This document shows positions 1 through 63,580 of a DNA stretch of 63,580 nucleotides, in pieces (within the stretch, counting starts at the first letter, position 1; every line of letters starts with the position of its first letter). This DNA is from an uncultured Selenomonadaceae bacterium (GTDB lineage Bacteria; Bacillota; Negativicutes; Selenomonadales; Selenomonadaceae), in assembly GCA_905235685.1 (NCBI GenBank), contig CAJOMO010000006.1, positions 1 through 63,580 of the forward strand, in the 5' to 3' direction. Position numbers and translations under genes: made by a program. The notes under the pieces are model-generated. The model had not been told where the DNA came from, made no database searches, and saw nothing but the letters and a program-made list of their open reading frames with translations.

Positions 1-1014
1 CATCTCAATTTTTTTGATAGCAAAGCCCGCCGATGCAAAGTGCTGGTTGTAGGCGATATTATGATGGACAAATATTATCACGGCGAAGTGAATAAATTTG
101 CCAGCGACGCTCCCGTTCCTGTTGCGAAAATTTTTAAGCGGCGTTCGGCGTTGGGTGCGGCGGCGAATGTTGCCAATAATCTTGCCTTGCTCGGCTGTCA
201 AACTTATTTGGCGGGTTTCGTCGGCGACGACCACAATTTTGAAACTTTGTCAGCGCAACTTACCGAACGCGGCATTAATCAAGATGGACTCATTATCACC
301 GATTCGCCGACTACGACTAAAGTCAGGATTATCAGCGGACATCAGCAAATGTTTCGTATGGACTTTGAAGACAATTCGCCGAAACCCGATGAATATTATG
401 CTGACTTGGAAAAATATATCAAGATTTTGCTGAATGAAAGTCTCGACGCGGTTGTTATTGCCGATTACGAAAAAGGCGTTTGCACCGAATTTTTCTGCGC
501 GAGTGTCATAAAAGCGGCGCATAATCACGGCGTCCCCGTTACCGTTATGCCGTACGGGCAGCGCTGGATTAAATATGCTCAAGCCGATTACGTCACGCCG
601 AACGTTGCCAAAATCAACCGAATTATGCTCAGCCCTATTCGCGCAGAAGACGATGAGGCTGTCGAACGCGCGGGGCGATACATTATGCGCAAATTTAATA
701 TAAAAAATGTGTTGGCGACGCGCTCGTCTCACGGCGTAACTTTGGTTACAGAAAATGACGCGGCGCACATTCCAACCAAATCGCAGGAAGTTTACGACAG
801 CGCGGGCGTGGCTGATACCGTTGCCGCTGTTTTTTCAATGGCGTTGGCGGGCGGCTTGAAACCTTACGACGGCGCGTATATCACGAATGTTGCCGCGGGC
901 ATTGTCGTTTCCAAATCCGGCTCTTACGCCGTTACCAATGACGATATGCTCAACGCGCTGAATATCAAAAATCTTGACGCGGACGAATCCGTGAATCTGC
1001 CCTACGCGATGTAA
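1..1014 (+). CDS. rfaE1: Heptose-phosphate kinase, RfaE1/HldE kinase-domain type (5' partial)
   Basis: PfkB/ribokinase-family sugar kinase, closest in layout to the kinase half of HldE (RfaE1), which phosphorylates heptose 7-phosphate on the way to the ADP-heptose of the LPS core. The frame is open from base 1, so the real start lies upstream; 337 residues are visible. Seen: VGDIMMDKYY near the N terminus, the glycine-rich loop GAAANVANNLALLG, and DSAGVADTVAA near the C terminus. The family normally reads GAGDT there; here it is GVADT, keeping the catalytic Asp but altering the anion-hole residues. No cytidylyltransferase domain follows, so this is the single-domain form. def starts 12 bases downstream and is probably co-transcribed. 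The substrate is inferred; another PfkB sugar kinase is possible. Confidence 0.75.
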   Translation, partial: HLNFFDSKARRCKVLVVGDIMMDKYYHGEVNKFASDAPVPVAKIFKRRSALGAAANVANNLALLGCQTYLAGFVGDDHNFETLSAQLTERGINQDGLIITDSPTTTKVRIISGHQQMFRMDFEDNSPKPDEYYADLEKYIKILLNESLDAVVIADYEKGVCTEFFCASVIKAAHNHGVPVTVMPYGQRWIKYAQADYVTPNVAKINRIMLSPIRAEDDEAVERAGRYIMRKFNIKNVLATRSSHGVTLVTENDAAHIPTKSQEVYDSAGVADTVAAVFSMALAGGLKPYDGAYITNVAAGIVVSKSGSYAVTNDDMLNALNIKNLDADESVNLPYAM

Positions 1015-1026
1015 AGGAGAAGTTTA

Positions 1027-1509
1027 ATGTCTGTACTTGAAATAAAAACTGCCGGTGACCCTGTTTTGAAACAAACCTGCGCGAAAGTTGAGAAAATCGA
1101 CAAGCGCGTAAAAAAACTTTTGGACGATATGGCCGAAACGATGTACGCGACGGCGGGTATTGGAATTGCCGCGCCGCAAGTTGGCGTTTCTCTGCGCGCC
1201 ATTGTGGTTGACGTGGAAAATAAGCGCTACGATATGATTAATCCGGAAATTGTTTACCGCGAAGGCTCGGCGATTGACACCGAAGGCTGCCTGTCTTGCC
1301 CAAATCTTTTTGGCGAAGTTGAGCGCGCGGAAAAAATTCGTGTCAAATTCAAGACGCGTTATCACAAAGACAAGGAACTTGACGCGGAAGGTTTATTGGC
1401 GCGCTGCATTCAGCACGAAGTCGATCATTTGAACGGGCGGCTCTTCATTGACATTGCGAAAAATATTACGAAGGACAAGCCGAATCGCGAAACTGAGCAG
1501 GTGAATTAA
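1027..1509 (+). CDS. def: Peptide deformylase
   Basis: Removes the N-formyl group from nascent proteins in the cytoplasm, using a metal ion. All three family motifs are intact in 160 residues: GIGIAAPQVG (44-53), EGCLSCP (86-92, Cys metal ligand) and HEVDH (130-134, two His ligands and the catalytic Glu). The length is normal for the short Firmicutes type. ATG start with AAGGAG five bases upstream region at 1014-1019. Ends one base before fmt; def and fmt act at opposite ends of the formyl-methionine cycle and are classically paired. Confidence 0.97.
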   Translation: MSVLEIKTAGDPVLKQTCAKVEKIDKRVKKLLDDMAETMYATAGIGIAAPQVGVSLRAIVVDVENKRYDMINPEIVYREGSAIDTEGCLSCPNLFGEVERAEKIRVKFKTRYHKDKELDAEGLLARCIQHEVDHLNGRLFIDIAKNITKDKPNRETEQVN

Positions 1510-1510
1510 A

Positions 1511-2419
1511 ATGCGCGTGATATTTATGGGAACGCCGGAATTTGCCGTGCCTTGCTTAAAAAAATTGTGCGAAACCGAAGAAGTTATCTGCGTGGTAACA
1601 CAGCCAGACAGACCGCGCGGGCGCGGGCAAAGTTTGAAACCTTCGCCGGTAAAAATTTTCGCGCAGGAAAAAAATTTGCCGATTTTACAGCCACAAAAAA
1701 TAAAATCGCCCGAAGCCGTCGCCGAATTAAAAAAATTTCGCGCAGATTTAATTGTGGTTGTGGCGTTCGGGCAAATTCTTTCGCAGGAAATTTTAGATTT
1801 GCCGAAATTCGGTTGCGTCAATGTCCACGCGTCGCTTTTGCCGAAATATCGCGGCGCTGCTCCAATCGAATGGTGCTTAATCAACGGCGAAAAAATAACC
1901 GGCGTTACGACAATGCAAATGAACGCTGGATTGGATACGGGCGATATTTTATTGGCGCGCGAAATTCCCATTGGCGAAAATATGATTCTGCCGGAACTGC
2001 GCGACGAACTTATGAAAATTGGCGCGGAACTTTTGATTGAAACTGTGAAAAATCTGGGCGAAATTCAGCCGATTAAGCAAGATAATTCGCTGTCGAATTA
2101 TGCGCCGATGCTGAAAAAAGATACCGGCAAAATCGATTGGGCTTGCCCTGCGCGAGAGATTCATAATTTGGTGCGTGGGCTTTACGGCGGCGCGTTTAGT
2201 TTTATTGGCGGCGAAAAATTTAAGATTTGGCGGACGAAAATTCTTGCTGATAAAAATCTTGCGGCGGGCGAAATTAAAATTGTTGATAGAAAATTTGTGG
2301 TTGGTACGGGCGACGGCGATTTAGAAATTTTGGAAATTCAAGCGCCCAATGGCAAGAAAATTCCCGCGGCGGATTATCTGAACGGGCATAAAATCACGGC
2401 TGAAAAATTTGAGGTTTGA
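1511..2419 (+). CDS. fmt: Methionyl-tRNA formyltransferase
   Basis: Formylates initiator Met-tRNA from 10-formyl-tetrahydrofolate. 302 residues. The N-terminal formyltransferase domain carries the [10 protein letters not shown] signature (106-115, with the catalytic His and adjacent Asn at VNV) and GLDTGDIL (about 140-147); a C-terminal OB-like domain follows from about residue 205. Directly downstream of def and immediately upstream of ruvB (the ruvB ATG lies one base after the stop), so def-fmt-ruvB form one transcription unit. Confidence 0.96.
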
Positions 2420-2420
2420 A

Positions 2421-3443
2421 ATGGACGAGCGAATAATTGCGACGGCTGAACAAACGACAGACGATTGGCAATACAGTTTGCGCCCGCGCCGATTATCAGA
2501 ATACATCGGGCAGGAAAAAGCCAAGGCGAATTTGAAAGTTTTCGTGAAGGCGGCACTTTCGCGCAAAGAGGCGCTTGATCACGTTTTGCTGTATGGACCG
2601 CCAGGCTTGGGCAAAACGACATTGGCGGCGATAATCGCAAACGAATTGGGCGTAAATTTCCGTCCGACTTCAGCACCGGCGATTGAGCGTAGCGGAGATT
2701 TGGCGGCGTTGTTGACGAATTTGCAAGAGCGCGACGTACTTTTCATTGACGAAATACACCGGCTTTCGCGGCAAATCGAAGAAATTTTGTATTCGGCAAT
2801 GGAAGATTTTGCCATCGACATAATAATCGGCAAAGGTCCGAGCGCGCGGAGCATTCGATTAGACATAGCGCCCTTCACGCTGATTGGAGCGACGACTAAG
2901 GCAGGGATTTTATCGCCGCCGTTGCGTGACAGATTCGGCGTCATTTCGCGATTGGAATATTATTCGCTGGAGGCGCTGATAGAAATTGTGACGCGTTCGG
3001 CGGAAATTTTAAAAATCCCGATTGAGGCAACCGGCGCGCTGGAAATTGCGAAGCGTTCGAGAGGTACGCCGCGGGTTGCAAATCGACTGTTGAAACGTGT
3101 TAGGGATTTTGCGGAAGTTGAAGGCAGCGCGAAAATCACGGACGAAATTGCCGACCGCGCGCTAATTGCGTTGGAAGTTGACAGCGCGGGGCTTGACGCC
3201 ACCGACCGGCGAATGTTGGAGGCTATGATAAAAAAATTTCGCGGTGGTCCTGTTGGGCTTGATACGATTGCCGCCGCCATTAGTGAGACGCGCGAAACCA
3301 TTGAAGACATTTACGAGCCGTATCTTTTGCAATTGGGTTTTATAATGCGGACGCCGCGGGGGCGCGTTGTTACTGAAGCCGGTTACAAACATATGAATTT
3401 GCTTTACCCGAAATCTGGCGAAATAAATTTATTCAACCAATAA
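2421..3443 (+). CDS. ruvB: Holliday junction branch-migration helicase RuvB
   Basis: AAA+ motor of the RuvAB complex that drives branch migration. 340 residues from ATG 2421, preceded by GAGG at 2411-2414; an in-frame TTG at 2409 would put the start inside the ribosome binding site and is less likely. Seen: Walker A GPPGLGKT (59-66), Walker B LFIDEIHR (about 107-114), sensor 1 GATTKAG, arginine-finger region LRDRFG, and a C-terminal winged helix ending around [11 protein letters not shown]. ruvA and ruvC are not next to it on this side. A three-hairpin repeat that can act as a terminator follows the gene. Confidence 0.97.
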
Positions 3444-3445
3444 AA

Positions 3446-3549
3446 AGAGGCGCTCACGGATGAGCGCCCATGCGGCGCGCTTGTCACGTGATGTGACAAT
3501 CCGCGCCGCGCTTTTCTTTGCAACTTTCTTTTACGATAAAAGAAAGTTG
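3446..3549 (-). repeat. Three-hairpin intergenic repeat, copy 1
   Basis: Composite element between the convergent ruvB and acyl-CoA ligase genes. Read on the minus strand it has three modules. First, a hairpin with arms CAACTTTCTTTTA and TAAAAGAAAGTTG. Second, the linker CAAAGAAAAG and a GC-rich hairpin whose apex is the palindrome TTGTCAC-N5-GTGACAA. Third, the hairpin GGCGCTCATCCGTGAGCGCC followed by a T-rich stretch. Four more copies occur at 10116, 31851, 35171 and 45560. The position between two gene ends suggests bidirectional termination. Confidence 0.85.
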
Positions 3550-3551
3550 AA

Positions 3552-4994
3552 CTAATTCTTTACAAATTTTTCAAGGATTGTGCGTTTGGAAATTTTCCCC
3601 GTGGAAGTGCGGGGCATTTCGGGGATTTGGCGAAATTCACGCGGCACTTTGTACATTGCGAGATTTTTTTGCAGAAATTTTTTCAATTCGCGAACGTCAA
3701 CAGTTGCGCCTTCCTGCACTTCATAAAAACAAGCGCCGACTTGCCCGCGCAATTTATCATTCACGCCGACGACTGCCGCGTCCTTAATTCCAGGAAATTC
3801 ATAAACAACTTCCTCGACTTCGCGCGGATAAATATTTTCGCCCATGCTGATAATCATTTCTTTAATCCGATTGACAATGTAAAAATACCCGTCCGCGTCT
3901 TCTTTAGCAATATCGCCGGTATGCAACCAACCTTCAGCGTCGATCGCCTCGGCGGTTGCCGTCGGATTTTTCCAATAACCCAGCATAACTTGACCGCCAC
4001 GAACAAGCAATTCGCCAGGCTCACCAACCGGTAAATCCTTGCCGTTTTCGTCGACAATCCTAATTTCTTCGCCGTCCAAAATTTTACCGACAGAGCCAAC
4101 GCGCTCTTCCCCGTGCGTAGTCAAAAAGACACACGGCGACGCCTCGGACAAACCATAACCTTCAGCTATCGGCAAGCCAAATTTTTTGGTAAATTCCTCA
4201 ACCATTTTAACCGGCAAAGTCGTTCCGCCGCTCATTGCAAAGCGTATCGTCTTAAAATCTTCCGGCTTAGCCATCGCCGTTATCAACTTGAAAATCGACG
4301 GCACGATGATCATATCCGTAATTTTATTTTCGCGCACCATATCAATCATATCTTTGGGCTTGAAGGCGCGCATAATATGAGCCTCCGCGCCGCAGTAAAA
4401 AGTATTCAGCACGCTGCAAGTCCATTCAAAGCAATGGTACATCGGCAAAACGCAAATTGCCTTACATTCGCGGCTGCACTTGAAAACTTTACACTGCTCG
4501 GTATTGTGAACTAAATTTTTATGTGAAAGTACAGCGCCTTTCGGGTTGCCGGTAGTTCCCGAAGTGTAAATTATGACGCAAGGCGAATTTTCGTCAAAAT
4601 CGGCGGGCAATTCGGGCGCGTCAATTTCGCAGGGAATTTTTTCAAACGTAGCAAGGTCGTACTGCGCGACGTCAATGTCAAGTTTTTCGTAAGTCAAAAC
4701 AAGTTTAGCCTCGGCATTTTTAACGATAAAATTGGTTTCGCGAGTGCTGAGTTGAAAATTTATGGGAACGCAAATAGCGCCAAGCGAAGTCGTTGCAAAA
4801 TAAGCGAAAATAAATTCGGCACTGTTGCGCGAAAAAATTGCAACTCTGTCGCCTTGACGGACGCCCAAATTATAAAGGCGGTTGCGAAAATTTTTAATTG
4901 ATTCAAGCGCGGCGGCGTAAGTGAATTTGCGCCCCTCGTCCAAAATGGCTGTGTCGTTACTGCGTCCTCGGTTCATAATTTCGTGGACTAACAA
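3552..4994 (-). CDS. Long-chain acyl-CoA synthetase / AMP-dependent ligase
   Basis: Class I adenylate-forming enzyme that activates a carboxylic acid as acyl-AMP and then acyl-CoA. 480 residues, somewhat short for the family but complete. Seen: the P-loop-like IIYTSGTTGNPKG motif (about 140-152), the YGLSE adenine-binding motif, the TGD motif (GWLHTGD) and the C-terminal catalytic Lys region PRTSTGKISKR. TTG start at 4994 with GGGAGAG upstream. Transcribed alone and divergent from dnaB. A second ligase of this superfamily begins at 63063. The substrate cannot be told from sequence; medium or long-chain fatty acids are the usual assignment. Confidence 0.9.
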   Translation of the reverse strand: MLVHEIMNRGRSNDTAILDEGRKFTYAAALESIKNFRNRLYNLGVRQGDRVAIFSRNSAEFIFAYFATTSLGAICVPINFQLSTRETNFIVKNAEAKLVLTYEKLDIDVAQYDLATFEKIPCEIDAPELPADFDENSPCVIIYTSGTTGNPKGAVLSHKNLVHNTEQCKVFKCSRECKAICVLPMYHCFEWTCSVLNTFYCGAEAHIMRAFKPKDMIDMVRENKITDMIIVPSIFKLITAMAKPEDFKTIRFAMSGGTTLPVKMVEEFTKKFGLPIAEGYGLSEASPCVFLTTHGEERVGSVGKILDGEEIRIVDENGKDLPVGEPGELLVRGGQVMLGYWKNPTATAEAIDAEGWLHTGDIAKEDADGYFYIVNRIKEMIISMGENIYPREVEEVVYEFPGIKDAAVVGVNDKLRGQVGACFYEVQEGATVDVRELKKFLQKNLAMYKVPREFRQIPEMPRTSTGKISKRTILEKFVKN

Positions 4995-5102
4995 ATTTAA
5001 ACTCTCCCTTCGTATCGGCGCAAATTTCTCGCGCCAATTTCACGGCTGAATTATATCATAAATTTTTGAGGCTAAACAAATTTTTTTGCAAAGGAGCGGC
5101 AA

Positions 5103-6434
5103 ATGGATAAGGAACACATCTACCCCGAAGTTGCCGACATGGAAAAATATATTCTCGGCGCTATGCTGGTAAGAAACGGCGAGGCTATTCCAACGATAAT
5201 GTCAATTCTTACGCGCGACGATTTTTTTCGTGAAAACCACAAAATTTTGTTCGACGCCATAATGAATCTTTACCAGAGAAAAATTATTCCGAATACGTAT
5301 TCGCTCTCTGAAGAATTGCGCCGAACCGATAAACTTGATAAAATTGGAGCGGTTTATTTAACTTCGCTGCCGGCGTTGATAGTTTCTACCGCTTATGTTA
5401 AAATTTACGCAGAAACGATTCGGGAAAAATCTATTTTGCGCCGCCTCATTAAAGCCGGTGAAGAAATTTCGCAAATGGCCTCCGAAGATAAAATGCCGTT
5501 TCAAGATATCCTTGACGAAGCGGAGAAAAAAATTTTTGAGATAACGGCTAAGGGCGACCGCTCCGAATTTGAACACGTCTCGCCGATTTTGGGGCGCTCA
5601 TTTGCAAAAATCCGCGCGGCTGTCGACAATCCGGACGGACTTACCGGCGTCATAACCGGTTTTTCTGATTTAGATAAAATTACCAGCGGTTTTCAAAAAT
5701 CCGATTTAATTTTATTGGCGGCGCGTCCTTCAATGGGAAAAACGGCGTTGGCTTTGAATATGGCAATGAACGCCGCGTTGGCCAAAAATTTCGTGGCAAT
5801 TTTTTCGCTGGAAATGAGCAAAGAACAACTCGGCGCGCGCCTTTTAAGTTCCTACAGCGGCGTTAATTCGCTGCAAATGAATACCGGTCAGCTTGATTCG
5901 AACGAATACAACGCAATCGTCGACACGCGCACATATCTTAGCGACGCAAATTTGTTCATTGACGACACCGCCGGAATTACTTCTTTGGAATTGCGCTCTA
6001 AGGCGCGGCAAATCAAAAATGAGTACGGCTTAGATTTTATCGTGATTGATTATCTTCAGCTGATGCAGGGAAATATTCGCAAAGGCTCAGATTATAACCG
6101 TCAGCAGGAAATTTCCGAGATATCGCGCAATCTTAAATCTTTGGCGCGCGAATTGAAAGTTCCAATTTTGGCGCTTAGTCAATTATCGCGCAGTGTCGAA
6201 CTTCGCGCAGATAAACGCCCAATGCTCAGCGACCTGCGCGAGAGCGGCTCATTGGAACAGGACGCCGATATCGTAATGTTTCTTTACCGCGAAGAATATT
6301 ACAACCGCGAAACCGAAAATCAAAATACCGCCGAACTCGTCATTGCCAAAAATCGCAATGGGCCAACTTCGATTGTTACCTTGCAGTTTCAAAAAGAATG
6401 TATGCGTTTCGGCTCGTACACCCGCGAAGAATAA
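5103..6434 (+). CDS. dnaB: Replicative DNA helicase DnaB
   Basis: Hexameric helicase that unwinds DNA at the fork and binds primase. 443 residues with the N-terminal domain (about 5-105) and a RecA-like C-terminal domain. Seen: Walker A RPSMGKTALA (about residue 208), IFSLEMS, Walker B FIVIDYLQLM, LSQLSRSVE and LRESGSLEQDAD. No intein is present, although DnaB often carries one. ATG 5103 with AAAGGAG upstream. Its likely loader, DciA, is encoded at 31968. The tmRNA gene starts 49 bases after the stop with its own promoter. Confidence 0.97.
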   Translation: MDKEHIYPEVADMEKYILGAMLVRNGEAIPTIMSILTRDDFFRENHKILFDAIMNLYQRKIIPNTYSLSEELRRTDKLDKIGAVYLTSLPALIVSTAYVKIYAETIREKSILRRLIKAGEEISQMASEDKMPFQDILDEAEKKIFEITAKGDRSEFEHVSPILGRSFAKIRAAVDNPDGLTGVITGFSDLDKITSGFQKSDLILLAARPSMGKTALALNMAMNAALAKNFVAIFSLEMSKEQLGARLLSSYSGVNSLQMNTGQLDSNEYNAIVDTRTYLSDANLFIDDTAGITSLELRSKARQIKNEYGLDFIVIDYLQLMQGNIRKGSDYNRQQEISEISRNLKSLARELKVPILALSQLSRSVELRADKRPMLSDLRESGSLEQDADIVMFLYREEYYNRETENQNTAELVIAKNRNGPTSIVTLQFQKECMRFGSYTREE

Positions 6435-6438
6435 AAAT

Positions 6439-6467
6439 TTGACAGCAATTGTAACTTGTGCTAAACT
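6439..6467 (+). promoter_or_regulatory. Sigma-70-type promoter of the tmRNA gene
   Basis: TTGACA at 6439-6444, a 17-base spacer, TAAACT at 6462-6467. The start point would fall near 6474, about ten bases before the mature tmRNA 5' end, leaving a short leader for RNase P to remove. The -35 is a full consensus match, as expected for an abundant stable RNA. Confidence 0.85.
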
Positions 6468-6483
6468 CTTAAAAATTTTTCAA

Positions 6484-6832
6484 GGGGATGTAATGGTTTC
6501 GACGGGGATAGATGGTATTTGATAAGCGAGCAGCGGGTTTCTCGAACCGCTTCAGTAAGGGAAAAAGTGTTTTTAAAATAAACGCTAACGAAGAATACGC
6601 TCTGGCGGCTTAAGCCAGCCTCCAACTGCTGACTCCTGCTAAGTGGATTGGAGGTCAATGCAGGATACTCAGACGCGATTTCGCCGTAACGTTTCGGGGA
6701 ATGTCTTTTAGGCGATAGATTTTGCAAAGTTTGTCAATGAACTCGGCAAAGTCGAAAAACAATCATTGTCTGCGCTCGGAGAAAGTTGGGTAACGTCATT
6801 TTCGGACAGGAGTTCGATTCTCCTCATCTCCA
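6484..6832 (+). ncRNA. ssrA: Transfer-messenger RNA (tmRNA)
   Basis: Rescues stalled ribosomes together with SmpB. The acceptor stem pairs GGGGATG (6484-6490) with CATCTCC (6825-6831), followed by discriminator A; the T-arm GTTCGATTC is at 6813-6821. The tag reading frame starts at GCT 6584 and encodes ANEEYALAA before TAA at 6611-6613, a typical tag ending in ALAA. After the discriminator the DNA reads TCA, so the CCA end is not encoded and must be added. The length of about 349 is normal for a one-piece tmRNA. Confidence 0.97.
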
Positions 6833-6848
6833 TCAAAATAAAAAAATC

Positions 6849-6874
6849 CGCCCGAGCTCGTTGCAGCAAGGGCG
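6849..6874 (-). terminator. Hairpin downstream of tmRNA and of the His-rich protein gene
   Basis: CGCCC and GGGCG arms at 6849-6853 and 6870-6874. On the minus strand they are followed closely by a run of T (complement of A 6835-6847), and on the plus strand by TTTAGTTT. It could serve both converging transcripts, better on the minus strand. The stem is short. Confidence 0.4.
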
Positions 6875-6903
6875 TTTAGTTTGTTCAAAGTATTTTTCGG
6901 AAA

Positions 6904-7590
6904 TTAGAAACGGTGATGTTCTCTGTCACCAAAACCATGTCCGCCGTGCATTCCGCCTTTCGGACCGTGGAAATTCTGCATTATCTTTTGGAAGTCAACG
7001 TTAAATTCTTTGGCGACGTCTTCCCAGGTATTATTGACTTTGCGCTTGGCTATTACAGTTTTAACATTTTTGCCGGACTCTTTGGCGATAGCGCCCGCGA
7101 TTAAAATATCGTGCGGTGCGTAATTTTCATTAAGCAACCCCTCGACAGTTTTTTTATCGAGGCTAGACTCTTCGACAAGGCGGGCAAGCATTTCTTCTTT
7201 CATGAACGCATCGAATTGCTCAGGAGTTACACCGAGCTTTTCGGCAACCTGCCACCAATCGCACTTCATAGCAAGCACTTCGCTGAAGGATCTGCCGCTG
7301 ATTTTCGCAAGCATAGCCGCGTGTTCAATGTCGCCGAAATGCGCATTATTTTTCAGCGCGGTTGCAATCTCCGTTTGACTTACGCCATATTTGGCAGCCA
7401 AATTTTTAGCCGTTTCGTTAATTTGCTCTTCGGTAAGTTGCGGGCGTTCGTGGTGATCTCTATTGTCAGTCTGATGGATATTTTTTGCAGGTTTTTCAGC
7501 CGCCTGTGCGTCGTTAATCGCAAGACCGCCTGTAAATAAAAGCGCACCGCTCAAAAGTCCGGCAACCAATTTTTTCTTAAAACTAATCAT
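6904..7590 (-). CDS. Secreted protein with His/Gly-rich tail, unknown function
   Basis: I do not recognise this family. 228 residues with a clear Sec signal peptide: Lys-rich start, hydrophobic LVAGLLSGALLFTGGLAI, and a probable cut after AQA at about residue 30. The mature part is predicted helical, with repeated units resembling short helix-turn-helix or LysM-like segments (KYGVSQTEIATAL, KLGVTPEQFDAFM, EFNVDFQKIM). It ends in a His-, Gly- and Met-containing tail (MHGGHGFGDREHHRF) that could bind metal. ATG 7590 with AGGAGGAAA upstream. Monocistronic. A periplasmic or surface location is inferred from the signal peptide; any metal role is speculation. Confidence 0.7.
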   Translation of the reverse strand: MISFKKKLVAGLLSGALLFTGGLAINDAQAAEKPAKNIHQTDNRDHHERPQLTEEQINETAKNLAAKYGVSQTEIATALKNNAHFGDIEHAAMLAKISGRSFSEVLAMKCDWWQVAEKLGVTPEQFDAFMKEEMLARLVEESSLDKKTVEGLLNENYAPHDILIAGAIAKESGKNVKTVIAKRKVNNTWEDVAKEFNVDFQKIMQNFHGPKGGMHGGHGFGDREHHRF

Positions 7591-7786
7591 GAGATTTTTC
7601 CTCCTAGAAACTTGGAATGACTGAATTATAGTACCACCGCGTCGATTTGTCTTTAAAATTGGATTAAAAAAAATTAGCGCGTCATAAAATTTATCGCCGC
7701 AATTGAAAGTAATTCTTGCACCGATTAAAATAATGGTGTATACTCTACCTTGGCTTACTGAAAATTTAATGAAAATGAGGTGTTTG

Positions 7787-8631
7787 ATGTTGGAAGGAAA
7801 GCGATTAAAGCGATTAGTGGCGGCGTTGGCAGTCGGAGCGTTTGCAATTTCGTTGCCGACAATGACGGACGCAAAGCGGATTCACGACACAAAGGTCACA
7901 ATCAAATCGGAAGAGCGGCAAATTGCCAGCAGGAGCAGGACTGTCAACGTTGAAGAAACTAATGCGGCTGATACTCAAGCGCGGGTTCGAACTATTGTCA
8001 AGCCTGGGGTTAAGCCGCACTCGGTTTTGAATCCGAATTTCGATATGGATTCGGTTATTCAGCAGGAAATTACCGACGAATCGAATATCAGCGGGCTTTA
8101 CAGCGGCAATGTTTATGTTCGAAAGACGGTTTCGCGCTATGACACTTCGATAATCGGAACGCCGCTGGCAACTCAAGAGCAATGCGTCAATTATCTTTTG
8201 AGCAACAATCCTTATCCGAATTTGCCAATTTCCGCCGAAGAAATTGTTCAGATTTACTACGAAGAGGGCGCACGTGAAGGTATTCGTCCCGATGTGGCAT
8301 TCGCGAAACCGGATTTTTCCGTTACGGCGGTGATGTTGTTCCGGAGCAAAATAATTACTGCGGCTTAGGAACAACCGGCGGCGGCGTTCGCGGCTCATAT
8401 TTTTCAAGTCCACGAATGGGCGTTCGGGCTCATATTCAGCATTTGTTAGCTTATTCTTCAACGCGCAAACCCACCACGCAAATTGTAGATCCGCGTTATG
8501 ATTTGGTACGTGAAACTTACGGCGCGCGGACTTTGGGCGATTGGCAAGATTTAAATGGGCGCTGGGCTGTTCCCGGGTATCATTACGGTCAAGAAATTTT
8601 ATCGATGTTCAATGCAATTTTAGTTCAATGA
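7787..8631 (+). pseudogene. Frameshifted secreted glucosaminidase (GH73-like)
   Basis: N-acetylglucosaminidase-type peptidoglycan hydrolase broken by a frameshift. From ATG 7787 (GAGG at 7777) there is a signal peptide ending near MTDA, a linker and the start of the catalytic domain (EEIVQIYYEEGAREGIRPDVAFA). Near 8305 the frame is lost and hits TAG at 8366-8368. The next frame continues the domain from ETGFFRYGGDVVPEQ through NNYCGLG to the natural end at 8631. Family members usually have a residue stretch such as QALH before ETGFF. Its absence together with a one-base phase change fits a 13-base deletion. A sequencing error is possible but would have to remove the same bases. Confidence 0.75.
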
Positions 8632-8662
8632 TTTATAACGCCTTAACCTTCAGGTGATAATT

Positions 8663-9328
8663 GTGATTTCTGAGTGGGAATTATTTTTTAGATTAACGCT
8701 TGCCTGTGTATTGGGCGGCGTGATAGGATATGAGCGGCAAAGTCGGCGTAAATCTGCCGGTTTGCGAACGAATGTCCTTGTGTGTCTCGGCTCGTGCTTG
8801 ATAATGGTTTTAAGCGAGGCATTATATTTTAACGTTGAGGGGCGGACGAATGCTGACCCTGCGCGATTGGCGGCGCAAGTTGTCAGCGGAATTGGTTTCC
8901 TTGGCGCGGGCGCAATTATGAAAGAAGGTTTGACTGTAACGGGGCTTACGACGGCGGCGTGTATTTGGGCGGTATCGGGCGTAGGATTGGCTGTGGGCGC
9001 GGGTTATTATTCGGGCGCACTTTTCACCACGGCGCTGATTTTTTCCACGCTCGGCACTCTTTCGCGCATTGACGAATGGGTTATGCACGAAAAAAATTTG
9101 TACCTTACAATTCACACGCACGAAAGACCAGGGCAGCTAATGCACATAAGTTCCTGTATTGACGATTTACAGCTTAAAGTTCGCGGCGTCAAAGTCAAAG
9201 CGGACGAAGAGCATTCAGATATTTTATGCATAGATTTTGAAGTTTACAATCACCGGAGTTTGAAAAGCATTGTCGTTGTTGACGCGATTAAGCGGATTGA
9301 GGGCGTTGTCAGCGTAGATGTAAATTAA
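8663..9328 (+). CDS. MgtC/SapB-family membrane protein
   Basis: Inner-membrane protein of the MgtC family, linked in other bacteria to growth in low magnesium and to control of the F-ATPase. The N-terminal half has four to five hydrophobic segments with the family motifs GGVIGYERQ..SAGLRTN and GIGFLGAGAIM. The C-terminal cytoplasmic part (about 145-221) looks like the small ACT-like domain of this family. GTG 8663 is preferred over GTG 8654 because AGGTGA (8652-8657) then sits at the right distance. No magnesium-sensing leader was recognised upstream. Confidence 0.88.
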   Translation: MISEWELFFRLTLACVLGGVIGYERQSRRKSAGLRTNVLVCLGSCLIMVLSEALYFNVEGRTNADPARLAAQVVSGIGFLGAGAIMKEGLTVTGLTTAACIWAVSGVGLAVGAGYYSGALFTTALIFSTLGTLSRIDEWVMHEKNLYLTIHTHERPGQLMHISSCIDDLQLKVRGVKVKADEEHSDILCIDFEVYNHRSLKSIVVVDAIKRIEGVVSVDVN

Positions 9329-9346
9329 TTTGAGACGAGGGCAAAA

Positions 9347-10114
9347 ATGATTGACGTACAAAACCAAGTGGACACACGCGGCATTAAAATTCAGCGGACA
9401 GGTGTAACGGGTGTACACCTGCCATTTTTTATTTTGAATCAGCAAGTTTTAGCGGAAATAAGATTTACGGTTGCGCTGAGCGAGAAAATTCGCGGGACGC
9501 ATATGAGCCGATTGATGGAAATTTTAACGGATTGGTCGGGCGTGCCGATAAAAATTTCGGATTTTGAAAAAATTCTGCGCGAGGCGATAGAGAAACTTGA
9601 CACGGATTTTGCGGCGATTAAATTTGCGTTTAAATTTTTTGTGAAACGGAAAGCGCCGGTTTCCGAACGAATTTCGCTATTGGATATTGATTGTGAAATT
9701 GCGGCTGAACTTTCGCGCAGTGGTGAATTTAATTTCAGTTTGAAATTGGCTGTGCCGTTTACGTCGCTGTGTCCTTGCAGCAAAGAAATTTCGGATTTCG
9801 GCGCGCACAATCAGCGCTCGATTTGCCGCGTGAAATTGGATTTTGCCGACGTTAAAAATATCGATATTGAAAAAATTGTACAGCTGATTGAAAGTCAAGG
9901 TTCAAGCAAGATTTATCCCGTGCTCAAGCGCGAAGACGAAAAATTTGTTACCGAAACTGCATATCAAAATCCTAAATTTGTTGAAGATATTTTGCGCGAC
10001 GTTGTCCTTGCGGTTCGGCAGATTGAAAATATTTCCGCGTTTGAAATTGAGTGCGAGAATTTTGAATCAATTCACAACCACAACGCCTTTGCCGCTCATA
10101 AAGAAAATCTTTAG
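9347..10114 (+). CDS. folE2: GTP cyclohydrolase FolE2 (type IB)
   Basis: Converts GTP to dihydroneopterin triphosphate, the first step to folate (and to queuosine-type bases). The metal-flexible type IB enzyme is recognised by VQNQVDTRGI at the start, TSLCPCSKEIS (about 138-148, with the metal Cys) and GAHNQRS (about 152-158), and a length of 255 residues. ATG 9347 with GACGAGGG upstream. It may be read through from mgtC, whose stop is 18 bases upstream. FolE2 is often the back-up enzyme under zinc limitation; no Zur site was identified here. Confidence 0.93.
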   Translation: MIDVQNQVDTRGIKIQRTGVTGVHLPFFILNQQVLAEIRFTVALSEKIRGTHMSRLMEILTDWSGVPIKISDFEKILREAIEKLDTDFAAIKFAFKFFVKRKAPVSERISLLDIDCEIAAELSRSGEFNFSLKLAVPFTSLCPCSKEISDFGAHNQRSICRVKLDFADVKNIDIEKIVQLIESQGSSKIYPVLKREDEKFVTETAYQNPKFVEDILRDVVLAVRQIENISAFEIECENFESIHNHNAFAAHKENL

Positions 10115-10115
10115 T

Positions 10116-10272
10116 TCAGCATTTCTTTTTTAGAAAAAGAAACGCTGGCAAAGAAAAATCGCCCGCGCTAATGTAATTCGCTTCCAGCTCATACTAAAGA
10201 GCATGCCTTGCTGCGCAAGCCACGCAGGGGCGCGGGCGGGGGTTCGGGGCGCTCATCCGTGAGCGCCCTTTT
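10116..10272 (+). repeat. Three-hairpin intergenic repeat, copy 2 (expanded middle)
   Basis: Between the convergent folE2 and ABC transporter genes. The first hairpin has arms CAGCATTTCTTTTT and AAAAAGAAACGCTG (10118-10147). The linker CAAAGAAAA and the last hairpin (GGGCGCTCATCCGTGAGCGCCC followed by eight T) match the other copies. The middle module differs: CGCCCGCGC and GCGCGGGCG arms enclose about 50 bases of unrelated sequence instead of the TTGTCAC palindrome. The terminal T run makes it a good terminator for folE2. Confidence 0.75.
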
Positions 10273-10292
10273 TTTTGTTATGTTTAAAATTT

Positions 10293-11024
10293 TTATTGCA
10301 ATGTGGAAAATAAATTCTGCATTTCGGCTGACGAAAATACTTCCGGCACATTTCCAAATTTTAAAATGCGCTTGTTTAACAATATCACGCGGTCGGCGTA
10401 TTTTTTCACCATGTCTAAATCGTGTGAGATTAGCAAAATTGCCATGTCTTCCTCTGCGCATAACTTAGCCGCCAATTCGTAAAATATTTTTAAGCCGATT
10501 TCGTCAACGCCACTCACCGGTTCGTCCAACAATAATAAATCTGGCAATGGATCAAGCGCCAACGCCAATAAAACTCGTTGCAATTCGCCACCAGATAACG
10601 CCCCCAATCGCCTGTCGATTAAATATTCCGCTTGCACGCGCTGCAAATTTTTCAAAACGCGCGCACGTATCGATTTCGCCGAAAATAACCATACCGGTCG
10701 CCACGTCAAACACGCCATAAATAAATCCAGTACCGAAGTCGGACTTGTCGCGTCGAATTTCAATGTCTGCGGAACGTAGCCGATTATTGGGCGCAAATGT
10801 TTTCCCTTCGCGTCGAAATAATTTAGTTTGCCGATATGCGCCACTTCGCCCAAAATCGACTTCAACAGCGTGGATTTTCCCGCACCGTTCGGTCCAATCA
10901 GCGCCGTTAATTCGCCACAATTCAGCGTAAAATTTACATCTTGAAAAATAATCAGTTCGCCGACTTGCACGCCAAAATTTTCAACCCGCGTTTCGCACAA
11001 TTTTTCTCTGTGATGTTTGCGCAT
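10293..11024 (-). CDS. ABC transporter ATP-binding protein (metal-transporter-like)
   Basis: Nucleotide-binding subunit of an ABC system. Walker A GPNGAGKST (about 41-49), Q-loop YVPQ, signature LSGGELQ, Walker B LLLLDEP and H-loop LISHD are all present. In sequence style (AVSGVDEIG, ISHDLDMVKKYADRVILLNK) it resembles ZnuC/MntB-type metal importer ATPases, yet the partner gene encodes an ABC-2 type permease of exporters. ATG 11024 overlaps the permease stop as TGATG, indicating translational coupling; the in-frame TTG one codon earlier is less likely. Substrate unknown. Confidence 0.88.
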   Translation of the reverse strand: MRKHHREKLCETRVENFGVQVGELIIFQDVNFTLNCGELTALIGPNGAGKSTLLKSILGEVAHIGKLNYFDAKGKHLRPIIGYVPQTLKFDATSPTSVLDLFMACLTWRPVWLFSAKSIRARVLKNLQRVQAEYLIDRRLGALSGGELQRVLLALALDPLPDLLLLDEPVSGVDEIGLKIFYELAAKLCAEEDMAILLISHDLDMVKKYADRVILLNKRILKFGNVPEVFSSAEMQNLFSTLQ

Positions 11025-11758
11025 CAATTCACCAACTTTTTAAATTCGCGGCACGATAAAATTAAAAATGCCGCCGCGTAAAAAATTAAAATCGCCAACG
11101 ACGCTAAATTTATTCCTTCGCGCAGCAACAAACTTGTATGTGTCAGCGGCAAAATTTCCACGACAAACCGCACCATTTCCGGCAACTGCGCCGTCGAAAA
11201 AAATGTTCCGCACAAAAAACTCATTGGCACAAGCGCGTATGTGTTGACCTGCGCGAGTTCTTCGTAAGTTTGAACGTGCATTGCCGCGCAAAATCCCAGC
11301 CCCGCGAATATCGCCGAATTTAAAATCACCACGAGCAAAAAGCCCGCCGATAAAAATTTCAAGTTGGCGTCGAAAAAAATTGCCACGCACAAAATTAGCG
11401 CCGCCGATATCAGCGCGCGCAAAATAGCCGAGCTCAATTTTCCGATAACAAAGGCAACCGGTGAAATTGGCGCGCTCAAATATTCTTCGAGGCTCTTATG
11501 GTAAATTTTTTCCGCGTGAATCGTGATAATGCTCATGTAGCTGACGTTCATTGTATTCAGCGCGATAATTCCCGGCACGAGAAAATCCAGGTAACTGCCG
11601 CTGTCCAAATTGATATTTTTGCCCAAACCCCAGCCGAATGCAACCAGATACAAAACCGGCGTCACCAGCCTTGACAGGATAAATTTTTTGAGCCGCCGCT
11701 TCAGCACAATCCAATCGCGCCAAATGACCGTGCTTACGTCGAACAGAAAATTATTCAT
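11024..11758 (-). CDS. ABC-2 type transporter permease
   Basis: Membrane subunit of a two-component exporter (NodJ/DrrB-like). 244 residues with six predicted membrane segments, including LVTPVLYLVAFGWGLG, FLVPGIIALNTMNVSYMS and a C-terminal LAILIFYAAAFLIL. The signature-like PMSFLCGTFFSTAQLP before the last two segments is typical of ABC-2 permeases. Its start overlaps the end of the upstream 122-residue gene by eight bases, and its stop overlaps the ATPase start, so all three genes form one operon. Cargo may be a drug, polysaccharide or lipid; the sequence does not decide. Confidence 0.88.
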   Translation of the reverse strand: MNNFLFDVSTVIWRDWIVLKRRLKKFILSRLVTPVLYLVAFGWGLGKNINLDSGSYLDFLVPGIIALNTMNVSYMSIITIHAEKIYHKSLEEYLSAPISPVAFVIGKLSSAILRALISAALILCVAIFFDANLKFLSAGFLLVVILNSAIFAGLGFCAAMHVQTYEELAQVNTYALVPMSFLCGTFFSTAQLPEMVRFVVEILPLTHTSLLLREGINLASLAILIFYAAAFLILSCREFKKLVN

Positions 11759-12119
11759 GCAGATTTTTCAAGCGCTCAATTTCCGCCTTGTGCCGTTCCA
11801 GCGCAAAACCGATCCGCCGGTGTTCGTCGTCGTCAAAATCTGGATTTTCATATGCCGCTTGAATTTTTTCCAGCCGCGCCTTGACAAGCGCAATTTCTTT
11901 GTCCAAAATAAATCTGTCGTGAAGGACAGCGCCGTAGTTCGTGTGAAGTTGCTCCTGGATTGTGCGGTAATAATTTTTTTCGCCGGAAATTTCGCCGAGG
12001 GTTTGCGCCATTTCCAAAATGATATCGAACGGATTTTTCGCCAAAGTCACCGAATCGCTAAGTTTTTCGCGCAGGAGTTCAGCCGCGCCGTACATAAAAT
12101 CTTTATCAGCCAAATTCAC
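11751..12119 (-). CDS. Small helical protein in the ABC-2 exporter operon, unknown
   Basis: I do not recognise the family. About 122 residues, highly charged and predicted helical with a C-terminal coiled-coil region (EIALVKARLEKIQAAYE to ERHKAEIERLKNLHE). No signal peptide or membrane segment, so cytoplasmic. The start is uncertain: GTG 12119, GTG 12122 or TTG 12113, all close to the ribosome binding sequence GGAG at 12125-12122. First gene of the transcript that continues into the permease and ATPase, and divergent from the gene at 12235. Confidence 0.6.
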   Translation of the reverse strand: MNLADKDFMYGAAELLREKLSDSVTLAKNPFDIILEMAQTLGEISGEKNYYRTIQEQLHTNYGAVLHDRFILDKEIALVKARLEKIQAAYENPDFDDDEHRRIGFALERHKAEIERLKNLHE

Positions 12120-12234
12120 CACTCCGGAAATATTTTTAGTTATTCTAAGACGGCGGAGGGCGTTTGTCAATTTGAGTTGCAAAATCGCGGCGGTTGTTGT
12201 ACGATTAACAAAAATCTTGAAGGGGGTTTTGCCA

Positions 12235-12495
12235 ATGAAAATACAGGGCGCGGTGATAATCGAGCAGGGCGTGACATTCGCAATCGTGGTCGTCAATCCG
12301 GCGGTGACAAATTACACTTCAAGAATAATTCGAACGCGGCAACAGTTGCAGCTGTACTTCCCAAATATGCCGATAATTTTAATGTCGCAGGATTCAGCGG
12401 GCGTGCCGCACTATTACGGACGACGAGATATCGTTGAATTTTTAAAGACGATTCGATTGGAACAAATTCCGTGGAAGGAATATCACATTTACTGA
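12235..12495 (+). CDS. Conserved-looking small protein, unknown
   Basis: 86 residues from ATG 12235, preceded by the strong ribosome binding site GAAGGGGG at 12219-12226. Begins MKIQGAVIIEQGVTFAIVVV and ends in a charged helix with KEYHIY. Predicted mixed alpha/beta, no signal peptide, no Cys. Ends 11 bases before rsmB and is probably co-transcribed with it. The segment AIVVVNPAV..YTSRIIRTRQQLQLYFP looks like a small Rossmann-like or DUF-type fold, but I cannot name it. Confidence 0.65.
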   Translation: MKIQGAVIIEQGVTFAIVVVNPAVTNYTSRIIRTRQQLQLYFPNMPIILMSQDSAGVPHYYGRRDIVEFLKTIRLEQIPWKEYHIY

Positions 12496-12506
12496 AGGTG
12501 AAATTT

Positions 12507-13763
12507 TTGGACAAAGCAAGATTGGCGGCGGTCAAAGCGATTTACGCTGTGCAAACTGAAGGCGCATATTCGAATGTGGCGCTCGCGCAGATTTTGCGGC
12601 AAGAAAAGTTGAGCGATTTGGACAGGCGATTTTGTACGGAAATAGTTTACGGTGCAGTTAAGGCGGGCGCGTCATTGGATTGGAAAATTTCAAAGTACGT
12701 GAGCCGCGCGGTTGACGACAAAGTTATGGCGATTTTGCGCGCGGGCTTTTACCAAATATTTTTTATGGACAGAGTGCCGGATTCTGCGGCGGTGAATGAG
12801 TCTGTTGAAATTGCAAAGAAATTCGTGAATATCGGCGCGTCAAAATTTGTAAATGGCGTTATGCGCTCGGCGATTCGCGAACCTGCCAAATCGAATTTTC
12901 CGCCGGACGATTTAGCGCTGAATACTTTTCATCCGGCGTGGCTTGTCGATTTGCTCATTGAAGAATTTGGGCGTGACGTTGCAAAAAAAATTCTTGACGC
13001 CGATAATATTGAGCCGCCGCTTTGTCTGCGCGTTAATTTTTTAAAGGCGACTCGCGCAGAAATTATGAGCGAGCTGAAGGACGCTGAAGAATCTAAGCTT
13101 GTACCGGAAGGAATTATTTGCAAAAATCACGGCGCGCTTGACAAATTTAAGCCGCTGAAAGATGGGCGCTGTCAAGTTCAAGACGAAAGTTCGATGTTGG
13201 CGGCGCGGATTTTGAATCCTGTTGCGGGCGATTTTGTTATAGATTGTTGCGCCGCGCCTGGCGGTAAAGCTACGCACCTTGCCGAGCTTATGAAAAATCG
13301 CGGGCGAATTTTGGCGGCAGATATTTTTGAAACTAAGCTTGAGCATATCAAAGAAAATTCTGCGCGATTGGGCGTAAAGATAATTGAGCCGGTTTTACTT
13401 GACGCGCGGGAAATTGGCGATAAATTTTTCGGTCAAGCGGACAAAGTTTTGGTGGACGCGCCTTGTTCGGGCTTAGGCGTGATTCGGCGAAAGGCTGATT
13501 TGCGTTGGAAAAAAATTCCTACCGAAATTGCCGAATTGCCGAAACTTCAGAGCGAAATTTTGAACAGCGCGGGGCGTGCGGTTAAAGTCGGCGGCGTTTT
13601 GGTTTACAGCACCTGCACGATTCTTCGCCGCGAAAATGAGGCGGTTGTTGAGAAATTTCTTGCTGCTCATAAAAATTTTAAATTGGTTGAGACGAAAAAT
13701 CTTTTGCCGCACGTTGACGGTACGGACGGATTTTTTATCGCCAAAATGATTCGCGAGGTGTAA
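12507..13763 (+). CDS. rsmB: 16S rRNA m5C967 methyltransferase RsmB
   Basis: Methylates cytosine 967 of 16S rRNA with SAM. The N-terminal NusB-like RNA-binding domain (about 1-130) is followed by a Rossmann methyltransferase domain. Seen: SAM-binding DCCAAPGGKATHLAELM, VLVDAPCSGLGVIRRK (motif IV with its Cys) and VYSTCTILRREN (motif VI with the catalytic Cys). TTG 12507 is chosen because AAGGTG (12495-12500) is six bases upstream; an in-frame GTG at 12471 overlaps the previous gene. Two bases upstream of rlmN, the usual Firmicutes neighbour. Confidence 0.95.
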   Translation: MDKARLAAVKAIYAVQTEGAYSNVALAQILRQEKLSDLDRRFCTEIVYGAVKAGASLDWKISKYVSRAVDDKVMAILRAGFYQIFFMDRVPDSAAVNESVEIAKKFVNIGASKFVNGVMRSAIREPAKSNFPPDDLALNTFHPAWLVDLLIEEFGRDVAKKILDADNIEPPLCLRVNFLKATRAEIMSELKDAEESKLVPEGIICKNHGALDKFKPLKDGRCQVQDESSMLAARILNPVAGDFVIDCCAAPGGKATHLAELMKNRGRILAADIFETKLEHIKENSARLGVKIIEPVLLDAREIGDKFFGQADKVLVDAPCSGLGVIRRKADLRWKKIPTEIAELPKLQSEILNSAGRAVKVGGVLVYSTCTILRRENEAVVEKFLAAHKNFKLVETKNLLPHVDGTDGFFIAKMIREV

Positions 13764-13764
13764 C

Positions 13765-14796
13765 TTGAAAAATTTATTTGGATTAACATTGCCGGAATTG
13801 GAAGCGGAGCTGTCAGATTTGCCGAAATTCCGCGCAAAACAAATTGCCGAATGGATTTACCAGCGCGGCGCAAATTCTTTCGACGCCATGACGAATTTGT
13901 CAAAAAATCTTCGCGCAGAACTCAATCAGCGCTACGAAATTTCTAAGCCCAGGCAGATTAAAATTCAAAATTCCGCGGACAAATTGACGACGAAATTTTT
14001 GCTCGGTTTCAGCGACGGCGCGGCGGTTGAAACGGTTTTAATGCGCCACGATTACGGCAACAGCGTTTGCATTTCAACGCAGGTCGGCTGCAATATGGGC
14101 TGTAAATTTTGCGCGTCGACGCTCAACGGCTTAGCCCGAAATTTGACGGCGGCTGAAATGCTCGGCGAAATTATTTTCGTCAATGATTTTCTGCGCGAAA
14201 AGTCCGGCAAAGTCGATACCGTTGTTATTATGGGTACGGGCGAGCCGCTGACGAATTTTGATAACTTGCTGGCGATGCTGAAAATTTTGCACGAAGATTA
14301 TACTCTCGGTTTAAGCTACAGAAAAATTACGATTTCGACTTGCGGGATTGTCCCTGCGATTTACCGCTTAATCGACGAAAAAATTCCCGTCACGCTGTCG
14401 ATTTCCCTGCACGCGCCCAATGATATTCTGCGCTCTGAATTGATGCCGATAAATTCTGCGTTCCCGCTCGACGAAGTTTTGAAAGCCGGTGAAGATTTCG
14501 CGCAGGTCACGGGGCGGCGCGTCACGTACGAATACATTTTAATCGGCGGCGTCAACGATACCGAGGAACACGCGCGGCAGCTTGCGAAAATTCTTGCCGG
14601 TCAGCTTTGCAATGTCAATCTAATTCCGATTAATCCTGTCGACGAACGAAATTTTAAACGTCCGACGCACAACGCCATTCAAAAATTCTTCCATTTCTTG
14701 AATACGCACGGGATTAACGCCACGATTCGCAAAGAATTTGGCGCGGGTATCGACGCGGCTTGTGGGCAATTAAGAAACAGTTGGATTAATCGCTAA
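13765..14796 (+). CDS. rlmN: 23S rRNA A2503 methyltransferase RlmN
   Basis: Radical SAM enzyme that methylates C2 of A2503 in 23S rRNA and A37 in some tRNAs. 343 residues. The CxxxCxxC cluster motif is CNMGCKFC (about 110-117), preceded by CISTQVG; the second-Cys region is at GAGIDAACGQL near the C terminus, and MGTGEPL and GGVNDT are conserved. TTG start at 13765 with GAGGTG upstream, one base after rsmB. The next gene has its own promoter at 14854. Confidence 0.96.
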   Translation: MKNLFGLTLPELEAELSDLPKFRAKQIAEWIYQRGANSFDAMTNLSKNLRAELNQRYEISKPRQIKIQNSADKLTTKFLLGFSDGAAVETVLMRHDYGNSVCISTQVGCNMGCKFCASTLNGLARNLTAAEMLGEIIFVNDFLREKSGKVDTVVIMGTGEPLTNFDNLLAMLKILHEDYTLGLSYRKITISTCGIVPAIYRLIDEKIPVTLSISLHAPNDILRSELMPINSAFPLDEVLKAGEDFAQVTGRRVTYEYILIGGVNDTEEHARQLAKILAGQLCNVNLIPINPVDERNFKRPTHNAIQKFFHFLNTHGINATIRKEFGAGIDAACGQLRNSWINR

Positions 14797-14853
14797 TTTG
14801 AGAATTTTTTATTTGCGGCGGCAAAACTTTTTCAGCTTTTTTTAATTTTTCTG

Positions 14854-14882
14854 TTAACGCCGTTTGAAAAATATGCTATAAT
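14854..14882 (+). promoter_or_regulatory. Promoter of the FHA/PP2C/PASTA-kinase operon
   Basis: TTAACG at 14854-14859, a 17-base spacer, and a perfect TATAAT at 14877-14882. A transcript from here would have a leader of about 30 bases carrying GAGGTGAGG before the TTG start at 14919. Confidence 0.7.
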
Positions 14883-14918
14883 GACGCCAGAAATTTTTTG
14901 GGGCGAGGTGAGGCGCAT

Positions 14919-15692
14919 TTGAATATTACCGGCGTAATTCGAAGTCAATTTGCGAATTTGTTTCAGAAACGCGGCGAAATCGAACCGCCTGCACTTATCG
15001 AGGCGCTGGAGCGTGAAGTTTCTAAGCAGAAAAAATCTGTGGACGGTGTGCGGCTTGTTCCAAATGACTATACGATTTATCTTAGCGAGGAAGACTGCCA
15101 CCGGCTAAGCGCGGCGCGGATTATCAAATCGCTGTACGAGGCTGTCGAGAAAAAAGTTATCCGCGAAAATTGCTTTATGGACGGGAATTTGGCTGTGCGT
15201 ATTGAAAAAATGCTTGAAGGTGACGAGGCGATTGTCATTAATTCGCAGTACGTGGAAGACGCGAAAGTTGCCGAAGATACGATTGACCTTGAAAATGACG
15301 TACTGTCGAAAACTTTGCTTGAAGACAGGGACGTTACCGGCGAAAAAACTATCGTTGCCGATAAAACTAAAATCTGCGCGTCGATGCGCAGTTCCAAACG
15401 CACGGTTGAATACAATCTTGCCGTGATTACCGATTCGCAAAATTCCGAGATAGTTTTGGGCGAAAAGCAGATTTATCTTGGGCGCAAAGACACCAACGAT
15501 TTTATTTTGAATGACGACGGCGTTTCGCGGATTCACGCTTATATTTCGTACGAAAGACACCGGCACGTCCTGCGCGACGCGGGGAGTTTGAACGGCACTT
15601 TCGTAAACAAGAAACAGGTTACGCGGTACGATTTGCGGCACAATGACAAAATTTTGATTGGCAATACTACGCTGATTTATAAAGTTCTGTGA
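14919..15692 (+). CDS. FHA-domain protein (FhaA-like, DUF3662 plus FHA)
   Basis: 257 residues from TTG 14919 (ribosome binding site GAGGTGAGG). The N-terminal part (about 1-110) matches the FhaA N-terminal type (FQKRGEIEPPALIEALERE, NDYTIYLSEEDC). A linker rich in Asp and Thr that looks like a phosphorylation target follows (about 115-175, TIDLENDVLSKTLL, DVTGEKTIV). The C-terminal FHA phosphothreonine-binding domain has the GRKDTNDF..VSRIHAYI and GSLNGTFVN signatures. With the PP2C phosphatase and PASTA kinase genes downstream, it is the likely reader or substrate of that kinase, acting in cell wall growth and division. Confidence 0.88.
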   Translation: MNITGVIRSQFANLFQKRGEIEPPALIEALEREVSKQKKSVDGVRLVPNDYTIYLSEEDCHRLSAARIIKSLYEAVEKKVIRENCFMDGNLAVRIEKMLEGDEAIVINSQYVEDAKVAEDTIDLENDVLSKTLLEDRDVTGEKTIVADKTKICASMRSSKRTVEYNLAVITDSQNSEIVLGEKQIYLGRKDTNDFILNDDGVSRIHAYISYERHRHVLRDAGSLNGTFVNKKQVTRYDLRHNDKILIGNTTLIYKVL

Positions 15693-15701
15693 GGTGATAT
15701 T

Positions 15702-16400
15702 ATGTCGAAGGTTTATACGGCGACGGACATTGGCAAAGTTCGCAAAAACAATGAGGATTCGCTGATATTTCTTGAGCCGGAAACGTTTATTGTGGCGGAC
15801 GGAATGGGCGGCGCGGCGGCGGGCGAAATTGCCAGCCAAATGGTGATTGATACCTGTAAAAATTTCCTGCCGAATGTTCCCGAGCCCTGGGGCGAAGATA
15901 TTTTGAAAAAAGCTGTTTTGAAGTCGAACGCGGCGATTTTGCGCCTGGCTAATGAAAATCCGGAATACCGCGGAATGGGCACGACGGCAACTCTTATGCA
16001 CGTTTACAGCGGCAGGGCTTATTATGCGCACGTCGGCGACAGCAGGATTTATCGGCTCAAAAATAATCTGCTTGAACAAATTACCGAAGATCATTCCTAC
16101 GTTGAAACTTTAGTTAGACGCGGCGAAATTACGGAGGCTGAGGCGCGTGTTCACCCGATGAAAAATCTTTTGACTCAAGCGGTTGGTTCTTCTTTGAATG
16201 TTACCGTCGACACGGCGAGTTTTCCCGTTGCTGACGGCGATATTTTTTTGCTTTGCACGGACGGCTTGACGAATATGATTGAGGACGCTGAAATTGCTGA
16301 AATTCTTTCGCGCAGTGAAAATCCGGCGGAAGATTTAATTCAAGCGGCGCTGGCAAATGGCGGCTTTGACAATGTTTCGGCGATTGTTGCCAAGTTTTGA
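15702..16400 (+). CDS. prpC: PP2C-family protein Ser/Thr phosphatase
   Basis: Metal-dependent phosphatase opposing the PASTA kinase. 232 residues. Metal-binding and catalytic motifs are all seen: DIGKVRKNNEDS (8-19), VADGMGGAAAGEIAS (about 32-46), HVGDSRIYRL (about 111-120), LCTDGLTNM and DNVSAIV near the end. ATG 15702 with GAGGTG upstream. Nine bases after the FHA gene and 30 before the kinase. Confidence 0.95.
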   Translation: MSKVYTATDIGKVRKNNEDSLIFLEPETFIVADGMGGAAAGEIASQMVIDTCKNFLPNVPEPWGEDILKKAVLKSNAAILRLANENPEYRGMGTTATLMHVYSGRAYYAHVGDSRIYRLKNNLLEQITEDHSYVETLVRRGEITEAEARVHPMKNLLTQAVGSSLNVTVDTASFPVADGDIFLLCTDGLTNMIEDAEIAEILSRSENPAEDLIQAALANGGFDNVSAIVAKF

Positions 16401-16430
16401 AAAATTTCTGCCCTTGAAGGAGTGAAAATT

Positions 16431-18086
16431 ATGTTGGAGCAGGTATTGGGCGAGCGTTATGAGCTTGAAGAAAAAATTGGCTCAGGCGGTATGGCTGAAG
16501 TTTACAAAGCGCATGACAATTTGCTTGACCGTACCGTGGCTGTGAAGATTTTGCATGAGGCGTTTCGTTCGAACGAAGAATTTATAAAAAAATTTCAGCG
16601 CGAGGCAAAGGCGGCGGCTCGATTATCGCACCCAAATATCGTCAGCATTTATGACGTTGGCGTGGAGGGGCTCGACAAATATTACATTGTTATGGAGTAC
16701 GTCGAAGGCAAATCGCTCAAAGATAAAATCCGCGACGAAGGACCGCTGGATATTTTGACGGCTACGAAAATTGCGAAAGACATTGCGAACGGGCTGGCTC
16801 ACGCGCACGCGAATAATCTTGTTCATTGCGATATTAAACCGCACAATATTTTAATGACGGCGAACGGGCATGCGAAAATTGCCGATTTTGGAATTGCGCG
16901 CGCCATTACTGAATCGACTATGACTTACGGCGGCAGCGTCGTCGGCTCGGTGCATTATTTTTCGCCCGAACAAGCGCAGGGCGGCGCTATCACGCCCAAA
17001 TCGGACGTTTATTCGCTGGGAATTGTTATGTACGAAATGCTGACTAATCGGCTGCCTTTCACGGGCGATAACGCCGTTGTAATTGCCATGCGCCACATTG
17101 AGGAAGAGCCGGTTGCGCCGAGCATTTACCGCCCGCAAATTCCTTCGATGCTTGAGGCTATCGTCGTTCGCGCCATGAATAAAAATCCGGATTTGCGGCT
17201 GTCTAGTTTTGATATGATACAGGCGCTGTCGAACATTGAGGCGAATTTGAGCGTCGCGCAGTTGACCGACCCCGACGCCACGCAGATTTTGCCGCGCATT
17301 GATACTGAAAATCTTCCGCCGCGCAGGAATATTCAGCCGAATAATTTTATTCGCAACACGCCCAAAAAAAATTTCAGCTACGTTGCGAAGTCTGCTTTTT
17401 TACCCAAAATTTTTATTGCCGGAATTATTTTTCTGTTAATGATTGGATTTGGCGTCGGAATTTTTATGGCTATGGAAAAGTCGTGGACTGTGGCTGAAGT
17501 TCCCGTGCCGAATGTTATTGGCAAGCAGCTGACTTTGGCGCGGCAGATTTTGGAAGATAACAATTTGCGCGTCAATGTGGCTGAAGTTTATGATTCGCAC
17601 GTTCCCGCCGGCGAAGTTGTCAAGCAAGATCCGAATGCCGGCAGGAATGTTAAAATATCGCGGCTGGTTACCATTTACGTTAGCAAGGGCGGCGAGGCTA
17701 TCAATATGCCGGATTTGGTTGGTTTGTCGAAGTCGGCGGCGACGGAACGCCTTCAGAAAATTGGTTTGCAGCTCGGTAAAATTTACGAGCAGGATTCCGA
17801 AAAAAGCCCCGGTACGGTGCTTGCCTGCGACCCCGTTGCCGGTACGAAAATTAATCGCGGGCAGGTTATCGACATTACCGTTTCGCGCGGGCAAAGCGTT
17901 GCTATGAGAAATTTTTCTGCGCCTTTCGTCGACAATGACGCTGATAAATCAATTCTGCGCGGCAGTTCCGAAATTCCCGAAAACATTGAGTCGTTGCCGT
18001 TTAAAAAATTTGAATCGCCGTACCGCCAAAACCTTGAGGAAGTCGACGTTCCACTGCGCGAAAATAATGGTACAAAAAGCAAATGA
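16431..18086 (+). CDS. prkC: PASTA-domain Ser/Thr protein kinase (PrkC/PknB type)
   Basis: Membrane kinase sensing peptidoglycan or lipid II. 551 residues from ATG 16431 (AAGGAG eight bases upstream; GTG 16422 overlaps that site). Kinase domain about 8-265: GSGGMAEV loop, VAVKIL Lys, VHCDIKPHN catalytic loop with Cys where most have Arg, IADFGIAR, SPEQ. One membrane segment about 325-345 (IFIAGIIFLLMIGFGVGIF). Two extracellular PASTA repeats (about 350-418 and 420-487) and a short tail. The stop overlaps the rsgA ATG by four bases. The missing HRD Arg is tolerated in some PknB-like kinases. Confidence 0.95.
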   Translation: MLEQVLGERYELEEKIGSGGMAEVYKAHDNLLDRTVAVKILHEAFRSNEEFIKKFQREAKAAARLSHPNIVSIYDVGVEGLDKYYIVMEYVEGKSLKDKIRDEGPLDILTATKIAKDIANGLAHAHANNLVHCDIKPHNILMTANGHAKIADFGIARAITESTMTYGGSVVGSVHYFSPEQAQGGAITPKSDVYSLGIVMYEMLTNRLPFTGDNAVVIAMRHIEEEPVAPSIYRPQIPSMLEAIVVRAMNKNPDLRLSSFDMIQALSNIEANLSVAQLTDPDATQILPRIDTENLPPRRNIQPNNFIRNTPKKNFSYVAKSAFLPKIFIAGIIFLLMIGFGVGIFMAMEKSWTVAEVPVPNVIGKQLTLARQILEDNNLRVNVAEVYDSHVPAGEVVKQDPNAGRNVKISRLVTIYVSKGGEAINMPDLVGLSKSAATERLQKIGLQLGKIYEQDSEKSPGTVLACDPVAGTKINRGQVIDITVSRGQSVAMRNFSAPFVDNDADKSILRGSSEIPENIESLPFKKFESPYRQNLEEVDVPLRENNGTKSK

Positions 18087-18961
18087 TTGGGCGCGTTATT
18101 AAATTTTACAACAGTTTTTTCTTTGTGAAGGTTGACGCTGAATTAATTCCCTGCAAATTGCGCGGGCTTATGAAACGCGATAAAAAATCCGGCAGTGCGG
18201 TTAATCCTGGTGATTTTGTTGAAATTTCGCGGCTCAAGGACGGCTCGGGCGTCATTGAAAAAGTTCACTCGCGCAGGACTTTATTAAATCGTCCGGCGGT
18301 TGCCAATGTCGACAGAATTATTTTGACGTTTGCCGCGGCTCAACCGGATTTGCACCCGCTGCTTTTGGACAGATTTATCGCCCTGGCTGAAAATTCCAAG
18401 CTGACTGAAATTATTCTTTGTATTAATAAAATTGATTTGACTGCCGATAAAAATTTTCTTGCGGAATATGCGCAGCTGTACAAAATCATTCGGACATCTG
18501 CGCGAGAGAATATAGGCGTTGAGGAATTGCGGGCGATTATTTCAAATGGCGTAACGGTTTTTGCCGGACCTTCGGGCGTCGGTAAAAGTTCTTTGCTCAA
18601 TGCGCTTGATAAAAATTTGAAATTGAAAATCGGCGAAGTCAGCGAAAAAATTTTGCGCGGGAAACACACAACGCGCGTTTCGGAGCTGATAGAATTTGGC
18701 GGCGGTTTTTTGGTAGACACGCCGGGATTCAGCGCGGTAGATTTGGCGGAAGCGGGGATTGACGCTGAAAATCTGCGGCACTGTTTCAAGGAATTTGCCG
18801 AATATGCGACGGCGTGTAAATTTCTGAACGGTTGCAGTCACAGCCACGAGCCGAATTGCGGCGTCAAGGCGGCGGTTGACAGCGGAAAAATCCTGCGCGC
18901 GCGCTACGAAAATTATTTGACATTGCTCACGGAAATTAAAAACGGTCTCGCCTCGGCTTGA
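18083..18961 (+). CDS. rsgA: Ribosome small-subunit-dependent GTPase RsgA
   Basis: Circularly permuted GTPase that checks late 30S assembly. 292 residues: N-terminal OB fold, then G4 INKID, G1 GPSGVGKSSLLNAL and G3 DTPGF in permuted order, with T in KHTT, and a C-terminal zinc site from Cys and His (ACKFLNGCSHSHEPNC). ATG 18083 overlaps the prkC stop (ATGA), which couples translation. Conserved neighbour of prpC and prkC in Firmicutes. Its last codons lie inside a strong terminator hairpin. Confidence 0.95.
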   Translation: MIGRVIKFYNSFFFVKVDAELIPCKLRGLMKRDKKSGSAVNPGDFVEISRLKDGSGVIEKVHSRRTLLNRPAVANVDRIILTFAAAQPDLHPLLLDRFIALAENSKLTEIILCINKIDLTADKNFLAEYAQLYKIIRTSARENIGVEELRAIISNGVTVFAGPSGVGKSSLLNALDKNLKLKIGEVSEKILRGKHTTRVSELIEFGGGFLVDTPGFSAVDLAEAGIDAENLRHCFKEFAEYATACKFLNGCSHSHEPNCGVKAAVDSGKILRARYENYLTLLTEIKNGLASA

Positions 18962-18979
18962 GGCAAGACCGCTGTTTTT
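18943..18979 (+). terminator. Bidirectional terminator between rsgA and the secreted-protein array
   Basis: Twelve-base arms with one mismatch at 18943-18954 and 18960-18971, a five-base loop, T-rich on the plus side (18975-18979), and A5 on the other flank (18938-18942), which gives a U run to the minus transcript. The rsgA stop codon is in the loop region. It ends both converging operons. Confidence 0.85.
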
Positions 18980-18982
18980 GTT

Positions 18983-19354
18983 TTACGGATTTTCGACTGT
19001 GTAACCGTAAATGCTCATCTTTATGCAATGCTTTTTGACTTTGTCGGCAATCGGATCTAAATCAGTTGAACGCCATTGCAGGGGCGGGGCGTCCTGCTTG
19101 TGTGCGTAAACCCAACCGGCGGACGCTTTGATAAAATACGGCTTGTAGCCCAAAATTTGGTTGCCGTCCATAACCTTTACGTAGCACTTCATAAAATCGG
19201 CGGAATATTTCCCCATGTGGAGCGCCTCATAAGTTTCTGACATAAAGTAGCCGCGCGTGCCGTCTGAATACGTGCCGACGTAATAATCTTGCGCCGAAAC
19301 CTGCGCGAAGAAAATTCCGAACAGCAACGTCGTCATTGCTAAAATTTTTTTCAT
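18983..19354 (-). CDS. Small secreted protein, array member 7 (type A)
   Basis: Last gene of the seven-gene array of small exported proteins. 123 residues from ATG 19354 (GGAAGTGAT upstream; three earlier codons are in frame but precede the Lys-rich start). Signal peptide MKKILAMTTLLFGIFFAQVSA with a cut after VSA. The mature part begins DYYVGTYSDGTRGYFM, a pattern shared with members 2, 3 and 5: hydrophobic-Y, then G or D, then a second Tyr strand. Two Cys (MKCYVK and KKHCIK) could form a disulfide. Function unknown; resembles the small surface-adhesin-like beta proteins common in this group, but I cannot assign it. Confidence 0.7.
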   Translation of the reverse strand: MKKILAMTTLLFGIFFAQVSAQDYYVGTYSDGTRGYFMSETYEALHMGKYSADFMKCYVKVMDGNQILGYKPYFIKASAGWVYAHKQDAPPLQWRSTDLDPIADKVKKHCIKMSIYGYTVENP

Positions 19355-19370
19355 TGAAATCACTTCCGAT

Positions 19371-19673
19371 TTAATAATCTGTCACCTGTTTCCAATTTCC
19401 ATTTTTAAAAATGTAATATGACGCGAAGAATGAATTTGGCCAATAATGTTCGCCATTGGTTTGAGAATTACTGCAACCATAACGCGGCGGAGCTTCGTCT
19501 CTAGCAATAAGCTGCTTATTTCTGTAAAAGCTTTTTTCATAGTAAGTCTTTAAACACCACCCGCAGGTATGCTCATAAACCACTGCCTTGTCGCCTTCCT
19601 GCGGAGTATAAGCCTGCGCCTGCGAAATCTGCGCGAACAAAATTATTGCCGCCGCCAGTAAAAATTTTTTCAT
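19371..19673 (-). CDS. Small secreted Cys protein, array member 6 (type Z)
   Basis: 100 residues with signal peptide MKKFLLAAAIILFAQISQAQA. The mature part has EHTCGWC, then about 35 residues later YGCSNSQTNGEHYW: a CxxC, GC, HxW arrangement also found in members 1 and 4 and suggesting a zinc-ribbon-like or disulfide fold outside the cytoplasm. Ends GNWKQVTDY, comparable to NGEWRRM at the end of member 4. AGGAG upstream of ATG 19673. Unknown function. Confidence 0.7.
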   Translation of the reverse strand: MKKFLLAAAIILFAQISQAQAYTPQEGDKAVVYEHTCGWCLKTYYEKSFYRNKQLIARDEAPPRYGCSNSQTNGEHYWPNSFFASYYIFKNGNWKQVTDY

Positions 19674-19685
19674 TGCGCTCAGCTC

Positions 19686-20045
19686 CTATTTGTTTTCAAT
19701 AGCCGTCTTGAAAATGGCGAAGTAATAATCCGAAAGGACAGTATCGCCGCGCGTAACCTGCACCGTGGCATCGTCAATAAATCCATGGTGCAGGACGGCG
19801 TACAAATTGTCATTCTCAACTTTAAAGCCGAGTCCCCAATACTTATTCATTTTGTAATTCCTGCCGATTGAGTGCAGCGTAATTTTGAAACCGTAATCTG
19901 TCTCTTGAAAAGTACCCAAAATCATATAGACATCCGCAACTTTGCCGTCTTTGGTTACTTCGGTTGCCGCGTAAACGTCCGCCGCCCGCGCCTGCCCGAA
20001 CATTAAGCAGAAAATTACCGTCGTTGCCAGCAGAAATTTTTTCAT
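19686..20045 (-). CDS. Small secreted protein, array member 5 (type A)
   Basis: 119 residues from ATG 20045; the ribosome binding site GGAGG lies 11 bases upstream, inside the last codons of member 4. Signal peptide MKKFLLATTVIFCLMFGQARA. The mature chain ADVYAATEVTKDGKVADVYMI is Cys-free and predicted to be mostly beta strands. Part of the same minus-strand transcript. Unknown function; grouped with type A on the position and spacing of the Tyr/Gly strands, a weak similarity. Confidence 0.65.
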   Translation of the reverse strand: MKKFLLATTVIFCLMFGQARAADVYAATEVTKDGKVADVYMILGTFQETDYGFKITLHSIGRNYKMNKYWGLGFKVENDNLYAVLHHGFIDDATVQVTRGDTVLSDYYFAIFKTAIENK

Positions 20046-20047
20046 TG

Positions 20048-20329
20048 TTACATTCGCCTCCATTCGCCATTAGAAAAAATGTACCTTTCGTTGCTGTAAA
20101 TGCGATTCCACTTGTGAGCGATTTTTTTGTTGCTGTGGCAGCCGTAAGTCGGCGGATTCGGGTCGGAATATTTATGCGGCTCAATGACGATTTGCTTATA
20201 ATTTTCGTCGCACTCTTCGCAGTGCCAGAAATAGACAATCGCCACGTCGCCGTATTGCGGCTGATAAGCCTCCGCCTGCGCCGCAAAAATCCCAATCACC
20301 AACGCCGCCATTGCGAAAATCTTTTTCAT
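20048..20329 (-). CDS. Small secreted Cys protein, array member 4 (type Z)
   Basis: 93 residues from ATG 20329 with GGGGTGATT upstream. Signal peptide MKKIFAMAALVIGIFAAQAEA. Mature part YQPQYGDVAIVYFWHCEEC, then PTYGCHSNKKIAHKW: the same CxxC, GC, H-W order as members 1 and 6, and YxPQxGD-A-VY at the N terminus matches member 6 closely. Members 4 and 6 are evidently duplicates. Overlaps or abuts its neighbours within the array. Confidence 0.7.
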   Translation of the reverse strand: MKKIFAMAALVIGIFAAQAEAYQPQYGDVAIVYFWHCEECDENYKQIVIEPHKYSDPNPPTYGCHSNKKIAHKWNRIYSNERYIFSNGEWRRM

Positions 20330-20334
20330 TTGAA

Positions 20335-20721
20335 TCACCCCGCCGCTTGTAATCTAGCCATCAGTATGCTGCCGATAACTTTATTTTCAATTTGGTAAAC
20401 GCCTGGATTTGTATCGGTAAAACTGCCGCTGCCGCCTTCAGAATCCACAAACGAAATGTAACTCAAATTCTCGCCGCTATAGTGAAGTGTGAATCTGTAA
20501 TCGATAAATTTAACCGTACCGCGCGGAGATACCGCCTTCAACCTGCAGGGCTGATAAAATTCTGTTTCGGACGCATTGCTCGTAAAGTCGCCAATGTCAA
20601 CCAGATACGCCTTCCAGCCGCCTTCCCAAGTCCCCATGTAAATTTCTGCCGCGTCTGCCTGCGAAATCTGCGCGATTAAAATTCCGAAAACAAGCGCCGC
20701 CACTGCGAAAAATTTTTTCAT
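20335..20721 (-). CDS. Small secreted protein, array member 3 (type A)
   Basis: 128 residues from ATG 20721, with GGGAGCGGTGATT upstream. Signal peptide MKKFFAVAALVFGILIAQIS and a cut near ADA. The mature chain begins AEIYMGTWEGGWKAYLVDIGDF, aligning by eye with the YVGTYSDGTRGYFM start of member 7. One Cys. Ends QAAG two bases before the start codon region of member 4. Unknown function. Confidence 0.68.
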   Translation of the reverse strand: MKKFFAVAALVFGILIAQISQADAAEIYMGTWEGGWKAYLVDIGDFTSNASETEFYQPCRLKAVSPRGTVKFIDYRFTLHYSGENLSYISFVDSEGGSGSFTDTNPGVYQIENKVIGSILMARLQAAG

Positions 20722-20726
20722 AACAA

Positions 20727-21101
20727 TCACCGCTCCCTTACCGTTCCGGTCATAACATATTCCATAACCCACATAAAAGGTCCATCCCCCGAGTCAATCT
20801 CGCGCCAGTCAAAATTATGCGTCACGTCGCGCATGTAAAGTTTGTTTGCCCGCTGATCGTAGACGTATTGAAGAACAGAATCCAGAATCGTCGAGCCGTC
20901 GGGGCGAATACCAACAACGCGCACTATTACTCCGATAAGCCCCTTGTCTTGGTCAACGCCATGCGAAATCGAATCAGTATCAATATAAGTTTTATAGCCG
21001 GTGTCGCTGGTATCGCAGAGCAGGAGTTTGGCATTCGCGCTGCTGGACAAAAAAATCAAACACGCACCCGCTAAAATCGCTACCGCGCAAAATTTTTTCA
21101 T
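20727..21101 (-). CDS. Small secreted protein, array member 2 (type A)
   Basis: 124 residues from ATG 21101 with GAGGTGATT upstream. Signal peptide MKKFCAVAILAGACLIFLS followed by SSANA. The mature part LLLCDTSDTGYKTYIDTDSIS resembles the opening of surface-adhesin E-like domains (strand, turn, YIDxxSI); this is suggestive only. Contains a conserved-looking REIDSGDGPFMWVMEYV segment near the end. Second gene of the array transcript. Confidence 0.68.
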   Translation of the reverse strand: MKKFCAVAILAGACLIFLSSSANAKLLLCDTSDTGYKTYIDTDSISHGVDQDKGLIGVIVRVVGIRPDGSTILDSVLQYVYDQRANKLYMRDVTHNFDWREIDSGDGPFMWVMEYVMTGTVRER

Positions 21102-21106
21102 TTGAA

Positions 21107-21343
21107 TCACCTCATCGAAGTACCGAGCGCCCACCAATTATGTTCGCCGGTTGGACTTTTCGGGCAACCTTTTTTGCTCGGCGCAGGAATTTTATTCGTG
21201 TTGACGTCATATTTACTTTCAACCACGATACCGCAATTCCGGCACTTGAATTTGCCGACGGGCATTGCAGATTCGGCGTCCGAAGGTATCGACGCTGCGA
21301 AAAACCCTGCCGCCAAAAGAATTACCGCTAAAATTTTTCTCAT
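21107..21343 (-). CDS. Small secreted Cys protein, array member 1 (type Z)
   Basis: First gene of the array, directly behind the promoter at 21378. 78 residues, signal peptide MRKILAVILLAAGFFAASIPS with a cut near DAES. Mature part GKFKCRNCGIVVESKYD, then KKGCPKSPTGEHNWW: the compact CxxCG, GC, HxW order of a zinc ribbon, shared with members 4 and 6. AGGAGG upstream of ATG 21343. Being exported, it may instead form disulfides. Confidence 0.72.
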   Translation of the reverse strand: MRKILAVILLAAGFFAASIPSDAESAMPVGKFKCRNCGIVVESKYDVNTNKIPAPSKKGCPKSPTGEHNWWALGTSMR

Positions 21344-21377
21344 AAAAACCGCCTCCTCATAAACAAAATTTTTTTAA

Positions 21378-21420
21378 ATCATAGCAGATAAATTTTTAAA
21401 AATAATTACCGCGCCGGTAA
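21378..21420 (-). promoter_or_regulatory. Promoter/operator of the secreted-protein array
   Basis: On the minus strand: palindrome TTACC-GGCGC-GGTAA (21420-21406), then 22 bases, then a perfect TATGAT -10 (21383-21378), then about 28 bases of leader to ATG 21343. No recognisable -35 is present; the palindrome sits next to where it would be, as in activator-dependent promoters. The same palindrome with the same 22-base distance is found at 25646-25688. The upstream half overlaps the last codons and stop of the kinase gene. Confidence 0.7.
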
Positions 21421-22479
21421 ACTTTCAAGGAAGATTGATTTTTTTGGGAAGGATGGCTTAAAATTTTCCAGCGTGACGTTTTCTGTCGGAAATGACGGCT
21501 GAAAATTCTCAAGCGTGGTTTCGGATTCTGTTTCAGTTTCCGGCTCTGGCGTTGGCTCAATAATTTCCGGCTCGGGTTCGGGTTCGACAATTTCCGTCTC
21601 ATATTCCGGCTCGGGTTCGGGCTCGACAATTTCCGGTACATATTCCGGCTCGGGCGTCGGTTCGATTGTTTCAGATTTAATTTCGGGCGCGGGAATTTTT
21701 TCAGTGGCGGCGGGAATTTCCGGCTCATTCGTCGAATTGTGAATTAAAAGTATCGCCAAAATAATTATCACTATCGCGCAGATTTTTTTAATCGGAAATT
21801 TTTTCTGCAAGGCAACTTTCAATTCGTCGGCGGATTGATAACGATTTTTCGGGTCGACTTCGATGCACTTTGCCAAAATTTTTTTCAGCCCGCCGCAATT
21901 TTCGCCCGTCAGCTCCAACATAGTTTTTCCCAGCGAAAAAATATCACTGCGCGAATCTGTTTGCCCAAAACCGTACTGCTCCGGCGGCGCATAACCTTTC
22001 GTGCCCAGCAAATTCGTATCGACGCTTTGATTGTCCTTGACAGTGCGGGCGGCGTCAAAATCTATCAGCCGAATGTTCCCGCCGCTTTGCAAAATCAAAT
22101 TCGACGGCTTGATATCGCGGTGAATAATCCCCAGTCCGTGCAGAAATTTCAAGACTTCGCACATTTGCAGCAAAATCTTTCGCGCCTCGGCTTCAGTCAA
22201 TAAATTTTCGCGCGCGCTCATATTTTCGCCCGCAATGAATTCTTCGACAACGACCGTGTCATTTTCCGATTCCGCGCAATAAAAAATTTTCGCCAAAAAC
22301 GGATGCGGATTTTTCTTCAGCGTCAAATATGGCAAGCCGACGCTGTTTATGATTTTCATTATGACCGGCTCGTTCGTTGCCTTGTTCAGCGCCAGCCACA
22401 CTTCGCCCTTGCCGCTTTTTTTAATCAGCCGCATTTTTTCGTAGCGAAATTCCAAATACGCCGCTACTTTCGGTTTCAA
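21406..22479 (-). CDS. Membrane-anchored Ser/Thr protein kinase with Pro/Glu-rich tail
   Basis: 357 residues from TTG 22479 (GGAGG eight bases upstream; the longer frame to 22545 overlaps the ABC gene). Compact kinase domain about 10-235: KKSGKGEVW loop, VIMKI Lys, HRDIKPSN, IDFDAAR (DFD in place of DFG), APPEQYG. One membrane helix (about 240-256, ICAIVIIILAILLIHNS). Outside it, a Pro/Glu stretch of repeated EPEPE/EPTPEP is followed by two clear copies and one degenerate copy of LENFxPSFP at the C terminus. Lies between the exporter and the secreted-protein array in the same orientation; probably a signalling component of this locus. Confidence 0.85.
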   Translation of the reverse strand: MKPKVAAYLEFRYEKMRLIKKSGKGEVWLALNKATNEPVIMKIINSVGLPYLTLKKNPHPFLAKIFYCAESENDTVVVEEFIAGENMSARENLLTEAEARKILLQMCEVLKFLHGLGIIHRDIKPSNLILQSGGNIRLIDFDAARTVKDNQSVDTNLLGTKGYAPPEQYGFGQTDSRSDIFSLGKTMLELTGENCGGLKKILAKCIEVDPKNRYQSADELKVALQKKFPIKKICAIVIIILAILLIHNSTNEPEIPAATEKIPAPEIKSETIEPTPEPEYVPEIVEPEPEPEYETEIVEPEPEPEIIEPTPEPETETESETTLENFQPSFPTENVTLENFKPSFPKKSIFLESLPAR

Positions 22480-22513
22480 ATTTATCGCCTCCGCCCAAAA
22501 TTTTACCACAATT

Positions 22514-23983
22514 TTAAATTTCAATGACGGAATCGGCAATTTCAACCAGGCGCGCGTCGTGCGTGATTATAATCGTCAGCCGCTCCATTTTGCCGGAAAT
22601 AATTTTTTCGCGCAGATTTTTTATACCGGAATCGTCAAGGTTGTTATCGGGCTCATCCATAATCACCACGCCGACGTTTTTGTTGAAAGTTTCAGCGATT
22701 GTAAATTTTTTGCGCTCGCCGCCGGACAAGTTATCATTGCGACGAAAATCTTTCTGCGCGACGACCGCTATACAATTTTTTCGAATAAAAGCCATATCCA
22801 CCGCGCCAATTTCCACGCCGTTGTAAAAAATCTCGCCGTCATTCGCCCGCAAAATCCCGCACAGAATATTTATCAGCGTGGATTTGCCCGCGCCGTTTTT
22901 CCCAACAATGCAGTAAATTTTGCCGCGCCGAAATTCGCCGGAAAAATTTTTGACAATGGCGCGCCCTTTAATTTCGTAAAAAATATTTTTCGCCGAAATT
23001 CTATTCACGGTTTCGAACTTCACAGCGCCGTTAATTTCGGGCGGAATTTCTTCGATTTTTAAAATCCGCTGATAAGCCGCCGCGGCATCTTGAAAACTTT
23101 GCCCAAAACTCATAAAATAAGAAACGCTCTGCATCGCCAGCGCGTAATAACCGATAAGCGCAACCAAATTGCCGACGGTCATTTCGCCGCTCAAAACGTC
23201 AAGCCCGCCGAGAATGAAAACTATAATCCGGAAAACGTCACTGGAATTGACTTCGGTACTTACAAACCAAAATTTTACTCTAATTTCGCGCAGGACGGCG
23301 TTCAGATAATCGGCGAATTTATTTTTCAGAGCGGCGGCAAATTCTTCGTGAAGTCCGTGCAACTTCACAGCGTAAGCGTAAACAAGGTTATCGGCAATAT
23401 CGGTAAAATATTTCGCCTCGTTTTCGCGCAGGGCGATTGAGCGGTTGAATAGCGTTTGCGATAAGATTTTGTACAGCGAAATGTGCAGGATTAACACGCA
23501 AAAAAATAGAGCCAGCCACTTTGCGCCGATTGTCGCCAATAAAAAAATCGCCAGCCCCAGCATGACGAAATTTATGCACAATTCGACGGCACTGTTAACC
23601 GCGAAAGACATCAGCCCGCGCGCGTCCGCGTCTATTCGCTTCGACAAGTAAACCATATCCGTTTGAAGTACAAATTCGCCCCGCGCATTTTGCACGCGCC
23701 GCAAAATTTCCGATATCAGCCGGTACGTCGACACCGTTTCAATTCTGCGCGAAAAAATTGTGCAGGCGTAATGTGCTGTCAGCGCCGACGCGAATACCCC
23801 GAACATTAACACAACAAAATCGCGAAACGCCGCAACGTCCCGCGCTGTCAAAATTTCGTCTATGAATTTCGCCGTCAAAAATGGCACAAGCAAATCTGTC
23901 GCCGATATTAAAATTGAGCAAATCGCAATGATTATGAATGTGCCACGGAAAATTTTTAGCCGACTCCATATGAATTGAAACAT
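22514..23983 (-). CDS. ABC exporter, fused membrane and ATPase domains, shortened helical subdomain
   Basis: Single-chain half-transporter of 489 residues: six membrane helices (about 1-290) and a C-terminal ATPase with Walker A GKNGAGKST, Walker B VVIMDEP and H-loop THD. Between the Q-loop Gln (VVAQKDF) and the signature LSGGERKK there are only about eight residues, where about 45 are usual, so the helical subdomain that contacts the membrane domain is nearly absent. No N-terminal C39 peptidase. ATG 23983 follows the maturase stop directly (TAAATG). Likely exports the modified peptide, but the short ATPase makes activity uncertain. Confidence 0.85.
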   Translation of the reverse strand: MFQFIWSRLKIFRGTFIIIAICSILISATDLLVPFLTAKFIDEILTARDVAAFRDFVVLMFGVFASALTAHYACTIFSRRIETVSTYRLISEILRRVQNARGEFVLQTDMVYLSKRIDADARGLMSFAVNSAVELCINFVMLGLAIFLLATIGAKWLALFFCVLILHISLYKILSQTLFNRSIALRENEAKYFTDIADNLVYAYAVKLHGLHEEFAAALKNKFADYLNAVLREIRVKFWFVSTEVNSSDVFRIIVFILGGLDVLSGEMTVGNLVALIGYYALAMQSVSYFMSFGQSFQDAAAAYQRILKIEEIPPEINGAVKFETVNRISAKNIFYEIKGRAIVKNFSGEFRRGKIYCIVGKNGAGKSTLINILCGILRANDGEIFYNGVEIGAVDMAFIRKNCIAVVAQKDFRRNDNLSGGERKKFTIAETFNKNVGVVIMDEPDNNLDDSGIKNLREKIISGKMERLTIIITHDARLVEIADSVIEI

Positions 23984-25258
23984 TTATAATTCCTTGAGCG
24001 TTGACAAATTTATAAGTTCGCGAACAATCGTCAGCCGCTCATATTCGCAAAAATCGCCGGCAATGTCCAGGTCGCCGTTTTCGATAAAATTTCGCGCTTG
24101 ACAAGAGCCGCCGCAAATTAATTTGAAGTCACAGCCGCGGCATTTGGAAATATTATCGGCGGTATGGATTTTGAATTTTCTCAGCGCCGGTGAATTGTAA
24201 ATTTCGGCAAGGGAACTTTCCCGAATGTTTCCGACTTTGAAGAGCGGATTATGCAGGAGCGCGCAGGGGTAAACATCGCCGCTGTGCGAAATGCTGATTT
24301 GCCCGTCGCCGAGCCCGCATTTGATTTGAGTTTTTTTCGTGCGGTAATGTTCGGGGATTTTTGCAAGAAATTCGTGGAAGATAACGTTGTCCGAGGCGCG
24401 CGTCATTGCGTCGAAATAATCTTTGCCGGAAATTTTGAGCGCGTCATAAAGTTTCGGATTTGCGAAAGGAAACAGCGGCTGAAAATCCACTTCGCTGCCC
24501 CATTTGTCAATCATCGCCGCCACGTCGTCCAGATTTTTTTTGCTGACAACCATCATCAGCTGAATTTCGACGCCGTGATTTTTCAACAAAGTTATAGCGC
24601 GTTCGGTTTTGGCGAAATTCCCATTTCCGCGAAAATAATCGTGAACAGCGGCGCGGCTGCCGTCGAGGCTGATTTGGACGTGGCTAAAATTTTCTGCGAT
24701 AACGCCGATATTTTTTTCGTCAATGAGCGTGGCGTTCGTCATGAGCATACAATCAAGCCCGCGGGTTTTGGCGTAAGCGGCGGCGGGGATTGTCACGCCG
24801 GAAGTGAGCGCCTCGCCGCCCGTGAAAATTACGCCAATCTTTGGATTCAGCGCGGCAATTTCGTCGACAATTCGCTTGTAGTCTTCGATACCTAGATTTT
24901 GTTTAGATTCGTCGCGCAGGGAATTAACGCAGTAAACGCAATTCAAATTGCAGGCGTCGGTTATGTTCAAATAGACGTTGCGCAAATCTGAAGGCGCGTA
25001 TTCTGTCAATTCGGTGGGCGCGTCGAAAAGGTGTTCGGCTGCCGCTTCTTCCAAAAAATTAATCATTGCCGCAACCGGAAAATCCGGCGCGTAAGTTTGA
25101 AATTCGGCGGCAATTTCGGCGAAAGTTTTTTCTTCCGCATACAATTTTAACAGCAAAACGCCGTTTATGTTCGTCACAACCCACGCCGGAACGGACGGAT
25201 TAAGCACTAAAAATTTTTCGTCCTGCTGATAAATTCTGCATACTTCCGAAAACGCCAC
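23984..25258 (-). CDS. Radical SAM/SPASM peptide maturase with PqqD-like leader-binding domain
   Basis: 424 residues. N-terminal PqqD-like RRE (about 10-90, LNPSVPAWVVTNINGVLLLK onward), which in this class binds the precursor leader. Radical SAM core with CNLNCVYC (about 118-125) and FTGGEAL. C-terminal SPASM domain with Cys at CGLGDG, YPCAL, CRGC, KLICGGSC and FCEYE, enough for two auxiliary iron-sulfur clusters. Enzymes of this build install Cys thioether or related crosslinks in RiPPs (sactipeptide, ranthipeptide) or make quinone cofactors. GTG 25258 with GAGGAGTG upstream, 13 bases after the second precursor gene. Substrates are inferred to be the two peptides just upstream. Confidence 0.93.
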   Translation of the reverse strand: MAFSEVCRIYQQDEKFLVLNPSVPAWVVTNINGVLLLKLYAEEKTFAEIAAEFQTYAPDFPVAAMINFLEEAAAEHLFDAPTELTEYAPSDLRNVYLNITDACNLNCVYCVNSLRDESKQNLGIEDYKRIVDEIAALNPKIGVIFTGGEALTSGVTIPAAAYAKTRGLDCMLMTNATLIDEKNIGVIAENFSHVQISLDGSRAAVHDYFRGNGNFAKTERAITLLKNHGVEIQLMMVVSKKNLDDVAAMIDKWGSEVDFQPLFPFANPKLYDALKISGKDYFDAMTRASDNVIFHEFLAKIPEHYRTKKTQIKCGLGDGQISISHSGDVYPCALLHNPLFKVGNIRESSLAEIYNSPALRKFKIHTADNISKCRGCDFKLICGGSCQARNFIENGDLDIAGDFCEYERLTIVRELINLSTLKEL

Positions 25259-25271
25259 TGAAATTCACTCC

Positions 25272-25418
25272 TCATCTGAAACCTAATGTACAACTGCGGG
25301 CGCTATTGCAATGTCCGCGTGCAACCGGAACTTTCGCGTTTTGAGCCTTATCGACTTTGCCGAGAACGATGCCTTTGCTCTGCGCGATTTTGTCAAATGA
25401 AAAATCCTTAAGCAACAT
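25272..25418 (-). CDS. Candidate RiPP precursor peptide B
   Basis: 48 residues from ATG 25418 with a perfect AAGGAGGTGA upstream. The leader (residues 1-30, MLLKDFSFDKIAQSKG, then IVLGKVDKAQNAKV) is identical to that of peptide A. The core is PVARGHCNSARSCTLGFR, with HC-x5-CT in common with peptide A but otherwise different. Identical leader plus variable core next to a radical SAM/SPASM maturase is the hallmark of a RiPP substrate pair. The stop codon overlaps the ribosome binding site of the maturase. Confidence 0.85.
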   Translation of the reverse strand: MLLKDFSFDKIAQSKGIVLGKVDKAQNAKVPVARGHCNSARSCTLGFR

Positions 25419-25436
25419 TCTGATTCACCTCCTTGC
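25333..25436 (-). repeat. Direct repeat, copy 2 (leader and ribosome binding site of peptide B)
   Basis: 104 bases that match 25520-25623 with one difference that I can see (in the bases before ATG). The repeat covers the ribosome binding site and leader codons and stops where the cores begin, so the duplication was recent or is kept homogeneous while the cores diverged. Confidence 0.9.
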
Positions 25437-25458
25437 GAAAAAATTTTTTGTTGCAATT

Positions 25459-25605
25459 TTATTTGCTGTAAGAAGTGCAGCCGCGAGACGTAGCGCAATG
25501 AACGTGCGCAGTGGAAACCTTCGCGTTTTGAGCCTTATCGACTTTGCCGAGAACGATGCCTTTGCTCTGCGCGATTTTGTCAAATGAAAAATCCTTAAGC
25601 AACAT
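25459..25605 (-). CDS. Candidate RiPP precursor peptide A
   Basis: 48 residues from ATG 25605, first gene of the minus-strand operon, with AAGGAGGTGA upstream. Leader as in peptide B; the core is STAHVHCATSRGCTSYSK. Both cores carry HC-x5-CT and basic or hydroxyl residues, plausible sites for a Cys-based crosslink. No GG cleavage motif and no dedicated protease gene were found nearby. The promoter carries the TTACC-N5-GGTAA palindrome. Confidence 0.85.
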   Translation of the reverse strand: MLLKDFSFDKIAQSKGIVLGKVDKAQNAKVSTAHVHCATSRGCTSYSK

Positions 25606-25623
25606 TTTGATTCACCTCCTTGC
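25520..25623 (-). repeat. Direct repeat, copy 1 (leader and ribosome binding site of peptide A)
   Basis: Partner of 25333-25436, offset by 187 bases. Covers the ribosome binding site and leader of peptide A. Confidence 0.9.
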
Positions 25624-25645
25624 AATACTTAACCCGTTTGAAATA

Positions 25646-25688
25646 ATTTTAGCGGCGAAATGGGCAATTGTACTTACCGCGCAGGTAA
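25646..25688 (-). promoter_or_regulatory. Promoter/operator of the peptide-maturase-exporter operon
   Basis: On the minus strand: palindrome TTACC-TGCGC-GGTAA (25688-25674), 22 bases, then TAAAAT (25651-25646), with ATG of peptide A about 41 bases further on. Fourteen of 15 palindrome positions equal those at 21406-21420 and the distance to -10 is identical. The palindrome also lies about 46 bases upstream of the divergent XRE gene start, so one site may serve both directions. Confidence 0.7.
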
Positions 25689-25734
25689 ATTCGCCCAAAT
25701 TGCCGAATAATCTTGCCGAAGGAGTGAAATAATT

Positions 25735-26169
25735 TTGCACAAAGACACTGAGGATCTTGAAAATGAACTTGCCGCGTCCAAAAACGTCGCCGATTTTTTG
25801 AGCAGCAACAGGGAAAATTTCCGCGAGTTCACCCTTGCCGAATATCTGAATAAATTGCTTGCCGAAAAAAATTTGAGCAAAACGGATATCATTCAAAAAT
25901 CGCAGCTTGATACAACTTACGTTTACCGCGTCTTTTCCGGCATAACAAAAAAACCTGCGCGAACAAAAGTAATTGCTATCGCCTTGGCGCTGGAACTTTC
26001 GCCGAAGGAAACCAATTATCTCTTGTATTACGCAGGCGTCGAAAAATTGTACGTCCGCAATGAATGGGACAGCATTATTTTCTTTGCGCTGGAAAATCAT
26101 TTGAGCGTGCCGGAAACCAATGAACTTTTGCAGGAGTCGAACGAATCGCCGCTATTGGGCGATATTTAG
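25735..26169 (+). CDS. XRE-family HTH transcriptional regulator
   Basis: 144 residues from TTG 25735, GAAGGAG upstream. Cro/C1-type HTH at about 35-95 (LAEYLNKLLAEKNLSKTDII, then TTYVYRVFSGITKKPARTKV), followed by a helical C-terminal part with KETNYLLYYAGVEKLYVRNEWD. No second enzymatic domain. Divergent from the peptide operon with about 130 bases between, the usual place for a local regulator. It is the obvious candidate to bind the TTACC-N5-GGTAA palindromes. Its stop overlaps the end of convergent mfd by four bases. Confidence 0.88.
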   Translation: MHKDTEDLENELAASKNVADFLSSNRENFREFTLAEYLNKLLAEKNLSKTDIIQKSQLDTTYVYRVFSGITKKPARTKVIAIALALELSPKETNYLLYYAGVEKLYVRNEWDSIIFFALENHLSVPETNELLQESNESPLLGDI

Positions 26170-29100
26170 CCTTGCAGTCTTTTCAAAATCATCAGCGCAG
26201 TATCGAGCAGATTTTTTTTCGTTTGCAAATTTATAAAAATCGATTTTGATTCGTGCGAAAATTTCATTCGCTCCATAAATTTATTCTGCAAGAAATTGAA
26301 ACCAGCGGGCGAAATTTTAACCGCATTGCCGAATTGCAATTCCAGCGTGAAAACGTTCAGCTGCAACGTCAGCAAGCCGATTTTTTTTGCCGCGCATTTT
26401 ATCCGCGTGAATTTCAACAAATTCATTACCGGCTCGGTCGGCTCGCCGAATCTGTCAATAATTTCGTCAAGCAAATCGTTAATTTCGGTATCGTCGCGCA
26501 GGACTGCCAACCGCTGATAAATTTCAATCTTGTGCATGGAATTCGGAATATAATTGTCGTCAATGTAAGCCTCGACATTCAGCGAAATGGTCGGTTCGGG
26601 CGCAATTTCTTTGACAGGGCGATTTTGCAGTTTGTCAACCGCGTCTTTCAAAAGTTGGCTGTACATTTCGAATCCGACGCTGGCGATATGCCCGTGCTGT
26701 TGAGCTCCGAGCAAATTTCCCGCGCCGCGAATTTCCAAATCCCGCATCGCAATTTTAAAACCCGCGCCCAATTGTGCAAATTCCTTCATTGCGTGCAAGC
26801 GCTTTTCCGCATTTTCGGTTAAAACCTTCGTCTGCCTGTGTACAAAATAAGCAAACGCCATTTCGTGCGAGCGCCCAACCCGCCCGCGCATTTGGTAAAG
26901 TTGCGCCAATCCAAAATTATCTGCGTCATAAATTATTATCGTATTCGCCTTCGCCACGTCCAGCCCGTTCTCAATTATCGTCGTGCAGAGCAAAACGTTG
27001 AATTTGCCTTCGTAAAAATCCATCATCACACTTTCCAAATAAATATCCGTCTGCTGCCCGTGAGCCACTTGAATATTCGCTTCAGGAACTAAATCAGACA
27101 GCCGCGCGTTCATGAGTTCAATCGTCTCAATGCGATTGTAAACAAAATAAACCTGCCCGCCGCGCCGAATTTCCCGCCGTATCGCCTCAGCAATAATTTC
27201 GTCGTCGTCTTCGATAACGTAAGTTTGAACCGGAAACCTGTCAGCGGGCGGCGTCGTTATCAAGCTCATATCTCGCGCATTAACCAAAGACATATGCAAA
27301 GTCCGCGGAATTGGCGTGGCGCTCATTGCCAAAATATCTACGCCGTCGCTAATCGAGCGGATTTTTTCCTTTTGCTTGACGCCGAATCGCTGTTCTTCGT
27401 CGATTATTATCAAGCCCAAATCTTTAAATTCAATCTTCGAGTTCAAAATTGCGTGCGTGCCGATTAAAACATCAACCAGCCCTGCGCGAACTTTTTGCAT
27501 AGTAATTCGCTGTTCCCTGGGCGTGCGGAATCGGCAAATGACATCGACGGTTGGCAAAAATCCTGCAAAACGCTCCGAAAAAGTTTGATAATGCTGCTGC
27601 GCCAAAACCGTTGTTGGAACAAGAATTGCAACCTGCTTGCCGTTCATGGCCGCCTTGTAAGCCGCGCGAATCGCAATTTCAGTTTTGCCAAATCCAACGT
27701 CGCCGCAAATCAGCCTGTCCATTGGCTTTGAATTTTCCATATCAGCCTTGACTTCGGCAACAGCTTGCACTTGGTCGGGCGTCTCTTCGTACGGAAATTT
27801 TTCTTCAAATTCGGCTTGAGTGGCGTCGTCCGCGTCAAAGGCGAATCCGTCAGCCGCACTTCGCCGTGCGTAAATTTCCAAAAGTTTCTCGGCAATATCT
27901 TCGACAGCCGCCGCCGCCCGCGATTTGGCACGCGCCCATTCGCCGGTTCCCAATTTCGACAAATGCGGCACGGTTTCATCGTCCGAAATATATTTTTGAA
28001 GATACTGCACCGCGTCAGTCGGCAAATAAAGTTTATCGCCGCCGCCGTACTGAATATGCAGATAATCCCTGTGCACGCCGTCAAATTCCAAAGTCTCGAC
28101 GCCCAGATATTTGCCAATGCCATTCGCCGCGTGGACAACATAATCGCCAACTTTAATCTCGCGGAAATTTTTAATCGTATCGCCCGCGTTTTTATCACGA
28201 CTTTTGAGCCGCCGCCGCGAAATTTGACTGCCAAAAATATCCCGTTCGGTGATAACGGCAACCTGCGCGGTCGGGAAAATAAATCCTTCGTTGAGCGTGC
28301 CAATTTCAAAAAAAACCTTGTCTCTATCCACTAATCCCTTTTCACTGAGCAAATTTCTAATTTGCTCTAATTTGTGGTGCGCGGTGAACAAAATAAAAAT
28401 TTTCCTGCCAAATTCAATCTGCCGTTTAATTTCGTCGACAAAAAAGTCCAGCTGATTTTGGAAGGACGCCATATTTGTCGCGGTAATGCCGAAAGTTTCA
28501 GTTACTTCAGCGCCGCGAATTTTTTTCAACATCAGCGCAAGGTAAATCAGACAGCCGCCGCGCGAATTTTTAATCAGCTGTTCGAACGTAAAAATATTCG
28601 GCTTGACGCTCAAATCTTCCTTAACGAGATTTTCAATCGCCTCACGGATTCGCGCCGGTTCGTCGAAAATCACCACGCTTTTGTCGGTCGCGCAGGTCAT
28701 AAACGGCTCGGCTCTTTTGATATCACCGGCGGAAATCGGCAGAATATTAGCCGCGTCGATATTTCTTTCGGAGCGCAAAGTTTCAAGATTAATTTCGCGC
28801 ATAGAATCAATCACGTCGTCGAAAAATTCAACGCGGTAGGGTTTTTGCGCGTTAATGGCGAAAATATCCATAATCCCGCCGCGGACGCTGAATTTGCCGA
28901 TAGCGTCAACTTCGTCCGCGCGCTCGTAGCCAAAATTTATCAGCTTGGTAATTAATTCTTCTTGAAAAATATTTGCGCCGAGTTCCAATTTAATTTGGGC
29001 GTTGAGAAAATCTTGCCGCGAAAAATCTTTTTTGACAGCAGCGGTGGGCGTGGCAAGGACGATAAAATTTTCGCCATCCGCCAATCGCATCAAAATTTCT

Positions 29101-29408
29101 AAGCGGCGGGCGCGCCTTTCGATGCCGATTGTACCCGCACGCACGGAAAATAAATCCAGTTCGGGCAATTCTTCAACGGGAACATCGGGCAAAAGTTCAG
29201 CCAAATCGTTTTGCCAATCGGAAATTTTTTCAGCGCCGCTGACGATAATAATTGTGGGGCGCGGATTTTTCGCGAAGGCGGCGGCGATTGTCACGGCTTT
29301 TTGAGTTCCGGCAAGCCCGTAAATCAGAAATTCTTTGTGCCGCGTGAAATTGTCGGCAATGTCGCTGACGACGGCATCTTTAATCGTGGTTTCTAAAATT
29401 TTATGCAT
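26166..29408 (-). CDS. mfd: Transcription-repair coupling factor Mfd
   Basis: Removes stalled RNA polymerase and recruits UvrA. 1080 residues from ATG 29408 (AGGAG upstream; the frame extends 33 codons further but without a start context). UvrB-like N-terminal region, RNAP-interacting domain around ITERDIFGSQISRRR and GDYVVHAANGIGKYLGVE, RecG-like motor with GDVGFGKTEIAIRAA (Walker A), IIIDEEQRFGVKQKE (DEEQ box), SATPIPRT and QMRGRVGRS, and the C-terminal TRCF domain. Monocistronic. Confidence 0.97.
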   Translation of the reverse strand: MHKILETTIKDAVVSDIADNFTRHKEFLIYGLAGTQKAVTIAAAFAKNPRPTIIIVSGAEKISDWQNDLAELLPDVPVEELPELDLFSVRAGTIGIERRARRLEILMRLADGENFIVLATPTAAVKKDFSRQDFLNAQIKLELGANIFQEELITKLINFGYERADEVDAIGKFSVRGGIMDIFAINAQKPYRVEFFDDVIDSMREINLETLRSERNIDAANILPISAGDIKRAEPFMTCATDKSVVIFDEPARIREAIENLVKEDLSVKPNIFTFEQLIKNSRGGCLIYLALMLKKIRGAEVTETFGITATNMASFQNQLDFFVDEIKRQIEFGRKIFILFTAHHKLEQIRNLLSEKGLVDRDKVFFEIGTLNEGFIFPTAQVAVITERDIFGSQISRRRLKSRDKNAGDTIKNFREIKVGDYVVHAANGIGKYLGVETLEFDGVHRDYLHIQYGGGDKLYLPTDAVQYLQKYISDDETVPHLSKLGTGEWARAKSRAAAAVEDIAEKLLEIYARRSAADGFAFDADDATQAEFEEKFPYEETPDQVQAVAEVKADMENSKPMDRLICGDVGFGKTEIAIRAAYKAAMNGKQVAILVPTTVLAQQHYQTFSERFAGFLPTVDVICRFRTPREQRITMQKVRAGLVDVLIGTHAILNSKIEFKDLGLIIIDEEQRFGVKQKEKIRSISDGVDILAMSATPIPRTLHMSLVNARDMSLITTPPADRFPVQTYVIEDDDEIIAEAIRREIRRGGQVYFVYNRIETIELMNARLSDLVPEANIQVAHGQQTDIYLESVMMDFYEGKFNVLLCTTIIENGLDVAKANTIIIYDADNFGLAQLYQMRGRVGRSHEMAFAYFVHRQTKVLTENAEKRLHAMKEFAQLGAGFKIAMRDLEIRGAGNLLGAQQHGHIASVGFEMYSQLLKDAVDKLQNRPVKEIAPEPTISLNVEAYIDDNYIPNSMHKIEIYQRLAVLRDDTEINDLLDEIIDRFGEPTEPVMNLLKFTRIKCAAKKIGLLTLQLNVFTLELQFGNAVKISPAGFNFLQNKFMERMKFSHESKSIFINLQTKKNLLDTALMILKRLQG

Positions 29409-29578
29409 AATGACTCCTAAAATTTTTGTATAGAAAATTCGTCGAAGCGCGGGAAAAACCTTCAAAGCGCTGTAAATATTATCGGAAAAAGCCGCGCAAG
29501 TTTTCAAAAAATTTTTAATGTATTTTATCTGAAAAGCAGGAACAACCGAATAAGCGGCGAATAGAATAGTTAAAAAGA

Positions 29579-29608
29579 TTGTTAGACGGTTTCAGAGCCG
29601 CCGATAAT
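29579..29608 (+). promoter_or_regulatory. Possible ptsH promoter
   Basis: TTGTTA (29579-29584), an 18-base spacer, GATAAT (29603-29608). It lies 43 bases before the ptsH ATG, which has AAGGGGAG upstream. Moderate match only. Confidence 0.45.
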
Positions 29609-29650
29609 CAGTCGAGTAAAATTTTTCAACTGGTAAGGGGAGATTTGTAA

Positions 29651-29917
29651 ATGGCATCAAAGACAACGACCATTCAAAACAAAACCGGTATTCACGCACG
29701 TCCGGCATCGGTCTTCGTTCAGACCGCATCTAAGTTCAAGTCCAAAGTCGAAATCGCGGCGAAGGGCAAGAAAGTCGACGCTAAAAGCATTCTTATGATT
29801 ATGAGCATGGGCTTGGTAAAAGGCACGGAAATCACCATTTCGGCTGACGGTCCGGATGCAGACGACGCTGTCAACACCTTGGTCAAACTCGTTGATGACA
29901 AATTCGGCGAAGAGTAA
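29651..29917 (+). CDS. ptsH: Phosphocarrier protein HPr
   Basis: Small phosphotransferase carrier between Enzyme I and EIIA domains. 88 residues with GIHARPASVF (His about residue 15, the phosphorylated site) and KSILMIMSMG (Ser about 46-47, the regulatory site of Gram-positive HPr kinase). Codon use is of the highly expressed kind. A hairpin terminator lies between it and ptsI, so HPr is probably made in excess of Enzyme I. Confidence 0.96.
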   Translation: MASKTTTIQNKTGIHARPASVFVQTASKFKSKVEIAAKGKKVDAKSILMIMSMGLVKGTEITISADGPDADDAVNTLVKLVDDKFGEE

Positions 29918-29948
29918 AATTTAACACTGGCAGACTAATTCGTCGGGG

Positions 29949-29978
29949 AGGAGGTTTATTTTAAGCCGCCTCCTTTTT
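29949..29978 (+). terminator. Leaky terminator between ptsH and ptsI
   Basis: AGGAGG (29949-29954) pairs with CCTCCT (29969-29974) followed by five T. It would reduce transcription into ptsI, a common arrangement giving more HPr than Enzyme I. Confidence 0.65.
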
Positions 29979-30005
29979 CTATAATGTAAGTGAGGGGAAA
30001 TTTCA

Positions 30006-31844
30006 ATGGCTACAAAGAAAAAAACTACCGCTGCTCCGAAAAAAGCTGCTGCTCCAAAGGCTGCCCCGAAAGCCGCTGCTGCGGAACAAAAAGTTGAAGC
30101 CGCTCCGGCTGCTGAAGTCAAGGCTGCTGCTACCGCTGGCAAGACTGACAAAATTAAAGGCAAAGGCGTTATCTCCGGCGTAGCTGTCGGCAGAATTTTA
30201 CTTGCCGGACAAAATCTTGACAGTTTCCTGGTAAATTACAAAGCCGGTACTATCGAAGACGAAAAGAAAAAGGCCGCTGACGCCCTCGTCAAAGTCGCCG
30301 AGGCTCTTCAAAACAATATCAAAAAATTCAACGACCAGGGGCTCAAAGAACAGGCCGGTATCCTCGAAGCGCACAGAATGATGGTTGAAGACCCCGCAAT
30401 GAGCGGCTTAATCGACGAAAAACTCGAAGCGTCGGGTTCAGCTCCTAAGGCTGTTTTGGACGCTTACGAAACTCAAGCGCAAGTTTTCGAGGCTATGGAA
30501 GATGAATATTTCCGCGGGCGTGCAGTCGATATGCGCGACGTCGGCAAACGCATTGCCAAATATTTGCTCGGTATCAAGGAGCCGGAAATCGTTGGTAAAG
30601 TTATCGTTGCCGGTACGGAAATTGAGCCTTCGGTTATCGCCGGTTTACCAACTGACAAAATCGCGGGCGTTATTCTCGGCGCAGGCTCGACTACCGCTCA
30701 CGCCGTTATCATTGCGAAAACCCGCGCCATTCCTACGGTTGTTGGCGTTGGCGACGGCATTAAGAAAATGGCTGACGGCGACCCCGCTATCCTGGACGGC
30801 GAAACCGGCGAAATTTTGATTCGTCCTACCGATGAAGAGCGCGCTATTTACGACGAAAAAATTAAAAAACAGGAAGAACTCAAAGCTTACTACGCCACTC
30901 TCAAAACTCTTCCGGCGAAAACTCAAGACGGGCAGGAAGTTATTCTTGCGGCAAATATCGGTTCGCCCAATGACGTTGACGCGGCTAATGGTTTCGGCGC
31001 GCACGGCGTTGGACTTTTCCGCTCCGAATTTGTTTTCATGGGCAAAACTGACGTTCCCAAAGAAGAAGATCAATTCAAGGAATACAAAGCTGCTGTCGAA
31101 AAATGTAACGGCAACCTCTGCGTCATTCGTACAATGGATATCGGCGGCGATAAACCGCTCCCGTATATTCAAGTCGACAAGGAAGAAAATCCTTTCCTCG
31201 GCTATCGCGCAATTCGTATCAGCCTGCAGCGTAAAGATTTGTTTATGCCGCAGTTGAAGGCTATTCTCCGCGCCGGTGTTTTCGGTAAAGCGGCAATTAT
31301 GTTCCCGATGGTTATCAATGTTAAAGAGTTCCTTGACGCTAAACAATTTGTTGAAGACGCCAAAATGGAACTCGCTCACGAAGGCAAAGATTTCGCGCAG
31401 GACGTTCAAGTCGGTATCATGGTTGAAACTCCGGCGGCGGCTGTTATGGCTCCTGTTCTTGCTAAGTACGTTGACTTCTTCAGCATTGGTACGAATGATC
31501 TTGTTCAGTATACATTGGCTGTTGACCGCGGCAATGCGCAAATTTCTTACCTGTACAATCATTTCAATCCGGCGGTATTGCGCCTCATTAAACGCACAAT
31601 CGAATCCGCTAACGCTGAAGGCAAATGGGCTGGTATGTGCGGCGAAATGGCCTCCGACCCGAATGCGGCTATTCTCTTAATGGCTATGGGTATCAAGGAA
31701 CTTTCTATGAGCGCTCCGTCCATTCCGCGCGTCAAAGAGCGTATTCGTAACTTTACCTTCACCCGCGCTAAAGAAATTCTCGCTGAAGTCATGGAAATGG
31801 AAGACGGCGATAAAATTAAAGAATACCTCACCAATCTTAAGTAA
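30006..31844 (+). CDS. ptsI: PTS Enzyme I with Ala/Lys-rich N-terminal extension
   Basis: Takes phosphate from PEP and passes it to HPr. 612 residues, of which the first 50 or so are a low-complexity Ala/Lys/Pro extension (ATKKKTTAAPKKAAAPKAAP onward) not seen in ordinary Enzyme I. The canonical protein starts near KGKGVISGVAVGR. Swivel-domain His in GSTTAHAVIIAK; PEP-binding domain with RSEFVFMG, RTMDIGGDKPLPY, the GTNDLVQYTLAVDRGN motif and the catalytic Cys in WAGMCGEMA. The extension is in frame and has high-expression codons, so it appears genuine. It resembles histone-like tails and could bind nucleic acid or be a linker. Confidence 0.94.
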   Translation: MATKKKTTAAPKKAAAPKAAPKAAAAEQKVEAAPAAEVKAAATAGKTDKIKGKGVISGVAVGRILLAGQNLDSFLVNYKAGTIEDEKKKAADALVKVAEALQNNIKKFNDQGLKEQAGILEAHRMMVEDPAMSGLIDEKLEASGSAPKAVLDAYETQAQVFEAMEDEYFRGRAVDMRDVGKRIAKYLLGIKEPEIVGKVIVAGTEIEPSVIAGLPTDKIAGVILGAGSTTAHAVIIAKTRAIPTVVGVGDGIKKMADGDPAILDGETGEILIRPTDEERAIYDEKIKKQEELKAYYATLKTLPAKTQDGQEVILAANIGSPNDVDAANGFGAHGVGLFRSEFVFMGKTDVPKEEDQFKEYKAAVEKCNGNLCVIRTMDIGGDKPLPYIQVDKEENPFLGYRAIRISLQRKDLFMPQLKAILRAGVFGKAAIMFPMVINVKEFLDAKQFVEDAKMELAHEGKDFAQDVQVGIMVETPAAAVMAPVLAKYVDFFSIGTNDLVQYTLAVDRGNAQISYLYNHFNPAVLRLIKRTIESANAEGKWAGMCGEMASDPNAAILLMAMGIKELSMSAPSIPRVKERIRNFTFTRAKEILAEVMEMEDGDKIKEYLTNLK

Positions 31845-31850
31845 TTAATC

Positions 31851-31955
31851 AACTTTCTTTTATAGTAAAAGAAAGTTGCAAAGAAAAGCGTGGCGCGGAT
31901 TGTCACATCACGTGACAAGCGCGCCACAGGGGCGCTCATCCTTGAGCGCCTTTTT
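31851..31955 (+). repeat. Three-hairpin intergenic repeat, copy 3
   Basis: Between convergent ptsI and dciA. Nearly identical to the reverse complement of copy 1: first hairpin 31851-31879, CAAAGAAAAG linker, GC-rich hairpin with the TTGTCAC-N5-GTGACAA apex, and GGGCGCTCATCCTTGAGCGCC followed by six T. A good terminator for ptsI. Confidence 0.85.
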
Positions 31956-31967
31956 TCGTGTTCAAAG

Positions 31968-32900
31968 TTATTTTTTGCGGGAAAGTCCCTTAGGCAATTT
32001 GTTAAATTCTTGCGCGTCCAATTTCGGCAAATCTGCTAAATTGAATCTAAATTCGTGCAAAGTTCGGCTGATTATCGCCGGTGTCAATTTTTCCGCCGGT
32101 AGCTGCCTCGCCAAGCTTACCAAAAATTTCGCCCGTTCCGAAGTCATATCGCCGTATGATACTCGCGCCGCCGTCTGCAATATTAAATCCATCCGCGCCG
32201 ATTCAATTTTTTCTAATGTGCATTCGCTCTTCAAATACGGCACTGATTCACAAATTTTTTCCTGCACTGCGCGAAATGGTGTTTCCGGCGCGTCATAAAA
32301 TATCCGGCGAATTTCCCGTTGCATTCGGTCGCGCTCCTTGACGACACACACACCGCAGATAATTTCTTCCGGTCGGCAAAGCACGTTGCACAGCGCGCAT
32401 TTGTGCCAACCACGCCGCATTTTCTTTTTCTGCGCGAGCGCGAAGACTTCAAGATCTTCAAGGCGCTGCTGCCTCATTGTCGGATTTTCTATGTCCGCTA
32501 CTTTCGTCTCCAATTCGGCAATTTCTTCAGCAGTCAATGAAATTTCTTGCGCGTTAACATTTTCAATCGACGCAGGATTTTTTTTCGGCAGAATAACTTC
32601 AGTGCCAATTTTTCCGCTAAATTTTATCTGCGCGATAACTTGACTGCCAATCAGCCCGTTAATCTTGCCAACCAGATTCGGCAGGCTGTACTTCAGCATA
32701 TCTTTCAAAGAATTGTCGTTCGAATTAATGAAAAGCATGTCGCCGTCGAAACGCACGGGCATAATTTTATCGGCAAGTTTCCCAAAAATTTCGTCCCAAT
32801 GGCGCAGAATTTCCTGTTGAAACATTTTTTGCCGCAAAGTTTTATCAATGTCCGGCAGGCTTGACGCGAGAATGTCTTTAATTGGCGTGGGCTGGCTCAT
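31968..32900 (-). CDS. dciA: DciA-type helicase loader (DUF721) with added zinc-finger region
   Basis: The N-terminal DUF721 domain (about 1-105, QQEILRHWDEIFGKLADKI, then VRFDGDMLFINS) is the DciA type that loads DnaB where DnaC/DnaI is absent. The C-terminal half has a Cys cluster (HKCALCNVLC, then IICGVC) likely to bind zinc, and helical regions. Starts four bases inside recF (ATGA overlap). A dnaB gene is present at 5103, and no DnaI-like gene is seen in the window. The C-terminal extension seems characteristic of this group and is unassigned. Confidence 0.82.
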   Translation of the reverse strand: MSQPTPIKDILASSLPDIDKTLRQKMFQQEILRHWDEIFGKLADKIMPVRFDGDMLFINSNDNSLKDMLKYSLPNLVGKINGLIGSQVIAQIKFSGKIGTEVILPKKNPASIENVNAQEISLTAEEIAELETKVADIENPTMRQQRLEDLEVFALAQKKKMRRGWHKCALCNVLCRPEEIICGVCVVKERDRMQREIRRIFYDAPETPFRAVQEKICESVPYLKSECTLEKIESARMDLILQTAARVSYGDMTSERAKFLVSLARQLPAEKLTPAIISRTLHEFRFNLADLPKLDAQEFNKLPKGLSRKK

Positions 32901-34021
32901 AATTTTTCCCTCACTGTTCCCGATTCGACGTAGAAAATTTTTGCGGCGATTTGCGCGGGGAAATACGCTTTTTCGGTCGCCGTGATTAACGTTTGAATTT
33001 TTTCGCGCAGGAGAAATGCTAACAGTTGTTCGCGGCGCGCGGCGTCCAATTCGCTCATTACGTCGTCCAACAGCAAAATCGGATATTCGCCGGTTGCGTC
33101 CTTCAAAAGTTGCATTTCCGATAATTTCAGCGCCAATGTTGCCGTGCGAATTTGCCCTTGCGAACCGTACTGCCGAATTTCTTTGTCGTTGATAAAAAAT
33201 TGCAAATCGTCCAAATGCGGTCCCAAACTTGTTGAACCGCGCTTAATGTCAAAATAATTTCGTGCTTTAAAATTTTTGAAATACCAATCGGATAAATAAT
33301 CTGCATTGAAATTTTGCGGCGGCGATAAATCTTGAAGTCCGCGCATATCATAGGCGATTGACAAATTTTCGGTTTGCGCGGAAATTTTTTGTTGCATAAA
33401 ATCAGCCAAAACATTCAGCTTATCAAGGGCGGCGCGGCGTCTGATTGTAACTTTAGCGGCGGCGGCGGCGAGTTGTTCGTTCCAAATTTCAAGATTATTG
33501 GGCGCGGCGAAACCTTCGCGAATTTTTTTCAGCAAATTATTTCGCTGTTCGACAAGGCGGTTATAGGTCGTCAGCTCAATAAAAAAAATCGGCGACGCCT
33601 GCGCGATCGTACCGTCTAAAAATTTACGGCGAGCGGCAGGCGCACCTTTAAACATAAATAAATCTTCCGGCGAAAACAGCACCGAATTTAACTTGCCAAT
33701 CAAATCGCGGAACTTAATCGAATTGCCCTCGAACAAAATGCGGCGGCGTCTTTTATCGGCGGAAATTTCGACGGCTAAATCGTGCGAAACATCAGCCTTA
33801 AAAAAATTAATTCGAATGAGCGCGGTATCTTGATTCCAACGCACCAATTCAAAATCTTTCGTGGCGCGCGACCTTCCCAGCGAAATAAAATTTATCGCTT
33901 CCAAAATATTCGTCTTGCCCTGTGCATTTTTGCCGAGGAAAATATTCACCGCGGCGTCAAGATTCAAATTTAATTCGGCGAAATTGCGGAAGTTGCCAAA
34001 AAAAATTTTAGCTATGTTCAT
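32897..34021 (-). CDS. recF: DNA replication and repair protein RecF
   Basis: SMC-like ATPase that loads RecA at gaps. 374 residues with Walker A GKNAQGKTNILEAI (about 30-43), signature YGSQGQIRT and Walker B LLLDDVMSELD. The ATG overlaps the dnaN stop (TGATG) and its stop overlaps dciA, so dnaN-recF-dciA is a tight operon. dnaA and gyrB, the usual companions, are not adjacent. Confidence 0.96.
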   Translation of the reverse strand: MNIAKIFFGNFRNFAELNLNLDAAVNIFLGKNAQGKTNILEAINFISLGRSRATKDFELVRWNQDTALIRINFFKADVSHDLAVEISADKRRRRILFEGNSIKFRDLIGKLNSVLFSPEDLFMFKGAPAARRKFLDGTIAQASPIFFIELTTYNRLVEQRNNLLKKIREGFAAPNNLEIWNEQLAAAAAKVTIRRRAALDKLNVLADFMQQKISAQTENLSIAYDMRGLQDLSPPQNFNADYLSDWYFKNFKARNYFDIKRGSTSLGPHLDDLQFFINDKEIRQYGSQGQIRTATLALKLSEMQLLKDATGEYPILLLDDVMSELDAARREQLLAFLLREKIQTLITATEKAYFPAQIAAKIFYVESGTVREKL

Positions 34022-35142
34022 CAGTTTCTCGTACGAACGGGCGTCATAATGTAAATGAAATTGTCGTTGCCGATTTCGCGAATTTCGATGGCGGCGAGTG
34101 GTTTAGTCATTCCGATTTTTAATTTTTCTTCGCTTGCAATTTTCATTAAGTCGGAAATATACGCCACATTCAGCGAAATTTCGATATCCGGACCTTCTAC
34201 GTCGGCGTCAACGTGTTCAATGAAATTACCCACTTGATTGGCGCTGGCGGAAATTTCTAAGCCTTCCTGAGTGAAATTCAATTTAACCGTGGAATATTCA
34301 GAGTCGCGGGCAATTACGTCAACGCGGGTAATGGCTTCGCGCAGTTCGGCGATTTCGATCGTGGCAAAGGTATCGCTGGATTCGGGAATGACTTTTTCAA
34401 TCGGCGGGAATTGCCCATCAATGAGCCGCGAAGTAACAAAAATATTGTCGAAACTAAATGCGGCGCGTTTCGTCGAACACTCTACCGTAACGAGTTTGTC
34501 GTTGCCTTTGACGTCGAGCATACTTGACAAATCGTTGAGGGTTTTTGAGGGAATAATGCATTGAAAATCGCCTTCGTTTTCGAGAATTTCATCTTTGGCA
34601 ATGGCGATTCTGTGCGTGTTCGTACCAACAAAAGTTATATCTGAGCCGCTAAGATTCACGGAACAGCCTAAAAACATTGGCGCGGCTTGCTTATCGCGTG
34701 CGCAGGCAAATGTGGAACAGCGAATTAAATTTTTCAGCGCGGCAACTCTGATTTTGAAGGAATTGGTGAAGTCTTGTTGCGGTCTGATTTTAGGAAAATC
34801 TTCAGCGTTCAAGGTGAGCAAACTGTATTTGGCTGCGTCCGATTTCAAAGTCGCCATGGCCTCTTCTTCTTCGTCGGTGATAGTGACGATTTCGCCGGAA
34901 AGTTTGCCGCTGATTTCGGTTAATTTTTTGCCGATAACAACAATTTCGCCGTCAATTTCAGTGTTGGCGGGGATTTTGGCGATTATTTCCAAAGAAAAAT
35001 CCGTAGCCTGGATTTCGAGCGTGCTACCCTCAGCCCGTAAATAAATTCCCGCGATAACCGGCGTCTGCGGCTTTTCAGCAACCGCTCTTGAAACTGCCTG
35101 CAACGCGTTTTTTAAGTCATCTTTTGAACAAGTGCATTTCAT
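34021..35142 (-). CDS. dnaN: DNA polymerase III sliding clamp, beta subunit
   Basis: Ring-shaped processivity factor. 373 residues, three clamp domains; opens MKCTCSKDDLKNALQAVSRAV and ends YIMTPVRTRN, with the typical hydrophobic-pocket C terminus. First gene of the dnaN-recF-dciA operon. Upstream is copy 4 of the three-hairpin repeat and ileS rather than dnaA, so this is not the standard dnaA-dnaN origin arrangement. Confidence 0.96.
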   Translation of the reverse strand: MKCTCSKDDLKNALQAVSRAVAEKPQTPVIAGIYLRAEGSTLEIQATDFSLEIIAKIPANTEIDGEIVVIGKKLTEISGKLSGEIVTITDEEEEAMATLKSDAAKYSLLTLNAEDFPKIRPQQDFTNSFKIRVAALKNLIRCSTFACARDKQAAPMFLGCSVNLSGSDITFVGTNTHRIAIAKDEILENEGDFQCIIPSKTLNDLSSMLDVKGNDKLVTVECSTKRAAFSFDNIFVTSRLIDGQFPPIEKVIPESSDTFATIEIAELREAITRVDVIARDSEYSTVKLNFTQEGLEISASANQVGNFIEHVDADVEGPDIEISLNVAYISDLMKIASEEKLKIGMTKPLAAIEIREIGNDNFIYIMTPVRTRN

Positions 35143-35170
35143 TATTTTTTTTCAGCCTCCAAATTATTAT

Positions 35171-35285
35171 TCGGCATTTCTTTTCCAGAAAAGAAACGCC
35201 TGCAAAGAAAAGCTGCCGCTCAGATAGTCGACATCCGGTCGACTAGTTCGCGGCGGGGTTCGGCGCTCATCCTTGAGCGCTCCGG
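35171..35285 (+). repeat. Three-hairpin intergenic repeat, copy 4
   Basis: Downstream of ileS and upstream of dnaN. First hairpin CGGCATTTCTTTTC with AGAAAAGAAACGCC, linker GCAAAGAAAAG, a variant middle hairpin built on AGTCGAC-N5-GTCGACT inside CCGC/GCGG arms, and GGCGCTCATCCTTGAGCGCT. The middle apex differs from copies 1, 3 and 5, yet a palindrome with the same five-base spacing is kept, which suggests structure matters more than sequence. Confidence 0.8.
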
Positions 35286-35298
35286 TTTGGTGCACTGG

Positions 35299-38200
35299 TT
35301 AAATTTTTTCGACGCCCAGAATAATTTTTTCGCCGTTGATGTCCCAATCTTTGGAATTGGCGCAAGTTTTATCAAAAATAATGTCGTTGGCAAGTGCAAC
35401 CGTTTTAATTTCGGCGGCGTTGCGGCTCATAATTTCCGCAAGTTTATCATTGCCCTGCGCGAATATCTTTATCCGATCTGTCACTTCAAATTTGCTGTCG
35501 CGGCGCATCGTTTGCACCTTACTGATAATTTCGCGAACAAAACCTTCCTCAATCAAAGCTGGCGTCAATTCCGTACTAAGCGCAATCGAAACGTCATTGT
35601 CATTCTGAATATTGTAGCCCTCGGTTTGCGTCACGACAATTTCAATATCTTCTGGAGTCAAAATAACTTCGCCGCCGCTCAGCTGTAACTTCAATGCGCC
35701 GGTTTTGTCAAGCTCAGATTTAGCCGCCGCGCCATTCAAATTCGTCAGCGCAGTTTTCACTTCAGCCATTTGCTTGCCAACTTTTTTGCCCAGCACGCGG
35801 AAATTCGGCTTGATATTGTACTTGACAAATTCGTCCATATCCGCGCGAAACTCCACCGTTTTGACGTTCAGCTCGTCTTTGATAATATCAATAAAAAATT
35901 CACTTATCCCTTTTCCCTTATCACTGACCACTAAACTGGCAACAGGCTGACGATTTTTAATATTGGCGGCATTTCGCGCAGAACGCCCCAACACAACAAT
36001 TTTCAAAACGGCGTCCATATTTTTCTCAAGGTCGGCGTCAATTTTAGTTTCATCGGCAACCGGAAAATCGCAAAGGTGAACTGATTCGGGCGCAGATTTG
36101 TCGATTGAGCAAACCAAATTTCTGTAAATATTTTCCGTTATAAAAGGAACCATAGGCGCGGCGGCTTTCGCAAAAGTCACCAACGCGGTGTACAGCGTCA
36201 TATAGGCGTTAATTTTGTCCTGCTCCATACCCTTCGCCCAAAAACGCGCACGACTGCGGCGCACATACCAATTAGACATCTCGTCGACAAACGCCTGCAA
36301 CGCCTTCGCGGTTTCCGGAACTTTATATTCCGTCAAGCATTCGTCGACAGTCTTAACCATAGTATTCAGCCGCGACAACAGCCATTTATCCATTACGCTC
36401 AAATCATAATAATCAAGTTGATATTTTGTAGCGTCGAAATTGTCAATATTCGCATACAGCACGAAAAACGCATAGGTATTCCAGAGCGTGCCTAAAAATT
36501 TGCGCTGCCCTTCGATAATCGCGTCGTCGTGAAAACGATTCGGCAACCAGGGCGCGCTGTTTTCGTAAAAGTACCAGCGAATTGCATCAGCGCCGTGCTT
36601 TTTCAACATATCCATCGGCGCAACCGCATTGCCTTTCGACTTAGACATCTTTTGCCCGTCTTTGTCCAAAACCAAACCGAGCACGATAACATTTTCGAAG
36701 GACGGCTTATCAAAAAGCAACGTCGAAATGGCGATAAGCGAATAAAACCAGCCGCGCGTCTGGTCAACTGCCTCGCTGATAAAATTTGCCGGAAAATGTT
36801 CCTCAAAAATCTGCTGATTCTCAAAAGGATAATGCCACTGCGCGAAAGGCATAGCGCCGCTGTCAAACCAACAATCGATAACTTCCGGCACACGGTGCAT
36901 TTCGCTACCGCACTTTTCACACGGAATAGTCACCGCGTCAATGTACGGGCGGTGCAATTCAATATCCGGCGGACAATTTTTCGACAGTAATTGTAATTCA
37001 GCGATAGAGCCGATTGAATGCTGATGCCCGCATTTGCACTCCCAAATATTTAAAGGCGTCCCCCAATAGCGATTGCGCGAAATTCCCCAATCCTGCACGT
37101 GTTCAAGCCAATCGCCAAATCTGCCCGTACCAATCGTCGGCGGTATCCAATTAATTTGCGCGTTGTTTTTCAACAGATTTTCTTTAACGGCAGTCATTTT
37201 TATAAACCAGGATTCGCGCGCATAATAAATCAGCGGCGTATCGCAGCGCCAGCAATGAGGGTAACTGTGCTCAAACACCGGCGCTTTAAAAAGTTTGCCA
37301 GTTTTTTTCAAATCAGCCAAAATCAGCGGGTCAGCGTCCTTGACAAAAACGCCCGCCCACGAAGTTTCAGCCGTCATATTGCCCTTGCCGTCGACGAACT
37401 GAATAAAAGGCGTATCGTATTTTTTGCAAACGCGGTTGTCGTCTTCGCCAAAAGCCGGCGCGCAGTGTACAATGCCCGTGCCGTCTTCGGTCGTGACGTA
37501 ATCGTCGCAGGTTATGATAAAAGCCTTCTTGCCGGATTTTTTAACAATTTCGTCAGCGAACGGATAAAGCGGCTCATATTTTTTAAATTCCAAATCAGAG
37601 CCCTTGTACGTGGCTAAAATTTTGCGTTCGCCTTCGACGCCTTCAAAAACTTGGTCAACCAGCGCCGCCGCCAATAAATATTTCGTGTCGCCGACTTGAA
37701 TTTTCACATAATCAACTTTAGGATTCACGCACAAAACCAAATTGGACGGCAAAGTCCACGGCGTAGTTGTCCACGCCAAATAGTAAAAATCTTCGTCCGC
37801 CGATTTGAATTTAACAACCGCCGAGCGTTCCTTCAAATCCTTGTAGCCGAGCGAAACTTCGTGCGAAGACAGCGGCGTTCCACAGCGCGGGCAATACGGC
37901 ACAACTTTATGCCCCTTGTACAGCAAGCCCTTATCCCAAATCTGTTTGAGCGCCCACCACTCCGATTCAATGTAATAATTTTCGTACGTGATATACGGGT
38001 GCTCCATATCCGCCCAAAATCCAACCACGCCGGAAAATTCTTCCCACATAGTTTTATATTTCCAGACGGATTCGCGGCACTTTTTGACAAACGGCTCGAT
38101 ACCGTAAGCCTCGATTTGTTCTTTGCCGTTAATGCCGATAAGTTTTTCGACTTCCAGCTCGACGGGCAAACCGTGAGTATCCCAGCCGGCTTTGCGCAAA

Positions 38201-38436
38201 ACTTTTTCGCCCTTCATCGAATGGTAGCGCGGAAATAAATCTTTGATAACGCGCGTCAAAACGTGCCCGACGTGCGGCTGTCCATTGGCAGTGGGCGGTC
38301 CGTCGTAAAATGTATAATTTTTGCAGCCGTCGCGTTGGTCAATCGCTTTCTGCGCGATGTTATTTTCAGCCCAAAAATTTTCGACTTCCTTTTCGCGGCT
38401 GGCAAAATCCAAATTAGTATCAACCTTCCGATACAA
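35299..38436 (-). CDS. ileS: Isoleucyl-tRNA synthetase (type 2, eukaryote-like)
   Basis: Charges tRNA-Ile. 1045 residues from TTG 38436 with GGAGG nine bases upstream (the in-frame TTG at 38451 overlaps that site). HIGH motif as HVGH (PPTANGQPHVGHV), KMSKS as KMSKSKGN, and an editing domain between. The length and motifs such as YCPRCGTPLSSHEVSLGYKD and YHSMKGEKVLRKAGWDTHGLP place it in the type 2 class, which includes mupirocin-insensitive enzymes. No T-box leader was found upstream: only about 70 bases separate it from the divergent promoter at 38508. Confidence 0.95.
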   Translation of the reverse strand: MYRKVDTNLDFASREKEVENFWAENNIAQKAIDQRDGCKNYTFYDGPPTANGQPHVGHVLTRVIKDLFPRYHSMKGEKVLRKAGWDTHGLPVELEVEKLIGINGKEQIEAYGIEPFVKKCRESVWKYKTMWEEFSGVVGFWADMEHPYITYENYYIESEWWALKQIWDKGLLYKGHKVVPYCPRCGTPLSSHEVSLGYKDLKERSAVVKFKSADEDFYYLAWTTTPWTLPSNLVLCVNPKVDYVKIQVGDTKYLLAAALVDQVFEGVEGERKILATYKGSDLEFKKYEPLYPFADEIVKKSGKKAFIITCDDYVTTEDGTGIVHCAPAFGEDDNRVCKKYDTPFIQFVDGKGNMTAETSWAGVFVKDADPLILADLKKTGKLFKAPVFEHSYPHCWRCDTPLIYYARESWFIKMTAVKENLLKNNAQINWIPPTIGTGRFGDWLEHVQDWGISRNRYWGTPLNIWECKCGHQHSIGSIAELQLLSKNCPPDIELHRPYIDAVTIPCEKCGSEMHRVPEVIDCWFDSGAMPFAQWHYPFENQQIFEEHFPANFISEAVDQTRGWFYSLIAISTLLFDKPSFENVIVLGLVLDKDGQKMSKSKGNAVAPMDMLKKHGADAIRWYFYENSAPWLPNRFHDDAIIEGQRKFLGTLWNTYAFFVLYANIDNFDATKYQLDYYDLSVMDKWLLSRLNTMVKTVDECLTEYKVPETAKALQAFVDEMSNWYVRRSRARFWAKGMEQDKINAYMTLYTALVTFAKAAAPMVPFITENIYRNLVCSIDKSAPESVHLCDFPVADETKIDADLEKNMDAVLKIVVLGRSARNAANIKNRQPVASLVVSDKGKGISEFFIDIIKDELNVKTVEFRADMDEFVKYNIKPNFRVLGKKVGKQMAEVKTALTNLNGAAAKSELDKTGALKLQLSGGEVILTPEDIEIVVTQTEGYNIQNDNDVSIALSTELTPALIEEGFVREIISKVQTMRRDSKFEVTDRIKIFAQGNDKLAEIMSRNAAEIKTVALANDIIFDKTCANSKDWDINGEKIILGVEKI

Positions 38437-38507
38437 ATTAAAGACCTCCAAAAAAATTATTGTAGCAAAATATTATAACCGATTAGTCAATCTTTGTGTA
38501 GCCTTTG

Positions 38508-38535
38508 TTGACATAAATTTTTCAATCATTATAAT
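38508..38535 (+). promoter_or_regulatory. Consensus promoter of the phytase-EIIBC genes
   Basis: TTGACA (38508-38513), a 16-base spacer, TATAAT (38530-38535). Both hexamers are perfect. The transcript would have a leader of about 25 bases before ATG 38567, which has GGGGAGATG upstream. Confidence 0.85.
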
Positions 38536-38566
38536 TATTGCGATTAAATTTTGGGGAGATGAAACT

Positions 38567-39457
38567 ATGCACAGGAAAATTTTTATATTCGCGGCGGCTT
38601 TGTTGCTGATGTTTTCAGTGGCAAGCGCCGAAGGAATTTGGCGGCTCGACGCTTCAAATGCTTATGAGTTGCCGGTGAATTTTCGCGCAGATGACGATTT
38701 GCGAATTTCCGGCAGCGGTCAGCCTTCAATGTCGGGCGTTGCCATGCTTTATAATGAGCTGTATCGACATTACAACAAGGGCGGCAAAATTTATCTGGTA
38801 GATTTGCGGCAGGAATCGCACGGATATTTTTTGCCCGCGGATTTGGAAGCTTACCCCGTCAGCTATTACGAGAATAAGAATCTTGCTAATTTTTTTCGCG
38901 GCAATGACGAAGTTGAAGATATTGAAATTGAGCTGCTGAACGATATGATTGGGCGCGAAGTTAATTTGCTGCCTCTCGGCAATTTTGACAAAAAATATTT
39001 GCACGCGGTTTCTTGTCCGGTTGATGGCGTGCGGACGGAGCGCGAAGTTGCCGCTGATTGGGGCTTTGAATATTTGCGCCTTCCAACAACCGATATGTAC
39101 TTCCCCGCGCCGGACGTCGTGGAGAAATTTATCAGCTTTGTTGTCAATCTCAATGAAAATGATTGGGTGCATTTCCATTGTCAAGGCGGCTTCGGGCGCA
39201 CGACAACTTTTATGGTTATGTACGAAATTCTTAAAAATCCGGATAAATCATTGGGCGAAATTTGCAAACATCAAGCAGAAATTGGCGGCTCAAATTTATT
39301 GGAGCGAAAAGTCGGCGACCCCAACGATTATTACGTCCAGGCGCATAATCTTCGCGCAGAAAACTTGATTGAATTTTTCTTTTACGTGCGCGGCACGCAG
39401 CGCGAGGAAATTGGCGTATCGTGGAGCGAATATCTTGAATTGAGGCAAAATCATTGA
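38567..39457 (+). CDS. Secreted PTP-like inositol polyphosphatase (cysteine phytase)
   Basis: 296 residues with signal peptide MHRKIFIFAAALLLMFSVASA. The catalytic P-loop HCQGGFGRTT (about 205-214) fits HCx5R of protein-tyrosine-phosphatase-fold phytases as in Selenomonas ruminantium, where it reads HCEAGVGRTT. The general-acid loop is probably LPTTDMYFPA and the N-terminal DLRQESHGYF matches the family. Removes phosphates from myo-inositol polyphosphates outside the cytoplasm, supplying phosphate. Its TGA overlaps the TTG start of the downstream PTS gene. A protein tyrosine phosphatase role is an alternative. Confidence 0.88.
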   Translation: MHRKIFIFAAALLLMFSVASAEGIWRLDASNAYELPVNFRADDDLRISGSGQPSMSGVAMLYNELYRHYNKGGKIYLVDLRQESHGYFLPADLEAYPVSYYENKNLANFFRGNDEVEDIEIELLNDMIGREVNLLPLGNFDKKYLHAVSCPVDGVRTEREVAADWGFEYLRLPTTDMYFPAPDVVEKFISFVVNLNENDWVHFHCQGGFGRTTTFMVMYEILKNPDKSLGEICKHQAEIGGSNLLERKVGDPNDYYVQAHNLRAENLIEFFFYVRGTQREEIGVSWSEYLELRQNH

Positions 39458-40770
39458 CGAACGAAGAAATTGCACAGGCTTTGATAAAAAATTTGGGCGG
39501 CGCGGAAAATATTTTGACTGCGGCAAATTGTATGACGCGGCTTCGAGTTCAGCTTGCCGATAAAAGCAAAATCGCCGCTGACGTCATAAAAAAAATTGAA
39601 GGCGTTTCCGGCATTTACGACGCGGGCGCGGAATTTCAAATTATTCTCGGTCCAGGCAAAGCTACGAACGTTACAAACGCTGTCAACGAGATTTTGAGCA
39701 AACGCCCGCAAATCGGCGACGGTAAAGCACTGCGCGAAGAAATTAAAGCAAAAAACGCGACGCCCGCTAAACTTTTCCTAAAAAAAATCGCAGGAATATT
39801 TACGCCGCTGATACCAGGATTTATCGCGTGCGGCTTGATAACCGGCGTGATTGGCGTTGCGCTGAAAATTTCGCCGGAAATTGCAGATTCACAAACGATA
39901 AAATTGCTGTCGATTTTCGGCAACGCGGTATTCTGGGGAATGAATTTATTCGTCGGCTACAACGCGGCAAAAGTTTTCGGCGGCACACCGATTTTGGGCG
40001 GCGTCCTTGCGGCGATAATGACACATCCGGCGCTTGCAGACATTGGCTTAGTTCCAGGGCGCGGCGGAATAATTTCAGTCGTGTTAGTGGCGGCTCTGGG
40101 CGCGTGGCTTGAAGGCAAACTTCACAAAATCATTCCCGAAATGTTTGACTTATTCTTGACGCCGTTAATCACGGTTTTAATTTCGGGCGCGGCGGCGATT
40201 TTTATTTTGCAACCGGTCGGCGGCACAATTTCAGAGACAATCGGCAATTTGGCAACGGGCGCGATAGCTTCGGGCGGCGCGGCTGTTGGATTTGTCTTAG
40301 CGGGAATTTGGCTGCCGCTGGTAATGTTCGGCGTGCATCAAGCTTTGACGCCAATTCACGTAGATTTAATTTCGCAGTACGGCGTGACGATTTTACTCCC
40401 AATTTTGGCAATGGCTGGCGCGGGGCAAGTTGGCGCGTCAATCGCCGTCTATTTCAAAACAAAAAACAAATTTCTCAAAAAAACCGTGGCGTCAGCGTTG
40501 CCGGTAGGAATTATGGGAATAGGCGAGCCGCTGATTTACGGCGTGACATTTCCGCTCGGCAAACCATTTATCGGCGCGTGCATAGGTGGAGCGTTCGGCG
40601 GCGCGGTGCAGGCGTCATTTATGGTCGGCGCGGCGACTTTGGGAATTTCGGGCTTGCCATTGGCGGCGACGACGAATAACATTCCGGTTTACCTAATCGG
40701 CGTGGTTGTGGCTTACGCGGCGGGTTTCGCGGCAACCTGGATTTTGGGATTTGACGACCCCGCCGAATAA
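39454..40770 (+). CDS. PTS sugar transporter, EIIBC (glucose superfamily, MurNAc/sucrose-like)
   Basis: 438 residues. EIIB domain with the phosphocysteine in NCMTRLRV (about residue 26), a short linker, and an EIIC domain with about ten membrane helices and conserved IPGFIACGLI, GGTPILGGVLAAIM, GVHQALTPIH and GIGEPLIYGVTFPLGKPF. The layout (B-C, no EIIA) is that of MurP, sucrose or trehalose permeases, which borrow a separate EIIA. TTG 39454 overlaps the phytase stop. The sugar is not certain; N-acetylmuramate is one possibility. Confidence 0.9.
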   Translation: MTNEEIAQALIKNLGGAENILTAANCMTRLRVQLADKSKIAADVIKKIEGVSGIYDAGAEFQIILGPGKATNVTNAVNEILSKRPQIGDGKALREEIKAKNATPAKLFLKKIAGIFTPLIPGFIACGLITGVIGVALKISPEIADSQTIKLLSIFGNAVFWGMNLFVGYNAAKVFGGTPILGGVLAAIMTHPALADIGLVPGRGGIISVVLVAALGAWLEGKLHKIIPEMFDLFLTPLITVLISGAAAIFILQPVGGTISETIGNLATGAIASGGAAVGFVLAGIWLPLVMFGVHQALTPIHVDLISQYGVTILLPILAMAGAGQVGASIAVYFKTKNKFLKKTVASALPVGIMGIGEPLIYGVTFPLGKPFIGACIGGAFGGAVQASFMVGAATLGISGLPLAATTNNIPVYLIGVVVAYAAGFAATWILGFDDPAE

Positions 40771-40848
40771 AAATTATTGGCGATAGAAAATATTTATGTT
40801 AAAATAGCCGCAAATGATTTAGCGGTTATTTTTTATTGGAGTGATTTT

Positions 40849-41922
40849 ATGAATGGAATCAGATTTATTGACGGCGGCGAAAGTCACGGCGCGCGGCTTT
40901 GCTGCATTTTGGAAGGTATTCCCGCCGGTTTGAAGATTGACAGCGATTTTATCAACAGCGATCTGAAACGTCGTCAAGGCGGCTACGGGCGCGGCGGGCG
41001 TATGAAAATTGAATCCGACAAAATTATTTTGAGTTCCGGCGTGCGATTTGGCGAAACGATTGGCAGCCCGATAACTTTGCTTGTGGAAAATCGGGATTGG
41101 GAAAATTGGCGCGAACGAATGAGCGCTGACGGCGAAGTTTGCGGCGAAAAAGTTACCAACGCCCGACCCGGGCACGCTGATTTGACGGGCGCGGCGAAAT
41201 TTGCGCGGACTGATATTCGAGATATTCTTGAACGTTCGAGCGCGCGCGAAACTACAATGCGCGTGGCGGCGGGTGCTGTCTGCAAAATTTTTCTGCGCGA
41301 ATGTGGCGTTGAAATTTCCGGCACTGTTTTAAATGAGGCTGAACTGATTAAAAAAATTGACGCGGCTAAGGCGAATGGCGATACTTGCGGCGGGATTTTT
41401 GAGATTGAAATTACCGGCGCGCCCGCGGGTTTGGGCAGCTATATTCAGTGGGACAAAAAACTTGACGCGAAATTTGCGGCGGCGCTTATGTCGATTCAAG
41501 CGATTAAGGCTGTGGAAATTGGCGACGGTTGGGCGAATGCGGCGAAATTCGGCAGCGAAGTTCACGACGAAATTTTCATTGACGCTGATAAAAAAATTTT
41601 CCGCAAAACCAATCGCGCAGGCGGCATTGAAGGCGGTATGACGAACGGCGAGCCGGTGATAATTCGCGCGGCTATGAAACCTATTCCAACTTTGATGAAA
41701 CCGCTGAAAACCGTTGACATTGCGACGAAAAATCCGACAACTGCCAGCAAGGAACGCAGCGATACCTGCGCGATTTGGGCGGCGGCAGTTGTTGGCGAGG
41801 CAATGGCGGCGCTGGTTATGGCTGACGCGATTGTTGAAAAATTCGGCGGTGACGCGCTTTGCGATACTCTGAATAACTTGAAAAATTATCGCGCGCGCTT
41901 AAAGAAAGATTTTGGGCTTTGA
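40849..41922 (+). CDS. aroC: Chorismate synthase
   Basis: Last step to chorismate, requires reduced FMN. 357 residues from ATG 40849 (TTGGAG upstream). Signatures seen: GESHGARL (about 10-17), GRGGRM, RPGHADLTGA, RSSARET and GGIEGGMTNGEP. First of three shikimate genes, aroC-aroK-aroB, with gaps of one and three bases. Confidence 0.96.
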   Translation: MNGIRFIDGGESHGARLCCILEGIPAGLKIDSDFINSDLKRRQGGYGRGGRMKIESDKIILSSGVRFGETIGSPITLLVENRDWENWRERMSADGEVCGEKVTNARPGHADLTGAAKFARTDIRDILERSSARETTMRVAAGAVCKIFLRECGVEISGTVLNEAELIKKIDAAKANGDTCGGIFEIEITGAPAGLGSYIQWDKKLDAKFAAALMSIQAIKAVEIGDGWANAAKFGSEVHDEIFIDADKKIFRKTNRAGGIEGGMTNGEPVIIRAAMKPIPTLMKPLKTVDIATKNPTTASKERSDTCAIWAAAVVGEAMAALVMADAIVEKFGGDALCDTLNNLKNYRARLKKDFGL

Positions 41923-41923
41923 T

Positions 41924-42442
41924 ATGAAAGAAAATATTGTGCTAATCGGATTTATGGGCGTGGGCAAAACCAGTTTGGGAAAATTGCTTGCGTCGAAATT
42001 GGGACGTCCGTTCGTTGACCTTGACGAAAAAATTGAACACGACGCCGATATGACGATTCCGGAAATTTTTAATCTTCACGGTGAAAAATATTTTCGCGAA
42101 TTGGAGAGCGCGGCTGTGCGTGAAATTTGCACGCGCAAAAATATTGTGATAGCGACGGGCGGCGGCACTGTCAAAGACGCTGAAAATTTGCGCCTGCTCA
42201 AAGAGTGCGGCTTTATGGTTTGCCTGACGACTGCGCCCGAAGAAATTTTCCGGCGTACCGAACGCAAAGGCGAGCGTCCTGTGCTTGACGGCGGCGGCGC
42301 TGAACGCCTTGAAACTATCAAGAAACTTTTGGCGGAACGGCAGCCTTTTTACAGTCAAGCCGATTTTGAGATTGACACAACCGATTGGTCGCCGCTCCAG
42401 ATTGTTAACGAAATTTGCGACAGATTTAAATTGCAGAGGTAA
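41924..42442 (+). CDS. aroK: Shikimate kinase
   Basis: Phosphorylates shikimate with ATP. 172 residues from ATG 41924, one base after the aroC stop; an in-frame TTG at 41912 would overlap aroC. Walker A GFMGVGKTS (8-16), substrate residues FVDLDEKIE and FRELESAAV, GGGTV, and the lid RPVLDGGG. Confidence 0.95.
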   Translation: MKENIVLIGFMGVGKTSLGKLLASKLGRPFVDLDEKIEHDADMTIPEIFNLHGEKYFRELESAAVREICTRKNIVIATGGGTVKDAENLRLLKECGFMVCLTTAPEEIFRRTERKGERPVLDGGGAERLETIKKLLAERQPFYSQADFEIDTTDWSPLQIVNEICDRFKLQR

Positions 42443-42445
42443 ATT

Positions 42446-43531
42446 ATGACGAAATTGAATGTTGAACTTGGCGAAAACAGCTACGAGATTTTGATTGGCG
42501 AAAAAATTTTCTGCGAAGTGGCGAATTTTCTTGCCGAATCGAATTTCACCAAAAAAATTTTGATTGTGACGGACAGCAACGTTTTTAAAATTTACGCTGA
42601 AGAATTGCGCAAGATTTTTACTAAGTGCGAAATTAATTTTGAAGTTGAAGTTGTACCGGCGGGCGAAAGTTCCAAAAATCTGCGCGAAGCCGAAAATCTG
42701 TACACCTGCGCGATAGAATCACAGCTTGACAGAAAATCCGTAATTGTGGCGCTGGGCGGCGGCGTGGTCGGCGATTTGGCGGGCTTTGTTGCGGCAACTT
42801 ACCTTCGCGGCGTCCCGTTTATCCAAGTGCCTACAACTTTGCTCGCGCAGGTTGATTCTTCGGTCGGCGGCAAAACTGCTGTCAATCACGCGCTGGGGAA
42901 AAATTTAATCGGCGCTTTTTATCAGCCCAAAAAAGTTTTTATCGGCGTGGATATGCTTAAAAGTTTGCCGGAGCGCGAAATTAAAGCCGGACTCGGTGAA
43001 GTTGTCAAATACGGCGTTATCAGCGACGAAAAATTTTTCAGCTACCTTGAAGAAAATGTTGACAAGATTTTGAGCCGCGATTTGGAAGTTATGACGCGCA
43101 TTGTCAAGCGCGCGTGCGAAATTAAAGCCGAAGTTGTCAGCCACGACGAAAAAGAATCCGGCTTGCGGCGCATTTTGAATTTCGGGCACACAATCGCCCA
43201 CGCCATCGAGGAAGAAACCGGCTACGAAAAATATTCGCACGGCGAGGCGGTTGCCATCGGTATGATTGGCGCGGCGAAAATTAGTGAAAAACTCGGCAAA
43301 GTTGACGCGGCGGCGGTTTTGCGGCTAAGAAATTTAATTGAGCGTTTCGGAATGTGTACGAGCGTGGCGGGCTGTGAAGTCGATAAAATGTACCGTGAAC
43401 TTTTCCGCGATAAAAAAACCATCAACGGCAAAATAAATTGGGTTTTGATGAAAAATTTTGGCGCGGTCGAAGTTTCAAATGACGTGCCGGAGGAAATTGT
43501 TAAAAGCGTTCTGCGCGAGATTATTAATTGA
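42446..43531 (+). CDS. aroB: 3-Dehydroquinate synthase
   Basis: NAD- and metal-dependent cyclase of the shikimate pathway. 361 residues with GGGVVGDLAGFVAATYLRG, the phosphate site PTTLLAQVDSSVGGKTAVNH, the metal ligand Glu in GLGEVVKYG and the His ligands in NFGHTIAHA and SHGEAVAIG. Follows aroK by three bases. Confidence 0.96.
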   Translation: MTKLNVELGENSYEILIGEKIFCEVANFLAESNFTKKILIVTDSNVFKIYAEELRKIFTKCEINFEVEVVPAGESSKNLREAENLYTCAIESQLDRKSVIVALGGGVVGDLAGFVAATYLRGVPFIQVPTTLLAQVDSSVGGKTAVNHALGKNLIGAFYQPKKVFIGVDMLKSLPEREIKAGLGEVVKYGVISDEKFFSYLEENVDKILSRDLEVMTRIVKRACEIKAEVVSHDEKESGLRRILNFGHTIAHAIEEETGYEKYSHGEAVAIGMIGAAKISEKLGKVDAAAVLRLRNLIERFGMCTSVAGCEVDKMYRELFRDKKTINGKINWVLMKNFGAVEVSNDVPEEIVKSVLREIIN

Positions 43532-43546
43532 AGGGGGTAAAATATA

Positions 43547-44398
43547 TTGGCAACTGTAGCGATTAGTGACGATTTTGATTTGGGGAAAATTACGCACAGC
43601 GGGCAATGTTTCCGCGCCAAGGAAGTTGAGCCCGGCGTTTTTCGCTTCGTGACGCTGGATTATGTTATTTACATTCGGAAAATTGAGGACGGCTATTTTG
43701 ATATCAGCTGCGGCGCGGCGGAATGGGAAAATATTTGGAGCAAGTATTTCGACATTGCCACCGATTATTCCGAGATTCGCAAAGAAATTAATGCATTTGG
43801 CGCGAACAAGCCTTTCGCCGGATATTTAAACGCGGTGACGGAATTTAGCGAAGGCATTAGGATTTTGCGGCAAGATCCGTTCGAGACGCTGATTAGTTTC
43901 ATAATTAGCCAGCGCAAAAATATTCCTGCGATTCAACTTTCCATTGAGCTGATTTGTCAACATTACGGCAAACTGATTAAATCGACGCACGGCGAAGTTT
44001 ACGGTTTCCCGCACATTGACGACCTTTGCAAAGTTTCGGCTTATGAGCTGTCGACTTTTTCATTGGGCTATCGTAGCGCCTATGTTCGCGACGCCCTCGA
44101 ACGCGTTAAAGGGCTTGTGGTTGCGCTGGACGATTTGTACACCGCTTCGGACGAAAATTTGATTAACGAGCTGAAAACTATCAAAGGCGTTGGCGATAAA
44201 GTTGCGGCGTGCGTGGCTTTGTACGCTTATCACCGGCTGAGCCACGTTCCGGTTGACGTTTGGATTAAGCGCGCCATTCAAGAAGATTTTGGCGGCAAAA
44301 ATGTTTTTTCGGCGTTCGGACCATTGGCAGGCGTTTTGCAACAGTACATTTATTACTACAAGCGCGTCGGCAAGAAGGAAAGACTTGATGAGATGTAA
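43547..44398 (+). CDS. 8-oxoguanine DNA glycosylase, OGG1-like
   Basis: Bifunctional base-excision glycosylase. 283 residues: N-terminal OGG1-type domain (THSGQCFRAKEVEPGVFRF, matching the GQ-F-R motif of OGG1), then HhH-GPD with catalytic Lys in ISQRKNIPAI and Asp in HVPVDVW. Eukaryote-type OGG1 homologues are well known in clostridia and relatives. TTG start 43547 with GAAGGGGG upstream; 15 bases after aroB. Its end overlaps the start of the next gene by 11 bases. Confidence 0.88.
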   Translation: MATVAISDDFDLGKITHSGQCFRAKEVEPGVFRFVTLDYVIYIRKIEDGYFDISCGAAEWENIWSKYFDIATDYSEIRKEINAFGANKPFAGYLNAVTEFSEGIRILRQDPFETLISFIISQRKNIPAIQLSIELICQHYGKLIKSTHGEVYGFPHIDDLCKVSAYELSTFSLGYRSAYVRDALERVKGLVVALDDLYTASDENLINELKTIKGVGDKVAACVALYAYHRLSHVPVDVWIKRAIQEDFGGKNVFSAFGPLAGVLQQYIYYYKRVGKKERLDEM

Positions 44399-45554
44399 AT
44401 TTTTCGCCGCGATAATTTTCACGGCAATTTTTTTATCGAGCGCGCCGATTTTCGCACAAGCCGATTCTGAACAGGACGAAGAAATTCCCGAATTAGACCC
44501 CGCTTATAAAGACGCGCCGGTTTACGACGAAGAGGAAACGCCGCCCGAAACTTCCGCGCCGGAGGTTGACGATGAGGGCTTAGAATTTTTGGTTTATAAT
44601 GAAAATGGCGTTATGGCGTTCGCGGTAATTGCCGACCACGAGAAATATTATCTGCGTCCGATTTTGGCTAAGGGGCAGATTCAAGGGCGCGCAACCGTCG
44701 CGCAGATGAGCAAAAATCTTGACGAAATCGCAATGATTAACGCCAGCTATTTTATGCCGAGCGGCAGCTTGATTGGCGTTACGAAAATTGACGGCGATAT
44801 TGTCGGCGTGGACGATTATTATCGTTCGGCGATTGGCATTACTTACGATGAAAAAATAATTTTTGGGCGCGTGCGTTACGAGGGTAGCGTAAATTTTTAT
44901 GGCTCAAAAATGTATTTGAGCGGCGTGAATTGGGAGCGCGGCGAAAATGCGCTGATTTTGTACAATCGCTATTTTGGCAAAACGACCGGCACGAATAACT
45001 ATGGCATTGAGGTTGTTGTGCAAGACGGCACGATAACTGAAATTTACCGCGACAAAGGCAACAATGTTATTCCGTTTGACGGCTGCGTGATTAGCGCGCA
45101 CGGTACAGCCGCCGCTTTTTTTGACGACGCGCAGGTTGGTGACGCGCTGACGATTGATCAGCAAATTTTTAGTGACAACAGCGAATTTAGAAATGTGCCG
45201 ACGATAATTGGGGCAGGACCGCGGCTTGTGAAGGACGGCAAAATTTACGTGACGGCGGCGGACGAAAAATTTCCGGCGGATATTCGGGTTGGGCGCGCGC
45301 CGCGTTCGGCTGTGGGCGTGAATGCTTATGGCGATTATATTTTTGCGGTGGTGGACGGGCGGCAAGCTCACAGTCGCGGCTGTACTTTGGAGGAATGGGC
45401 GAATATTTTGCTGAAAAAATTTGGCGCGGTGAATGCGATAAATTTGGACGGCGGCGGTTCAACCGAGCTGTTTGTCAAAGACAGTCTTGTCAATATTCCG
45501 AGTGACGGGCGCGAAAGGCTGATAGGCAGTTCACTGGCGATTTTCCGCAGATAA
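44388..45554 (+). CDS. Secreted phosphodiester glycosidase-family protein (NAGPA-like)
   Basis: 388 residues from ATG 44388 (AAGGA upstream). Signal peptide MRCKFFAAIIFTAIFLSSAPIFAQA, then an acidic, Pro-containing linker (about 25-65) and the NAGPA-like domain, with INASYFMPSG, GAGPRLVKDGK, RAPRSAVGV, VVDGRQAHSRGCTL and the signature INLDGGGSTELF. Family members cleave N-acetylglucosamine phosphodiesters of cell-surface polymers. The copy-5 repeat downstream probably ends the aroC to NAGPA transcript. Confidence 0.9.
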   Translation: MRCKFFAAIIFTAIFLSSAPIFAQADSEQDEEIPELDPAYKDAPVYDEEETPPETSAPEVDDEGLEFLVYNENGVMAFAVIADHEKYYLRPILAKGQIQGRATVAQMSKNLDEIAMINASYFMPSGSLIGVTKIDGDIVGVDDYYRSAIGITYDEKIIFGRVRYEGSVNFYGSKMYLSGVNWERGENALILYNRYFGKTTGTNNYGIEVVVQDGTITEIYRDKGNNVIPFDGCVISAHGTAAAFFDDAQVGDALTIDQQIFSDNSEFRNVPTIIGAGPRLVKDGKIYVTAADEKFPADIRVGRAPRSAVGVNAYGDYIFAVVDGRQAHSRGCTLEEWANILLKKFGAVNAINLDGGGSTELFVKDSLVNIPSDGRERLIGSSLAIFRR

Positions 45555-45559
45555 AATTT

Positions 45560-45679
45560 TACACAACCAAAAAAAGAGCGCCCAAGGATGGGCGCTCCCG
45601 CGGCGCGCTTGTCACGTGATGTGACAATCCGCGCCGCCCTTTTCTTTGCCGGCGTTTCTTTTCTGGAAAAGAAATGCCG
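45560..45679 (-). repeat. Three-hairpin intergenic repeat, copy 5
   Basis: Between the convergent phosphodiester glycosidase and rimM genes, same orientation as copy 1. First hairpin CGGCATTTCTTTTCC/AGAAAAGAAACGCC (as in copy 4), GCAAAGAAAAG linker, GC-rich hairpin with TTGTCAC-N5-GTGACAA (as in copies 1 and 3), and a GAGCGCCC-type last hairpin with compensating base changes next to a T run. It mixes modules of the two subtypes. Confidence 0.85.
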
Positions 45680-45680
45680 A

Positions 45681-46187
45681 TTAAATTTCTTCAAGCATAG
45701 CTGAATCAACTACAATTTTTTTATTTGGGATGTCGATTTTTTTTATGACGGATTTAAGCGCGGGAATAAGAACTTCGCGTTCGCCGACGACTTGAAAGAC
45801 GTCATTGCTGCCGGTTTTAAAAACGTTGGCGACAGTACCGATTTTTCCGGCGGAATCAAAAACTTCGCAACCGATAATGTCAAAAGTATAAAATTCGCCT
45901 TCTTCAAGCGGGGCGGCTTCCGCGCGAGGCACGGTCAAAAATTTATTCGCAAAAGTTTTAGCAGTTTCGCGATTGTCAACGTTTTGGAATTTGATAAAAA
46001 TTTCGCCGCCGATATGCTGAACTTTTTCGATGCTAAAAATTTTCCCGCCAACAGCAACTTCAGTTAAATTATCAAAACGCCCCTCAAAATCGGTGAGCGG
46101 AATAATTTTCACTGTGCCGTCAAGCCCGCGCGCTTTGCCAACTTTGCCGATTATAATCTCAGCCGCGGATTGCAATGATTTTGTCAT
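45681..46187 (-). CDS. rimM: 16S rRNA processing protein RimM
   Basis: Binds S19 and helps mature the 30S head. 168 residues from ATG 46187: N-terminal RimM domain (IIIGKVGKARGLDGTVKI) and C-terminal PRC barrel (DIIGCEVFDSAGKIGTVANVF, REVLIPALKSVIKKID). An in-frame TTG at 46193 is less likely. The start lies 29 bases inside ylqD. trmD and rplS, normally next, are missing downstream: the gene faces a convergent operon. Confidence 0.93.
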   Translation of the reverse strand: MTKSLQSAAEIIIGKVGKARGLDGTVKIIPLTDFEGRFDNLTEVAVGGKIFSIEKVQHIGGEIFIKFQNVDNRETAKTFANKFLTVPRAEAAPLEEGEFYTFDIIGCEVFDSAGKIGTVANVFKTGSNDVFQVVGEREVLIPALKSVIKKIDIPNKKIVVDSAMLEEI

Positions 46188-46554
46188 CTTCAATCAGAAC
46201 TTCGACGTTCATAATTTCGCGCATATTGTCGCCGACTTTCAGCTCAACTTGGCGCTCAAGCGTGCCTTGAATAATTTCCGCGCCAATCGCAAGTTTCTCA
46301 ATGTTTTCTTTGCGCATATTCGCCTCGGCAATGCGTTGGCGACGCTGATTAATCTCATTGCCAAAAAATTGCTGGATTCTTGCCTCGTGCTGCGGATTAT
46401 TATCAAGTTCGCGCTGGCGGTCAATTTCAATCTGCTTAATTTCCAAATTCATCTGCTCGGCAGTTTTGGTAAAATCGCCAATCAGACGCTCTTTGAGTTT
46501 CTCGGTAAGTTTCGCCTTAATCGTAACCGGAACTTTAATTGAAATGCTATTCAT
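46159..46554 (-). CDS. ylqD: YlqD-family protein
   Basis: 131 residues, charged and helical with a coiled-coil middle (about 15-95), ending in the small beta region VGDNMREIMNVEVLIEDDKI that typifies YlqD. Function unknown; conserved in Firmicutes between the KH protein and RimM genes. It precedes rimM here with a 29-base overlap, which supports the identification. Cytoplasmic; no signal peptide. Confidence 0.8.
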   Translation of the reverse strand: MNSISIKVPVTIKAKLTEKLKERLIGDFTKTAEQMNLEIKQIEIDRQRELDNNPQHEARIQQFFGNEINQRRQRIAEANMRKENIEKLAIGAEIIQGTLERQVELKVGDNMREIMNVEVLIEDDKIIAIRG

Positions 46555-46669
46555 AAATATTTGCCTCCAAAATATTAAAATTTCACCGCGCGTATAATAT
46601 CAAAAATCCGCGTCGACGGCAATAAAAATTTATGTTATAATCTCAAAAAAACTTGCGGAGGTCTTTTCA

Positions 46670-47377
46670 GTGAAAATGATTTTATGTTTAACAATGATTT
46701 TAACGTTCCTGTTCAGCGCAACGGCATTTGCGGCGGAAGAGCGCTTGCCAATTATTTCAGTCAGCGGCGAAGGCGTCCTTGAAGTTGCGCCGGACCGTGC
46801 AACAATTTCTTTGGGCATTACTAACCGCGATAAAAATGCAACCGTTGTTCAAAATGCAAACGCCAGAATTGCTAACAACATTATCAGCGCCGTGAGCGCG
46901 CTCGGTATCGACAAGAAAAATATTCGCACCGGCAATTACAGTTTTCACCCCTACTACCGCCAGGACAAAAATAAGCAGGCTGTTCTCGACGGCTACGAGG
47001 CGAATAATACCGTAACGGTCATTGTCGACGATTTGAATTTGGTTGGAAAAGTTATCGACGCCGCGCTGTCAAATGGCGCTAACAACGTTGATTCTCTGCA
47101 ATTCGGTATTCGCAACAAAGAAAATCTGCAGGCTGAAGCTTTGCGCCTTGCCGTCCGTGACGCCCGCAATAAAGCTGAAGCTGTCGCCGCTGAACTTGGT
47201 AAAAAAATCGTTGGCATTCGTTCCGTGTCGGTAAATTCCGGTTACGTTGCCGCGCCGCGCTTTAATAAAATGGCTATGATGGAAATGTCAATGGCTGATT
47301 CCGTCGAAACGCCGATTGAAGCCGGTACTTTGAGCTGCTCGGCGAGCGTCAATATCGATTTTGAAATTAGCAAATGA
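46670..47377 (+). CDS. SIMPL-domain (DUF541) secreted protein
   Basis: 235 residues from GTG 46670, GGAGG eight bases upstream. Signal peptide ending ATAFA. The domain of the oxidative-stress-linked SIMPL/YggE family is marked by ISVSGEGVLEVAPDRATISLGI, ALGIDKKNIRTGNY and YEANNTVTVIV. Forms oligomeric periplasmic assemblies in relatives. Overlaps the next gene by four bases. Confidence 0.9.
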   Translation: MKMILCLTMILTFLFSATAFAAEERLPIISVSGEGVLEVAPDRATISLGITNRDKNATVVQNANARIANNIISAVSALGIDKKNIRTGNYSFHPYYRQDKNKQAVLDGYEANNTVTVIVDDLNLVGKVIDAALSNGANNVDSLQFGIRNKENLQAEALRLAVRDARNKAEAVAAELGKKIVGIRSVSVNSGYVAAPRFNKMAMMEMSMADSVETPIEAGTLSCSASVNIDFEISK

Positions 47378-48450
47378 ATAAACCTTATCTGCCGTCAATA
47401 GAATATATTCGCGGCGTGTCAATGCTGGGCGTGGTTGCAATTCACATTGGCGCGCAGTACTTGACAAATCCAACGCCCAATTTACATTTAATCGCAATTT
47501 TGGAAATCGCCTCGCGTTTCAGCGTCCCGATTTTCTTTTTTATTTCGGCGTTCGGGCTGTTTTACAAAATCGACTTAGCCGCGCCGTTCGATTATCTAAA
47601 ATTTTTGCGGCGAAGATTCAAAGCGGTACTCCTGCCGTATCTGATTTGGTCGGCGCTGTACCTAATTCACGACGAGTTTTTTTATGGCACGACGATTTTG
47701 GACGTATACAGCGCGCCGGAAGTTTTATTTTTCGGGCTGGCGAAATATCAGCTGTATTTTTTGGTGATACTGATTTGGTTTTACCTGCTGATGCCGCTGT
47801 GGATAATTTTAATTCGGAAAATGACGCCTGCGCGATTGGCGGGAATATTTTTGGCGCAAATCGCCTTCAACTATTTTTCGAGTTACAGCGTGGAATTATT
47901 TCAGCTGACGTATTCGCTGCCGGAAAGTTCACTGCTGCGAATGTTTTTGCAATGGCGGCTGAATTATTTGGTCTTGCATTACGTGGCGATATTTTTATTG
48001 GGCGGAATGTTGGCGGTACGTTCGGAGAAATTTTTTAAATGGCTGGCGGCGAATAAAAAAATTGTCAGCGCAACATTTTTAGCCGCATTGACAATTCATC
48101 TGGGATATTTTTACTATTTGGTTTACGTGAAAAAATTCAGCGCATTGGCGGCGATAAATACCGCTCACCAACTTTCGCCGACAGGATTTTTTTACACAAT
48201 CGCCGCGTCGATATTTTTATTTATGCTGTTTCAGTGCGTCGATTTCGGCAAACCAATTCGCGCAGGACTAAGCACGCTCGGCAAAAATTCATTCTTTGTG
48301 TACCTGTTCCACCCGCTGGCGATAACTTATTTGGCGCTGAAATTTCCTATAATGACCGCGCCCGTCACGATAATTTTTTACGCGCTGACGGTTTCAATCT
48401 CGCTGGCTGTCGGTTTAATCTGGAAAAAAATTACTAAATATTTGCCTTGA
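47374..48450 (+). CDS. Membrane acyltransferase family 3
   Basis: 358 residues with about ten membrane helices. N-terminal signature YIRGVSMLGVVAIHIGA (catalytic His of the family in VVAIH). Family members O-acetylate surface polysaccharide, LPS or peptidoglycan. Translationally coupled to the SIMPL gene. Its last 17 bases overlap the end of the convergent glycosyltransferase gene; both may modify the same surface glycan. Confidence 0.9.
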   Translation: MNKPYLPSIEYIRGVSMLGVVAIHIGAQYLTNPTPNLHLIAILEIASRFSVPIFFFISAFGLFYKIDLAAPFDYLKFLRRRFKAVLLPYLIWSALYLIHDEFFYGTTILDVYSAPEVLFFGLAKYQLYFLVILIWFYLLMPLWIILIRKMTPARLAGIFLAQIAFNYFSSYSVELFQLTYSLPESSLLRMFLQWRLNYLVLHYVAIFLLGGMLAVRSEKFFKWLAANKKIVSATFLAALTIHLGYFYYLVYVKKFSALAAINTAHQLSPTGFFYTIAASIFLFMLFQCVDFGKPIRAGLSTLGKNSFFVYLFHPLAITYLALKFPIMTAPVTIIFYALTVSISLAVGLIWKKITKYLP

Positions 48451-49387
48451 TACCGAACGCTTTAAAATCTTTGACCTGCGCGATTAACTCTTTGAAAACG
48501 TTTTGTCCGATGTCGTTATCCTTGTAAATCGCCTGTTCAAATTCCAAAATATCAAGCTGTTTCATATGTTTAACAAACTCGTCCAAAATTTTGTTATAAA
48601 AATAAAAACTCAAATTCAAACAGTGTTGAGCGTTTTCGTCCATTCCCCACTGCGCTAGACTAAATTTAAAATACTCGTAATACGCGCTCATATTGCTAAG
48701 ATCTTGCGAAATGGGCGTCATTGTTCCCCACGCTCCAATATTGCAGCGCCAAAGTGAATCCAACGAGCTGTCGAAATAAAATTTGCCGAAATGGTGCGCC
48801 AAAAAATTTCTAAAGGCGTCGGCGTTAAAAGAATCGCGCTTATCTTCCGAAAGATTTTCCAAGGCTTCCAAAATTTGTGGCGTGAAACAATTTCTAAAAG
48901 TCGTCGACGCGGTTTGAAAAAATGGCGAATTTTTTATGCCGGAAAAACTTTGACTAGGATTTTGAATAAAAGGCGAAGGCACATTTCTGCCGTCCGCTAA
49001 TTCAAGCATATTCGCGCAGGCATAACAGGAATAATCTTCGTGCTCCTCCAAAAAACTTACAGCCTTTTCAATTTTCCGCGACGAAATATAATAGTCATCC
49101 GAATCTAGGAACGCCCAATATTTTGTGTCAATCTTTCGATACGCCTTCAACGTCGAATACATAATACCCATATTTTTTTTGTTGTTAATCAGTTCCAGCG
49201 GCAATCGATATTCAGATTGATATTTTTTCAGTAACTCCAAACTGTTATCGGTTGAGCCGTCTTCAAATACCAAGATTTTCATTTTGTCAAGGTAAGTCTG
49301 TTTCGCTAAACCTTCCGCCCAGTCTCTTAAATATTTAGCTTTATTATAGGACAACGTCACAATCGTTACCAATTTTTCTTCCGGCAT
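48434..49387 (-). CDS. Family 2 glycosyltransferase
   Basis: 317 residues, GT-A fold: VTIVTLSYNKAKYLRDW at the start, FEDGSTDNS (about 42-50) and the metal-binding DSDD (about 93-96). The C-terminal half is unusual and rich in aromatic residues. No membrane segment. Single gene behind a promoter whose spacer contains nine G in a row, so expression may switch on and off. The acceptor is probably a surface glycan or glycosylated surface protein. Confidence 0.9.
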   Translation of the reverse strand: MPEEKLVTIVTLSYNKAKYLRDWAEGLAKQTYLDKMKILVFEDGSTDNSLELLKKYQSEYRLPLELINNKKNMGIMYSTLKAYRKIDTKYWAFLDSDDYYISSRKIEKAVSFLEEHEDYSCYACANMLELADGRNVPSPFIQNPSQSFSGIKNSPFFQTASTTFRNCFTPQILEALENLSEDKRDSFNADAFRNFLAHHFGKFYFDSSLDSLWRCNIGAWGTMTPISQDLSNMSAYYEYFKFSLAQWGMDENAQHCLNLSFYFYNKILDEFVKHMKQLDILEFEQAIYKDNDIGQNVFKELIAQVKDFKAFGIKANI

Positions 49388-49420
49388 TTTTAATCAACTT
49401 CCTACTATAATTTTTCTGCT

Positions 49421-49449
49421 ATAATACCCCCCCCCGCGCCCGCTGTCAA
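49421..49449 (-). promoter_or_regulatory. Glycosyltransferase promoter with G9 tract in the spacer
   Basis: Minus strand: TTGACA (49449-49444), a 17-base spacer that ends in nine consecutive G (49435-49427), then TATTAT (49426-49421), and AGGAAG plus ATG 49387. The -35 is perfect and the spacer has the best length as written. Gain or loss of one or two G would change promoter strength, as known for porA and opc of Neisseria. Confidence 0.8.
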
Positions 49450-49457
49450 TGTTTTAG

Positions 49458-49491
49458 AAAAAAATCAGCGCGGCATTTTCTACCACGCTGA
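49458..49491 (-). terminator. Terminator of the thiol-redox operon
   Basis: TCAGCG (complement of 49491-49486) with CGCTGA (complement of 49470-49465) and further G-C pairs around one mismatch, then seven T on the minus strand (49464-49458). It follows the gpx stop by 26 bases and isolates the glycosyltransferase promoter. Confidence 0.8.
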
Positions 49492-49517
49492 CCAAAATAT
49501 TTATTCGCGAGAAAATT

Positions 49518-50063
49518 TTAAAGCAAAGCCTCAATATCCTTAGCAATAGATTCGGGCGTAATCATCGGCTCGAAACGTGCAATGACTTCGCCGTTTTTGT
49601 CGATTAAAAATTTCGTGAAGTTCCATTTGATATCGTCGACTTCAAGGTATTCGGGGAAATTTTTTTGCAGTGCGTCCATCAAAATCGGCGTCATTGGGCT
49701 GGATTCGTCGAAGCCGGCAAATTTTTTCTGCGCGACAAGATATTTAAAAAGCGGTTGTGCATTTTCGCCGCGGACGTCGCCCTTTTCAAAAATCTGGAAA
49801 GTCACGCCGTAATTCAGCTTGCAAAAAGTTTGAACTTCCTCATTAGTGCCAGGCTCTTGACCGGCAAATTGGTTGCACGGAAAACCGAGAATTTCTAAGC
49901 CTTTGTCCTTGTACTCGGTGTAAAGTTTCTGCAGACCTTCAAATTGTGGAGTGAAACCGCACTTGCTCGCCGTGTTGACGATAAGCAAAACTTTTCCGCG
50001 ATAATCGGCAAGAGATTTTTCAACGCCGCGATTCGTCTTGACCGTGAAATCGTAAACGCCCAT
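49518..50063 (-). CDS. Glutathione-peroxidase-family thiol peroxidase
   Basis: 181 residues. The catalytic tetrad of the Cys-type enzyme is visible: Cys in [10 protein letters not shown] (about 35), Gln in [13 protein letters not shown], Trp-Asn in IKWNFTKF. The second Cys in FPCNQF can act as resolving Cys, so thioredoxin rather than glutathione is the likely reductant. Last gene of the csoR-like / reductase / glutaredoxin / gpx operon; ATG directly follows the glutaredoxin stop (TAAATG). Confidence 0.94.
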
Positions 50064-50297
50064 TTAATTGCCTCCAATCAGCGCGTCAATTTTCGCTTTG
50101 TCGAAACCAAGCACAAAATTTTTGCCGTCTTCAGTGATAACCGGCACCATGGTATCGCCGCTGATTTGCGCGCATTCTTTGGCGTAATCTTCGTTTTCCT
50201 CAATGTTGCGGACTTCGAACTCAACGCCTTTGGACGTGAGATATTTTTTCGCCTTGTCGCACCAGGGGCATTGCGTGATAGAATAAACTTTAATCAA
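50064..50297 (-). CDS. Glutaredoxin-like redox protein
   Basis: 77 residues, thioredoxin fold: ITQCPWCDKAKKYL (active-site CPWC at 10-13), TMVPVITEDG with the cis-Pro, and FDKAKIDALI. NrdH/Grx type. Located between a thioredoxin-reductase-like gene and a thiol peroxidase, so it probably carries electrons between them. Confidence 0.92.
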   Translation of the reverse strand: MIKVYSITQCPWCDKAKKYLTSKGVEFEVRNIEENEDYAKECAQISGDTMVPVITEDGKNFVLGFDKAKIDALIGGN

Positions 50298-50303
50298 ATT
50301 AAA

Positions 50304-51191
50304 TCACCCTTTCAGTTTGGATAAATATTTTTCGGCAAGCAAAGCCGCAGTCGTGCCGTCAGACGCCGCGGTTGTCAATTGGCGAATTTCCTTTTCGCGA
50401 ACATCGCCCGCCGCAAATACGCCCGCAATTTCCGTCCGGCAATCTTCACCGGCAATTATGCGGTTACTGCCCGAAAGTTTCAGTTCGTCTTTAAAAAGCG
50501 CTGTATTCGCCTCGACGCCGATATTTACAAAAATGCCATCAACCGCAAGATTTTTCGCCGCGCCGCTTTTTTTATCGAGAATGTCAATGTTTGAAAGTTT
50601 GCCGTCGCCGTGCAGCGCCGTAATTTCCGTCTGCAACATAATTTCGACTTTAGGATTTTGACGCAGGCGATTTTGCGAAACCTCATCTGCGCGAAAATCG
50701 GAGCGGTGAATCAAGTACAATTTTTCGGCGTATTTAGTCAAAAAATTAGCCGCGTCTACAGCCGCATTGCCGCCGCCCATTACCGCAATAATTTTTCCGT
50801 TGTACATATGCCCGTCGCAAAGTTCGCAGTAGTGAACGCCGCGCCCCGCATATTTTTTTTCTTCGGGCAAAGGCAATTTCCGCCGATTCATACCGCTGGC
50901 GATTATCACCGCGTCGGTTTCGTAAATTTTTTCCTCAGTTTCGATGATTTTAGGATTTTCGCGCAGGACAACTTTTTGAATAGTATCGAACTCGTCAATG
51001 ACCGCGCCGAAATTTTCAGCCTGTTTTTGAACGGTAGCAATTAAATCGCCGCCCGCCACGCTGATAAATCCGGGGTAATTTTCGATACCAACCGCATTGG
51101 CGATTTGTCCTCCGATTATTCCGTTTTCCAAAACGAGCACGTCAAGATTCATACGCCCGCAATACAGCTTGTGAAGAATTTTTTTCGCCAT
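50304..51191 (-). CDS. Thioredoxin-reductase-like flavoprotein lacking the N-terminal FAD motif
   Basis: 295 residues from ATG 51191 (GAGG seven bases upstream). The TrxB body is intact: GGQIANAVGIENYPGF, redox-active CELCDG, NADPH motif GGGNAAVDAA and the C-terminal FAD motif GVFAAGDV with TTAASDGTTAAL. The normal N terminus, with strand, GAGPAGL loop and helix, is replaced by the short MAKKILHKL, joining at LYCGRMNLDVLVLE. Without the first FAD-binding loop, flavin binding is doubtful. No lost frame was found upstream, where the CsoR-like gene ends ten bases away. It may be a decayed gene or a specialised form. Confidence 0.8.
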   Translation of the reverse strand: MAKKILHKLYCGRMNLDVLVLENGIIGGQIANAVGIENYPGFISVAGGDLIATVQKQAENFGAVIDEFDTIQKVVLRENPKIIETEEKIYETDAVIIASGMNRRKLPLPEEKKYAGRGVHYCELCDGHMYNGKIIAVMGGGNAAVDAANFLTKYAEKLYLIHRSDFRADEVSQNRLRQNPKVEIMLQTEITALHGDGKLSNIDILDKKSGAAKNLAVDGIFVNIGVEANTALFKDELKLSGSNRIIAGEDCRTEIAGVFAAGDVREKEIRQLTTAASDGTTAALLAEKYLSKLKG

Positions 51192-51200
51192 AAGCATACC

Positions 51201-51509
51201 TCATTTCAAAAATTGCTCGATAGCTTTGTTGAGATTTTCAATGGACGCGCTGTCGCCGGTTTTAATCGCGTCGACAATGCAATGCTCCATATGATCCTTC
51301 AAAATAATTCGGCTGACGGCTTTAATCGCGGCGTCGACTGCCGAAAGTTGAATCAAAACTTCGCTACAATCGCGCCCTTCGGCAATCATACGTTTCACAG
51401 ACTCCATATGTCCGATAAGCCGTGCCATTCGATTTAAAACCGCCTTAGTTTGCGTGTGCGTGTGCTTAATCACCGTGCCGTCCGGCAAAATGTGTTCGTG
51501 TTCAGTCAT
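51201..51509 (-). CDS. CsoR/FrmR-family metal- or sulfur-sensing repressor
   Basis: 102 residues, all helical. Cys in EGRDCSEVL, His and Cys in KDHMEHC: the Cys-His-Cys set of copper-sensing CsoR, although CstR persulfide sensors and RcnR/FrmR types have related sets. The N-terminal stretch HEHILPDGTVIKHTHTQT is His-rich, which could add metal ligands. Heads the thiol-redox operon, which argues for a thiol, persulfide or copper stress signal. The ATG overlaps the upstream gene end by four bases. Confidence 0.85.
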   Translation of the reverse strand: MTEHEHILPDGTVIKHTHTQTKAVLNRMARLIGHMESVKRMIAEGRDCSEVLIQLSAVDAAIKAVSRIILKDHMEHCIVDAIKTGDSASIENLNKAIEQFLK

Positions 51510-52336
51510 ACTGCGCTCCGATAACTCATAGATTTTCGATACGCAAAAATCGCCCGCATTGTTTTAAAATCCGGCGCATCGATTATTTTTTCGTTGTTGG
51601 ATAAATCTTCGGGCAAATTTTTATATTCGTCCGAGTTGCTGAATTGCGCCCATTCGTCTTCGAGCGCGCGTATCGTCATTATAAATTTTTCAAGAATATC
51701 ATCAGCTGTTGTTTTATCGTCGTCGTCATTCTGCGCGATAGAATTTTCATTTTCAGCGTTAACATTTTCAAGATTAGAATTTGCGTCAAGATTTTCAGCG
51801 TTGAGATTTTCGTTGGAAAAATTTTCCGCGCCGTCAATATTTGGCAAAGCGTCCAAATTCACGTCGCCGCCAAAATTCGCGCCGCCGCCGCCGCTTAAAC
51901 CGGATTTGAACGCGGCAATTTCAGCGCTGGCTTCCGCTGACGCTTTAATCATTGCTTGAGTAACGGCTTGCCGCGCCTCTTGTTTAGTTTTCGCGGATTT
52001 GAGCGCCGTTTTTAATTCTTCGCGGGCTTCCTCGGCGTGCTTTGCTTTTTTGTAAAGTTTTTCGTCTTTGTCTTTGAGATACGCCATTTCAGTGTTTGAA
52101 AGTTTTTTGCCGCTCATAAGTTTTTGCTTAATCGACGCGATTTTAGCTTTGTCCAATTCGCTGACAGATTTTTTTTGCGCTTGATTAACCTGGTCGAACA
52201 TTGACGCCTTCGCAAAATTCAAATTGCCGTTGGCGTCGACGATTCGCTGTCCGGTTCGGATTTTGTAATTCGCCGCGAAAAGCAAATTTTTCTGCTTGAC
52301 GAAAGAGCCAATTTTCCCTATTGCCGTAAAATCCAT
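51506..52336 (-). CDS. Helical cytoplasmic protein, unknown
   Basis: I do not recognise the family. 276 residues from ATG 52336 with AAGGAGG upstream; the frame runs 129 codons further but without start signals. Charged helical middle (about 55-135, with SELDKAKIASIKQKLMSGKK and KHAEEAREELKTALK), a Gly-rich break (LSGGGGANFGG), then a low-complexity Asn/Glu stretch of repeated ENLNAEN type units, and a helical C terminus. No signal peptide. First gene of the transcript running into the CsoR-like gene and divergent from cheR. Confidence 0.65.
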   Translation of the reverse strand: MDFTAIGKIGSFVKQKNLLFAANYKIRTGQRIVDANGNLNFAKASMFDQVNQAQKKSVSELDKAKIASIKQKLMSGKKLSNTEMAYLKDKDEKLYKKAKHAEEAREELKTALKSAKTKQEARQAVTQAMIKASAEASAEIAAFKSGLSGGGGANFGGDVNLDALPNIDGAENFSNENLNAENLDANSNLENVNAENENSIAQNDDDDKTTADDILEKFIMTIRALEDEWAQFSNSDEYKNLPEDLSNNEKIIDAPDFKTMRAIFAYRKSMSYRSAV

Positions 52337-52427
52337 TTTAAAAACCTCCTTGTCACGAGCAAAAATAACGCCAGTATTCCGTGCAAATTTTATAATATAT
52401 TCGCCGCCGCGGCAAGTTTTTTTTCGG

Positions 52428-52456
52428 TTGAAATTATTTTTCCGCTTTGATAAAAT
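52428..52456 (+). promoter_or_regulatory. cheR promoter
   Basis: TTGAAA (52428-52433), a 17-base spacer, TAAAAT (52451-52456). The leader is about 25 bases with AGGGGGG just before ATG 52488. Confidence 0.75.
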
Positions 52457-52487
52457 ATCGAAAAATCTCACGCAGGGGGGAAAATTT

Positions 52488-53288
52488 ATGGAAGATAAAG
52501 ATTGGGAACTTTTTAAGAAAAAACTCAACGACAAAACCGGAATTGATTTACAGCTGTACAAAGAGCCGCAAATGAAACGCCGCATTGGCAACCTCGTTAC
52601 TCGCGCAGAAATGACGTCCTTTGTCGAATATTTTAACAAGGTTTCAGCGAACAAAGAAGATTTTGCCGACTTCATCGAATATTTGACAATCAACGTCTCG
52701 GAATTTTTCCGCAACCCCGACAAATTCGATATCGTTGAAAAGGACGTTATCCCGTACCTTTTGAAACGTTCGCCGAAATTAAATATTTGGAGCGCGGGCT
52801 GTTCAATCGGCGCTGAGCCCTACACGCTGTCAATTATTATGAAGGAACTCACGCCCAGCACCCGCCACAGAATTTTGGCAACCGACCTTGATATCGAAAT
52901 TCTTGCTAAGGCGAAGAAAGGCGTTTACACCGACTCCGAAATTAAAGCTATGAGCCCCGACCGCAAAGCAAAATATTTCACGAAAACTCCGGACGGCAAA
53001 TTCGCCATTAAGCCCGATATTAAATCCGTTATCGAATTTAAACGCCATAATCTCCTCAAAGATAAATTTGAAACCGGATTTGATTTGATTCTCTGCCGAA
53101 ACGTCGTAATTTATTTTACTGAAGAAGCAAAGGATGTACTTTACACGAACTTTTTCAATTCGCTCAAACCTGGCGGAATTTTATTCGTCGGCGCAACGGA
53201 AGCTATTTTAAATTCGCGGAAAATGGGCTACACTTCGTACAAACCGTTTTTCTATCAAAAGCCCGAAGATTATAAATCGGATAAATAA
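52488..53288 (+). CDS. cheR: Chemotaxis receptor methyltransferase CheR
   Basis: SAM-dependent glutamate methyltransferase. 266 residues: N-terminal helical CheR domain (YKEPQMKRRIGNLVTR, contacts the receptor) and catalytic domain with NVSEFFRNPDKF, SAGCSIGAEPYTLS (SAM site), ATDLDIEIL and LCRNVVIYF. No other chemotaxis or flagellar gene is adjacent, so its receptor system is elsewhere, or it serves a different signalling array. Confidence 0.95.
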   Translation: MEDKDWELFKKKLNDKTGIDLQLYKEPQMKRRIGNLVTRAEMTSFVEYFNKVSANKEDFADFIEYLTINVSEFFRNPDKFDIVEKDVIPYLLKRSPKLNIWSAGCSIGAEPYTLSIIMKELTPSTRHRILATDLDIEILAKAKKGVYTDSEIKAMSPDRKAKYFTKTPDGKFAIKPDIKSVIEFKRHNLLKDKFETGFDLILCRNVVIYFTEEAKDVLYTNFFNSLKPGGILFVGATEAILNSRKMGYTSYKPFFYQKPEDYKSDK

Positions 53289-53310
53289 TTTTTACCAAAA
53301 ACCAAAAAAG

Positions 53311-53347
53311 CCCCCAATCGCCGAAGCGCGATCGAGGGTTATTTTTG
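53311..53347 (+). terminator. cheR terminator
   Basis: CCC..ATCGC at 53311-53321 pairs with GCGAT..GGG at 53327-53338, followed by a T-rich stretch. Confidence 0.7.
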
Positions 53348-53385
53348 TTTTGCCATCATCTATTTTAATTTTTGCCCTATAACGT

Positions 53386-53440
53386 GAAAAAACCCGATGG
53401 TCAGTCGGATCTTTTCATTGGTTACACGTGCTTATTACAT
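53386..53440 (-). ncRNA. Candidate antitoxin sRNA of a type I toxin-antitoxin system
   Basis: Predicted RNA of about 55 bases on the minus strand. Promoter: TTGAAA (53474-53469), 17 bases, TATATT (53451-53446), placing the start near 53440. Its first about 20 bases (53441-53420) are complementary to the toxin mRNA around its start codon (53551-53573). It ends in a six-pair hairpin (53410-53405 with 53397-53392) followed by a U run (53392-53387). Nothing in it is long enough to code. Confidence 0.75.
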
Positions 53441-53445
53441 TAAGA

Positions 53446-53474
53446 AATATAGCACAACGTTTAAAATTTTTCAA
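53446..53474 (-). promoter_or_regulatory. Antitoxin sRNA promoter
   Basis: TTGAAA, 17-base spacer, TATATT on the minus strand. Stronger in consensus terms than the divergent toxin promoter eleven bases away, as expected if the antitoxin must be in excess. Confidence 0.75.
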
Positions 53475-53484
53475 GTATTAAATC

Positions 53485-53513
53485 TTGATTTTTGGAAAAA
53501 ATTTCTTTAGAAT
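53485..53513 (+). promoter_or_regulatory. Toxin mRNA promoter
   Basis: TTGATT (53485-53490), a 17-base spacer, TAGAAT (53508-53513); the start would be near 53520. Back to back with the sRNA promoter. Confidence 0.7.
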
Positions 53514-53559
53514 TAACGCGTTACCACTCCTATACCGGTACGGGAAGGAGGGTTACTCG

Positions 53560-53634
53560 GTGCTTATTACATTTTTGGTCTCGCTCGCGGCAAGCGTAGT
53601 TGGTCACTTCGTTTGCAAATGGCTCGAGAAGTAA
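53560..53634 (+). CDS. Candidate small membrane toxin (24 residues)
   Basis: GTG 53560 to TAA 53634. The peptide is a single hydrophobic helix, LITFLVSLAASVVGHFVC, ending in KWLEK, typical in size and layout of type I toxins and small holin-like peptides. GGAGGG (53547-53552) is an excellent ribosome binding site but can pair with CTCC at 53527-53530. The start region TACTCGG (53554-53560) is complementary to CCGAGTA at 53652-53658, so the mRNA can fold to hide its own start. The upstream sRNA is complementary to the same region. Confidence 0.75.
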   Translation: MLITFLVSLAASVVGHFVCKWLEK

Positions 53635-53688
53635 CGAGGCGGTAACAAAAGCCGAGTAGTTCGCACGCTACGATAAATAATGTGCGGG

Positions 53689-53714
53689 GCTCTGACTTCG
53701 GTTGGGGCTTTTTT
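53689..53714 (+). terminator. Terminator of the toxin mRNA
   Basis: Eight-pair stem GCTCTGAC (53689-53696) with GTTGGGGC (53701-53708), UUCG tetraloop, then six T. The toxin transcript would be about 195 bases with a long structured 3' region. Confidence 0.85.
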
Positions 53715-53737
53715 AAATGTTACAAAGACTAATGCGG

Positions 53738-53765
53738 TTGCAGAAATTTATCGATATGTTATAAT
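53738..53765 (+). promoter_or_regulatory. Flavodoxin gene promoter
   Basis: TTGCAG (53738-53743), a 16-base spacer, perfect TATAAT (53760-53765), about 30 bases before ATG 53801. Confidence 0.75.
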
Positions 53766-53800
53766 GACTTGGAAAATTAAATTGAAAGGTCGTGAAATGT

Positions 53801-54274
53801 ATGGGGAACGCATTAGTTACATACTTTTCTGCAAGTGGCTCGACGCGGAAAGTTGCGACGAAACTTTCAGAGGCGATTGGAGCGACACTGTTTGAGATTA
53901 AACCGGCGCAAAAATATACCGGCAGAGATTTAAATTGGAACGATAAACATTCGCGCAGTACCCTTGAAATGAATGACAGGGCGAGCCGTCCGGCGATGGC
54001 TGAAAATATTGACGTGGCGAATTATGACACAATTTTTATCGGATTTCCAATTTGGTGGTATACCGCGCCTCGAATTATCAATACATTTTTGGAGAGCGGC
54101 GATTTCAGCGGCAAAAAAATTATCCTGTTTGCAACGTCCGGCGGCAGTGGTCTTGGAGATACCGCGGCGGATTTGAAAGTCAGCGCGCCAAATGCCACGA
54201 TTCAAAGCGGCAAAATTTTTAGGAGTACTGTCAGCGTTGACGAACTTAAAGCGTGGGCGAAAATTTATGAATAG
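53801..54274 (+). CDS. Flavodoxin
   Basis: FMN-binding electron carrier or flavodoxin-like reductase (flavodoxin_4 type). 157 residues from ATG 53801; the GTG at 53792 sits too close to AAGG. The phosphate loop is FSASGSTRKVA, and FIGFPIWWYTAPRIINTFLE contributes the flavin-stacking aromatic residues. ATSGGSGLGDTAADL is typical. Overlaps the start of the EAL gene by eight bases, so both are expressed together. Confidence 0.92.
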   Translation: MGNALVTYFSASGSTRKVATKLSEAIGATLFEIKPAQKYTGRDLNWNDKHSRSTLEMNDRASRPAMAENIDVANYDTIFIGFPIWWYTAPRIINTFLESGDFSGKKIILFATSGGSGLGDTAADLKVSAPNATIQSGKIFRSTVSVDELKAWAKIYE

Positions 54275-57257
54275 AAAACTTAAAGCACTCCTGGGGGCGG
54301 CGTTGGTGGCGTGCAATTTGCACTGCGCGACGGTTTTTGGCGCTCCCAAAGATACTCCGGCGGCGGAAATTTCTCCCGAACAAATTATCAAGCAGGATTA
54401 CGGCACGGTGAAAGTCGGCTACATAAAAAATACCGGCTTTCTTGGCGAAGATATTCCCGGACACAGAGTCGGCTACGGCTACGATTATATGGAATTTCTG
54501 GCGAATTATGCGCACTGCAACTTTGAATACATTGAATTTGACGAATGGAATGATTTAATCGCGGCGGCTGAACGCGGCGAGATTGACGCTGCGCCTGGTA
54601 TGCCTGGCGATTATCGGCAGCTTAAAAATATGAAACGCACCGATCACGTTATCGGGCGCTTTCCAATGGAACTGGTAATTTCGCACGAAGGCGTTAAACC
54701 GCATATGAAAATCGCCAATACGCCCGCGAATTATCAAGTTCCTGGGCTTGAGCCGGTTGCTAAGGGCGAAGGCTTTACCTACGAAATGATTATGTATCCG
54801 ACTTTCGCGCAGGCAATGGACGCTTTTAAAAAGGGCGAAGTCGACGGCTACGTTGGACCTATGCTAAGCCCGAAGGAAAACCGAAATATTTTGGCGCTGT
54901 TCGACCGGCAAAGTTACCGGCTTTTGGTTAGAAATGACAAGCCGGATTTATACACGCGCTTAAATTTCGCAATGGATCAAATGCTGTTAAATCAGTCGAA
55001 CATTCGCGATAAGCTTAACGATAAATATTTGCGCACGGACGGTTTCCCGCTTATTCTCAGCAAGGAAGAGCGCGAATTTCTTGCTAAACGAAAAAAATTG
55101 CGCGCGACGATTTTTATGTACCAGCAGCCCTACGCTTACAACAACAACAAGGGTGAACTGGTCGGCGTTATGCCGGAAATTATTAATCGTATTTCGCGAG
55201 ATTTGGGCGTCGAAATTGAGATTATCAATAGCGATACTACAGATGATTCTCACGCTTTCGCTCAAACTATCAGCAAGTCTCACGATTTGATTCAAAACGG
55301 CGATATTGATTTTGTTGTGGATATTGTTTGCGACCACAGCGCGGCGGGTTATTTGGATTTGAAACCTACGCAGTCCTATTTAACGACGGATTATGTACCG
55401 GTGACTCGCGCAGGTTACGTTGAAGATCCTTCGTCCAAGCCGATTGTGGCGTGCGTCAAAGATATGTTTTACACCAAGGCGTTCATTGAGCCGAATTATC
55501 CCGAAGATAAGCTTTTGTACGTCCCGACGCTTGACGAGGCTATGATAGCTGTTAATAATGGGCGCGCTGATATTGCCTACGTCCACAGAAACGCCGTGAC
55601 GTCCTTAATGGAAGAAACTGATACTTATTCGCTTGAGGCGCGCTCAGAATCCGTTTACGAAGAGCCGCTCAGCCTTGGCGTCTATGCAAATGACGACCCT
55701 ATTCTTTGGCATATTCTCAACAAGGAAATTAACCACATTGACACTGATTGGATAATCGACCTGCTGAATAAACACCAAAAAACTGAAGTTACAATCACGC
55801 CGCGCTATCTGGTTTATCACCATCCGCTTAGAGTTTTCGCGGTGCTGGTTTTGATTGCCTCGGCGATTGGCGGATTTATCATTTATAGAAACCGCATGAA
55901 GCAGAAACATTTTGAATTGGTTGAGCATATGGCGTACACCGATTTAAGGTACAATCTGCCAAATATCCCGTGGCTGGAGCGCGAAGTTCCAAATAAGCTT
56001 GAAGATCTTGAAAATACGCGTCCGGAAGTCCAAACTTTCTTCACGGTGTTCTCTATGTCCAGCAACGCCATGGTTACGAAAGACGCCGGTCACCGTATGA
56101 TTGATCAAAGATTTTTGGATATGGCTAAGGATCTTTCTAACGACGAACACGTGATTTACACCGCGGCGGGTATCGATATCGAGCATTTGATTTGTTACTG
56201 CACTGCCGATAGCGTTGACGATTTAAAGGCGTGGGCGACTGAGATTATTCAGAAATACAGCCAAATGGACACTGCTGACGCCAATTCTAAACTCGTTCTG
56301 CACACTCGCGCAGGTATCAGCCCCTACAATCATTCAATGTACGTTCAGCAGGCTGTTGACCGCGCTATTACCGCTTGCCACCAAAATTCCGGCGACGTCA
56401 ATGTTTTCGACGAAAAAATGGAAGAAAGCCTTAGCATTCAGCACACGATTGAGAGCCGTATGGAGCAGGCTTTGAAGGACGGCGAATTTAAAGCGTTTTA
56501 TCAGCCGAAATATGACATTCGGACGGGGCGGCAAATCGGCGCAGAGGCGCTTGTTCGTTGGATTAGCCCCGAACTCGGATTTATGCCGCCTGGTAAATTC
56601 ATTCCGCTTTTTGAGCAAAATGGCTTTGTTATTCCGGTAGATCATTATCTTTTGGAGAAAACTTGTCAGCTGCAACGTGAGCGTCTTGACGCGGGCAAAG
56701 AAGTTGTTCCAATTTCCGTCAATCAGTCGCGCCTTCATATGATTGCTGAGGAAGGTTACCTTGACAAAATGCGCGCCGTCGTCAAAAAATATAATCTGCC
56801 GCCTGGTTTGATTGAGCTGGAAGTTACCGAAACTGTCTTTGGCGATTTTGACGCCAAGGCGGGTATGAAAACTGCTGAAGAAATTATCAAGGAACTGCAC
56901 GCAATGGGTTTCAGCATTTCGGTAGATGATTTTGGCTCTGGATATTCAAGTTATACTATGCTTGGCAATTTACCATTCGATGTTCTAAAAATAGACAGAA
57001 GCATATTGGTTGGTGCAGATACATCTGAAAAAATGCGCACAATTCTTGCCAATGTTATAAATTTAGGAAATTCACTTGGAATGAAAGTAATTACAGAAGG
57101 CATTGAAACATTGGAGCAAGAACAACTTTTACTCAAATTAGGGTGTGTTTTTGGACAAGGTTTCAAAAATTCTAAGCCCTTGCCAGTTGATGACTTCATA
57201 AAATTTTTTGAGCAACGCAACGCTGAAATTGACGCGGCTGAAGCAGCTCACGCATAA
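54267..57257 (+). CDS. c-di-GMP phosphodiesterase (EAL) with tandem solute-binding sensor domains
   Basis: 996 residues. Signal peptide (about 1-26), two SBP-bac-3-type periplasmic domains (about 40-270 and 280-520, LRATIFMYQQPYAYNNNKGE opening the second), a membrane helix (about 533-553), a degenerate GGDEF-like region without the GGDEF signature (about 570-715), and an EAL domain (about 735-975) with EALVRW, VNQSR, ELEVTE, DDFGSGYSS, KIDR and EGIE. The motif QGF follows in GCVFGQGFKNSKP. Probably active; senses a small ligand and lowers c-di-GMP. Codons of about 56930-57195 (many ATA, ACA, TTA, GGA, TCA) are unlike the rest of the gene, suggesting replacement of that segment. Confidence 0.92.
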   Translation: MNRKLKALLGAALVACNLHCATVFGAPKDTPAAEISPEQIIKQDYGTVKVGYIKNTGFLGEDIPGHRVGYGYDYMEFLANYAHCNFEYIEFDEWNDLIAAAERGEIDAAPGMPGDYRQLKNMKRTDHVIGRFPMELVISHEGVKPHMKIANTPANYQVPGLEPVAKGEGFTYEMIMYPTFAQAMDAFKKGEVDGYVGPMLSPKENRNILALFDRQSYRLLVRNDKPDLYTRLNFAMDQMLLNQSNIRDKLNDKYLRTDGFPLILSKEEREFLAKRKKLRATIFMYQQPYAYNNNKGELVGVMPEIINRISRDLGVEIEIINSDTTDDSHAFAQTISKSHDLIQNGDIDFVVDIVCDHSAAGYLDLKPTQSYLTTDYVPVTRAGYVEDPSSKPIVACVKDMFYTKAFIEPNYPEDKLLYVPTLDEAMIAVNNGRADIAYVHRNAVTSLMEETDTYSLEARSESVYEEPLSLGVYANDDPILWHILNKEINHIDTDWIIDLLNKHQKTEVTITPRYLVYHHPLRVFAVLVLIASAIGGFIIYRNRMKQKHFELVEHMAYTDLRYNLPNIPWLEREVPNKLEDLENTRPEVQTFFTVFSMSSNAMVTKDAGHRMIDQRFLDMAKDLSNDEHVIYTAAGIDIEHLICYCTADSVDDLKAWATEIIQKYSQMDTADANSKLVLHTRAGISPYNHSMYVQQAVDRAITACHQNSGDVNVFDEKMEESLSIQHTIESRMEQALKDGEFKAFYQPKYDIRTGRQIGAEALVRWISPELGFMPPGKFIPLFEQNGFVIPVDHYLLEKTCQLQRERLDAGKEVVPISVNQSRLHMIAEEGYLDKMRAVVKKYNLPPGLIELEVTETVFGDFDAKAGMKTAEEIIKELHAMGFSISVDDFGSGYSSYTMLGNLPFDVLKIDRSILVGADTSEKMRTILANVINLGNSLGMKVITEGIETLEQEQLLLKLGCVFGQGFKNSKPLPVDDFIKFFEQRNAEIDAAEAAHA

Positions 57258-57295
57258 AAAAATACCGCACGAATAATCGCACGGTTTAAAAATCA

Positions 57296-57325
57296 GAGTC
57301 GGTAAAATCGCCGGCTCATTTTTTT
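57296..57325 (+). terminator. Terminator of the flavodoxin-EAL operon
   Basis: GAGTCGG (57296-57302) pairs with CCGGCTC (57311-57317), eight-base loop, then seven T. The T run overlaps the stop region of the convergent HNH gene. Confidence 0.8.
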
Positions 57326-57956
57326 ATTTAGCATTTTGATAAGATTTTCCCAAAACAATTTTTTCAATTACTGATCTACTTACACCAAAATGTCGAGCTA
57401 AAGCTGCTTGTCCAAATTCAGGATGACGCGGTATATAAACATCTCTACAGTATAGCGCTTGTTCATTGGTAAGCTTTGCGAGACAATTATCTTCGCCTTG
57501 ACTTACTTTTGCCAATTCCATTTGAAGCGCGCGGCGTCTATTTTCAGAACTGGTAACCCACTGCAAATTTCCAACAGAATTATCAAATTTCATACCAAAA
57601 CGATGGTCAACTTGCGGCAAATTGTCCGGATTCGGAATAAACGTCTGCGCGACCAAAACATGAACCAGATGAATTTTGCTCATTCCATTTTTTAAAAGAT
57701 GCACTCTCAAGTAACCATTTTCTGATAAAATCGGCGTTTTAATTTTCACTTCGCCATTTTTAAAACTTTTTGTGCGACCGTAAGTTGATTCTTGATAATC
57801 TCCTTCGTAACCGGCAATCCACGCCCAAATTTCGCCGTCCAAATCCTCCAGCGTAAACGGATAATGCGCAATCCAAGCCTGGTACGCTGGAAGATATTTT
57901 TCGCGGTAAATTTTTTGTTTTCGAGCTTTGGCTTTGATTTTTTGCTCGTCAGTCAT
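57324..57956 (-). CDS. Free-standing HNH homing-type endonuclease (NUMOD4 plus HNH)
   Basis: 210 residues from ATG 57956 (GGAGTGG upstream; earlier in-frame start at 57998 is weaker). NUMOD4-like motif EIWAWIAGYEGDYQESTYGRTKS (positions about 42-64), HNH core with IHLVHVLVAQTFIPNP, QVDHRFGMKFDNSVGNLQWVT and NRRRA, then a C-terminal helix-turn-helix-like part (PEFGQAALARHFGVSRSVIEK). This build is that of phage and intron-type mobile endonucleases. The 3' half has foreign codon use (ATA, AGA, GTA). Single gene, convergent with the EAL gene, whose own 3' part is atypical. Confidence 0.88.
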   Translation of the reverse strand: MTDEQKIKAKARKQKIYREKYLPAYQAWIAHYPFTLEDLDGEIWAWIAGYEGDYQESTYGRTKSFKNGEVKIKTPILSENGYLRVHLLKNGMSKIHLVHVLVAQTFIPNPDNLPQVDHRFGMKFDNSVGNLQWVTSSENRRRALQMELAKVSQGEDNCLAKLTNEQALYCRDVYIPRHPEFGQAALARHFGVSRSVIEKIVLGKSYQNAK

Positions 57957-57981
57957 AATAAACCACTCCTTGACAATAGTC

Positions 57982-58020
57982 GCCGAATGGTTTATCATAG
58001 AATGAACCTAACCACTCGGC
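57982..58020 (-). repeat. Inverted repeat upstream of the HNH gene
   Basis: Arms GCCGAATGGTT (57982-57992) and AACCACTCGGC (58010-58020) with one mismatch and a 17-base centre. A related half-site AACCACTCC lies at 57961-57969, over the ribosome binding site. It could be an operator bound by the endonuclease's C-terminal HTH or a recognition site. Confidence 0.5.
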
Positions 58021-58093
58021 GCGGTAGAATTCTCGACAAGAAAATCTTACCACAGTCAAGCGATTAGGTCAAATTTTTTTATGCAAAATTTAA

Positions 58094-59632
58094 TTAGACA
58101 ATCTGCAGAGCCTTGAAAATGGGCAGGCGTTTATCGAGAAATTCGCGCGCCATATTTTTGCATTCGTCAATGTTTTCTTCGGACGTCTCAAGCATTTTTC
58201 CTTGTTTGACAAGAGATTGACCTTGAGTCCGCAAAATTTCCCAAATTTCCTCGGCAAGAGCGTCAACAGATTTGTTGCCATTCGCCACGGCGGAAATGAA
58301 CAGCTGATCAAAACGCGTTGCAGTAACGCCGCCGCCCAAAACCGGACTTGCCAAAAAAATAATTTCGCCGGAATTTTCGGCGCGCCTGCAAAAATATTTA
58401 TTCAGCGCGTCACAACGCGGCTTGACAATTTCAACGACGTCTTCAGTTTGACACGGCGAAATCGCGCCGTTGTGCGTCAAAATTATCAGCAACTGTTCAA
58501 GATTCGTGCGGGAAACTTCCGGATTCTGTTTGATAAATTCGCGGAAAGTTTTTGGGCGGTAATTGTGCTTAACCAAATGACTGTAAATTTTATCGCAAAG
58601 CTCCTGCGCCAAAGTAATTTCGCCAATGCCAACATTGATTTTCGTTGAAAAAGGATTCGTGCTGAGCAAAACAAATGGCGTATCCATAAGCCGCTCGGCG
58701 CGTTCGAACACAGAAATTTTCCGCAAGCCGCGCACAAAAATATCTTTTCGGAACTGCCGATTCAAAAAATAATCCTTAATCTGTTCGCGCATAACCGGAT
58801 GTTCAATCTGATTCAAAAATTCGTGAGCGTCCGCCGGTATCGTCAAATGCACAAACGCCTCGATAAGTTCAGACGTGCAGGCGAAATCCAATTTTGCGGA
58901 TTCCAAAATCTCCGCAACTTCGCTGAAATACATGCAAATCCAATCGCGATTAAAATATTCGTGGGCAAGATAATCGTGGTCGTGTTTGCGCGTGTTTTCA
59001 AAAATGCTCTTGACGTCGGGAACGCGGCGAAAATACATCGGATTTTTTTCAAGAAGTTCCGCAGTAAATTTCATAGCCTCTTCGATACGCTCATAAGTCT
59101 TGCTGCTTTTTTGGGCGTATTTGTCATGGAGAATAAAAATTTCGCGCAGAGGAGCGGCGGGCGACCAGCCTGGATAACAATTGTAGCTGTTGTAAAAAAC
59201 GCCGCCAGGTTTTAAAAATTTCCGCGCAAATTCGACAATGTGATTTTGATTTTCAGTACTAATCCAAGACCAAATCCCATGAAGGCTGATTGAGTCGAAC
59301 TGCGGCAAATCTGCGCGATTGAGCATTTCTTCAAAGCTGTTGTCAAAAAAATTCGCGCCGCAACCGGACGCATTGCAAAGCTCATTGGCGTGGGCGGCGT
59401 GCGCCGGATTAAAATCTGTGCCGAAATATTTTCCCAAATTCGCGGCGGCGTGAATATTAATCGAAACGCCCTGCCCAAATCCCAATTCGCAGTGATTGTC
59501 GGACGCCTGCGCGACGGGCGCGGCATAACCATTCACAAGCAGACAAAATTTCTGGAAAACCGGACTAATCTCACGGTAATAACCGTAAGTGTAAGTCGAT
59601 TCGGTAAAATAACCGTCATTCCAAGAATTCAT
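58094..59632 (-). CDS. SAM-dependent methyltransferase with regulatory domain
   Basis: 512 residues. N-terminal class I methyltransferase: CELGFGQGVSINIHAA (SAM loop, about 48-63), YFGTDFNP and LHGIWSWIS. The following part matches the methyltransferase-regulatory domain (with YNCYPGW, DYLAHEYFN and a winged-helix-like region). Substrate unknown; relatives occur with surface polysaccharide or flagellin glycosylation genes. No operon partner: 58 bases from the PBP gene with its own spacing, though the same orientation. Confidence 0.85.
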   Translation of the reverse strand: MNSWNDGYFTESTYTYGYYREISPVFQKFCLLVNGYAAPVAQASDNHCELGFGQGVSINIHAAANLGKYFGTDFNPAHAAHANELCNASGCGANFFDNSFEEMLNRADLPQFDSISLHGIWSWISTENQNHIVEFARKFLKPGGVFYNSYNCYPGWSPAAPLREIFILHDKYAQKSSKTYERIEEAMKFTAELLEKNPMYFRRVPDVKSIFENTRKHDHDYLAHEYFNRDWICMYFSEVAEILESAKLDFACTSELIEAFVHLTIPADAHEFLNQIEHPVMREQIKDYFLNRQFRKDIFVRGLRKISVFERAERLMDTPFVLLSTNPFSTKINVGIGEITLAQELCDKIYSHLVKHNYRPKTFREFIKQNPEVSRTNLEQLLIILTHNGAISPCQTEDVVEIVKPRCDALNKYFCRRAENSGEIIFLASPVLGGGVTATRFDQLFISAVANGNKSVDALAEEIWEILRTQGQSLVKQGKMLETSEENIDECKNMAREFLDKRLPIFKALQIV

Positions 59633-59690
59633 AAAAAAAATTCCTCCAAAAAATTTTTTGCCAATTATAATCAGCGGAAATTACTTCCTG

Positions 59691-61736
59691 TCAAGGGCTG
59701 AATTTGATTTTAATGATTGTTCCTTTGTCGACAACAACGCCCGCGTCAATGCTTTGTTCCAACGCGAAACCTGAGCCGCTCGTTTCCAAAATCAAGCCAA
59801 CATCATTGGCAAGCCGCGCCGCCTCGCGAATACTTTTCCGGTAAAAATCCGGAACGATAACTTCATTGTCGGCGGTTTCGGGAACGGGCTCCTCTTCGTG
59901 AATTTCGTTTTGTTCGGGAATATCTTCAACTTTTTGCGGAATGGGTTGGGGCAAAGCAGACGCGCCGGAAGTATCGCCCTCGCCAACATCTTCGGAAAGT
60001 TCAATTTCGTCGTCAAAGGGCGAATCGCTCGGCTCAATCCGCATGTACCGGAAAACTTGAGAAAAAATCCTGCCTGCAACGGGCGCTGCAATTTGCCCGC
60101 CATAAAAATTCCCCGCCGGCTCGTCAATTATCACCAACAAAGCAATTCGCGGATTTTCAACCGGACCGAATCCACAAAACGACGCAATGTATTTGCCCTC
60201 GCTGTAGCCCGTACCGTACTCATTGATTTTTTGCGCAGTGCCGGTTTTCCCCGCAACCCGATAGCCGCGAACAGCAGCTTTTTTGCCGCCGCCCGAAGCT
60301 ACAACTTGCTCTAACAATCCTACCAAAGTTTTATCCGTCGCCGAGTCGATCGTCTTTCGCACTTCCTCAACGCGCATCTCTGAAAATATCGAGCCGTTTG
60401 CATTTTTAATCGTCTTGACAATGTGCGGCTTGAGCAAAACTCCGTTATTGGCAACGGCGCTCATTGCCGTCACAAGTTGCAACGGCGTCACGGCTATACT
60501 TTGCCCTATCGCCATTGTTGCGATATCCGAATCAACCATTTCGTCCGGCGTGTATAAAATTCCCGCTTCTTCGCCTGGCAATTCAATTCCCGTCGGCTCG
60601 CCAAATCCAAACAGCCGCGCATATTTTACAAGTTTTTCGCCGCCCAATTGCAACCCTACCATCGCAAAGCCCGTATTCAACGACTGCTTTACAACATCGG
60701 CAAAAGTTACAGTACCGAAACTCGCGCCGTTCCAATTTTGAATGCGCATACCCGAAACCATGACATAACCCGGGTCAACAAAAATCTGATTCGGTGAAAC
60801 AATGCCCTCTTGCAGAGCCGCGCCCGCCGTTATCGTCTTGAAAGTCGAGCCTGGCTCATAAATAAATGACACTGCGCGATTTTTCCAATCTTCCGGCTTA
60901 TAATCCCAAAAACGATTTGGATTGTACGAAGGGCGGCTGGCCATTGCTAAAATTTCGCCGGTTTTCGGATTCATAGCAACGCAGGTTACACCGACGGGCT
61001 CATTTTCAGCCATGGCGCGGTCAAGTTCCTGTTCGACGATGAATTGAATGGCGCTGTCGATCGTCAGCTGAATAGTTTTGCAACGGTCACCCTGGTAGCC
61101 GTGGCGCGCAAAAATCGAATCCAAAATCGGGCGTTCGTGCGTGTCGGTGTACATGTAAGTTTCGGTAACTTCGCCCTTGATATATTTGTCAAACGCATTT
61201 TCGATACCGTCAAGCCCCTTGTCGTCCGTGCCAACAAAGCCGATAACATTTGCCGCCAAAACGTCATTTGGATAAAAGCGCTTAGCCTCGTCCAGGAAAT
61301 TTAGACAACGCCCATATTCCTTTTCGCGAATCAGCGCGCGCACAGCCTCATATTCAGACTGTTCAAGCCGCCTTTTAACCCACACAAAGCCCCCACCGAT
61401 ACTTATGTCTTCAAGAATTTCTTCCTCAGTTTTGCGCACAAGCGGCGCTAATTCCCGCGCAAGTTGTTCCGGATTTTCAACGTTATTCGGGTCGACGAAC
61501 AAAGATTTTGTCATTGTGCTAACGGCTAATTCGCGCCCGTTTCTGTCCAAAATCGCTCCGCGCGGCGACTGTACAAGATAGTTCTGTCCAACTTGATAAC
61601 GCATTCTTTCGGCAAGTTCACTGCCCTGCACCAACTGTAACCAGCCATACCGAATTATTACTATCAATATGCCCGCCAGCAAAAAAACTACCAAAAAACC
61701 TATGCGCTGTTGGACTTTTAATCTGTTATTGTTCAT
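59691..61736 (-). CDS. Class B penicillin-binding protein (SpoVD/PBP2-like) with PASTA domain
   Basis: Peptidoglycan transpeptidase. 681 residues: membrane anchor (about 12-32), dimerisation region with SPRGAILDRNGRELA, transpeptidase domain with active-site Ser in PGSTFKT, SLNTGF (SxN) and KTGTAQK, then an acidic, Pro-rich linker (about 565-615) and one C-terminal PASTA domain (VPDFYRKSIREAARLANDVG onward). FtsI/SpoVD type; in a non-sporulating organism it would be the division transpeptidase. The stop side lies 58 bases from the methyltransferase; the start is next to telA. Confidence 0.95.
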   Translation of the reverse strand: MNNNRLKVQQRIGFLVVFLLAGILIVIIRYGWLQLVQGSELAERMRYQVGQNYLVQSPRGAILDRNGRELAVSTMTKSLFVDPNNVENPEQLARELAPLVRKTEEEILEDISIGGGFVWVKRRLEQSEYEAVRALIREKEYGRCLNFLDEAKRFYPNDVLAANVIGFVGTDDKGLDGIENAFDKYIKGEVTETYMYTDTHERPILDSIFARHGYQGDRCKTIQLTIDSAIQFIVEQELDRAMAENEPVGVTCVAMNPKTGEILAMASRPSYNPNRFWDYKPEDWKNRAVSFIYEPGSTFKTITAGAALQEGIVSPNQIFVDPGYVMVSGMRIQNWNGASFGTVTFADVVKQSLNTGFAMVGLQLGGEKLVKYARLFGFGEPTGIELPGEEAGILYTPDEMVDSDIATMAIGQSIAVTPLQLVTAMSAVANNGVLLKPHIVKTIKNANGSIFSEMRVEEVRKTIDSATDKTLVGLLEQVVASGGGKKAAVRGYRVAGKTGTAQKINEYGTGYSEGKYIASFCGFGPVENPRIALLVIIDEPAGNFYGGQIAAPVAGRIFSQVFRYMRIEPSDSPFDDEIELSEDVGEGDTSGASALPQPIPQKVEDIPEQNEIHEEEPVPETADNEVIVPDFYRKSIREAARLANDVGLILETSGSGFALEQSIDAGVVVDKGTIIKIKFSP

Positions 61737-62914
61737 CAGCCATTATTTTTATCGGTATTAACGCGGTTGGAATTTCTAAGGAGCGCGTCCCTAAGTTTGC
61801 CTTCGATAGCGACGAGTTCACGTTCGGCGGCGGCGCGGCGCTGTCTGCCTTCCTGCTGAATACGCACCGTTTCCTCAATCGTCGAAATTAAATCTTCGTT
61901 AACTTTTTTCACGGTTTCAACGTCAACGACGCCGCGTTCATTTTCTTTGGCGGTGTCAATGGTATTTTGTTTAAGCATTTCGGCGTTGCGGCGGAGCAAA
62001 TCATTCGTGGCGTCCGAAACTGCGCGTTGCATTTCAATAACCTGCTGTTGACGGCTCAAACCGAGTGCGATAACCATTTGATTTTTCCACAGCGGAATTG
62101 TATGATAAATGGCGGATTGAACGCGGTCGATTAAAATTTTGTCGTTGTTTTGAATGAGTCGAATTTGCGGTGCGGTTTGAATTGCGATAGTTTTGCTGAG
62201 TTTAAGGTCGTGAATTTTTTTCTCGAAACGATCAACGCTTTGTTCGAAATCTGAAACGACTTGAACAGCCATGGGGTCGCCCTTCGCGGTGGCTTGAGCC
62301 TTTAATTTTGGCAAAGTAACCGTGCGCATTTCGTCAAGTTTCTCTTCACCTGCGCGAATGTAGAGTTGCAAATCTTTGAAGTAGCTCAAATTTTTTTCGT
62401 AAAGCGTGTCGAACATAACGACGTCTTCCATAAGCTGAACTTTGGCGCGTTCCAAACCGGCTTGAATTTTTTCAACCTGCGTGGAAAGTTTTTCGTAACC
62501 CTGCATAACATTATCAGCCTTGTTGACCATTGAGCCGATAATCGGAATGCGGCTGACGAAACTGCGCTTTTCGCCAACGTCAAAGCCTTTAACCTTAGAA
62601 ACCAAATCGCCGAGCAAATCGCCAACTTGCCCAGAATCTTTCGTGCGGACTTTGGCTAAAATGCTGTCCGAAAACTGCGCGATTTCCTTTTGAGCGGGCG
62701 CGCCGAATGTCAGAGGCGTTGAAGAATCCATTAAATTGATACCGTCTTTGATGGTTTGAACTTTTTCACGCTCGGCGGGCGTCAAAGTTTCAACCTGCTT
62801 TGTAACTTTTTCAATTTCGACTTCGGGCTTAACTTCGAGAGCCTTAGATTCTTCGTCGGAGTTGGCGCTTGCCGCGTGCGCCGCCATTAAGTCGTCTAAA
62901 TTTATATCTGCCAT
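61736..62914 (-). CDS. telA: TelA/KlaA-family toxic-anion-resistance protein
   Basis: 392 residues from ATG 62914 with GGAGGATT upstream. Almost entirely helical with long coiled-coil segments. Family motifs are visible in LYIRAGEEKLDEMR, DFEQSVDRFEKKIHDLKLSKTIAIQ (positions about 245-270) and LIQNNDKILIDRVQSAIYHTIPLWKNQM (about 280-310). Linked to tellurite and cell-envelope stress in relatives; the function in detail is unknown. The last base of the gene is shared with the PBP gene start region, so the two are co-transcribed. Confidence 0.92.
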   Translation of the reverse strand: MADINLDDLMAAHAASANSDEESKALEVKPEVEIEKVTKQVETLTPAEREKVQTIKDGINLMDSSTPLTFGAPAQKEIAQFSDSILAKVRTKDSGQVGDLLGDLVSKVKGFDVGEKRSFVSRIPIIGSMVNKADNVMQGYEKLSTQVEKIQAGLERAKVQLMEDVVMFDTLYEKNLSYFKDLQLYIRAGEEKLDEMRTVTLPKLKAQATAKGDPMAVQVVSDFEQSVDRFEKKIHDLKLSKTIAIQTAPQIRLIQNNDKILIDRVQSAIYHTIPLWKNQMVIALGLSRQQQVIEMQRAVSDATNDLLRRNAEMLKQNTIDTAKENERGVVDVETVKKVNEDLISTIEETVRIQQEGRQRRAAAERELVAIEGKLRDALLRNSNRVNTDKNNG

Positions 62915-63004
62915 AATTAATCCTCCATAAATCTCGATACCTACGCGCAAATTATAAGGAAACACCGCCGCAAAATCAATAAGTTTTTCATAAAAAGTAC
63001 AGAT

Positions 63005-63033
63005 TGACTTCAAAGGCGCGGCTCTATATAATT
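63005..63033 (+). promoter_or_regulatory. Promoter of the acyl-CoA synthetase gene at the window end
   Basis: TTGACT (63005-63010), a 17-base spacer, perfect TATAAT (63028-63033). The leader is about 22 bases with AGGTG before TTG 63063. Confidence 0.85.
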
Positions 63034-63062
63034 AAAAAATTGCTTGAAAGTAGGTGTTAAAT

Positions 63063-63580
63063 TTGCCAGTAATGGAATATTTGGAGCGCAACGCCGAACT
63101 TTACGGTGACGAAGTTGCGCTGGTGGAATTGAATCCGGCAGAGCCGAACAGCCGCCGCATGAGCTGGAAAGAGTACAGCCTGATTGAATCGAATCGATTT
63201 GAGCCGTATCGCCGCGAAATTACCTGGAGCGTTTTTGACGAAAAGGCGAATCGTTGTGCGAATTTTTTAATTGAGCGCGGCGTCCGCAAAGGCGACAAAG
63301 TTGCGATAATCATGTACAATTGCCTTGAATGGCTGCCGATTTATTTTGGGATTTTGAAAACCGGCGCAATTGCCGTGCCGTTCAATTTTCGTTATGACGC
63401 GGCGGAAATTTTGTACTGCGCGGAATTGGCGGAAGTTGACGTTATCATTTTCGGCAGTGAATTTATCGGGCGAATTGAAGTCAACGCCGAAAGACTTTCG
63501 CGCGGGCGCTTGCTGATTTATGTTGGTGATAATTGTCCGAGTTTCGCTGAAAGTTATCATTTGCTGGCGGCGGATTGTTC
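63063..63580 (+). CDS. Acyl-CoA synthetase / AMP-dependent ligase (3' partial)
   Basis: Open from TTG 63063 (AGGTG five bases upstream) to the window end, about 172 codons. The N-terminal part of a class I adenylate-forming enzyme: MEYLERNAELYGDEVALVE, ITWSVFDEKANRCANFLIERG (positions about 54-74), RKGDKVAIIMYNCLEWLPIYFG and GAIAVPFNFRYDAAEI. These match the start of fatty-acid and carboxylic-acid CoA ligases, including the enzyme at 3552-4994, but with a longer N-terminal region. The catalytic motifs lie beyond the window. Confidence 0.85.
   Translation, partial: MPVMEYLERNAELYGDEVALVELNPAEPNSRRMSWKEYSLIESNRFEPYRREITWSVFDEKANRCANFLIERGVRKGDKVAIIMYNCLEWLPIYFGILKTGAIAVPFNFRYDAAEILYCAELAEVDVIIFGSEFIGRIEVNAERLSRGRLLIYVGDNCPSFAESYHLLAADC

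What the first reader, a model, noticed from the sequence alone, without database searches (positions are those of the whole stretch)
22514..25605. RiPP-like locus: two peptides with identical leaders and different HC-x5-CT cores, radical SAM/SPASM maturase and exporter
Seen: two 48-codon genes (25459-25605, 25272-25418) with the same 30-residue leader and cores that share only HC-x5-CT, each with a strong ribosome binding site, then a PqqD-like/radical SAM/SPASM enzyme and an ABC exporter in tight succession. Known: this enzyme build modifies leader-bearing peptides, often by crosslinking Cys. Inference: the pair are substrates of a new sactipeptide- or ranthipeptide-like family. The peptides are too short for standard gene callers. 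No protease gene is present, so leader removal must come from elsewhere.
Basis: partly seen in the sequence, partly recalled or inferred. Interest (0 to 1): 0.88.

Follow-up and report, generated by a model that had tools for sequence, protein, structure and literature searches.

The report
Streptosactin-type peptide cassette in rumen Selenomonad
A 3.2-kb gene cassette in a Selenomonadaceae bacterium, whose relatives are mostly ruminant-gut bacteria, encodes two tiny peptides, the radical enzyme that probably staples each into two small sulfur rings, and an exporter; it looks like a distant cousin of the streptococcal peptide streptosactin, with simplified cores and an oddly shortened export motor.

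Summary
Two 48-codon genes (25459-25605, 25272-25418, minus strand) share an identical 30-residue leader and differ in their cores; a radical SAM/SPASM enzyme and an ABC exporter follow at once. Thirteen of 13 genomes with an intact relative of the enzyme (at least 35% identity) and readable upstream DNA carry a short peptide with C-x5-C-[STA] just before it; near other gene starts the same test hits 14 of 272. dN/dS of 0.19 between two orthologous precursors supports real coding. The spacing matches mature streptosactin (NASCGPSHSCGGGR, rings Cys-x2-Ser and Cys-x2-Gly), and NCBIfam's StsB is the enzyme's best model, at 196 bits against a cut-off of 625. So this is a streptosactin-like branch, not StsB itself. 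Most relatives encode tandem CGxxxxCxGGGG units in one gene; the window's clade has single, glycine-poor units. The predicted product has two unnested Cys-to-+3 alpha-thioether rings per peptide (-4 Da). The operon is a clean cassette: two sister species have the empty site. Ten of 11 exporters lack about 40 residues between Q-loop and ABC signature. Chemistry, activity and export are untested. Verdict: new variant of a known kind.

The parts
25459..25605 (-). precursor peptide 1, 48 aa, core ...HCATSRGCTSYSK; predicted rings Cys37-Ser40 and Cys43-Tyr46
   Evidence: spacing as in relatives and mature streptosactin (PMC12445099, PMC8172795); ring positions are inference
25272..25418 (-). precursor peptide 2, 48 aa, core ...HCNSARSCTLGFR; predicted rings Cys37-Ala40 and Cys43-Gly46
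   Evidence: core resembles that of G072 copy a (VPVGRGTCSTARSCTSYRK); ring positions are inference
23984..25258 (-). radical SAM/SPASM maturase, 424 aa, with N-terminal RRE-like three-strand, three-helix domain (about residues 5-75), CNLNCVYC cluster motif and SPASM cysteines
   Evidence: pLDDT 86; CteB 5why Z 30.1, rmsd 4.5, 381 aligned, model residues 5-420
22514..23983 (-). ABC exporter, 489 aa, TMD plus NBD fused; no peptidase domain; NBD lacks about 40 residues between Q-loop and LSGGE signature
25606..25734 (.). intergenic region between HTH gene and precursor 1; presumed divergent promoter region
   Evidence: no convincing promoter call
22512..25718 (.). cassette absent from sister species G084 (window 22511 joins 25719) and G078
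25735..26169 (+). XRE-like HTH protein, 144 aa, flanking; candidate regulator (unproven)
   Evidence: (weak HTH_26/HTH_3)
21406..22482 (-). membrane Ser/Thr protein kinase, flanking; pairs with the HTH gene in many genomes without the cassette

Best explanation
A dispensable, cassette-like RiPP operon of streptosactin type. [quoted passage not shown] The ABC exporter moves the product out; the leader is removed by a housekeeping or extracellular protease. The product most likely acts in competition between close relatives. Shown here: gene order, conservation, coding selection, cysteine spacing, predicted fold and cassette nature. Inferred: leader binding, ring chemistry, ring positions, export, trimming and biological role.
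For: Every intact relative with readable upstream DNA has a C-x5-C-[STA] precursor directly upstream (13 genomes; 12 end within 60 nt, and Desulfocapsa a little farther); control 14 of 272 ORF starts. Mature streptosactin NASCGPSHSCGGGR, -4.03 Da (PMC12445099), with Cys25-Ser28 and Cys31-Gly34 (PMC8172795), has the same C-x5-C spacing with acceptors at +3. Relatives have CGTSYECSGGGG-like units. The best NCBIfam model is StsB for the window enzyme and it is also the top hit for five of seven relatives scanned at E below 1e-45. Fold match to CteB over residues 5-420; CteB is also the best solved relative by sequence. Precursor dN/dS 0.13/0.69. Exporter gene found beside the maturase in 11 Selenomonadaceae loci. 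Patchy presence, empty site and decay fit a competition cassette.
Against: The StsB score of 196 bits is far below the 625-bit cut-off, so substrate handling may differ. The window cores lack the GGG motif. CteB, the closest solved enzyme, works on SCIFF peptides, which carry non-alpha thioethers (PMC8326336), so the fold does not fix the linkage. No streptococcal StsB sequence was available for direct comparison. No Rgg-family match and no protease nearby. No mass, expression or activity data.
Confidence: 0.62

Rival explanations
1. Ranthipeptide-like: the same enzyme and precursors form thioethers to a beta or gamma carbon, or with other ring sizes, rather than alpha-carbon bonds at +3.
For: The best solved match is the SCIFF maturase CteB; NxxC ranthipeptides have similarly small rings (PMC8326336). 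Residues at +3 vary (S, A, Y, G, N), and peptide 1 offers other Ser/Thr acceptors.
Against: The best family model is a sactipeptide maturase. Glycine at +3 in many relatives has no beta carbon to link to, which argues for alpha attack at least there.
Confidence: 0.17
2. Other radical SAM chemistry: the enzyme makes C-C or ether crosslinks or epimerises, and the cysteines form a disulfide or bind metal.
For: SPASM enzymes of similar fold do many reactions (one search lists SuiB, PqqE, EpeE and anSME).
Against: Cysteine spacing in the cores is kept across Selenomonadaceae, Treponema, Desulfocapsa and Bacteroidota, while hardly any other core residue is; there is no conserved Trp, Tyr or Lys partner.
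Confidence: 0.12
3. Two-component sactibiotic: the two peptides act together, like thuricin CD, rather than being redundant variants (compatible with the best explanation).
For: The two core types look old: peptide 2 resembles G072 copy a, while the leaders are nearly identical within the window genome.
Against: G056 shows only one precursor gene, so a pair is not obligatory in the clade.
Confidence: 0.2
4. The peptide is a signalling or intracellular factor tied to the flanking HTH/kinase pair, not a competition peptide.
For: In window, G090, G056 and G072 the cassette lies beside an HTH-kinase pair, in two different arrangements.
Against: HTH and kinase relatives occur in 49 of 66 genomes each, mostly without the cassette; loci of the other clade show no such pair nearby; a dedicated exporter is conserved.
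Confidence: 0.12

Closest known systems
Streptosactin (GGG subfamily of streptococcal RaS-RiPPs; GggA/GggB, NCBIfam StsB)
   Same: C-x5-C core with possible acceptors at +3; small precursor with a SPASM radical SAM enzyme; best HMM; relatives of the window locus even share CG....C.GGG cores
   Different: HMM score far below cut-off; window cores lack GGG; two precursor genes; no Rgg match nearby; host is a Negativicute; most relatives have tandem repeats of the unit
CteB / SCIFF ranthipeptide system
   Same: Maturase fold including the leader-binding domain (5why, Z 30.1)
   Different: SCIFF precursors have six cysteines in 45 residues; here two in a 48-residue precursor
Thuricin CD (two-component sactibiotic)
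   Same: Two different core peptides in one operon
   Different: Thuricin CD uses two radical SAM enzymes (PMC12093266 title and abstract) and three alpha-thioether bridges per peptide in a hairpin (PMC8326336); here one enzyme and two cysteines
Ruminococcin C
   Same: Gut sactipeptide that, like streptosactin, departs from the simple hairpin (PMC8326336)
   Different: 44-residue core, four thioether bonds and two maturases (PMC8326336, PMC8188230); unrelated core spacing

Membership tests
StsB family / streptosactin (GGG) proper | Maturase passes the NCBIfam NF045574 cut-off (625 bits) | tested here: not met
   196.5 bits, though best of all NCBIfam models
StsB family / streptosactin (GGG) proper | C-x5-C core with candidate acceptor residues at +3 | tested here: met
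   streptosactin sequence from PMC12445099, rings from PMC8172795
StsB family / streptosactin (GGG) proper | Gly-rich GGG motif after the second Cys | tested here: not met
   absent in window, G056 and G072 cores; present in the other relatives
StsB family / streptosactin (GGG) proper | Rgg/SHP quorum-sensing genes with the cluster | tested here: inconclusive
   the divergent gene is only a weak HTH match with no Rgg family hit; an SHP-like short peptide was not sought
sactipeptides | Cys-to-alpha-carbon thioether in the product | not testable with these tools
   needs mass spectrometry and NMR
sactipeptides | SPASM radical SAM maturase encoded with a Cys-containing leader-core precursor | tested here: met
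[quoted passage not shown]
   two cysteines per precursor
enzymes with a RiPP recognition element (PqqD-like) | N-terminal three-strand, three-helix winged-helix-like domain | tested here: met
   AF2 model: strands 8-12, 15-20, 25-29, helices 31-38, 46-56, 62-74; CteB alignment starts at residue 5; Pfam PqqD not hit

The most novel reading that the evidence does not exclude
One leader-guided enzyme matures two different streptosactin-like cores into a cooperating peptide pair, exported by a family of ABC exporters whose ATPase works without the helical subdomain that normally sits between Q-loop and signature motif, so that ATP use is coupled to transport in a different way.
Probability: 0.15. 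Interest if true: 0.66.

Novelty: new variant of a known kind. Interest (0 to 1): 0.47.

Why it matters
It extends streptosactin-type peptides from streptococci to Negativicutes, Treponema, Desulfocapsa and Bacteroidota. It shows the C-x5-C unit used both as tandem repeats in one precursor and as single, glycine-poor units, which makes unit logic and acceptor tolerance testable with one enzyme family. The exporter's shortened ATPase would be a natural minimal case for studying how ATP use is coupled to transport.

Tried and rejected
Pfam and NCBIfam scans of the precursors: no relevant match. A possible third precursor in the genome at G000:C26 (E 0.0027, with a stop inside) was judged a chance match lying across a long unrelated frame. 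Phage or plasmid carriage: only distant radical SAM proteins were found. Direct comparison with a streptococcal StsB was not possible: the genome search could not be centred there, so the StsB link rests on the HMM and on papers. The exporter structure prediction was poor (pLDDT 48.7), so the NBD shortening rests on sequence alone. Papers describing this family in Selenomonadaceae: none found in the open library (concern SCIFF-type or unspecified clusters). Subscription journals are not covered, so earlier mapping of radical SAM RiPPs may include these loci. No clear promoter could be called.

Full report
Observation. The four genes exist as described on the minus strand. The two 48-residue peptides are identical over residues 1-30 and carry the cores STAHVHCATSRGCTSYSK and PVARGHCNSARSCTLGFR. 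At the DNA level the leader differs at 1 of 87 positions and the core at 26 of 54. The maturase matches Radical_SAM and SPASM; the exporter matches ABC_membrane and ABC_tran and has no peptidase domain.

Relatives. A family-wide search found the maturase in 14 of 189 genomes, all of one genus. A profile search of 380 genomes from 102 genera of the class again found only that genus. A scan of named genomes added Treponema (43%), Desulfocapsa, Prevotella and Porphyromonadaceae (35-36%). Thirteen genomes have an intact maturase of at least 35% identity and readable upstream DNA. In all of them, the window included, a short frame with C-x5-C-[STA] precedes the maturase: 12 end within 60 nt of it, and the Desulfocapsa one is somewhat farther. 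The same 60-nt test at other ORF starts in these loci gave 14 of 272. Loci without a precursor are cut by a contig end (L104, L112), damaged (L109, L110, L111), or distant, at about 31% identity or less (L031, L032, L033). Orthologous precursors of G056 and G072 show dN 0.13 and dS 0.69, so the frames appear to be under purifying selection as proteins; they are short, so the ratio is rough.

What it resembles. Mature streptosactin is NASCGPSHSCGGGR with a loss of 4.03 Da (PMC12445099), with rings Cys25-Ser28 and Cys31-Gly34 (PMC8172795). The spacing C-x5-C with a residue at +3 to serve as acceptor is reproduced in the window: C37/S40 and C43/Y46 in peptide 1, C37/A40 and C43/G46 in peptide 2. 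In relatives the cores are units such as CGTSYECSGGGG, CGSGWNCTGGGG and CGLGTGCSGGGG, repeated two to many times in one gene. The window's clade (window, G056, G072; support 100/100) has single glycine-poor units; its neighbour G079 (88/87, moderate) and the more distant rows with a readable precursor of this kind have the glycine-rich repeats, so single units are most simply derived. The best NCBIfam model for the window enzyme is StsB, but at 196.5 bits against a cut-off of 625; it is also the top hit for five of seven scanned relatives at E below 1e-45. This supports 'works like streptosactin' and not 'is StsB'.

Enzyme. The predicted structure (pLDDT 86.3) has an N-terminal three-strand, three-helix domain, then the radical SAM barrel and the SPASM region. 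The best matches are CteB (5why, Z 30.1, rmsd 4.5, 381 aligned, residues 5-420) and, over the core, anSME; TigE also spans the full length. Invariant cysteines include 103, 107 and 110 and those of the SPASM domain. SCIFF peptides, the substrates of CteB, carry non-alpha thioethers (PMC8326336), so fold does not decide the carbon attacked. Glycine at +3 in many relatives argues for the alpha carbon there.

Exporter. Eleven Selenomonadaceae loci, the window included, have the exporter beside or close to the maturase. In ten, the distance from Walker A to the signature motif is 50 residues, against 92 in the eleventh (G079) and 74-96 in other ABC proteins of the fetched sequences. The HMMER alignment to ABCB1 shows the same gap. 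Walker A, Q-loop, signature, Walker B and H-loop are kept. The missing stretch corresponds to most of the helical subdomain. Structure prediction of the exporter was poor, so this is a sequence-level finding.

Genome context. The operon lies between a divergent XRE-like HTH gene and a membrane Ser/Thr kinase gene. Each of these has relatives in 49 of 66 genomes of the genus, often adjacent to each other and mostly without the operon. In sister species G084, window base 22511 is followed directly by the counterpart of 25719, and G078 is alike apart from a few bases: a clean empty site for a 3.2-kb cassette. Whether the cassette was gained by the window or lost by the sisters is open. In G090, with about 90% identical flanking DNA on the upstream side, the operon is broken by several deletions. 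In G056 and G072 the operon lies on the other side of the kinase of such a pair. Repeated adjacency suggests, but does not prove, a regulatory link.

Reading. The most likely role is a competition peptide with two small rings, in line with streptosactin, which is described as a putative fratricidal agent (PMC13361665). Patchy presence and decay fit this. The leader protease is unknown. The biological role is the least certain step.

Noticed in passing
window 22514-23983; L100-L109: Exporter NBD lacks about 40 residues between Q-loop and signature in 10 of 11 homologues, motifs otherwise intact; G079 keeps them.
   Followed up: partly
L110 (G090:C32) 8865-10553: A sister species with about 90% identical upstream DNA has the operon decayed by many deletions, including the second precursor and the maturase N-terminus.
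   Followed up: partly
L109 upstream of 5030 (G110:C3): Precursor and maturase residues 1-114 are missing, replaced by an ORF that by eye resembles an HNH-type endonuclease (WRDIADYGGKYQVSNFARVRSL); not confirmed by a family search.
   Followed up: no
window 18983-21343 minus strand: Row of small, apparently secreted proteins with similar signal peptides (MKKFxAVAAL...), some with CxxC pairs, downstream of the kinase.
   Followed up: no
window 21406-22482 and 25735-26169: HTH gene plus divergent membrane Ser/Thr kinase: a pair common in the genus, in several paralogous copies; the kinase tail is rich in Glu-Pro repeats.
   Followed up: partly
L027 upstream of 5001; L028; L029: Desulfocapsa, Prevotella and Porphyromonadaceae relatives have multi-unit precursors with four to six or more C-x5-C repeats and no exporter of this type found in the fetched flanks.
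   Followed up: partly
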